From Eretmocerus hayati (lineage: Eukaryota; Arthropoda; Insecta; Hymenoptera; Aphelinidae): 64,000 bases of DNA. This document shows, one piece after another, positions 1 through 64,000 of the stretch. The notes under the pieces were generated by a model. It was not told where the DNA came from. It worked only from the letters and a program-made list of their open reading frames with translations, and made no database searches. Within the stretch, counting starts at the first letter, position 1; each line of letters begins with the position of its first letter. Both the position numbers and the translations under genes were made by a program. Location of the stretch: NCBI GenBank assembly GCA_029851415.1, contig CM056742.1, positions 144,279,121 through 144,343,120 of the forward strand, in the 5' to 3' direction.

Positions 1-24
1 GCAACTCGATCAGGCAACAAAAAG
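1..24 (+). CDS. eIF2D: eIF2D exon (partial, ends GNKK)
   Basis: Frame 1 reads ATRSGNKK and ends at a GT donor (GTATCC). The left end is cut by the window edge. GNKK directly before VTL is the entry to the SUI1 domain of eIF2D. Confidence 0.8.
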
Positions 25-406
25 GTATCCTTTCTTATTTGTATTCCATTATAACTTCATCAAGAATTGTATGATTCAAAGAAAAATTTGAAATTAAGGT
101 AACTCTGATCAACAACTTGGAAACGTTTGGAATAAAGCTGGAGGAATTCAGCAAAGAATGTCAAGGTATTGGCGCCAGTGCAACAATTACCGACGTACCA
201 GGTAAAAAAACTCCAAGTGTTTTAGTACAAGGAAATCAAGTTATCTATGTGTACAAACTTTTAACAGGTAATATTAATCATAAATTCAGAGAATTCTCAG
301 CGTACGATTTTGTTTCGTATCATTTGATGATTATTTTTCAGAAAAATACCGAATCCATAAGAACCATATAAAAGGTCTAGAATTTGCACCGAAAAAGCGG
401 AAATAA
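1..406 (+). CDS. eIF2D: eIF2D (ligatin) C-terminal end, SUI1 domain; 5' part outside the window
   Basis: eIF2D is a translation initiation and recycling factor that can deliver tRNA to the 40S P site. Its C-terminal SUI1/eIF1-like domain contacts the decoding region. Three exons join in frame: 1-24, 99-267 and 342-406. The introns are 74 nt each (25-98 and 268-341), with GT donors and AG acceptors. The join gives GNKK followed by VTLINNLETFGI, then the SUI1 hallmarks PGKK and VLVQGNQVIYVYKLL, then EKYRIHKNHIKGLEFAPKKRK and a TAA stop at 404-406. The order GNKKVT, NLE.FG, QGNQV, HI.GLE with a basic tail is that of eIF2D rather than DENR, whose C-terminus differs. Only about the last 86 residues are present; the PUA and SWIB parts lie left of the window. 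It converges on the ELAV gene. Confidence 0.9.
99..267 (+). CDS. eIF2D: eIF2D exon, core of SUI1 domain
   Basis: The exon starts after an ATTAAG acceptor with GTA ACT CTG (VTL). It carries ETFGIKLEEFSKECQ, the loop PGKK and the strand motif VQGNQVIYVY. It ends ACA G, followed by a GTAATA donor, leaving a phase-1 junction completed by AA of the next exon to give Glu. Confidence 0.88.
342..406 (+). CDS. eIF2D: eIF2D terminal coding exon
   Basis: The exon follows a TTTTTCAG acceptor. It reads (E)KYRIHKNHIKGLEFAPKKRK and then TAA at 404-406. The basic C-terminal tail is usual for the family. An AATAAA overlaps the stop (402-407) and a second lies at 1249-1254; either could serve as the polyadenylation signal. 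Confidence 0.87.
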
Positions 407-1896
407 AGATCCGTTCCCGCGAAGGTGCCATGTCACTTTTGCAAAAATTCAGGCCACCAAGGAAATCCATGATAAATGTTGGCAAGAATAATATCAATCC
501 ATTTAATCCAAGATTGATGTTTGTTTATGATAATTTGTATAAAGATTGTACATACAATTGTGTATATAAAGTCGATGGAATGACATTTTTCCAATCAAAC
601 CTCCAAGAGCTTTTTTTATTCAGTCCTTATTGCTATAAGAGTTCCACTAATAAACATTTTTCGCTCTTACATATAGGCAATGTTTCGCATTTGTCCAAAG
701 ATTTGTGTCCAAAGATTGTTGAGAATTGTAGCATCGATCTCTTTTCAACTATGGATGTTCTCATCAATTTTCTTACCAATCAAGAATCTCTTGTAATGTA
801 CAATGATTCCTCGAGAGCTTGCACATTATTTCCTTCCTAGCTTAGACTTCTGTTCATTAATCTTCTTATTCACAATATGATATGACCATTTATTTGTCTG
901 TAAGTGGATTGCATGGGTTTCGGATCGCACCGTGTTCGCAACGGCCAATGGATACCGTTCAATTGATTTGGAATGAAAAATCAGTCTTTAATTCATTAGT
1001 TTACATAGACGATGCTCAGAAATGTATGAATTTCTGCACGCTTGAAGATGATGACAACCTAATTGACTCTCGACAGAATCGCGATGCTGATTTGATTTGT
1101 CATCCAAAATTTACATTAAAGGTCAGTTGTGCAAATATTCGGAACCAATTTTAGGTTTCATCTGCTTTTTCAGCATTTCGAGATAAGAGTATAAATCCAA
1201 TTTTCACCTATATCAATTGAGCTTGTAAAATCTTGGCCCTGAGGCGATAATAAACTAATGTTTGATCGCATCATCGAATGTGGCATGTTCGGTCTCTCAA
1301 ACATGACTTTTACACGACCTAATCGATTTCGACGGCAAAACTCACGCTATTTTTGTTCGTGACAAAGTTTTGCGTAAAAATATTCATAAAGACTTTTGCC
1401 ATTCCTATCAGTGTGATTCATGATGCAACAGATTATTTTTTATATTACTTGTGCTCACTATACACACTATTTTAGGGCATATTATTCTAAAAACGAAGAT
1501 ACGGACTGATGGCTCTTAATTCAGGCTATTAATTAATACTTTCCAGAAGCTTCACAGTTCTCTATGAGCTTCAAAACTCAATCGACGATGACGTTAGGAC
1601 ACAAACTCAGTAAATGAGCTGATTGTTTTATGATGTAACCAGAAATCATGATAATTGCAACAATATTCGGAAAATAATCCATCCACATCTTGGAAGATGC
1701 TGCGTGTTAACACCAATTGGTATCTTGAGTCCATTGGTTTTCATAAATTTTCAGAGTAACTTCTTCATCTCCTTCATCAAAAGTCATCGGGTCATTATTT
1801 TCTGGATTGTAGTCATTACAACTGAATGTTGACTGTTGACAACCTGACACTTTCACTTTGATTCAACATCTTTAATTCCTAACAACGTAATTATAA
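407..1896. other. eIF2D 3' flank, no recognised gene
   Basis: AT-rich sequence with two modest open frames on the + strand (430-840, 136 codons; 882-1154, 90 codons). Neither shows a recognisable domain, low-complexity signature or splice context, so I treat them as chance ORFs in or beyond the eIF2D 3'UTR. AATAAA at 1249-1254 is a plausible distal polyadenylation signal. Confidence 0.4.
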
Positions 1897-1898
1897 TA

Positions 1899-2817
1899 CA
1901 CTACCGGTCAAAAGTTTGTGCACACCTAAAAAAAAATTTCGATTTTGCTCTCTCGACTGCTCGGATCTCTTTGGTCCAAATTAACTCTACTTGGGCTTAT
2001 TTTGTAGCTTTTCCAAGCAATTTAAGAGCTATTTGGTATTTCTTCTGCGCAGCTCAATAAATTCTTGCAAAATCAATCTGAAACCTTGTAGAATTTCACA
2101 GAAATCGGGTCATTACGTAAGCCTCTGCAAGTCTGGCGGAAATTGATGGATTCAGATGATTCAAAAAGCATCTAAAAGTATAAGTCAAGAGCTTCAAAAT
2201 CCGTTTTCGAAAGTTATTCTAGCTCATTTCTGATCCGAGCTGTGGACTGTTTTTGTAAGGGAAGATTTTTCTCAAACTAGAATCCCAAAAACCACGAAAG
2301 GTGAAAAAATCGGGCTCACGGTGGTATTCCGCTGAGTTTTTTCAAGTTTTTCCATGTTATTGGTGAGAGGAACCAAGATCAGTGCTTATACCTGTGAAAA
2401 AATGAGTCCATTCATAATTTCTCAATGACTGGTCTTTTTTTCGAGAAAAATCATCCTCTACAAAAAGAGACACAGCTCGGACCAGAAACAAGCTAGAATA
2501 ACTTTCAAAAATGGATTTTGAAGCTCTTGACTTCTACTTTTTGATGCTCTTCAAATCATCTGAATCCATCAATTTCCGCCAGACTTGCGGAGGTTTGCAT
2601 AATGACTCGATTTTCATGAAATTCTACAAGGCTTCAGATTGATTTTGCGAAAATCTATTGAGGTGCGCAGAAAAAATACCAAATAGCTCTCAAAGTGCTT
2701 GGAAAAAGCTACAAAATGAGCACAAGTAGAGTTATTTTGGACCAAGGAGATCCGAGCAGTCGAGTGAGCAAAATCGAAATTTTTTTTTAGGTGTGCACAA
2801 ACTTTTGACCGGTAGTG
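1899..2817. mobile_element. Foldback MITE, Tc1/mariner-like ends, copy 1
   Basis: A 919-bp element with inverted ends CACTACCGGTCAAAAGTTTG and its complement, flanked on both sides by TA (1897-1898 and 2818-2819). TA duplication and this CACTACCGGTCAAAAG end are typical of Tc1/mariner-type elements. The inverted repeat runs to the centre near 2,360, so nearly the whole element can fold into one long hairpin. No transposase frame is visible, so it is non-autonomous. A second copy lies at 59,408-60,383. Confidence 0.85.
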
Positions 2818-2819
2818 TA

Positions 2820-4240
2820 CCTCCGAATCAGCTCCACTTTGCAGGTCATTACGCTAAGAATACACTCAATATTGTGGTAGAATCTGAACCGGGGCGACTA
2901 TGGCCACTTTTCCGAAAAAAGATTGTTAAAGTCGTCGCTCCGACGCTATACCACCTAGAAGAACGTTCAAAAGCTCATTTTGGAGCTTAGAGACTCTACT
3001 TTTAGAATTCCAGCTCGCTTGTAAAGATATGGGTTCTATTGACCCTTTTTCTCGTTGGAATGAAGTGAAAATTTTCAAGTAAAGTATTCCTGCCGCAAAA
3101 ATCCTCTACAACAACCAAATAAATCGACCTCTACTGTCTTCTCTCAATCATTATTTTTGGTAGGTAATGACGTCCTCTACATTTTGCGATATTGCCGGTT
3201 GAATTGAGTTGCCACAGTCATTTGGAACTACCGTTGGAACGAAAACTTGTAATTTCTTGGCTCGCCCGGGGTGACTGTGGCCACCCCATCAGCCACGTCC
3301 ATACGACCATTTGAACGACAAATAGTCATGTCTTGGGTCATCCAGATCGACTTTGATGTCCACTCCAGTTGTCATTTCTAACAAGAATTTGAACGTATAA
3401 ACTTGTCATTTCTCTTTTTTCTTGAATCTTCCGGTCGTCCGGGATCACTTTTGGTCACCCCGAAGTGGCCCCGGTAGGAAGTCTCTAGTTCATTGGCATA
3501 ATGTTATAAGACTATGGTATTCTGTCTCTGAGATCACTCGTGATCAGAATATGTGATCCGGAGAGATACCTGTTTTTGTGTTGAATAGTACATGAATTTC
3601 GCGCTGCTATAGTCACCCCGGCACCCGGGTGACTATGGCCACTCTATTTTTCACAATTCTTGAGAATGCGAATAGGTGAAATTAAATTCTGAGCACAGCA
3701 TTTTAACACCTTCGCTGGGGAGGTTGAAATCGGTGGTCTTTCCCTTGGTGCGGCAGAGGCTCACTGGTGGATGGGCCCTGCTTAATGTTATTTCTGATAC
3801 TTAAGGCCAAAATTCTCAGCATTGGGGTAAAGACACGCGGAGGCCACCGGCGGGCCCCGCCGCAGCGAACGTGTTCAAGAAGAAGTCAAGACACGTTGAA
3901 TGACCTAAGATCAAAGAGATCATATATTGGTATATAATCTCTTTGCCTGATACATAACAGTTTGGTTACAGAATCGTAATAATGAAAATTTGATTAGGAG
4001 CTACAAAGTGGCCATAGCCACCACGGTTCACGGTATACTTATCAGCAAAAAGTAAAAAGATTGAATTAAGGTACCCTTGGTCAATGATATCTAATATAAT
4101 ATTAAATTAAATGATAAATTGAAATAAAATGGTTTTGAGGGTCGTGGTTTTGGTCAGTTAGAATTCTTCACGAACAAACCGATTGGTTAAAGTTTGTTAA
4201 TATAATTTATTGTATATCGAGGTTTCAACATGGAAAAGTA
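2820..4240. repeat. Degenerate repeat region with recurring GTGACTATGGCCAC motif
   Basis: The motif GGGTGACTATGGCCAC or its complement recurs in diverged form near 2,891, 3,268, 3,450, 3,611-3,645 and 4,008. A GC-rich patch (3,710-3,900) contains GGGCCC boxes and the string GATACTTAAGGC, which also occurs near 40,290. It looks like decayed transposable-element sequence; no coding frame was recognised. Confidence 0.4.
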
Positions 4241-4276
4241 CAAATATTGCAATATAGGGCCCGCAAGCTATCCTCG

Positions 4277-4304
4277 GGAGGGAGGAAGGGAGGGAGGGAG
4301 GTAG
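4277..4304. repeat. GGGA-rich simple repeat
   Basis: A run of GGGA/GGAA units on the + strand, read directly. Confidence 0.7.
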
Positions 4305-7300
4305 GATCGGAAAGGGCTCTTCATGATTGACATCCAATTTCTAAGTCAGCGGACGAAAAGGGGACGAATCAATATATCAATATATATGTATATATTTATA
4401 ATATGTATATATATGCATATGAAATGAATCCTGTCTCCTTTCAGAAAACTGGAAAACTGCTTAACTGTTGTAGTCAACCTTGACTCGAGATTACCCTCGC
4501 ATTTTTTCCACGCTTTTATCTTTGCAGATCACTTTCTTTTTTTACGTCACTCATCCTTACCAAAAGTCAAAAACGTTCGTACTCCATGCCTCGCTGTATA
4601 TTTAGCTTTTTTGACTCACCTTTCGAAAAGTCACGATTAAAGAGATCATGACCTTTTTTTCTGACTGCGCCGTGTACTCTTATTTCATTTAACTTTCTTT
4701 TTCTCATATATTCCCATGCTTTTCCCTCATCTTTAATTCTGAACATGTTTACGATCTTATGCGTTTCATGTCTCATTACATATATCTTATTTTCTTTTTG
4801 CAAACTAACTCTGGCATCACATCCTACTTTTGCTACAATAAAAAAAAAGTTCCACCAATGAAACACCAATAAAATTATGTGTTAACTATACGACTCGAAT
4901 TCCTGATTCGATGGGTTTGCGTGAGCTCAAAAGAGCCGAATCATCAAATGATTCGACCCTTATTGAGCCACGAAAGAGGTTTCAAAACTCTTTTCTGAAC
5001 AATTTTTCACAATTAAATTGATTTCATACATATTCCGGATAAAATACATGCCTATGAAGCTTTAAATTATTCCATCTATTTTTCAATCCTTTCGATATCT
5101 TCCATCACAGTGTCAATTTCGAGCATTTTTCGATTTTTACCTATTTTTCCTTCCTCCCCCCTTCATTAGTTTTTTTCATTCAATTGCTCGTCTCTCACAC
5201 TCACGCAAATTCCGCTAACGGACTGTCTATTTCTCTTTCTAAAGCTATTGCTCTCTGTCTGTATCGTACAAGCACTCTCTCAGCACGATTTTACACTCCC
5301 ATATTTTCTTCATGCTCTTTTTTTCTATTTCATACACTTTTGCTCCATGTTTCAAATTTTTTGCTTTTTTGGAATTTTTTTTTCTGATAGATTTATGCAA
5401 CACATAATGCGACTAGGTATTACAGGTTAATTAATAATCAATATCATTAGTTATACAATAATAACATATGACTAGACAATGCAAGATAATAATTATATAG
5501 TAAATAGTAATAATCATGGATTGCAATTTATATCAACAATGTGACGTGGCGGTTTTCTTTTTTCATGTATTATAATGTTTCGTGGAATGTGTCGTAGGTT
5601 TGTTTTCTTTCTCTCTATCTCTTTCATCATTTTTCAACGCTCTCATACCATCGATATAATAATCATTCACCACAGCGTAATACATGCATTTTCATTTTTA
5701 TTTTGGTACGGATTTTGTTCGTAAAATTTAGTTTTTTGAAAAATCAAATCAATCAGCATTTTTCAAGATTTTCACATCAAGATTATTTTTTTTCCTATTA
5801 TCTTTGGATCCCCATTGCCACACTTTGGTATTCTCATACACTGAAACAAAAAATTTTCAAATCGAAATGAAAGTATCATCTATACACATAATATATATCC
5901 CGTCGAATTATGTCTCATCATTCTATTATGTGAAATACCGATAAAATGATTTCGTTTTCTCAAAAGGAATTCAAATGATTCTCAAAATGAATCACTTATT
6001 CAAATAGCTGATGCGTCAACAATTTTTTTTTGTTTCATCACCTATTCTCGCAGATAACATTTTTTTTATAGCAAACTCGTGTTCGAACGTATAGTTCAAA
6101 CGGGAGGACAAAATTTACCGAAGTAATTATTTTATTTGTCCTCATATGGAAGTCTTGTGTGAGCGATATACGCTTTTTGAAAAAAATGTTATCCTATTCA
6201 ATACATAGACGCGCGAGTATTTAGTTTTGTATATAGACCCCCCTATCGATCAAATCCCCAATTCAATTCAATTCGATTTGACAAGTTTTCCCCCAGTGCA
6301 CAGCCTGCCGTCAAATCATTCTATATCTTGTCGATAATAATTAATAATTATTACAAGCATATATCACACCCGCGCCTCCACTGAATCACGTTCCATGTGT
6401 TTTTAAATTTGTGTTGATGTTTGTATGTGTAATTGTGTACTTTGTATGATGTGTAAAGGTATAATAGTCGTTTCATTGAAAGCCGTCAATCTCGCGAAAT
6501 TTTTTCATTTTTTTTTTTTTAATCGAGCTTTTATAGCGTGCAATATTAATAATATTCAGTGTAAAGGAAGCCCCCGACAGCCAACACGGACTGATCGAAG
6601 TGTCAACGTGTATTTATTACTACTATTATTGTTATGCGCTCTCTAATGCTGCGAATTCATTTCATCACATTCATTTTTCATTCGTTTCTTTCCAAAAAAA
6701 AGGTCTCTCGGCGTCAGCGAACGATAATTAGTGAAATATTTTCTTCTCGATGTTCTTCTTCCTGAACTACATACCAACTCGGTAAAATTATTCATTCATT
6801 GGGTGTATAGCCGTTATTCGAATTGAATTGAAAATAAACTCATTTTCAAATTCGCCACGATCAATTCTGATAGATCAATAAGCCCGAGTTGACAATTTTC
6901 AGTTTAAAAAAACATCGAAAGGATGCAAATGCAATATATCTCGAGATCATTGTTTCAAACTTTGAGCGTTCGACTTGTGCTGTATATCAGCTATGATACT
7001 CCATCATCGCCCCCGCAAAAACGGAAGAGATTCGAGTATAATAATATTTGAGCAAAAGACATAGTGTGCGTATGGATTATTGCGCGCCAATTGAAAGCAC
7101 CGCGTGCGCGTTTTCATGAAAAGTCAAAATTATGGAAGCTCTTTGACGCTTTCTTGAGTTATTCTTTTTTTTTTTTAGGTACATTATATTCTGGGCAGTT
7201 GGAGCGAGTCATATGTTGGATAGGATGGTCGTTCAACTATCGTGATTCGAGGTACTTATACAGTCTTGGTCAGACAATATTTAAAACCTCGTATCGTCCT

Positions 7301-10300
7301 TATACATATTATCGTTCGCTGTAAAATATGTTTAGCGTGTGTTTTTTTTTTCAAATTTTTTCCACGACTTATTACCCCCTAATTTACTTGTTTATATTAA
7401 AACCCGTCGTAAAATACATGACTCTTTCTTTGTCTATCATCCGCGCGTCTAGTATAGTGTGCATAATGCTTTCATTCTATTTTTTATTTTTAATTTTTAA
7501 TATTAATTTTTCATCCGAATAGAATTCAATGTATTTTTTCCCCTAATTTCAGTCATTTGCGTGTGTGCATTCAATGGAATATATTGATCTTTCTTTTTGA
7601 TCCACACCTTCCATATGCTCGTTTCAAATATTATTCAAAATTTGCTATGCGATTATTAATCGCGAGTACACGTGTCATAGAGAAAATTCAATGGTACCAC
7701 TTTAGTTACATCGTTATTCGATATCTTTCTAAATGAGTATCGTCAATAATCGAAGATAACTAAGATAATCTAATCCTAGAAGATATTCGAATTTTCATGT
7801 ATCTCGGTGATACTATCAAATTTCCATGCATGTCCTTAATAGCATTAATCTCATTGCGATCACTCAATATCTGTTTATACTCTAGTACATCACAAGCTAT
7901 TTTTCGAGTACGTTTTTTTCTCCATCTCTTTTCGTCTATGCAATAAATTTATCGCGTTAGAAGATAAAAATCTGATTGAGATCAACGATTCGATGAACTG
8001 CGGGTGAGTTACACGTTCGAAATCATACAACTTCACGCCCCGCTGAGTTTTTTTTAAAGCTTCTTTTTTTTCGTATAAAATATCGAATTCTCGTGATTGC
8101 ATTGTAGGCTTGACATAATAATTTCGATCAAGCCCGCATCAAATCTTATGAATTTACGCGACATTATTTATATACAGATAGACCGGGATTATCTACGGAT
8201 TTTTCTTTCCGTATGATTATACGTTGTTCATTTTTGATTTCACGTTGTCCATGCAGTACACCAAAGATTTTTTATCTCACATTTTAATATTTTTCAAATA
8301 TCCCTCATCGGGTCTGCATCAATTTGGCAACCTTTCGTATCAAGATATTATTTTCGATGTCTATCACAATTGATAAGTGTTCACGTTGCTTCAAATTTTT
8401 TTTTCTACCTAATACACGAAAATTGTGCGTGAACACAAAATTCACTTACGATTTTGCTTAAAGCATTTCTCGTCATTTTTCATAAATCGTTTCGAAATCG
8501 GAACATTTGATCATAATGTTCCTTACGCTTTTCATAATTCACATTTCGCGTAAATCAAACTTTTTGGTCGAATAATTTTCAAAATTCAATTTACTGTGGT
8601 GGAATGAGTGCAAGTATAATAAATGCATCACCGGTACTTCCAGAGAAAATTTGACGTCCGTTTCTTTTTTCTCTTCGTTACATTTTCACGTCGCATTATT
8701 GCGATTACTAATATGATCAAACGATTCGGCAAGGAAGTCTTATTTTGCATTGGGCGATGAGCTAAAACATGGAATATTTTTCATCAATTTTTATTTTTTC
8801 ACTAAATTAATCATCGCTTTGCCGAGCTTACTGAATTTTCTGGAGCGGAATTGTCCCCTGCTCACTTTGATAAAGCTATTTCGTTTTCTCTTTTTTTTTT
8901 TCTTAATAATCTCAAACAGTAGTTCATTTTCTTTTCTCATTAATTATCTCCTCTGCATAAATTCGGGAAATGAATTAAAGATTGTTGCGCGATAAATACT
9001 CGATTCTCAACACCTCTTTTTGCTAATATTTCATCTTTTTTACTTTCCTTAGTTTTCAATATGTCTTATTATATAGATACTATATATCTTGCGTATGAAA
9101 CTTTTCATAAAAATCTCTTCGGGGACGAATAACGCTCCAAAAAGAGTCGGGAAGCTCCTGACCATCAGTCTTTGGAGATCACTCGTTCGAAAATTTTTAT
9201 ATATTTATCTATTGTGAAATGTGTAAGCGTACTCATTGCTCATTTTTCTTTCACTCTGTCTCTTCAAAGATCAAATTTCAATCATATGCCTACCATCAAT
9301 TACTCGCTTCCAAACTTTAATTTTCTTTCACACCTCGCTCTCGTGTAATTGTGTATTTTGTGTATAAGGGGCCGATGTCGATTCTCTATTATTCCGGCTG
9401 AAATTAGCCAATATCGTGTGCATGCTTTGCATCAGTCTCTTTCACGTGTTTAGCTTTAATTTCTCATACATATCTCAGCCCGCACGGTCGATCGCGTAAT
9501 CACACGCCTTTTTCTCATTTGTATCGTCTAATACGAATATTGTAATTAAATATTTATACACCCATTGACAGTCTAACTACCACGTTTTTTCTCATTTAGG
9601 TATACTCTTTTTTTTTCAATATAGATATCGAATGAATTCAGTTAAAATTATTAATCCATAGCACATTATTATAAGTATAAGAAGATGATAAATAGAATAT
9701 AATGAAAAAACGTGTACAGAAGATTATTAGATTATCTTTTCGTCTGACTTCGTTATTTCTCATTGCCCTTTGTGGTTTTTTCTCCTCATCGCATCTATTT
9801 CACGTCACTAAAGAGCCATTCCACGCGTGAACTTGAGTGATCAAATGTAAATTCATCCCTTTCGTAAATCGCGGGAGCTTTTAATCGGCCTTTCAAATTT
9901 TGTCTGATAATACCCAGACCCTTATCCACTGTACCTCACAATTTCTCTTTGCCTAGTCAAAGGTTTATTTATAATTAGAGTTATTTCTTTGGTTTTTGGT
10001 TTAATCGTTGTGACTCATGTCGTCGGGTTTACATCGCGTATCCCTGACTTATTCCATACCGTTTTTTTCCTGATTGATTTTTCTACACACGCACACTTGG
10101 ATCATTCATTTCAAGCTGATCGGTCAATTTTAATTGAAACGATTGCGTTCCTTTCGCGCTTTATGATTCACTCTTATTTCCATTTTTCTTCGATTTTTGG
10201 TATGATAGTCAAAATTGATTAGTAGCTTCATGCTGTCAATTTGACTATCACATGTAGGTAATACATAAAATACCTTACTTATTTAGGCCAATGTCAGCCA

Positions 10301-12712
10301 TCTCAACCTTGCATTTTTTTCTTAATGCTCCGTTGTTATTACTAAACCTAAATCATAATAGCATTTGACTATCGATCAAATGCATCTAATTTATGATTTT
10401 TGTCCCTTATTGGCCTGTCCAAAATTGTTTTACCACTTTTTTCTTATTATCTCATCAATACCTATACAAATTTCTTTCAGCAGCACCACTAGGTATTTTT
10501 CAACGGTGAATAGCCGTTTAATTGGAATAGTGTGTGTTTCCTCGTTAATATCAGGAATATCTGAACAAGTTCTCAGAACTTTAAAATGGTCGAGCAGTTA
10601 AAATACCGATTAGTAATTTTTCATCTTAAGCCATCCAAAAAATAAGTTCCGTGGAAACGATTTTCCGGTTGATTCGATCAAAAAAATTTCCCCTCGAATC
10701 CGGTACAGAGCTGAGGTATTTTTCCCTTCATCATTATTTCAAACATATCCGATTCAAATCTATTATGATTGAAATACAATCGTGGAAGGAACTTTCATCA
10801 TTTTCAAATTCCATTCTAATAACTCGATCAGTCTTTCGAGCAAATTGCATTATGAAATCATTTTTGACCGATTTGCCGTACATGAGGCATTTTCTTACAG
10901 ATGAAAACTTTTCTTTCCTCAATGAATTAAAATAATTTTCTAATTTCCCCTCAATTATTTTTCCTATACTTTCAAGCGGCTATATAATGAATTATGTAAG
11001 TGAGACTAAATAATCTTATCAACAATGAATGATGATAATAATATCGAAATATATTAGATGAAAAGATGACCACAGAGTCCGGACGAATTGATGAAAAAAT
11101 CATTACGAAAATCTCTTACTTCAACCAATTCGTTACTACAAGCGTTTGATAACTCTTTATGGGTAAATATCAATATGCAAGGGAATGTTTTTAATCAGTC
11201 AAAGATATGAGGGACCACCTCGATGGATTTCTGCGCGCGATGACGAGTATTATACGGTACATTTTACAGGTATTACATACATGGACAACTTTGTAAATTC
11301 ATCCGAGCCTCTCTGACTAGCAATTATATCAATGATATATAATAATTGTGATACAAATGTAATATGATGTAAGTAGAATAATTTAGTATAATAATGTAAG
11401 AATTAATTGATTGATATAATAATGCCTGTTTAAATAATAGGCGTCTTCAAGTTACCTATAAGACAAAGTACACAAATGCTTGATAATGATTACAAATGCT
11501 TATGAGAAATGCAATAAATAGGTAGATAATAAAATTCGATACTTAAGAACGATTACTGATGAAAATCTGGCATATATATCCGTGACGATTAATAAAAGAG
11601 CTAGATCAATTGATGTTTACTGCGGTAAGACATACAAATTATATACCTAACACAATACATCCAGGAATATGATCATTACTTCGCTTACTAATCTCATTTT
11701 TCAGTTCCTATGATTTTTTTTTATTTTTTATTTTAAAGAAAATTGCTCTATTGCGGTGAGCTGATTGCTCCCAGCTTTGTCAAAATGACTTTTTTTTCAC
11801 TAACTCACACATACTGATTGATTTTTACTACTCAATAACTAATTTGCATTGAGGATTATATTCGAATCAGTTTGATCTTCAGCCTCTACGAGAATCACTC
11901 GCATTGCTTAATTCATCACGAATGGAGATCCTCTTTGCTGCTAGATTTTCAACACTCTCGCGCGCACAACTTCGTATTTTTTGTTTTTTTCTCCCCCATT
12001 TTCTTTTTTTCATCATCTATTCAATCACGTTTTGACTAACAGTGCCACTCCGCTTGTGGCTTAACTGTTTGCATATCACCACTGGAATTGACGAGCCGGA
12101 ATCGGCGTAAAGGTCCTGGACTCCATGAATTTTAAATCGTATTCATATAGACTCGCCATTTTTTGTGCTCTTAAAACGTAGACTCATTTTGTATGATACG
12201 TCTCACTCGTACCATTCAATCAAAGTACTTGGAATGTATGCTTCATACCCACTTTTCAAAATTGATCGAATCTGCTGAGCACTTTATTACCATAATCACA
12301 TTTGAGCCGCAAACGTGGGAAGGACGGAGGTCATAAAATGTAAAGTAATATACTTCCCATCATTCACGTTGCAATTTTTTTTTTTTTCAACAATATCACC
12401 CACGAACTGCCAACTAACTAATCGTCTTTAAGGATTTCCCATGATGATTATCAAATGGCACATCACTTTATGTCTGTATAATATACGATTTTGTATTCTC
12501 CCAACTAGACAGTCATTGACATTTTCGTGATGCGTATATGATGAGTCTTGATTCAGAGCAGGTAAGGACAGGGAACGATGGAGCATGATGGATATGAAAA
12601 TAAGGAAACAAATAATTAAAACTAAGAAATCAAGAAATAAAACAAACGTCATTTGAAATAAACACAAATCAGTTTAATCCATAATAGTTAAATAAATAAT
12701 AAATAATTGCCA

Positions 12713-12754
<42 letters not shown>
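12713..12754. repeat. (TAG)14 microsatellite
   Basis: Fourteen perfect TAG units on the + strand (CTA in the ELAV sense strand), inside the putative 3'UTR. Confidence 0.95.
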
Positions 12755-14109
12755 AGTTAGCATATTAGTAATAAGTAGCACATAATGTTGTTACTGTAGA
12801 AGTAGTGTAGTTAAGTACTCCTCATTAATCTTTCCATTTTTTCTACTCTTCTGACTTCTGTGTTAATCACTTACTCGAGTGAACATGATTGGTAATTACA
12901 CTTCCATAATCTTTGATGTCATTCTATAAAAATTCATATTATGTCAGTTTCCAAGAGACTTTGATTGAAGAGAGAAGTTATTAAATAATTTCATTGACAA
13001 CGATCAAGTTGTTAATAGTCGCGAAGAATCTCTCTCATATTAAGTAGTACATCGACATTTACGTCCCTTTCTCTATTGATATATCCCCATCTCAATGATT
13101 GTTAGTGTTTTGTACTCACTACAAAGCTACACCACGGGTGACATGATTACAAAATCATACTAAAATGATAGAGGTGGTAATAAGATAAATTATAATAATA
13201 GCAAGAATGATAATAGTAACTAATAATATACAGAACAGTAATAATAATCAGAATGAGATTATGTGACAAAGGATGTGGAATTCCTTGCATTGCAAAGGAA
13301 AAAGTCCACACACATTCGATGTGTGAATACTTTCATGATTATCGACGACACCGACACGATTTAAATATTTATATCCATAATACATGTAAATTTGCGTAAT
13401 TCTCTACACGTTTATAGACGTTAATGTAATAAAATGGAGTCATGGCAAGAAGAAGAGAGATGGATGAAACTTGATTTCGTGAATATGCACCGATTTGATT
13501 TTTTTCCGTGGTCTCAGATTCACATAAACTTGACATTAACATTGAACTTCAACATCAGCAATTTTATGATTATTTCATAGAAAAAGCTCATTCTCTTCCT
13601 ACTTGCTATCCTGGACTAGACACAAAAAGGTACATATAAATAATAGCTGATCTTGATAAATCGTATTATTACTACTCATATATTTATGATGTACACATTG
13701 TCATCTCGCTCTGAATAACTTAATGAGAATCATCATCTTTTAAGATACGAGTCGTCGCGAGAGGGCGAGTCGATCTTCGGAATGCTCATTTGATGTCTGA
13801 TTATTAATCTATCTTTCCCATCGAAATGCAATGGGCAATGGTATTGATTATCGAGCGCTCGAATATTTACCCATGAATTGATTAAATCGATTAAAATTTG
13901 TTTGGTATTGGGTACAATTGATTAATATCGCACGACAATGATGGACTCCAGTCAAGAATCACTTTCACGCCGATTAACGACTTTCCCTCTCAACCATAAC
14001 TCGTCATCGCGCATTCACGTATGTAACCTGCACATTTTTCTAAGTTAACTATCTAATTTTGCAATGTACCCGATTCACAGGGGGGTCACCCTCGATTAAT
14101 TTTTCATAA

Positions 14110-14115
14110 TTTATT
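14110..14115 (-). promoter_or_regulatory. Candidate proximal polyadenylation signal of ELAV gene
   Basis: AATAAA on the - strand, about 760 nt after the second stop codon (14,874-14,876). It is the nearest candidate I found downstream of the extended frame. Confidence 0.35.
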
Positions 14116-14353
14116 TCATTTTTTCTACACACAAAGTTGGTGAAAACGAGAAAGCTAACATCGTATATCAGATTATCAAGATTGAAGGGACGAGTCTCGT
14201 GGTACACATACAGGGCGCGACGCGCGTGCCTCTCACTTTTCAGTGGACTAGATACGCATGACCCCATATCGACTAAACGCGGACTAGTAAGATCCAAAAA
14301 GGGCCCTCATTTCCCTCGAACTTCGTCCTTCCCCGTTTTTTTTTGTGTCTCGA

Positions 14354-14380
14354 GTATAAGTACCGCGCTCACACAGTCCC
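14354..14380 (+). promoter_or_regulatory. Candidate TATA/Inr core promoter, antisense to ELAV 3' end
   Basis: TATAAGTA is followed about 22-25 nt later by TCACACAGTC, an arthropod-type CAGT initiator. It points along the + strand, away from eIF2D and into the ELAV coding end. No coding product was recognised downstream, so any transcript would be antisense or non-coding. Confidence 0.25.
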
Positions 14381-14873
14381 ATTCTTCGTAAGTCTCTCTT
14401 TCTCTCTCGCAGACTCACCAATTTCCTTCATGATTCTTCAATCAACGTCTCATCATTTGCACTCATCGTTAGCTAACAATTACCCTCAAACAGACACACT
14501 GACATACACGCGGTTCATTCATATATATAAATGTATATATATATTTCTCTCTGCATTATTCTCTCTCTTTGTAATTTTATATAATAATATTCATATTAAT
14601 AATAATATTTGTTTGTATCACCGCTGCTCAGCTGTGCGCACTGCCCTCGCGGTCTCTGGCTGCGCTCCGCGTCAAGAAATATTGGCGAAGTTACAGCGCG
14701 CGACCGGAAGTGCGAGCGCGCTCAAGCTGTATGTAGAACGGAGTTTGTGCGCGCGCGCCTGAGCCCTCGCTGGAGCGAATACTGTTGCTTGGTTGTATAT
14801 TTTTTCTCTCATAAGTTGAGAAAAAGTGGGCCCGATCTCATTAGCTAATTTAAGCCTGCCGGGTACGCTAGAT

Positions 14874-15452
14874 CTATGCCTTGTTGTGCAGAACTTTCTT
14901 GGAGGACTTGGGACCAGAGTTGGGCATCAGACCCAGACCATTACCATTATGGTGGTGGTAGTTGTTAGAACGACCGCCACCACCACCCCCATTGGACCCT
15001 GAGCGCGACTGCTGATGGGCCTTGCCGGTCACGTGTTGCTGGGCCCGCTGAGCCGCTGCAAGGGCTGCCGCGGCCCCTGGCAAAAGCCATCGATTCAGGC
15101 CCCCCAGGCCCGGGGCCTGATGGTTTGACAACTGCTGCTGCTGCTGTTGTTGCTGTAGGGCGGTGGCCCTTTGAAGCCAAGCTGGCTGGTTCGAATGAGC
15201 TCTGCCGATGTGTGGTCCCGAAGAGGCCCTCCCCAAGTGCTGGGCCTTACCACTGGCGGTGGACAGCTGTAGCAAGGCGGCCGTAGCGTTGGCACGCTTC
15301 CCTGAGGCCGTTGCAGCGGCTGCGGCCGCGATGATCTGCTGTAGGCTGCTCTGGGAGGAGATATCGGACCCGGCAAACGGACCCAGAGAACGGGCCTGAT
15401 GATGGTGGGAATGAAGCTGCTGCTGCAGCGGGTAGAGCGAGCCTTGCTCGTC
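14874..15452 (-). CDS. elavl2: In-frame C-terminal extension after the UAG (192 aa, Q/A/H/G-rich)
   Basis: Directly after the RRM3 UAG, in the same frame, 192 codons run without a stop to UAG at 14,876-14,874. The peptide begins DEQGSLYPLQQQLHSHHHQA. It continues through an Ala run, a Q8 run, an Ala-rich segment and a G6 run with SNNYHHHNGNG, and ends PKSSKKVLHNKA. The Q and G runs use mixed synonymous codons (CAA/CAG, GGT/GGC/GGG), as expected under protein-level selection. GC content is high throughout and drops right after the second stop. Openness alone is weak evidence, since other frames here are also partly open. Possible routes are stop readthrough, A-to-I editing of UAG to UGG, or an unseen splice form. 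Otherwise it is 3'UTR. Confidence 0.6.
   Translation of the reverse strand, partial: DEQGSLYPLQQQLHSHHHQARSLGPFAGSDISSQSSLQQIIAAAAAATASGKRANATAALLQLSTASGKAQHLGRASSGPHIGRAHSNQPAWLQRATALQQQQQQQQLSNHQAPGLGGLNRWLLPGAAAALAAAQRAQQHVTGKAHQQSRSGSNGGGGGGRSNNYHHHNGNGLGLMPNSGPKSSKKVLHNKA
15438..15450 (-). promoter_or_regulatory. GC hairpin just 3' of the UAG
   Basis: In the mRNA sense, UAG GA is followed by CGAGC AAG GCUCG, a perfect 5-bp stem with a 3-nt loop starting two bases after the stop codon. Structures soon after a stop can promote readthrough in insects; that role here is inference. Confidence 0.45.
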
Positions 15453-31510
<16,058 letters not shown>

Positions 31511-34460
31511 CTGAAACAGAAAAATTAAAAATTTTGTTAATCACTTTGTATGAAGAAGGCCTTAAATTATGATGAGTATTATAAGATTTAACGTGGAGAT
31601 GAGGGGCGGACTCGTGGATTATTGATGGGAGTTTACATTAGCACCTGAACAATTGAGCTATTTGAGCACGTAAATGGCAATAGTACTGAGCGAAAACCGA
31701 TCAAGTCAAGGAGGTATTAAGTATAAGGTTGAGAAATTTGAAGCTCAGTTTTTCAATTACATCCACATGATCAACAAGTTGCTGAAATTCCATTTTTGCT
31801 TATCGGGGTCCTCAATATTTTTTGAGTTCATCATCGAACAAGTCATCGAGGGTCTCAATGAACGAAAAACGGTAGGGAGTTTTGGTTGGTGATTGGCACC
31901 TCAATTGAGTCATTGCTGACTTTGATGGGCATATAGTATCACAGAGAACTATGATTCAAAATATGTAGAAGAACTCCTTAAATTCTTCAGCCGACGCTTG
32001 GCAAAAATGGTTCTTGGCTTGGTTGTAAAAAAAAAAAAACTACTATCAATACGGTAATTTCTTCCAAAATTCCAGAAGAAATTACGAACAACGTAAAGTC
32101 ATGGAGGATCACGGAATGATTATCATGTTGCAATTCTTCTAAAAGTTACATTTTATGAAATCTTGTGACTATTTTAGTAATACTTGATAGATTTGAGGAT
32201 TTTCATTCCAGGTGGAATGCTAAATTGAATAATCAGGTAACTGCATCTGATAAACTAATCAATTTTTCAATGAGTTTTGTGATCAACAGTATAGTAACCA
32301 TCAATGATCATGTCCAAATTGACGAAAATGATGATTTCGATATTTTATGTGCTAATTGACCAAACCACAATGGGAAAATAGACGAGACACACTTATAACT
32401 CGAAGTTAAATTCAATCGACTCTAAAACAAGGTGTTTCAGCAAGACACAAATGCCGACCAGAATTTGCATGCCATTTGCGCGCGGCATTCAAATTAATTC
32501 AGAGACAAGAGCCAAATTACCCTCCATTTTACAAGGACAATTTATTAAGGGCCATTCAAAACCACTCATGATAAACTGCGCAAAAAAACCGCAACTGTGT
32601 ATAGGTCTTTTGCCTATACCGCAAAGCCAACATGAAAAAAATATTCAACCACATTTGGAGCACGCATTGCGGAAACCACCACCGTCGTCGTCGTCGTTTG
32701 GTTCGCCAACAACTTCCTTGGTGGTGCGCACGCGTTCGATTAGGATCTCTCTGGCACGCGTAGCCCGTTGCTTTTACTGAATCTCATTATTAGATAGACT
32801 GCGGGTAATAATGATAATAATACGAACAGACGAAGGGTGCGATCAAGGAAAAGAAACTCAGGGTGTTCATATAATACTTGTGACGTAATGAACCCCTCGA
32901 TCAGCTGATCGAGTGCCGGTGTGTGGTGGCAAAAACACCTGGATGGTATACTCGTGGTGCTATGTATACTGAGTAAAAGAGCCAGGAGAAAGAAACGTGA
33001 TCCGCGACGTGTGGCCAACGAGTGGTGCACCCGCACGCGGTATAAATCGCCGGGGTATGGCATGAGGGCTGCACGAACTCAGAACGGAAACAGCTTTTGG
33101 CCCTGTATAATATGTACGTTGAAGGTGTCTGTGTATTATAACACATATCTGCACAGTGGGCTTTGAGGTGGGGAATTTAAAGAAGCCTCTTGTATATTCG
33201 ACACATTTTGAAAGACACGTGCTCCTTTCTTCGGATGGACACATGTGTAAGCTTTCATATTTCTTTGGGGCATACGGCTACTTTTCAATAAGTTTTGTTC
33301 ACGTCTGAATTTCATATATGTAATATGGGTGATAAGGCGCAATCAACTCCGAATCATAGTGCAAAGGCACATATACTATTTCATGACTCAATTAAGTTTG
33401 ACTTATAAAGTCCACGCTCAAAGACAATTCTGAATCCATATTAGAGTGAACATTTTGTTCAAATATGACAATTTGAGGTTTTCACAAAGGCTTTGCACAA
33501 AAATGTAGATAAGAATAGTATGTCACTGGTTTTGAGTAATTACCCCCGACTACAACTGCATGTAACGAGCGCACAAGAATAAAGTATTACACGCATTCAT
33601 TAACCTTCCGCACCCTTACAAATGTGAATGAGCTAAAACTTTCACGCGCTCCACATTGCTTACTATGATGTTTAATAAAGATTGTTTATAATAGAGAAAT
33701 TCCACTCTGGTTTGCTTCTCGATAAAATTTGCTGTTATTCTATTGCAAGACTCAAAGTTACATCAGAAAAGTATTTTCCAACCATTTTTCAGTAAGTCTA
33801 CTTGGCCAGTTCTTCCGCTATAATTCCAGCTAGAAAATAAATTTTTTTTAATGACAATTCCGTCATATAGTCAAAACAAACTAATAATGGAATCTGTATT
33901 CATTAGTATCATTCCAAGTTAATGTTCCGAATTACGAGATTTGTTGAGAAGTAAATTTTGAGAATAAATGGCCAAAATGATTTGATGTAATAATTTTGGT
34001 CTCTATCCAACTTCTCACGTCGATCGGTCAACTTCAAAACCCGTATAAAAACTCACTTCGTCCAGTTATGCATGAGAATGAATAAAATGTATCAGGCTGG
34101 GTGCTCAAGATACGAAAACTTGCGATGAAAAATCTTGCTGAAGAAATTCATCAACAAAGAAGCGCTGAATCAGCAATAATTTGATTTAATTTGGCTCAAA
34201 AATACGTACATAAGACATTGAAAAATTACAGTGATTATCTCAAGTGTATCACAGGGAAGAATTCCAGAGCATGATCAAATTTTCGAAAGCTGCACTTTGA
34301 AGGTCTTAGGAAATCACTCTTAAATCGTCCTCAACACATTCACCGCGAAGGCGAAATCGTGATTCCGGTTGAAATTGCGAGAGAGTACAAATGTGCATTT
34401 CAGCATTTTTGCAAGTCAAACCTTGAGGAAAATCATCATTCTGGCATCTATGTACAATAT
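31511..34460. other. ELAV upstream or first-intron region, no recognised gene
   Basis: Mixed AT-rich sequence with a more GC-rich patch at 32,640-33,070 containing a (CGT)n run near 32,685-32,699 and a TATAAA at about 33,041 (+). Short ORFs on both strands overlap each other and have no recognisable domain. Confidence 0.35.
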
Positions 34461-34464
34461 TTTT

Positions 34465-35230
34465 ATGAATTTTAGTAGGCCCCACCGGTAGGGCCCAAAA
34501 TTCGCCCATAACGCTGAAAATACTCATCAGTGTGATAAGGGGTATCCACCAAATCGTCAAAGTCAATGTTTGCAGCCTCTAGGAGGACCTCCACTACCAT
34601 ATTTGTTCCAGGCATACATTAATTGTGACCAGGTTTTTGCCGTGGTTGCACACATGCATTGCCAAGTTTGATCTTGGGCTGCGGTACATCGACGTACTTT
34701 CTACCAGTATTTGGAACCAGATACTCAAGTAGAACAATAATATTTTCTATTATTTTATTAGTATTTGGATTCCGAGAATTACAGAGCATTTAGTACAGAT
34801 AGGATGAAGCAAAGGCTGTGCTTGGAAGAACTCACGTTTTTCGATTTACTTTAAGCTTTTTGTAATACCGAAGATGAATCGAATAAGGTTTGATATTTCC
34901 AACGTATTTTGACTCAGTTTGTAGGTCTTGATTAGAGCTTCCAAATGAGCTAAAATACGGTGACAATGGTTGAATTTAAAGTAAGTGATTTGCTACTTAT
35001 CGATTGATCTTTTTGATTTATGAATAATTGCGTAAAAAGCGGAAATTGTGCAAAACTCATTGAAATCAACTCTGACCCAAATTCTGTATACACATGTTCA
35101 TTACGACATAAACAACGAAAAATTATTCCGACATAAGCCAGTGGATATGTCTCCGCTGTTAGACATGAGCTGAAACTCGCAATGGGAAGTGGGCCCCACG
35201 GATGGGGCCCATCGCAGTGAACGTATTTAA
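34465..35230. repeat. Weak, diverged foldback with GGGCCC ends
   Basis: AGGCCCCACCGGTAGGGCCC near 34,475 and GGGCCCCACGGATGGGGCCC near 35,190 flank blocks that pair imperfectly (CCCATAACG..ATATCCAC). It may be an old element of the type also seen as GGGCCC patches near 3,770 and 40,235. Confidence 0.35.
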
Positions 35231-35931
35231 TACATTCAAAGATGCTGAACCACGCCATGTTTGTAACTGTTCCAAGCTCGTATAGGCTTTAATCGTGATA
35301 GCACACGTACTTCGACACGTTATACCTCACTCGAAAAAATGTGGGAAAACGGAAACTATTTAAAAAAAAAATGAAAGATCATCTATCTGGCTATTATGTA
35401 TCGATTCAGCATCACGTCAACGGTCGGGGCATTCATCATCCAGCTGAATTAGGGATATTAGGGGACGGTATAAGATAGATTAATGGTCTTGAAGGGTCGA
35501 ACTAGACATTTTCTCCAGAGATCTTCGATTAGCCACACGCAGCTTTCTCAGCTGTTACATTCAAAATCATCATTATCCATTGAACCACAACATCACAGAA
35601 CGACAGGCAACCATGCACTCACAAAATGAACCTAATATAACAGAGTGTGAACGTTTACATTATAATACTCAAATGTATACGCAGTACGATTAAAAACTTG
35701 CTCCCGAATCTTCTTTCTGCACTGTACAAATGTAAGAGCTATCTCTATACTGTGAAAGACACCACACTAAATGCAACAAATGCAAATTCTCACCACTTCT
35801 CACCATACTCCTGGATCATGGACACTGCACTAAATTTACACACACACACATTTATGCAATCGTAACGAATAATTCTTCGTGTTCGTATTATATGTTTCGC
35901 TGACTGACGTGGGGGGCTGATGTTCACCCCG

Positions 35932-35955
35932 TAGTCGTCGTCGTCGTCGTCGTCG
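35932..35955. repeat. (GTC)n microsatellite
   Basis: Uninterrupted GTC units read on the + strand. Confidence 0.9.
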
Positions 35956-38501
35956 GGTGGCGATATATATTCGATGGGGGGATTACTCGGCGATTCTTTA
36001 TGGCTTGGCGGTGTCCACCGGAAAAAAAAGGGGGCGAAAGAGAGACAGGAGGGGTGCGCCATGCCATGCCGAGGCCGCCGCCGCCGCCGGGAGGGTTCAT
36101 GCAGCTGCTATATAATATACAACTTGGCGATCGCGACAGCCGGCACGAGCCACTACCGCCGCCACCACCACCCGTCTATCGCACATATACATTCAATATT
36201 GTAATATCTACAGGCTTATAATATCATTGCTAGAGATATCGTATAAAAAGGTGTGCTGCATGTTAAAAAGAGTGTATGTAGGTGTGTACCAGTTACGCAA
36301 TCGTTGCGTGGGTCTTTCTTTGCCATCTCTGTATGTACATCACGCGATGCACTTTATAATTTTGAACTACCCCTGATGTCCAATGAGTGCGGTTGATGCA
36401 TTTGAACCTCGCAAAAGGTATTATACTGGCTACATATCAACCGCGCGATATCAGCCTTGACTTGACCGCATATACATAGGTAGGATTTTTGCAATACATA
36501 TTATTTTGCCTCTTTCACAATTTCTACGAATGCAAAAGCTGATTGTGATGTAAGCGTCGTCATATGGAGCATGTAGACAGGCAGGGTGCAATACTGCCCC
36601 ACTTGCGTGCATGATATTATATGTATGTATATGCGTGAAAAGCATCAGGATCTCATGGCTGAATGTGTCCAGACAGGCTCACTTATCTTCGTGATGATGA
36701 TTTAGCGATGGACGTACTAAGCACGTAGCCATGTAGTTTGAGAGGGGTGCTGTAGTTGCATCAGGGGTAAAATCTGTACTGGGGGGGCGTTAAATTTGCA
36801 TTCAGATGTAGCTTCGACAATGGTCAGAAAAGAGTGGACAAAAGATTTTCACAATGAACGAAATGGACATATCTCATGTGAATTGAGAATAATAATTTCA
36901 TGATACATCTGCGTAAATAAAATTAGAAAATTGTTCGAGAAACTGGTCATCATTCTCTGTCATTTTTATCAAGCCATAATTTATGAGATAAAAAATCGGC
37001 TCATGAGCGACCGAATCAGTGTTGTCATATCAATGATTATTTTCAATAAATTGCAATATTTTCAAATTTGATAAAAAGTTCATTTCCTCACATCTTTGAT
37101 TGACTGAAACAGTTTGAGAAAAAAATTTGAAACGATTCTGCAAAATGCAAAATTTACCCGAGTGAAATTGCCATGCCATTTTGATTGTACTGAGAGTTAG
37201 CCATAACCTGGGTAGAAAAAGCCTTTACTCGCTCACTTTGTACCACATTGCACTTCCCCGCTTCGAAAAATTTTATGATACAAAATTATGTGGTCAATAA
37301 TCGATCGCAAAATGAGAAAAATGGCAACATTTTCTTCGAAATAAAAGCATGTAGAGACTCGGCCATTGTCGGAATTGATTCGTAACGTTGCCATGGATTG
37401 GTAGGAAATTTTTCAAGATTCTGATGCGATATCCAACTCAAGTTGTCACAAGTATCGGTTTTTGAGCTTGTCCACACATATGGAGGTCTGAAGTCAACGG
37501 GCTAAAAAGGCTGGAAAATGGTAGATTTTTAATTAATAATGGACAAAATTTTTTTTCATAGTGAAAGAATTGGAATTGCACTATGACAAGTATATACAAC
37601 ATCCGATTTTCCAGATGTTTATTCGGTACAATCAACCTGACCACTGTTTGAATAAAAGTTTTCAAATATTCTCCGAATTTGGGTCCTTACTTTTTTAAAG
37701 TGAAACCCGAAAGAATCATTCTCGAACAATAAAAATCGAATAAAAAATTGATATTAATTGGTCAAATTCTGAATCAAGATGAATCGGCTTGCGATAACGA
37801 CCAGTCACCATCAGAATGATACTGCTGATATGGCGATTGGACGAAAAATCATTCCAAGCCAGAAAGATTCATTCAACCGCCATCGTCGAGAGATTAGTTG
37901 AAAGCTCAAAAGGAAAGGGAAAAAGAGAGGGGTTGTCGGTCCAAGCGAACTTTAATTACCAAGGGCCGAAAAATTCGCAAGGGACCGTGATTGAAAAAGG
38001 GGTGAGAGCTTTTGAGAGAGCATCAGAGTGGACGAAAGAACAATACACAGGACTCGCGACGCGCTGAGAAAAGCCATTATATATATCAAGCGATTTTGTA
38101 CACAGACACGATAATGGAATGGAGCGTGTGTACGGTTCTCGTCCAATATACTTATACAACGATATACCAAAAGTCTAACAAAACGAAAGGGGGCGAAGGA
38201 CGCGCGACGAGTCATCGGCCTTTGCGTTCGTTGTGATGATGTATGTGATATAACAGTAATACCTCGGTGGCGATCAAGAGCCCGCGAGGAGATTCGAGAT
38301 GGGGTGCCGCAGATTTTTAGGGGTGATGCCTGAATCGTGCAATCCCACTGTTCCTTCCCTTTTAAAGAAAAAGACGACACGAGGGATGCGGGGGTGCGAT
38401 ATTACAACCGAGGCGACAAGCAGCCTGCAGACATTTTTGAGACTCGGGATGATTGTGACTCCTCTGTTCTTGTTACTTTTGTGTTGCACTGTGCTTTAGG
38501 G

Positions 38502-38533
38502 TATAAAATGGAACTGAACATACAGTTTTCAGC
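38502..38533 (+). promoter_or_regulatory. Candidate TATA/Inr core promoter on + strand
   Basis: TATAAAA (38,502-38,508) with TTTTCAGCAT placing an initiator-like A at about 38,531, the usual 29-30 nt spacing. The first ATG downstream opens only a 19-codon frame, so any transcript may be non-coding or spliced. Confidence 0.3.
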
Positions 38534-38818
38534 ATGAATTCGGGTTACGAGGCTGAGAGCAAAATTGGAGTTTCCAGAACAATGCTCGAGTAGAATTTTT
38601 TGCGCATTCCTTTGAATTCTTAATTTTTTCGGTCGCATATATTACAAAAATTAGGGTGGCAAAAGGTTGTTTCAGGATCAAAAAGTAGTACATTTCAATA
38701 CGAGGGCGAGAATGTTGGTTTCCGCATAACAAGTGATATTTTCCGGCCTGAGCCGAAGGCGAGGGTCAGAATTATCACGAGAATATAGAAACCACCCCGT
38801 CCGAGTGTCGAATACTGT

Positions 38819-38896
38819 TTTTCCATCTTCTGTGTGGGATACAAAATCAAAAAATCCGTGCGGAAAAGTCATTTCCCGCACAGAAGATGGAAAATG
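38819..38896. repeat. Inverted repeat (hairpin)
   Basis: TTTTCCATCTTCTGTGTGGG is repeated inverted as CCCGCACAGAAGATGGAAAA about 40 nt later, a stem of about 19 bp with one mismatch. Confidence 0.7.
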
Positions 38897-39494
38897 AAGA
38901 TTTTGATTCAGGGTGGGCATGGTATTATGGTACCTCATCCGACAACGCCTCATGGAACTGACATATTCACTCAGGAAACATTAAAATTAATTTTGCATTT
39001 TCGTAAGTGAGAAAAATCTAACGCCTTCTTGGTATTATTAAAAGAATCTAATCAGGACACATAGAGGAGAAGTGGTTCTGTTGGCCAGTGCGGGTCTAAT
39101 GGCCAGTTGAATCATTCAGAAAATAAAGGCAGTGAAAATCTGAAACAATTTTAGTCTGCTCGTGCGTATCAAGATATGGGTGATTATTTTTCATATATTA
39201 TAAAATATATGAAATAATATATTTTTTTGTGAATCCATGTATGACATGATATATACCCTCTAGTGTATCATCATCCGAGTGTAACCCCACAAGAATTTTT
39301 GAAAAATGTTAAAATTAGTCGTTTTTGTGTGATTTTTATGTGAAAAAGCCAATTTTTTCGAAAAAAAATTTTCACTCAAATCCCTTCGCGGCAATGATCA
39401 AGTAGATCATAAATGTCACGAGATACTTTGAAAATGATTTACAAGAACACGTGCGAACAAGATTTGGATCGATATCTTGGTTTCAATGTGAATG

Positions 39495-39525
39495 GCAAGT
39501 AATTTCCTGCGTGGAAATTACTTGC
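39495..39525. repeat. Perfect 13-bp stem, 5-nt loop hairpin
   Basis: GCAAGTAATTTCC, loop TGCGT, then GGAAATTACTTGC. Perfect by direct reading. Confidence 0.85.
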
Positions 39526-40119
39526 AATTAGATAGGGAGATTACGTTGTTTTTCGCAAATGTGGGGATTACGAGTTAACGTCGTCTATTTGCCTATCACG
39601 CGTTTCAGTCGGGAGTGATCTTTGTTCCTCAAAAAAACGCTATCGTTTTTTGACCCCAAATTCATCAGGATTTGAGCATTTTTTACGCTCCAGAAGATGT
39701 ATGAAATATCGCTTCTCGAGCTTCAAAAATTGATTTATCAGAAACTTGAAATTTTTTGCCTCAAATTCATGTGCTTAAGATTCAAGTTCGAACCAGTTGA
39801 ACAATCAATATTCTAAATCGTAGGAGGGAGATGTCGGCGGTGGAGCGTGGTGGCCGGACCAGTCGGGTCGTGATGGCCATGGAAAATGTACAGTCAGGCG
39901 CGCCAGCCGACGAGCAGACGACTTCACCCCATGCATTGTGACGAAAATTGATATACATCTTTGAAAACTAATGTTTTGGCACTTTTCTGGTCTTGATTCA
40001 CCATTCATACAATCATTTTTGACATTTTATAGTGAAATCATGCCAATTTGGATTACAAAGCGAATTTTATAAATACGCACGACTCAATTGACCATCTTTT
40101 TTTTTTTCAAGGTGGTTAG

Positions 40120-40330
40120 CGGGCAAAATTTACCTCAAGATCCTTCGGATCCTTCCCCAGACACTGGACTGGTTCAGCTTACGCGGACTACGTATAGCCC
40201 ACGCAGGCCATACCAGGCGGGACACGGGTTTGGGTGGGGCCCACCAAGAAGTGGGCCCGGCCGTGTAAAATCCCTCTCCCCTTGATGTCCGATACTTAAG
40301 GCATCGGGCAATCAAGAAGGATGTCCACCT
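40120..40330. repeat. GC-rich repeat fragment with GGGGCCCACC and GATACTTAAGGC
   Basis: It shares GATACTTAAGGC and GGGCCC boxes with the patch at about 3,770-3,860. Both are much more GC-rich than their surroundings, suggesting copies of one dispersed repeat. Not identified. Confidence 0.35.
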
Positions 40331-40408
40331 GCATCTACCATCTCAGCCCGAAACCGCGTGAGCATTACTTCAGGATGAGCGGCATGTCTCGCGCTCGATA
40401 GCGAGCGT

Positions 40409-40521
40409 TCCTCTTCTTCATCTTCTCTCTTCGGCCACTTGTCGGCATCTTCTATCTTCATTCTTCATTGTTCCCTCTCTTTCTTCTTTCTTCTCTCTTC
40501 TTTCTTCCTTCTTCCCTCTTC
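40409..40521. repeat. Pyrimidine-rich (CTT/TTC) tract
   Basis: About 110 nt of mostly TTC/CTT/TCT on the + strand. Confidence 0.75.
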
Positions 40522-40529
40522 AGTGCTCA

Positions 40530-43500
40530 ATTGACCATCATACCCCACTCTCTCCTATTTCTGCGAAATAGTCTCAAGATAGAATCTTATATCTTGAATC
40601 CAGACGTCCATTCACATTCCAATGATATAGGGTGAAGTTGAACCATTGGTTGAAACTTATTGGTCCAAAATCAGTCTGTTAAAGAATTGTGATATGATGA
40701 CGAGATACTCAGCACGATGACATTTTTGCAGAAGTCGAGCCTCGAGTTGAGCAACTTTGTTCGGAAGCATTGGTTCTAACCACTTCGATCATGAAACAAT
40801 CATATTATGCGGTTGCATACAGCGCTAAACATAATAACGTAATCGCGTCAGTCGGCGGTTCTTCTCGTAAGTATGTAAAATTGATCAAAAGAAATCATTC
40901 CGTACCACTCTATAAGGTACATAGCTGTAAGACTTGCATCGTCAACGAAAATTCTTTTGTTCATCTCGGATAAAAGAATGTATTTAATTCACGAGGGTTT
41001 TTCTTTTTCGTGTATTGATCGACGCAAGCTTGCGAACCTCAAATGATATAGCTCACGAAATACTCGATGTTGGTACAAAGCACGTGCAAGGCTCACTAAT
41101 ATAGCGAGCGCGAAACAATCGATATTGAAACAAGTTGTCGGACCCTTGCCTCCTATTCTTAGAATAAGCATGAGTCTCTAGTGAAATAATTTTGGTTGGG
41201 CAATTACAATGGGTGACCAATTAAAACGCTTTGATTCATATCCAAAATTGACGTCAACTGTTACAGTGTTTCTCTTGGGTATTTCGTTGCATGATGGATA
41301 AACTTCGTGTTTCTCACGTTGATGGATTAACTTTCCATTGAGATGGAACCTGCTGGTGTGTCACACAAGGTATTATATTTTAATTTGTAATAGTTTGCGT
41401 GAATCAAGGGAAAATTTGAACTCGCACATTTTACATACAATCTTGGTTGTAGTTAGGCAAGTGGACATAGAAATTTTATGCCGCGTATGGCTAATAAAGA
41501 CTAATATTATTTAATGAAAATCATAAACGATTCAAAATATCGTTTCGGAGCTCGATATTATGGCACCGAACTCAACTAAGCGTAGAAACAAAATTTTGAG
41601 CACTTTCAACATGGAAAACCTATGATTTGCAGGCTGCAGATTCGGCGAATGAGAGGTAATGGAGCCATTCATGATTCTGTCTTTGCACCTGGTTCGTAAC
41701 GTCGTTAGTTGGCCTTGTAGTCAAGCATCCGTCAGTTTCAAATATGTTAATGATTAATGTAGCCTACAAAAGAATCGATTGAAGCGATAAGTTTGAAATC
41801 TTGGGATCGACAGCTCATACACTCGCTCATACAGGTCAAACAACCGAATTTCAATGATATTGTGACAGTCTTCTTCTACGTGCGAATCAGACTCCTCATG
41901 CTGTTTCATTCAATCAGATTCATAGGGATCATAAGAAGGAAAACCAAAGTATAAGGTTTCAAATCTGCAGAATTCCACTGCACTCAAGGTGAGTCCGTAG
42001 TCCGCCAAAAGCTCTAAATCGGGTTACACTTTTCGAACGATTCGGAGGATATGTCGATTTTTACGCAAATGGCTAGAGATTTCACATGCATCTACAGAAT
42101 GTATGTTTAAAGGGGGCTATGGAGCCCAATGAGTTAATTTCCTACAAACAAGTATCCAGACGAGGTGTACAAAAACGTCGTCATGAGCGGCCAAAATACG
42201 ACGTCTCGAGTAAACTTTTTCTGAGTGAAATTATTATATTCCGCTTTGTAGCACCTCTCAGAAATGCATTCTATACATGCATGTAATAACCCAAATCATT
42301 TGGTCGGGTAAAATCCGACTTATCCTCCGAACGGATTAAGGGCTACTTTTAATATTGTGGCTGACTACGGCCTGGCCCTAAAGGAAATTGAATCAGTTTT
42401 ATCAACACTCATTGTCAGTTTTGTTAATTTATTTTGTAACATACAAGTAATTGACGAGCTCAAAAATGGACAGTTGACGCTATCGAGCTCATCAGAAAAG
42501 GAAAATCAGTCCTCATCCTTCTAAAAAAGATGACGAGTTAGCAACTCCGCAGTGAATGTATTTCGAGACTTTTCAATCCTGTCAAAATTATAGGAAATTC
42601 AGCATGATGCCATAAATACCATAGTTTGCAAAAACTGGTCCCACCCAAAATCATTTCCATCATGATCAATATTGCAATGGAATTTCGAATCAAGATCTCA
42701 TTTTTGAAAGAGAAGATCTAAGTGAGAACGAGTTTTAAGAGCCTAATTTATTCAACCACTTAGAAGATGATGAATCGTGAGTGTAATTAATTTAATAGAG
42801 TATAACTTTTCACTCCAGATGAGAAAACATCTCGGAAAACATCCAACGTCGGAACCGGACCAACATATACAACCAACGAAGCGCATAATTATATACGTAC
42901 ACACAGGCAAGATACCAAAAGCTACACATATATTAGAGGCAATCAAGAGAAGAGCCACTTTCGTCCAAGAAAAGCTGCTGTCATCGTCGTGAGGACTGAG
43001 TAGCTCGAAGAGCGCATACAGGTATACACACATCCAAAACAAGTGTGTGCAAGAAAATATCGCAGCAGACAGGCCGATAATGCGAGAAAAAGCTCGACCG
43101 GGCCGTTCAAGTATCCTCTAATACCAATACTGCAAGCACAGGTTAAAATACACGCAAAGTAGATCGAGTCCATGCACGATTTTTTGTTTCCAGGAAAAGA
43201 AAAAGTGGGAATACGTGTTGTTATAGTCAGGCATATTACGAATAAAGTAAAGTAAACAAAGGCGTGAGAGTTCACATGTCCTGGTCGCGAAGAAATTGAA
43301 GTATGTGTGTGTAGTGGTGAAAATGCATCGATCGCCGGCACATTTTACCAGTGTTAGAAATTATTAGCTTCACGAGTAAAAGCTGATCGATCGAATTGAT
43401 TCAGTTGAGTAGCCGTTACCCCTGATTCGATGAGGGGGTGTCGAATTTTCATCCCCTACTGAGACGAAAAGCTCGTGGATGATAAAGTCTGTGCCCCACG

Positions 43501-46500
43501 TTCAATGCCGCGCCTATATTGTTTGACGTCTTGAATGTGATTGGTGGTAGGAATAGATTCTTTGACGAAGCACGTGTCCGGCGTCTATAGTAACTATATT
43601 TTCCCTCTTTACGCACGAGGTTTTGCCTCCGCGGTCGACGCCATTGACGAAGCTTTAGTGACAGTGATAAGCTTTTCCTCGTTTCATGCTAACTTTGACG
43701 GTTATAGACTCCATCATCGTGAGCTGCCCACACGTGCTTTCGGACATATGATATAAAGAGTAAAATCATATACACGTGAATGACATTTGCTCTTTATCGG
43801 GTTTCATTCATGCGATGGGCTTATGAATGATTGAGATATCCAGAGCAATGTTCTTATTTTTCTGGCTTCACCGGTTTTCCAACAGTCACGTGTTTTAATG
43901 AATGGAATGAAGCTTTTTTATCTGTTTCAAAGACATTTATTAGTTATTTATATGTCGGATGGACTTCAGAGTAGGCTGAGATTTTGACAACACTAGCTTG
44001 ATGGCCAAAATTTGGAAAGTCAATTGTTTATTTTTAATAAGTTTATTTGCAGAGACTCGTTGCAATTTTGAATAACAGTTTGATTGAATTTATTCAAATG
44101 ATATGAGTATTTCATGACAAATTCAAGAAAAATCTCCCAAAATTGAGCAATAGCATTAATTTTGACTCAATTGTACTCAAGATTGCCATATTCCATTCAA
44201 CAGAATTTTTCAATCAGTGTTAAAGCACGATTTTTATTGCATATTTGAACCAAAATTTCAAAATTTAGCGTAAGTGGAGTCTTACTCAACGATTGCTCGG
44301 ATAGATCAATATTACTTCATTTTTGTAACTGTCGCAAGTGTCACAAAAATCTTCAAAAGCATTCTGTAGGCTATCACTTTGAACGTAAAATCTGCATCTT
44401 CTGCTGAAGTCTTGCAACACCAGTTTTAAAATTCTACGAGTTATCAGCAGGAATTTTGTTGTAGCCATTCTTGGAAATTTTTTTTTTACTAGACCGTAGG
44501 AAAAAATTGGGTATTTCAATTTTATTTGCTGATAAATTGCTTCGGAATGTGAATTTTGTATCAAATTATGGGTGAAAACAAATTTGAAATACTCAGTGCA
44601 TTCAAAATTTTTGATAATAGTTATAGAAAGATGAGTAACCAGACGAGAATGCAAACAGCAAAGTAAATTTCGAGCCAAAATTTCATCTGTACACAAATTT
44701 TGGCAATCCAAACGAAAGCTTCCGCTTCGCACATTATCCGCCGATTCATGAAAGCACCAACTTTTGTACAAAGAGTATGTAACATAAGTATACTTGCGCT
44801 AATCGAAGTCTATATTTACGCAAGCTATAAATACCAACACTTAATAATTTATATTCGAGTTCATATTCTCACCCAGGCAAATGAAGCATAAACTTCTATA
44901 GCCTACCGATAATTTCATCCTTCCTAGAAAAAGCTATACCCTCGTCCAACAAACCTCGACCATCAAGAAAACCGGCTGCAAGCTTGCACACACATGATTT
45001 GCATCATTATCCTCAAAATGAAAAATTATCGTGTAAGCTCTCTTTTACACACTAAGCATCATTAATTAAACTTCAGCAAAGGTGTTGCGGGGGTATCATC
45101 GACATATAATTCCATTCCAAGTCTGCTATACGCGAAAACTCGTAAAGATAGAATCTTGAACCACCGGCTTAATACCAATGCATATATCGCACATTTTTAG
45201 TTGGCATGGCGTTGCGCAGGTGGCCATGGCGACGGATCGTGTGGAAATCGCGCGCCGCCACCACCGCCACCGTTGTCGGATCAATACTCTCTCTCACTTT
45301 ACTAACTCTGGCGGCTACAACCACCCCTCTATATATAATATACATCCGCGCCTACCCCCTCGTCTGGGTTGTCGAGCCCCCAGCCAGGCTTTTATATATA
45401 TATGAACCCGTCGCGAGCGACACACGCGCCCCAGACTAACACACACGCACACATACTCGAAAGTTTTGCCGACAGGGTAGATATGCCGGTTAAGATGCAT
45501 CCCTTTGATGAAAAACCCGGAAAGCCTCGCACGTGTCTCGAACTATTCGAATTCTATCATCTCGTATAGATACAATTTTTTTTCGACCCTCTTGAAAATA
45601 CACACACACACAAACCTATAGTTTTGATAGTTGAGATATTGGGGGGTGGGTACACGGGGACGCACCCTACGCGAATGCATCGAGATATTTGCGATTATAA
45701 CGCTTGCGCAAGGGGCTTCTCGATTGCTCCAAAATGAGTTTGAGATGACGGAATGATACTACCAGATGGAAAAAAAAGATCAAAATACAAATTCTTACCG
45801 TAAACTGACGTATGAAAAATCACAGCCAGAGTTTGTATCCCCCGCCACACAAAAGCTTGACCTTATAAAATTTGGTTCAACTCTGTGTATCTGCAGCAGT
45901 CAACCAGCCACCGGCTTCCAAATCGATAAAAAGATTTTCCAGTCGGATGTACTACTATGAGTATCACAGCACTTGCGGCCACTCTTTTCTATATTATTAG
46001 CAAAATCACACAGGCCGTCAACGAAAAAAATGCACAGAAATTCGACCCAACCCGGCACTATCTACTTTCGCAGTTATAGCGCAAGAGCGGGGGATGAAAA
46101 TCCGCGCACAATTGCGGCACCGAGCGTGTTATTTTTTGACGATATTCGTTGCTCTTTCTTTATTGTGTGCTAATTTTTTTTTTTTTGCTATTACTTTACA
46201 CACTCAAAAAATGAGAATATATTTGTGTGTATAGTGATGGTACACGTTTATATATTTAAATTATAAACGACAAACTGCGAGGACTAAACTTCACTAAAGG
46301 GAAATAAAAGAAACGAAGTGAGATAGAAACGACGTGCACACGGGTGCGCGCGCGCGACTGACGGCTCAGCTCGGACTGACACTCTCGTACCAAAGAACCC
46401 AAAGCTTAGCCTCACCACATCAAAAAGTGTGTATAGTAGGCATATATAGTGCAAGCTCCATCTCTGTCATGCGCATTATATACATTCGACCGGTAGCAAA

Positions 46501-47170
46501 CATAGCGAGGTGGAAGATCGTGAACCCTCGTGTAGACTCGACAACCCTCGCGCTGATGCTTTTATCCCTTATCGTTAAATAAGCGCACGCCACTCCCTCC
46601 ATTCCATGCACATATATATATCTACACACCCACCCCTGGGAAATGCACGGGCTGCCGGCTGACTATAATGTGTACTGCGTGAACCCCCGCGAATCGAAGC
46701 ATATAAGTGATGGAGAGTGAGAGGGAGCTTTTCGCGAGCTTTCGATGCGTGGTTGAGCTATACGAGAATCATTGCCATGCAATGGGTGCTTGATGGTTGC
46801 ATACTCTAGCTGGGTTATTGATATTTTCTCGTGGATGGGAGTGGATATTATCAAAGGGGTTGTTTCATGGGATAATTTAGAGAAAAAATATAATTGGGAA
46901 AAGAAAATCCAAGCCTAGGACATGACAGTCTCAAGGACAGATTTGTCAGGACGAAACTCGATTTGTTCATACTATGGACTTTTTCAAAATGAGTTATGTT
47001 GACTTCGCGATCAAAAGATTTAAGATCTCTTAAATAATGATTTTGATCCTGAAAATCAGCCTTATAGGAATTGTGGGATCCTCGCCCATAATTCAAAATC
47101 TAATGAATAATATAAGTAACTTAGTACAAGTTTCCCCGCAGATAAAACAACTTGATTATACGTGAAGACA
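40530..47170. other. No recognised gene; one longer - strand ORF and a GC-rich patch
   Basis: The longest frame is 44,286-44,771 on - (161 codons). It has no recognisable domain and may be chance. The interval 45,180-46,640 is richer in GC, CpG and short TATA-like tracts than its surroundings. A good minus-strand donor (TTTACG^GTAAGAA) occurs at 45,796, so a 5' exon could sit here. No protein family was recognised. Confidence 0.3.
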
Positions 47171-47176
47171 ACTTCC

Positions 47177-47505
47177 AAGGGGAGAACCAGGTGATCGGAT
47201 CATCAATCTTGTCCAAATCTTTTTTTACAGGTTTGGATCACCCGGTATATGAAGAATCCAGAGTAACTCCATCAAATGGACCCTCTGTTCTGAGCTACAG
47301 CCAGAAACGTCAACATTGCTAGTATATCTATACATATGACTTTTTAACATGGGCCTATACGAGCAATGATAATGTCAGTGCTTGTATCTCTGAACAGGAG
47401 ACCCATTTGATAGAGTTACTCTGGATTCTTCATAATTAAGGTAGTACAAAACCGTGAAAAAAATTTGGACAAGATTGGTGATCCGGGCACCTGCTCTTTT
47501 CCTTG
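47177..47505. mobile_element. Short foldback element, CAAGG-GAG family, copy 2
   Basis: Arms begin CAAGGGGAGAACCAGGTGAT and end with the diverged complement; pairing runs to a centre near 47,340. The inner block AACATTGCTAGTATATCTAT..GGGCCTATAC.GCAATG matches the 17,000-17,330 element. Confidence 0.75.
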
Positions 47506-48814
47506 TTAGTGACAGGCAGATGCATGAAATACTAAACCCAGATATTTATCTCTCAAAAGATTTGGAAAGATGATTGAAATTTTTAGAATGCCTAACCCAC
47601 ACTTGAGCAAAACTGGCAAAGTTCTTGACCTTGCCTAATGTTGTTGCTTTTGTTATTGGTCATTAATTCGGGATGTGATAGAAATTTGAAACCAGGGAAT
47701 TCAAGCTTAGAGTCTTTAAGGCTGTCTTATTGCATAAGTGTGCAAAAATTGGCCTGCGTGCCAATTCACACGATAGCCAGATTTGTATTATAGTTCATCT
47801 CATTTGAACATTACCTTTTCATAAATTGTCTGGAGAGTTCATTCTTCCTCAAATTTAATATGTACAGTTGAACTTATCCAAATGGGACCTGAAGGGGACA
47901 ACATATTCATCCCAGATAGAAGGGTTTCCAAGTTAGCCCTTTCTTCCCACAGAAATTTCTCCAAGCAACCGAGATCCTTTTCCTAAATAAGGAGGTTTCC
48001 CAGTTAGGCAATTCCTACTCAGACAAGTTTGACTGTAGCAATTTCGAGTGTCTCACAGAAATCATTCTAAGATGCCCCATTGTTTCTCAGATGACAACTT
48101 TTTACAAGATTCAAATTTAGTACATTTTGGAGAGTCGACCTTCGAGTCAATCGAAATTATTACGGCCTAACTGATTGGAAATACCTTCAAGCCAACATTG
48201 ACATTCATTTTCTTTCTACCCAGTTACATTTGTTCATAATGTGGATTAAACATGTTCGGCACAAGGGGCAATTTCAACGTAGGAACATTCTAAGAAGTAT
48301 ATTCTGCCATCTGATACCATGATTCAACCAGAAGCTTTTGAACTCGAAAGAACCTCACTGTAAGACGAAATTCTTCCAGTCAGATAAAAATCGTACTAGA
48401 TCACAACAAACCCGCCAACCTTGTAATGTTGAATTTCAGACAGTAAGTCTGACCTCAAGAATTTCTTCTAACACTGCATTATGTGACACGAGCAAGTTAC
48501 TCTTAAGGAAGGTTATCCCATCGCTCATACCGATCACTTTCCTAAAATATTCTTAAAATCCCATGCAGGTTTTCGAACTTTCCGTTGCAGTGATGAGCAT
48601 CTAACAACGATTCTTCACTTGAAGAATCAATGAATATGTGAAAGAAACTTGGACTCATGAGTTTGTAAAATAATCATATGGCAATACCAAGAGTCAGTTT
48701 TGATTCTCTGAATAGCTTCATAATTGACCGCAAATGACCGACGCCTCAAGTTGTATTATGAAAGTAATAGTTATAGCTGCATCGCATGAGAATTCTCCCG
48801 AGTTGTGCAGGAAT

Positions 48815-50577
48815 GGGCCCATTCATTGGGACACATTTCGGTCGGATCGGACGTAGTCTAGGCGCCCACCGAGGCTCCCGTGGCCACTTCAATTCCCCCG
48901 GAAAATCTTAACGTTTTCCTACGTATTTCGATGCGCTGAGTCGATTTTTCGAGGTCGCTTTTCCGAATTTTGATTACTTTTTTTGTTATTAACAATTTTG
49001 TGTGCAAAGTTGAGATTTTTTGCAAATATCTCGAGTTATATGCATTTCCCGGGAAAGCTTCATCGGATCAAAGTTGTAGATCGTGGAATTTCCCACAAAA
49101 AAGGTCCTCACAAGTTTCCTGGGAAATGAAAACCCCAGTCGGAAAGAGCGCGAAAAGCGCTCGGCGCGGTTAACATGCGTTTAAATGGAGCCGTCGACGG
49201 TGCGCTGTTTGATGCACTGCCATTTTCACAATTTTCGTTTTTTTGCGAAGCGACCTGGCTCATGTTGTAGAGGAACAAGTCTACTTTGATATGGTACGAA
49301 TTAAATTTAGAAGGAATCGAATAATTTTGGACTTTTGACGAGACAGAAAAAAAATCGAGCGGACGGCATACATGTGTGCGTGTGCGACAAGCACACGCAC
49401 ATAGTGTATGAGCCCATCGCACACGCACACATGTATCCCCTCCGCTCGATTTTTTTTCTGCCTCGTCAAAAGTCCAAAATTATTCGATTCCTTCTAAATT
49501 TAATTCGTACCATATCAAAGTAGACTTGTTCCTCTACAACATGAGCCAGGTCGCTTCGCAAAAAAACGAAAATTGTGAAAATGGCAGTGCATCAAACAGC
49601 GCACCGTCGACGGCTCCATTTAAACGCATGTTAACCGCGCTGAGCGCTTTTCGCGCTCTTTCCGGCTTGGGTTTTCATTTCCCAGGAAACTTGTGAGGAC
49701 TTTTTTTGTGGGACATTCCACGATCTACAACTTAGATCCGATGAAGCTTTCCCGGGAAATGCATATAACTCGAGATATTTGCAAAAAATCTCAATTTTGC
49801 ACATAAAATTGTTAATAACAAAAAAAGTAATTAAAATTCGGAAAAGTAACCTCTAAAAATCGACTCAGCGCATCGAAATACGTAGGAAAACGTGAAGATT
49901 TTCCGGGGGAATTGAAGTGGCCACGGGAGCCTCGGTGGGCGCCCAGACTAACGAACCGAACCGATCGGACGAACCGAACGAAACGAATGAAGCTAAAGGA
50001 TAGTAAAGTTTGTTTGCGTTGAGACTGAAACTCTACGTCCCGTCGTGAATGGGCGAGCGCGCGGGCCCGAGTGTTTATGGCCCAGCTCTAATTACCTACT
50101 TCTAAATTGCAAAATTGTTTTAAACCGCACAAAAATTTTTGCAAATATTCAATCCGTCCTTGTGCCTTCAATACGATCTCATAGAAACTTGAATCGTGGA
50201 AATCGGTTGATATAGAGTGATTTTGTGGCTAAAAAAATTAGTTATCATGAGCATACATTTGCCTCGGATAATCACTGAATATCAACCGATTTTCACGATT
50301 CAAGTTTCTATGAGATCGTCTCGAAGGCACAAGGACGGATTGAATATTTGCAAACATTTTTGTGCGGTTTTAAACAATTTTGCAATTTAGAAGTAGGTAA
50401 TTAGAGCTGGGCCATAAACACTCGGGCCCGCGCGCTCGCCCATTCACGACGGGACGTAGAGTTTCAGTCTCAACGCAAACAAACTTTACGATCCTTTAGC
50501 TTCATTCGTTTCGTTCGGTTCGTCCGATCGGTTCGGTTCGTCCGATCCGACCGAAATGTGTCCCAATGAATGGGCCC
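48815..50577. mobile_element. Outer foldback element interrupted by a second foldback
   Basis: Inverted ends are GGGCCCATTCATTGGGACAC and its complement. The left arm (to about 48,853) resumes at about 49,951 after an insertion. Together these parts pair with the right arm, 50,240-50,577. Without the insertion the host element would be about 670 bp. No coding frame. Confidence 0.8.
48856..49948. mobile_element. Inner foldback MITE with TA duplication (nested)
   Basis: 1,093 bp, flanked by TA (48,854-48,855 and 49,949-49,950). Inverted ends are GTCTAGGCGCCCACCGAGGC and GTCTGGGCGCCCACCGAGGC (read inward). The arms are near-identical over about 540 bp each and meet near 49,395. It interrupts the left arm of the outer element, so it is the younger insertion. 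Confidence 0.85.
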
Positions 50578-53500
50578 TTATAAATACCCACGCCGTATCC
50601 ACGAGTAAACACTATAAATATTTCTAGAAGTCGCTCGTATAGAGACTCAAGCATTTCAGTCATCGTAGGGCGATCATTCTCTCATTTTAGTGCACACTTC
50701 CAATAAAAAAAAAAAAAAAAAACGTTCAGTTGACCGATAGACAGAAATATGATCTTGTAGGCAGAGTAAGAAAAATAAGAAACTGAAAGAACAAATAATA
50801 AGAAGGTCAGTGTACAATTTTGAAAAGTTTCTTTCAGGTGTATATACTCGAGATAAAACAAGACTTGTTGAGCATGAGCATTCAATGAAAAGACTATTCT
50901 TAGCTGTTTGATACAATATAGAGACCAGTTGAGACTATTCTCACTGTAATTTCAAAAGCAACAAGGTAAACTGCTCAACTTTTGACGATGCTTTGATTCT
51001 TGGCTACAATCTATGAGCATGACAGAAGTACAATTCAAGCAACCGAGCTATAAGATAATTCAACGTCATATCAACAAATGGGTGCATGAATAAACACATA
51101 GGCCACACGACTTGGAAGAAGAACGTAGAACTTTTGATTGAAAATTTGACGACAAATGATCGTGAAGGAAATAACCAATAAGTTTCAGAAGTATGACAAT
51201 TTGTTTCATGACTTCCTGGCGTTCACAACATCAAATAACCATCATTCTTGAAGAAGTGTCACTTCAAACTCCCATCATGCATGAATGCGATCTCACTGCA
51301 CTCAACCATTATCCGAGACAACCAATATGTCCTCAATGTTCTCCTTAGGTGTCTACAACTTGTTGTCAGATCACAGAAGAGAGCTCCAAAATATGTGGTT
51401 GCAACATTTCGTCGTGCGTTATAGTTATTGGCTCTTTCTGTCAACATATCGAGATGCTTTCCATTATTAATCTTTTTTACTTGGGAACATTAACGATGGT
51501 CCATGCATGCTCTAGTTTCGTCTTTGGTTTGTAGAACGTCAATTCATGATGAGTACGCACGGCTCATCTTCTGGTAAGAAGGGAAAAAGGCTAAAATTAA
51601 TGTCACCAGAATTGAAAAAGAAAACAATCGTGAAGACTTCATCAATTGGAATTGAGTGGTTGCCATGAACCAATAAAAAAACTGTCATAGAGTCCAATAA
51701 CATCAGTCGATGAATGTTCTCTAAGAGAATGTGAATGGTGTATCAAAAGCCTCGTCAAAAGCTTCCTTTTATATGTGGTGCATAGGTCATAAAACATGCT
51801 AACTTATGTCGGTTTTATCATACATCAAAGAACCAATAAAAGATCAAGTTGATCTCTTTCATACACTCCTTGAACATTTTGTCACTATCCAACCATGACA
51901 AAAGAGAGTCAACATCCGTTTATAAACATCACACGGTAGCATGAGTGTTTTCATTTTATTCACAATAAGTAAAACAAGCGGCGTCTTTACCGTGTTTGGC
52001 CATTCCCAAGGTTTACCTGCTTCCCAGCATTAGTCATAGAAATAGCTCTTAGAACTATGACGAATTGAATAAAATATAAGATTTCATAAAATTTAGGTAT
52101 TGCCCACAAGTTCACAAAGTTATGTTGGATTCTTGCATCAATTATCGAAGCCACACGTCTAAATCCAGTCAGAATGAATCAAAGCTCCTCCTGATCCAAG
52201 TAAAGGGTCATAACCACGGTATTCAAACTCCCACTGAGCACCATTTCAATGAAGGCACTCAGGCATCCACAAAATGGTGGTTACCCAAGCGAATATATAT
52301 CGAATGCAATGGTAGAAAGCTCGCGGCGGAATTTAATCATCGAGTGGCATATCGTCGTCTGATGAGTCTGTGACCTCTCTGCTCGTTATCCGTGCAGCCG
52401 AGAGTACAGCCCCATCCAGGGGGGGGCACTTCAACCCCCCCCCCCTCTCCCCATCATCCCTGCCCAAGCATGTAGTATATAGCTTTCCGTTTCCGTTGCG
52501 TGCTGAACCCACCGACCTATTCTCTCTCTCACTCTCACCCTTCGTCTACTCTCCTGACCCCTCTCATCGTCATATCAGGCTCATATATATATAGATATAC
52601 ATAGTTCCCTGAAGCGTAGAGCAAAGCTGGGTATCTCTTTCTCTCTCTCTCTTTTGCTTGGGCATAGCTTACTCGCGCATGTTTCAACTCCTCAGTATAG
52701 ATATACGCTGGGTTGGCAAAGCGACACATGGACCCAAAGGGAGCAAGTGAGAAAGAGAGATAGAGTGGCGATCAATACCGCGAGCGTTGCACCCCCTGAC
52801 CATGCCTCTCAACCATCACTATATACCTCTTGGAGCGCCGGCGTTTCAGACATGCCGCCACCGCCAACGCCACCACCGCCGCACCCCGCTAATTTATTGC
52901 ACATGTGAGCAAGATGTATAAATTTTTTTGGTGTCTTGAGCGATGCTTTTCAGTCTCTTTTCTTGTTGTCAGCTTGTTTGTGGTTTTGGACTTTGCTGGG
53001 TGAAAATAGAGCATAGATTACCGGGAAACATAAATGACCTGTAAGATACTGTGCATTTGTAGGCTTTGCAAGTCAAAAATCCTGAATCAACTTTGGTCAG
53101 TCCTTCATTCTCAGTAAATTTTCCTCGATAACAAATTTCATGAGAATCTAAAGCTATTCGCACGACAAATTTCAAGAACACTCTGGCTGTCATAATATGA
53201 TCTAGACCGATATTACAAACGATTCCTGCACAAATTGTAATAACTTCTTGTGAAGATTTGATTTTAAATTGAGTTCTTTGCAAACTGGTAATTCTGAGAA
53301 CTAATCACAAAAAAAAATTGGAGATGAAGCACGTCTGTGACAAGACTTAATTTTCAACAATACAGTATAAAATCGGAGGCAGCTATTCTCTAGGGATTAT
53401 TAGTTAGGGTAAATTCATCAAATTTTCAAAACAAACCGTCCTCTATGATTTCAAGGAAGATTATAAAAGGTTCAAGAAGTAATAATCAAAATTTCCGCAA

Positions 53501-54768
53501 TTAAATACAGCAACGATATCACAATCAGAGTTTATACATAGGTTTGGACTTTCTCCATAGATCCATTCAGAATCGTTGGTCTAAAAAAAAATCGAAGAAC
53601 CACTCGGAAATTTTAGCGAGAAAATCTGCGAGACAATTTCACATTGATTTCTACGAAAGAGTTTGTAGGGTTTCTCATGAAATGTCCCGGCGCAATCTAC
53701 GAAGTATCATGTCTATACATCATCTCACATAGACATTTTTGAGAAGTCTGCCAAAAGTCCTCGAGAAATCTTTGCGTGACCTAAAGAAATTGTCGACATC
53801 TACTTGGAACCTTATCGACGAAATAATGGACTCATTCATGGATTCTTGACGATGAAGACAACAAAATTCAACGTTATTTCTCTAGATATTCGAAACGGCA
53901 AACATTGCCATGATGGAGTACAAGATGTCTTTCAAACTGGTTCCTTCAACTACAAGTTGTTAACTTTTTAACCAAATTGAGATCCAAATCTTTTCTCTGA
54001 CACAACCACTCGTGTCCCACGTGTACAGTACGGTCACGAAACACTCTGGCCTCGTCGCCAATCTGCCGTATATAACCGGCACTTGAAGAAAGGGGCGAGC
54101 AAGCAATAATCTGCGCCCACGTGGTTAGACTACTGCTAAGCTGAGAAACATCGGAAATTATCGATCAATTGAGGGAGATGGATAGGAGAAGAGGATGAAA
54201 GGGGTTCGAAGAACATTTTGTCTAGTATCAGACAAAATTTTGGATCATGATGGATTGAAATTTGACATAGTAATGACATTGTCTCTCATTTGGAATGCCA
54301 AGTTTTCACACACCTTTTGTTCCCCACAAAATATTCAAATGAATCAAATCACATAATTAGGTGATAGCAAATGATGTTTCTCATGGAGGAGGGTTTGGGC
54401 CCAGAGCAACCATAGTAGATGAGGACGATGATGATAATAATGATAATCATAATAAAACAATTCATGTATTGAATATCGTATACACTCAGAGATTCTCTGT
54501 AAAAAAGCTTTACTATCTGAAATAATGAAAATACACGAAGTCATTCAAAATAAGTTTGGATGTCGCAATGATGATTCAACTTGCATCATATTTTTGAAGA
54601 ATTGAAATGATGAATGTTTATAAGTCGTCATTGTGAAGGAAGATCCTTTTTCGCCCTAAGGATTCAAATTTTGCATAGAGAACTGTTTCGTGTACACGAG
54701 GTTCAATAAAAAATGATTCATAATAAGATGTAGAATCATGATTAGTGAAAAATAATTAAAAACATAAA
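50578..54768. other. No recognised gene
   Basis: AT-rich sequence with short overlapping ORFs only. The patch 52,380-52,910 is more C/T- and GC-rich, with homopolymeric C runs near 52,434-52,446 and TC repeats. Tandem TATAAA boxes at 50,580 and about 50,611 with TTTCAGTC near 50,655 could be a weak + strand promoter; evidence is thin. Confidence 0.3.
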
Positions 54769-54778
54769 AATAACATAC

Positions 54779-54876
54779 CGTTGAAAGATGAAAACTCAGA
54801 AGTCGCTGAACAGCACTGACCCTTTGATCTGTATGCTACTGTTCATCAGTCAACGTCGGCTCAAGTCTTTATATAA
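54779..54876 (-). promoter_or_regulatory. Candidate TATA promoter and first exon for the - strand (ELAV?)
   Basis: On the - strand TATATAAA (54,875-54,868) is followed about 30 nt later by AACAGTAG, an arthropod CAGT-type initiator near 54,841. About 60 nt of sequence then ends at a splice donor, CAACG^GTATGTTATT (last exon base 54,779). This order suggests a spliced first exon. The nearest downstream acceptor known on this strand is the ELAV 5'UTR acceptor at 31,511, which would need a 23-kb intron. The link is inference. Confidence 0.35.
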
Positions 54877-54879
54877 AAC

Positions 54880-56549
54880 CTAATAACGATCTGTTAGAAT
54901 AATCGTTTGAATAGCAAGTTTGTTTGCTAGCACTACGATACTCACAATCTCGTTATCATCTCTCTAGCAAAATTCTCAAATACAATGGCGGTAATCGATA
55001 TACTTTCAAGATTTCAAGACTATGTAGCCTGAACCAAGCGTGAAAAGTGGAAAAGGGTACGTATATAATCTTTGCCACGCCCTTGCAGCTTCTCCACGCG
55101 CCGGTGCAATCGAATCCTGATACTTTTGAGCTTCTTCTCTCAGAGGACAACGTCAAAAAATTACATATGTCTGGGTACTTTTAAAAATGCGTACGCGTGT
55201 CGTATGTCAAACACGGTATATATAGACTGTTGAAGAAAAGAGCCCTCGTGTCCGGTATGCCTTCTTTTTTTTTTCAAACTTCCGCGTGCGATCACCGATA
55301 TAATATGGGCCAGATATAGGGTTTCACTGTATAATACTTCCTCGATTGTGTCACGGTGCAGCGAGGAAACACTTGAGCCCTAACCGCGTGAGAACTATAC
55401 CCTATCATCAATACCTTTAAAACACAAAACTGTGATGATGATGATGCTAAACAACGTAACAAACGAAAATATGATGATCACAGAATTCCAATTAATCTGT
55501 TATCTCTGATGACGATATCAAAAATTATGCAAAAAGGTATGGATATAGTGTAAAAGAGAGATAGATAGACAGAGAGAACATGAGCGTGCAGCTCGGTGCG
55601 GCAACTAAACTGCCGGCAAAGGCATCAGAGAGCTATGATGAAACTCACGAGACGAGAGACCCTTGGACGGGGCGAGTATATAACCCCTCCCGGATACCCC
55701 GGCTTGGGATCTTTTGCGAGGGTGGTGCACCCAGCCAGCCCATAATAATGTGTTGGTGGTGGTTTGTGCGCGCGCCGCCGCCACCCTCAGACCAACATGG
55801 GTAGTTCTTTATATTTATATATACTGACTCTCCCTCTATATATACTATAGTTGCTGCAGGCCCGCCCGATTATCGATTCCTGCGTATACATACATACATA
55901 CATACATACATAGACAAACCCTTGCGAGGTTATTCTTGCAAAATTTTTTGATTCGAAAGAGTGCGACACATGTGTTGGAGATTTCGTCATTCGCGCATTG
56001 GATATAGTCAAATGTATGAATGAAAAATCGCCGAGTTCGTGCAAATATCGCTTGACGATGTAAAGAAAAGAATCGAAGGATTGCTTTGGGGAAAAGATTC
56101 TCAACTTTGGGGGTTGATACGCGACGGCAAATAAGACCGGCCGGCAAGAGAAGCTACTGTGTTAGCTTGCACCCTTGTACATGAATAAACTACAATTTCA
56201 CCCTCTTGTACAGAAACGAGTCATGGTAGTAAGGGGAACTCGATGACGAATTTGGATTTCGATGATTCAGATTTAGATTCTCATGCGTCAAATCGCAGTT
56301 AATTCCTTTTTATGGAGATTTATTACCATAAGAGAAGATCAGGTTGTCTGATTTTTTAATCATTAATAGGTACTCAACTTCGCAAGATTTTTGCAAAAAT
56401 CTCTGATGGGATTCTTCTAGATTCTTTTGAGGATTCCAAATGAAAACCGGATAATGAAAATCGAAGCCTGGATTTTTTCATATCCATGCCTATAAAAGCT
56501 ATTACCGATTGTCATTATCTTTGATAATAAGACAGATGTTTGTCAAAAG
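54880..56549. other. No recognised gene
   Basis: Mixed sequence with short overlapping ORFs lacking domains, a GC-rich patch at 55,590-55,800 and a TACA microsatellite. Confidence 0.3.
55886..55912. repeat. (TACA)n microsatellite
   Basis: About seven uninterrupted TACA units on the + strand. Confidence 0.9.
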
Positions 56550-56551
56550 TA

Positions 56552-58526
56552 CACTATCAGTCAAAAGCTCAGGATCACCCGATAAATAATTTTGTAACTG
56601 CGCGTCCCAGCTCGATACCCAGTAGCTAATTCATCGGAATGGTTTTTTGCTTCCCTAATATTAAGCTCTTCTCACTAACTTTCAAATGTGTCACTGCGAA
56701 GTAATTGGACCCAATATGCCCCTTGCACCGGACATGTCCCCGTATGCTGAACTCACGAATAGGCACTCGATGACTTTCCCGCATTTTTTTTACGTTATTT
56801 ATGTTGCATTTTTTTTTACGTTATTTATGTTAGAATATAAGAAAATAAGTGATTCAAGCAGACTCCAAATGATTGCTGCGTATCTCAAAGAATTTAAAGT
56901 GATTTTTCCATTTTTCGTGGTTGCACAGCTAAGAAATCACCATCGAAATTGCGTTCAGTAAAACTGGTGCCAAATTTTTTTCAATTCGACAAATCTTAAC
57001 GTACTTTAGCGCATTTGATACCTTGCCTTGGGACCATTAAGAGCTCTTCAGAGTTGCAGAACTCCAATCTGGAATGATTTGATAAACAAAATACGTAGAC
57101 CAGTGGTGAAACATTGGTGTACTCAACGCGCTCCCCCATGTGGTTACCTCGTGAGGGAGTGCAGTACGACTTGTTAGTACCAGAACGTACTTATCACGTC
57201 AAGATAGGTTGGAAATATTGTTTCGAACCGGTAAAAAGCCCCAAATGTGGTTGCACACCGGTAACAACGATTTTATGCACTATATCAACGATTTACATCG
57301 TTGTTAATTTTTTTTTGTCGGGGGGAGGGGGGAGGTGGGATCAAGACAGCTTGATTCCAGTTCATCAAAATTCGATGCACTTTTACTCATTCTATAGGTC
57401 TTGGATCTAGGTTTAAGATGAACTCAGATACATTGAAAAGTATTGAGGCAGATCAGAGTTCTTGAGGAAATGGCTTAATGAGGGCATGTTACTATCCTTT
57501 TGTAAACTGGCAAAAATCCCTATTTGGGGACATCGTGATAGCTCGGCTCTGCTTATTCAAAATCAAACTTACCTCAGCATATTCCAAAGGTCTGAAGCAA
57601 GCTTTTGAGCTGAAGTACGTTGAAAAATATTGAAATGGGACAAAACTAATGGCAGAGTGTTTTTTTTGTAGAGTGGCTTAAGGAGGGACTGATGAGTACA
57701 TTCATCTCAATTCTCCTCGCAATTCTCACTCCGCTTCCGCAGCTCTGAACTGTGTCAGAGAGAAAAGCCCAAGAAGAGAAAAGAGATTGTAAATTTTTTT
57801 TACCATTTTACGTAAATCTTATCCTCAGTATATCTTACGAATATCCAGCATCAACGAAATAAGAATCATAGCATCTTAAAGTGCAAGTCAATAGCTCCAA
57901 AATTCGTTGTAGAAAAGTACTCTAACTCGTTCCTGGTCCGAGTAGTGATTATTTTTGTGTAGGAAGATTCGTCATGAAAAGAGGCCCACTATTCAAGAAT
58001 GGTGGGGAAATGAGACTTATGACGATAAGCCTTCACTTTCTCTGAAATTCTTAACCACAGTTGAAACAAACTAAGGATAGTAATCATATATCTTTCATTG
58101 TGAGGATTAAGTACCATCAATTTCCGATAATGAGACTATTTTTTGAGAAGAATCTTCGTTCACAAAAACAGTCACTACTCGGACCAGGGACAAGCTGGAA
58201 TACTCTTTACGAACGGATGTTGAGACTCTTGGATAGTGCTCAAATTTCTTAAAAATGCCGTGACTTTTATACGATAAGTGGATTTCCGTAGAATAAGCAT
58301 AGGATCAAAAATTTACGGAAAATCGTGAAAAAATATTTCTATGTGATACAGCTCGGGGGTGCAGAGAGGAGTCAATAAGTTCAATAACATATTCAAAAGA
58401 GTGTGAAAGAAGATTCAAAATAAGCTAGGCGAAAGCCTATTTCGATCAACTAGCTACGAGGTATCGAACTGAGAGGATAGAAAAATCATTTTGTGTAACT
58501 AATCTTAAACCTTTGACCGGTAGTAC
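56552..58526. mobile_element. Decayed relative of the CACTACCGGTC foldback family
   Basis: The left end CACTATCAGTCAAAAG after TA and the right end TTTGACCGGTAGT are diverged versions of the 1,899 and 59,408 element ends. Inside, 57,890-58,000 and 58,130-58,210 form an inverted pair around GTCCGAGTAGTGA and its complement, as in the intact copies. It may include later insertions, since it is twice as long. Confidence 0.55.
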
Positions 58527-59407
58527 ACAAATTGTACAACGGTCATCCAAGGTCTCAGGCCCACAATAAGTCCACCCTATTCCATCATTGATTAATTTTG
58601 AGTTTGATCAACATTCAATCTCAGATTCTTTTATGAATAAAAATTTTGATTTCCACTGTAGACAAACAAACATTTTTCCAATGAAAATGACATTAATTCG
58701 CAATGGACTTATTGAAAATAGTTCATTTTGAGAATAATTTGGTTGAAATCTGTATTATCGATGCACCAGGACATGCTCTGACTAGAAAAAGTACCGCCTG
58801 TCACTACAGAAAAAGCATGATATCTCAAATGAAGTTCTTACAAGAGGAGTGAAAGTAAAGTTGGATGTGACAGAAGGGAAACCAGATTGTCTTGTCAAGC
58901 TATTCAATATTTACGATAGAGGCTCTCAAACAAAGACTCTACCATCCCAGACTTTGAATATTTCATAGTCCCATTTAAAGTACGATTGTTCGGCAGTCTA
59001 TAGAGCAAGCGTGGTTGTAAACTGGCAAGTAATATAACAGCAGTCTTGATAACACGACTCTGAACCAAAATAATAGCTCTATTTCACTCAACTTCAACAA
59101 TACAAGTTAAATCGAAAAAAGTTCATGGATTGGCTGAGAAGTTACAGAGGGAATACTCTGAAATGTTTCACAATTTTAGGTGAATCCAAGACTTTGGTTC
59201 TTCAAATATTATGGTGACAATTTTTCTTTTTTTTTAGTTCATGTTGCAATTTTTGGAATGTTTCTTAACCCATATGACGAGTGGTTTACCTATGACTTTG
59301 TACATTATCGAATAGACTTCTATGAACTTCTATTCCTGACACCTCCCCCCCCCCCCCACGAATTATTGCCATATAGTATATCATGACACGAAGCGAGTGC
59401 TATAATA

Positions 59408-60383
59408 CACTACCGGTCAAAAGTTTGTGCACACCTAAAAATAAAATTTCGATTTTGCCCACTTGACTGCTCGGAACTCCTTGGTCCAAAATGACTCTTA
59501 TACTTGGGCTCATTTTGTAGCTTTTTTCAAGCACTTTAAAAGCTATTTGATATTTTTTCCCGTGTAGCTCAATAGATTCTTGCAAAATCAATCTGAAACC
59601 TTGGAGAATTTCATAAAATTCGGGTCATTACGCAAATCTCCGCAAGTCTAGCGGAAATTGATGGATTTAGATGATTCAAAGAGCATCTCAAAGTAGAAGT
59701 TAAGAGCTTCAAAATCCGTTCTTAGAAATTATTCTAGGTCATTCCTGGTGCGAGCTGTGACTCTTTTTGTAGAGGAAGATTTTTCTCGAAAAAAAGGACC
59801 AGCCATTGAGACATTATGAATGGAATGATTTTTTCACTGGTATAAGCACTGATCTTGGTTCATCTCACCAACAACACAAAAAAACTTTGAAATAATCAGA
59901 GAAATATCACCATGAGCCCGATTTCTTCACCTTTCGTGGTTTTTGGGGCTCTATTATAGTTTGAAAAAATTCTTCCCTTACAAAAACAGTCCACAGCTCG
60001 GATAAAAAATAAGCTAGAATAATTTTCGAAGACGGATTTCAAAGCTCTTGACTTCTACCTTGAGATGCTTTTTGAATCATCTAAATCCATCCATTTCCTC
60101 CGGACTTGCGGAGGTTTGCGTATCATGATGCGATTTTTATGAAATTCTACAAAGCTTTAGATTGATTTCGCAAAAATCTATTCAGCTGCGCGGGAGAAAT
60201 ACCAAACAGCTCTCAAAAAGCTTGGAAAAAGCTACAAAATGAGCCCAAGTAGAGTTATTTTTATAAAGACCATAGATGTATATTATATCTCTATGGTTAT
60301 TTTGGACCAAGGAGATCCGAGCAGTCGAGTGAGCAAAATCGAACTTTTTTTTTCAGGTGTGCACAAACTTTTGACCGGTAGTG
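59408..60383. mobile_element. Foldback MITE, Tc1/mariner-like ends, copy 2
   Basis: 976 bp with ends and interior matching the element at 1,899-2,817. TA lies at 59,406-59,407 and 60,384-60,385. The right arm carries a small extra insertion at 60,262-60,296 flanked by a 7-bp duplication. Confidence 0.85.
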
Positions 60384-62427
60384 TAAGTCTTTCGTAATAA
60401 AACTACCGATCTGCACGCAAACTCATACGATATTTTATAGCTCGAGAATCCAAAATCATGTTTGAAGTTGCGATTTTTCAGGTTAGAGTGCTATAAACAT
60501 TATTATTCACTGAGCTCAAAATATCTTGTCAAACCAATGCCAGGTCGAACATGATTTTCGTCATTTTTCATCAACACAATGCTATCTTTATCATCTTTGG
60601 AACGTCAAATGTAACTTTTTGGTTACTGAACTCGAGATGATTTTGCCCATTAGCTATTTCAAAATGACGATCGAGCTTTGCAGTCAAGATTGAGTGAGTT
60701 ACATGGATCATCAAAGTTGAATCCCTTCAATAACAAGAATAATAGCTTACTGTAGCAATATCTGAGTATCATGTAGATTCAACATAATTTCTTATATACA
60801 CAGGAACTGTTGTCAACCGCAATGAATTACATGTAGGTCACGTCACTCCCGATTCGAGAGAAGAGGAAGGCAACCATCTGTTACTATATAATATCCCAGG
60901 GATCATTTACTTTGTATTGTAGGCTTTGAACGACAGACGGTACGAGTATATCTGAAAATAAAACTCGCACAGGGTCGCCGATGGCAACGTATTACGAAAA
61001 AATGTAAGAATATACGGATACAAGCTTTTACTATAACAGCCCCATACGAACACAGACCAACCTTACATGATATGTTTTGCATGCAACCCTCTCAAGTTTG
61101 AACGTTCTCTTGGACAGGTAAAATAATGACGAACAGGGGGTGAAGAAGGAATGAGAAGTGGAAAATGGCTGGGGTGTTTCGATCATATCCTTCAGCTAGA
61201 TTTTAGATAAAGCTTGACTGGCTTTTTCGCGATCGATAAGGAAGACTCATTCGCGAAGAGCGTGCTATGCACAAGTTCATAACACCGCTTGCAGTTTGTC
61301 GACCTCTGCCAAGAATCTCACTTGTAAGCTCTCCTATTTTTGTACATACTTTATCCTTATGCCTTATTCGATTGACTTCTTTTCTCCAGAGATAGATTTG
61401 ATCTCTTTCTTCTGCAACAGACTTGCATTTTCTTATGTACTTGAATATTGACTTGCACAAGAATAACGAGACCAAAGAAAAGTGCAAAGAGATTTCGGGT
61501 TATGGAAACAAACACGTCTTATGGATGTAAGCTCATAGGAGTCAAGGGCTTGTAAATAATTCATCATGATTCATGGAATCATGAGTGATAAGATAACCTC
61601 TCTAAAACCAGAGGAACAAAATCAAATATGAGGGTTGTGCATTCGTTGTACACTCACATTGGTCGAACATTTTCTGATTCTCCATCTGTAAAGATGAGTA
61701 TTTGTGATAAACCCAAATTGATTAAATCGGGAAGCATTAGATACTGATGACAAAAGTGTACAAAATCAATGGCTGACCATTGATATATGCGTCAATCATT
61801 GCCCTTCTAAGAGTTCCAATGTACAGATATGGCTAATCCAATCGATTTCACTGTTAGTCTCCACATATCACAGCCTACACTGTTCATGAACTACCATGAA
61901 CTTGGGACCAAGTTGTTCATCACTATGAGGGGACGTATAGGGGAAACGTGACACCATCATTATGTAAGCCAAAGGTAAAAACACACATCGTGGATGTATT
62001 GCGTGACGGCATAAAACTAATAGTTCAGCCAGTGATTCAATAAATGGTGTTCAAAACTCATGAAAGTACTCAGAGTAATTGACGAATAATTTTTGAATCT
62101 GTATCCCGTACAGTGAACCAGGAAGTTACATAGGAACATTACAACTGTTACGAATCCTTATTTGAAAGGACGAATCGAACAATTCAGAAGAACTATGAAC
62201 CTCAAGGAATCCAAGACCCCATGAATCTCCCTGAATGTTTGAAGAAAATTCCACTCAGAAGACTTCTACGTAGAAGACAAAATATGATGATTGACAGAAA
62301 ATGTCCGGAGGAACTCAGAGTAGGAAGTAATGAATGAGTGACAATTTGATTGAAGTTTGACAGACGGAGCTGGACACTTATATCTATAGAATTATCGTTG
62401 ATATCTTTAAACTGACTAAACTATTTA
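60384..62427. other. No recognised gene or repeat
   Basis: AT-rich sequence. The longest frame (61,203-61,487, -, 94 codons) has no recognisable motif. Confidence 0.3.
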
Positions 62428-62429
62428 AG

Positions 62430-62907
62430 GCCCGAATTTATAGTCGTTGGCATTGGTTATGGTTTTGGTCATGACCGATACCTTGCATGGTACGCGATTC
62501 AAGAATTAGGTCGGAAAATAAATTTTGAGTCAAAATTTTCGAACTAATGTACTAAATGTGACTACAGCCGCAAGTCTGTTGAAATATTAGAGGTGAAAAT
62601 TGTCCTACATGGACAGAAATTATGATTCGTGCTCTTGATGCGTGAATCTACGTGAGAGACAAGGTTATGAATCGAGACCATAGTTGTAGCAAACGCGTGG
62701 ATCACCAATTCTATGAATTCTATGCTGAACGACAGTTTTCAACACTGGAATTTCGACAAACGAGTGGCTGTAGTCACATTAGGTACATGAGCCAGAAAAT
62801 TTTGACTCAAAACTAATTTTCTGACCGAATTCCTGAATCGCGTACCATGCAAGGTGTTGGTCATGACCAAAACCATGACCAATACCAACGACTATAAATT
62901 CGGGCCT
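62430..62907. mobile_element. MITE with GGCCCGAATTTATAG ends and TAA duplication
   Basis: About 478 bp. Inverted ends are GGCCCGAATTTATAGTCGTT with complement at 62,780-62,907, and arms of about 120 bp. TAA lies immediately outside each end. A 3-bp TWA duplication with GGCC-type ends fits PIF/Harbinger-type MITEs. Confidence 0.75.
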
Positions 62908-62939
62908 AAACCACAGCCTGTAAGTTACTTTTAAACACG

Positions 62940-63112
62940 AGGCTGTACGGGCAATGCTAATCTCCACACTGTTTTTCTGAATAGAAGACCCATGGGATTG
63001 AATCCTGGGAGATACTTACATTTCTCACCAAAACAATATCAATTTCCAGAGTTTGGTCAGAATGCAAGACTCGCAAGGTTAGTGCTCTCCATAAGAGTCT
63101 GAGGTGTCAACT
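62940..63112. repeat. Single arm of the CAAGG-GAG foldback family
   Basis: Blocks GCAATGCTAATCTCCA, AGACCCATGGGAT and CAAGGTTAGTGCTCTCC match the right half of the 17,000-17,330 element in the same order. The opposite arm is missing; the PIF-like MITE sits next to the break. Confidence 0.65.
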
Positions 63113-64000
63113 ACTATGTATGATTGTTCAATGATACCAAACTATGTAAAAAGTATGTTTAAAAAAACATCACCTTCTAGAAAATAGCGATGAGATAAAT
63201 GTCGAGAAGAATAAGACAATGGGAGTGGCTAAGCTTCAAGCTTTCAAGGAGGAAAGAGTTGCTCACTCAGTCGTTCACCAGCATCGCGGTTATATTCATT
63301 ATATACACTTTATATATACACACTAATCCGCTCGCGGCCTCAACTAGACGTCTACCTCTTTACTAACAAGGGAGAGCTACAACCCTTGGAAGCGTGGAAA
63401 AAGGCTTTCTCTTGTCAAACTGGCTGCTCTTGGATGAAAAAGAGCCTCCTCTCACTCTATATACCATACAAAAGGAGCGCCACGTGGGAGCAATGTACAA
63501 AGCTGCGGGCGGAAGATCTCGTCTCAAAAGTGGCCATCCAATTCACAAAGCTCAGAAAGTGTATATACACTTATTCTAAAAGGACTAATATATTAGAGTA
63601 AAGTCCTCTCTCATTTCAAGGAGCCAGCTCTCGTTGACAAATCCTCCCAAGTTAATTATCCTCGCACCAAAGCGTCCCAAGTGCGTAAAATTTGTAAATT
63701 CCGCCTCGGGACAGCTATAGAGCCTAAAAAAAGCTTGCAAGCTCAAGGAGTTTCACGGGAAATGCGGAAAAAGTATGTAGTTGTGTCTTTTGACTGCACA
63801 GCTCTTTTCATTCTGCAGTGGTTACACTTTGATATCGATTCAACAGGATGGGGTTTGCCAAGGTAACGCCTTTATGCGGTCTGCAGCTATTTAGAAACCT
63901 GTCTCTAGGTATGAAGCAGAAAGCAATGTGTGTCGCCAAAGTCTCTGACAGTATTGCTGAATCGTCGTACTGCTTCAAAGACGGAAATGTCCGATGCGGA
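63113..64000. other. No recognised gene at the right edge
   Basis: Overlapping short + strand ORFs at 63,386-63,601 and 63,681-63,866 lack recognisable domains. A gene continuing beyond the window cannot be excluded. Confidence 0.25.

What the first reader, a model, noticed from the sequence alone, without database searches (positions are those of the whole stretch)
14874..15455. ELAV gene has a 192-codon in-frame extension beyond its UAG stop
The canonical ELAV C-terminus ([13 protein letters not shown]) is followed in the same frame by a long Gln/Ala/His/Gly-rich frame ending at a second UAG. The Q8 and G6 runs use mixed synonymous codons, and GC content falls right after the second stop. 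This suggests a long isoform (about 529 aa) carrying a low-complexity tail that might drive condensation or splicing regulation. I am not aware of a described C-terminal tail of this type in ELAV/Hu proteins.
Basis: partly seen in the sequence, partly recalled or inferred. Interest (0 to 1): 0.9.

Follow-up and report, generated by a model that had tools for sequence, protein, structure and literature searches.

The report
ELAV gene with possible readthrough tail
In a wasp-like insect, the gene for the nerve-cell RNA-binding protein ELAV is followed, straight after its normal stop signal, by 192 further readable codons that look like a floppy glutamine- and alanine-rich tail, probably made when ribosomes now and then read past the stop, as they do in many other insect genes.

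Summary
On the minus strand the last ELAV exon (RRM3) ends where nearly all listed ELAV proteins end (114 of 120 have at most 8 residues after VLQVSFKT), and the same frame then stays open for exactly 192 codons to a second TAG. One detail fails: GC does not simply fall after the second stop. The tail is A/Q/G/S/H-rich, basic and cysteine-free, with low model confidence that suggests disorder. The open frame is unlikely by chance (1 of 2000 shuffles of the 3' region; 15 of 18,922 stop-to-stop intervals in pieces of the same genome). Codon evidence is mixed, and my frame model performs badly on low-complexity coding DNA. Three capped protein searches showed no protein with the tail; readthrough predicts that, but so does a non-coding tail. 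Best explanation: functional UAG stop-codon readthrough giving a long ELAV isoform, a new member of a known insect phenomenon. The closest precedent is Drosophila vvl/dfr (UAG read as Gln, disordered Q/H/A-rich tail); a vvl-class gene in this same genome has a similar layout. A functionless open frame, in-frame exonic-intron splicing and stop-codon editing remain possible. No related insect DNA could be reached, so conservation is untested.

The parts
15456..15777 (-). Last coding exon of the ELAV/fne/elavl2 gene: RRM3 and canonical C-terminus [10 protein letters not shown]; acceptor CAG|G, first exon base 15777
   Evidence: tblastn 100% over 108 aa to Trichogramma kaykai ELAV; Pfam RRM_1 E 2.5e-23; acceptor listed
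15453..15455 (-). First (canonical) stop codon TAG, context GCC GCG TAG GAC GAG
   Evidence: 114 of 120 listed ELAV proteins have at most 8 aa after VLQVSFKT
14877..15452 (-). 192-codon in-frame second ORF: Ala/Gln/Gly/Ser/His-rich, 16 K+R, 3 D+E, no Cys
   Evidence: low model confidence
14874..14876 (-). Second stop codon TAG, followed at once by further stops in the same frame
15432..15456 (-). 10-bp hairpin with the first UAG in its stem (GUAGG-A-CGAGC-AAG-GCUCG-C-UCUAC); not exceptional for this GC-rich region
   Evidence: 29-nt piece -11.9 kcal/mol, z -2.55, 5 of 200 shuffles as stable; 25-nt window ranks 28 of 1154 local windows
15418..15425 (-). CAGCAGCA 8-mer 30 nt from the first base of the stop (the commonest 8-mer in Drosophila and Anopheles readthrough regions); three more overlapping copies start 309, 312 and 315 nt from it
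   Evidence: the paper's statement from PMC5100048 section 12
15423..15488 (-). Hypothetical in-frame exonic intron (66 nt, CAG|GTCAGC ... CTGCAG|CAG) that would remove the stop; variants from the same donor end before acceptors 15395 (93 nt) and 15350 (138 nt); higher-scoring pairs from donor 15614 (219 and 264 nt) would remove more of RRM3
   Evidence: scores from a recalled consensus matrix, all phase 0
23816..24074 (-). Upstream exon: RRM2 second half and linker
   Evidence: tblastn; edges from predicted splice sites
27463..27616 (-). Upstream exon: RRM2 first half
   Evidence: tblastn; edges from predicted splice sites
28058..28161 (-). Upstream exon: RRM1 second half
   Evidence: tblastn; edges from predicted splice sites
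31174..31369 (-). First coding exon found: [12 protein letters not shown]... and RRM1 first half
   Evidence: tblastn; donor
14110..14115 (-). First AATAAA downstream of the second stop (variant motifs AATATA at 14801 and TATAAA at 14581 lie nearer); none of the five motifs scanned lies between the two stops

Best explanation
The tail is a functional stop-codon-readthrough extension. Most ribosomes stop at the UAG after [10 protein letters not shown] and make the normal three-RRM ELAV of about 337 aa. A minority decode the UAG with a near-cognate tRNA (most likely Gln, as shown for Drosophila dfr) and add 192 residues, giving a protein of about 530 aa. The tail is probably disordered; it is basic and Ala/Gln/Gly/Ser/His-rich. 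It lies directly behind RRM3, the part reported to act in ELAV multimerisation, so its most likely effect is to alter how ELAV complexes assemble on U-rich RNA, perhaps most in neurons, where readthrough reporters in flies are highest. Shown here: the open frame, its position after a stop shared with other ELAV proteins, a non-random codon make-up and the composition. Inferred: readthrough itself, its rate, the inserted residue, the neuronal bias and every function.
For: Stop position shared: 120 of 120 listed ELAVs have VLQVSFKT and 114 of 120 have at most 8 aa after it (the best 120 of 2358 hits). 192 open codons against 3 and 4 stops in the other sense frames. 1 of 2000 shuffles of the 3' region and 15 of 18,922 genomic stop-to-stop intervals are as long. 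Mixed synonymous codons in neighbouring positions, 0 of 2000 shuffles as many. Frame 0 preferred over the next sense frame by 26.6, 15.6 and 18.0 nats with three training sets (7, 32 and 2 of 2000 shuffles as high). No Cys codon in frame 0 against 7 and 4 in the other sense frames. No poly(A) signal of five scanned between the stops. Precedents: 353 Anopheles and 333 Drosophila catalogued readthrough regions (PMC5100048), 851 candidates in bumblebees with at least 306 estimated functional (PMC7826183), and dfr UAG read as Gln with a disordered Q/H/A-rich tail (PMC8417969). The POU class III gene of this same genome has TAG-C followed by 79 codons of Q/H-rich frame. PTC readthrough reporters in fly are highest in neurons (PMC7244557).
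Against: Amino-acid conservation could not be tested: no related insect DNA was reachable. The stop context UAG-G is not the favoured UGA-C, and the hairpin at the stop is not exceptional (rank 28 of 1154). Low-complexity flanks inside homeobox reading frames of the same genome score badly with my frame model (1 of 7 positive; the vvl-like first ORF's end scores 0.0), so its positive score for the tail is weak evidence. 26 of 117 GC-rich genomic windows score at least as high, 18 of them with stops in their best frame. In the first training set the antisense frame scored nearly as high (-787.1 against -784.3), though it holds 6 stops. Synonymous codon choice does not fit the genome's usage better than base composition does (LLR -12.8). 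The lag-3 codon-position test is weak (106 of 2000 shuffles as high). The tail's own composition gives an open frame in 68 of 2000 shuffles. Low model confidence may reflect a lack of homologues in the alignment as much as disorder.
Confidence: 0.55

Rival explanations
1. The second ORF is not translated to any purpose: it is GC-rich 3' UTR that happens to be open, built partly of decayed CAG/GCN repeats, or a formerly coding tail.
For: GC-rich frames stay open easily: 68 of 2000 shuffles of the tail itself. Other frames of the tail are open for 118, 105 and 93 codons. An imperfect trinucleotide repeat is present. Lag-3 matches by codon position do not differ clearly from shuffles (106 of 2000 as high). 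Synonymous choice gives no support. UAG-G is a weak readthrough context. No protein with the tail was seen.
Against: 1 of 2000 shuffles of the 3' region and 15 of 18,922 genomic intervals reach this length. Adjacent synonymous but non-identical codons exceed all 2000 shuffles. Stops appear immediately after the second TAG.
Confidence: 0.27
2. The tail is reached by splicing: an exonic intron of a multiple of three bases that contains the stop is removed in some transcripts, replacing the last part of RRM3 by the tail.
For: Donor CAG|GTCAGC at 15488 scores 6.9, within the range (2.4-10.0) of this gene's presumed donors; in-phase acceptors at 15422, 15395 and 15350 score 5.2, 7.6 and 7.0; donor 15614 scores 8.5 (recalled consensus matrix). 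The bee gene is heavily alternatively spliced (PMC8553928).
Against: It would delete at least [11 protein letters not shown], the end of the last RRM3 strand, which is almost invariant in a 14-sequence alignment. Q-rich frames create phase-0 CAG acceptors by themselves. No such isoform was seen in three protein searches, which were capped and cannot exclude one.
Confidence: 0.11
3. ADAR edits the UAG to UIG in the neuronal transcript, so that it is read as Trp.
For: The UAG lies in the stem of a 10-bp hairpin, and ADAR is active in insect neurons (recalled).
Against: The hairpin is short and not exceptional. No title in the one listing searched points to stop recoding of ELAV.
Confidence: 0.04
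4. An assembly artefact puts a stop inside a longer ELAV reading frame.
For: The sequence comes from a single assembly.
Against: The stop position is shared with ELAV proteins of Hymenoptera and other insects.
Confidence: 0.03

Closest known systems
[quoted passage not shown]
   Same: UAG first stop; long in-frame second ORF (286 aa in fly, 192 here); low-complexity tail rich in Gln, His, Ala, Ser, Asn, predicted disordered in fly
   Different: A transcription factor, intronless, UAG-C context and a predicted stem-loop; readthrough shown by mass spectrometry, antibody and CRISPR. None of that is shown for ELAV here.
Conserved insect readthrough genes (Drosophila, Anopheles: PMC5100048; Bombus: PMC7826183)
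   Same: Second ORF in frame 0; CAGCAGCA 8-mer present
   Different: Those were defined by PhyloCSF on many species; here one genome only. The word elav does not occur in the main texts searched; supplementary tables could not be read.
Honeybee elavl2, Drosophila fne/elav/Rbp9 and vertebrate Hu proteins
   Same: Three RRMs, matching exons and alternative small exons, same C-terminus and stop position
   Different: No C-terminal tail of this size seen among the 120 listed proteins; 6 of 120 (aphid group or unnamed contigs) have a short alternative C-terminus.
Ala/Gln-rich N-terminal region of Drosophila ELAV (recalled)
   Same: A low-complexity Ala/Gln-rich segment attached to the same RRM core
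   Different: N-terminal and not made by readthrough (recalled; one search found 0 papers)

Membership tests
ELAV/Hu (fne/elavl2) RNA-binding proteins | Three RRMs with near-identity to insect ELAV | tested here: met
   tblastn pieces to Trichogramma kaykai ELAV: 100% (RRM3), 100%, 97%, 85% and 84%, the last two including intron-edge residues; RRM_1 in Pfam for RRM3, the only RRM scanned
ELAV/Hu (fne/elavl2) RNA-binding proteins | Canonical C-terminus ending shortly after SFKTNK | tested here: met
Insect stop-codon-readthrough genes | Long second ORF in frame 0 directly after the annotated stop | tested here: met
   192 codons
Insect stop-codon-readthrough genes | Amino-acid-level conservation of the second ORF and of the same stop codon across species | not testable with these tools
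   No relative DNA found in two collections; own genome has no relatives on hand
Insect stop-codon-readthrough genes | Single-genome coding signal in frame 0 | tested here: inconclusive
   Positive frame preference, but the model fails on low-complexity coding flanks and synonymous choice is negative
Insect stop-codon-readthrough genes | Leaky context (TGA and C favoured) or structure after the stop | tested here: not met
   UAG-G; hairpin unexceptional. [quoted passage not shown]
Insect stop-codon-readthrough genes | Translation past the stop (footprints, peptides, antibody) | not testable with these tools
   No expression data on hand
Exonic intron (exitron) | In-frame GT-AG segment containing the stop and spliced in some transcripts | tested here: inconclusive
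   Sites exist; no spliced isoform seen among proteins in capped searches

The most novel reading that the evidence does not exclude
The single ELAV gene of this insect makes a neuron-enriched long form by regulated UAG readthrough. The disordered basic Ala/Gln tail behind RRM3 would tune how ELAV multimers or condensates form on RNA, so that translational recoding, not only the alternative splicing known in bees, would diversify the sole ELAV/Hu protein.
Probability: 0.25. Interest if true: 0.75.

Novelty: new member of a known kind. Interest (0 to 1): 0.5.

Why it matters
ELAV is a standard neuronal RNA-binding protein of insects, and in bees a single ELAV/Hu gene is needed for learning and memory (PMC8553928). 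If the ELAV gene here also makes a long disordered form by readthrough, a splicing and 3'-end regulator would be tuned by translation termination, which in fly reporters is leakiest in neurons. It would also make it testable whether readthrough tails alter RNA-protein assembly. If the tail is not translated, it is a clean example of how a GC-rich 3' UTR can mimic coding sequence.

Tried and rejected

Protein relatives of the tail: none seen in three searches; 3811 candidates of 105-336 aa, none at E<=1e-3; exon plus tail, 7994 candidates scored, 2358 hits, of which the best 120 were listed; all 120 cover 34-36% of the query, that is RRM3 (the top one, a fish ELAV, has its RRM3 doubled, which probably explains its higher score); 7988 candidates of 292-928 aa scored against the tail plus the last ten RRM3-exon residues, none at E<=10. 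These searches miss unannotated tails by design.

Stop-codon hairpin as a readthrough or editing signal: found, but rank 28 of 1154 local windows, so not used as evidence. Rfam: one match far below its gathering score, not in the tail. Pfam: one weak FA_hydroxylase match to the tail, E 0.032 and below the cut-off, dismissed as composition.

Codon-model tests: the first version trained on exons with a few extra intron-edge bases. One search used four minus-strand loci (L003, L004, L006, L007) in the wrong orientation; two of them entered the training set, and the numbers are not used. Corrected. One search left out L032 as a near duplicate of L031 (31 training sequences, 1926 codons; true frame best in 29 of 31 left out in turn). 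The exon edges of the low-complexity flanks used as controls were not verified. The sigma-70 scan does not apply to an insect.

Searching the own genome for copies of the tail: five tries did not complete, so paralogy or repeat origin of the tail is untested.

Full report
What is there. The gene lies on the minus strand. Exons found by tblastn with ELAV proteins, with edges from predicted splice sites, are at 31174-31369 (N-terminus, RRM1 start), 28058-28161, 27463-27616, a microexon at 25499-25537, 23816-24074, a small exon at 22641-22682, and the last coding exon 15456-15777 with RRM3. RRM3 is 100% identical over 108 aa to Trichogramma kaykai ELAV. The N-terminus [14 protein letters not shown] occurs only in proteins that names as Hymenoptera. 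The window lies in a 692-Mb assembly of 17 contigs. An RRM3 search of that assembly gives 14 matches: one of ELAV grade, the window itself (7.9e-75), and 13 far weaker (best 2.3e-12, 39%), which suggests a single ELAV gene, as reported for bees (PMC8553928).

The second ORF. After [13 protein letters not shown] (15453-15455) the same frame runs 192 codons to a second TAG at 14874-14876, and stops follow at once. The translation is 16.1% Ala, 13.5% Gln, 12.5% Gly and 11.5% Ser, with 14 His, 16 Lys+Arg, 3 Asp+Glu and no Cys. AlphaFold2 with 14 sequences gives most of RRM3 a pLDDT of about 70-90 and most of the tail below 50, with helices of low to middling confidence at Ala- and Gln-rich stretches. 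The tail had no homologues in that alignment, so low confidence is not proof of disorder.

Chance. 1 of 2000 dinucleotide shuffles of the 1179-nt 3' region has its first 192 codons open; 68 of 2000 shuffles of the tail itself do. In 19 arbitrary 10-kb pieces of the genome (one of the 20 pieces fetched lies in the window and was left out) 15 of 18,922 stop-to-stop intervals reach 192 codons, and 3 of 205 where the next 576 nt have GC of at least 0.55; some may be transposon ORFs, not checked. The other sense frames of the tail hold 3 and 4 stops and the antisense frames 6, 10 and 3.

Coding signal. For: 23 adjacent synonymous but non-identical codon pairs (shuffle mean 10.2, none of 2000 as high), and frame 0 preferred by 26.6, 15.6 and 18.0 nats over the next sense frame with three training sets (7, 32 and 2 of 2000 shuffles as high). 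With amino-acid runs masked the preference is 12.3 nats, 30 of 1000 shuffles as high. Against: 1 of 7 low-complexity flanks inside homeobox reading frames scores positive with the same model, the end of the vvl-like first ORF scores 0.0 and its second ORF -0.2, and synonymous choice in the tail gives -12.8. The lag-3 test is weak (106 of 2000), and 26 of 117 GC-rich genomic windows score at least as high, 18 of them with stops in their best frame. I read this as moderate, not decisive, support for coding.

Not an error. The stop is where ELAV proteins end: 120 of 120 listed proteins carry VLQVSFKT, and 6 of 120, all aphid-group or unnamed contigs, have more than 8 residues after it (the list is the best 120 of 2358 hits and includes one fish and one springtail). 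The stop position is therefore probably ancestral and the tail lies outside the usual protein.

No tail seen in protein databases. Three searches showed no protein with it: the tail alone, exon plus tail (where all 120 listed hits cover 34-36% of the query, that is RRM3), and candidates of 292-928 aa scored against the tail with the last ten RRM3-exon residues. Annotation normally ends a protein at the stop, so readthrough tails would be missed. A spliced isoform in a species with deep RNA-seq would more likely have been annotated, which weighs somewhat against splicing. The same absence would follow if the tail were not coding.

Mechanism. Insects use stop-codon readthrough widely. PMC5100048 (passages and section 12 seen) catalogues 353 Anopheles and 333 Drosophila readthrough regions and estimates more. 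It finds CAGCAGCA the commonest 8-mer in those regions (present in 35.3% of the fly and 23.5% of the mosquito regions), and this tail has it 30 nt after the first base of the stop and again at 309-315 nt. PMC7826183 (passages) reports 851 candidates in bumblebees, at least 306 estimated functional; elav does not occur in its main text and the supplement could not be read. PMC8417969 (passages and sections 5 and 6) shows UAG readthrough of dfr with Gln inserted and a 286-aa low-complexity tail predicted disordered. PMC7244557 (passages) shows PTC readthrough reporters highest in fly neurons. PMC3840789 (term search only) does not contain elav, fne or Rbp9. PMC8553928 (passages) on bee elavl2 does not contain the words readthrough, stop codon or C-terminal. 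A role of RRM3 in ELAV multimerisation is taken from a title in a reference list (Toba and White 2008, seen).

A control in the same genome. The POU gene at C3:113182243 is class III by its best named solved relative (POU3F1), hence vvl/dfr-like. It ends TAG-CGC and is followed in frame by 79 codons rich in Gln and His, a second TAG, and 107 more codons. The layout resembles the proven fly case, although the paper's non-dipteran outliers had short second ORFs and this second ORF shows no coding signal in my model. Of four other homeobox stops looked at, three Hox genes (named by recall) end in TAG with in-frame second ORFs of 26, 31 and 10 codons, and a second POU gene ends in TGA with 5. The Scr-like one shares TAG-GACGAG with ELAV. 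With so few genes this is only suggestive.

Rivals. An exonic intron is possible on paper: donor 15488 with acceptors 15422, 15395 or 15350, or the stronger donor 15614 with the last two, all multiples of three (scores from a recalled consensus). It would cut into RRM3, and no such isoform was seen. The UAG lies in a 10-bp hairpin, which could suit ADAR editing, but the hairpin ranks only 28 of 1154 windows. A functionless open frame cannot be excluded without relatives.

Literature on ELAV readthrough. Ten listings were searched: (one search listed 20 of 52 papers, 17 of 18, one search found none, the others listed all that matched). None of the titles, or of the passages I opened, describes a readthrough or C-terminal tail of an ELAV/Hu protein. 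The library holds open-licence papers only, so this is not proof of absence.

Verdict. Observation confirmed. The readthrough reading is the most likely at about 0.55, a new member of a known kind. Decisive evidence (conservation, footprints, peptides) was out of reach.

Noticed in passing
L049:204-443 (G000 C3:113182603-113182842): The vvl/dfr-like POU class III gene of the same genome ends TAG-C and continues in frame for 79 Q/H-rich codons, then a second TAG and a 107-codon third frame: a possible counterpart of the proven fly readthrough.
   Followed up: partly
L044, L046, L048: Three Hox genes (Scr-, Ubx- and abd-A-like, named by recall) end in TAG with in-frame second ORFs of 26, 31 and 10 codons; the Scr-like stop context TAG-GACGAG equals that of ELAV.
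   Followed up: partly
P0061, P0067, P0078, P0098, P0099, P0104: ELAVs of aphids, an adelgid and a phylloxera, and of two unnamed contigs, have an alternative short C-terminus after SFKTNK (for example GKGDASSLLMSLADSLTDC), unlike the other listed insects.
   Followed up: no
window 25499-25537 and 22641-22682 (-): Small exons matching alternative ELAV exons of other insects ([14 protein letters not shown] and [15 protein letters not shown]).
   Followed up: partly
L003 and L004: Two similar RRM exons on different chromosomes (about 13 of 75 residues differ; eIF3g-like by recall): a possible duplicate gene.
   Followed up: no
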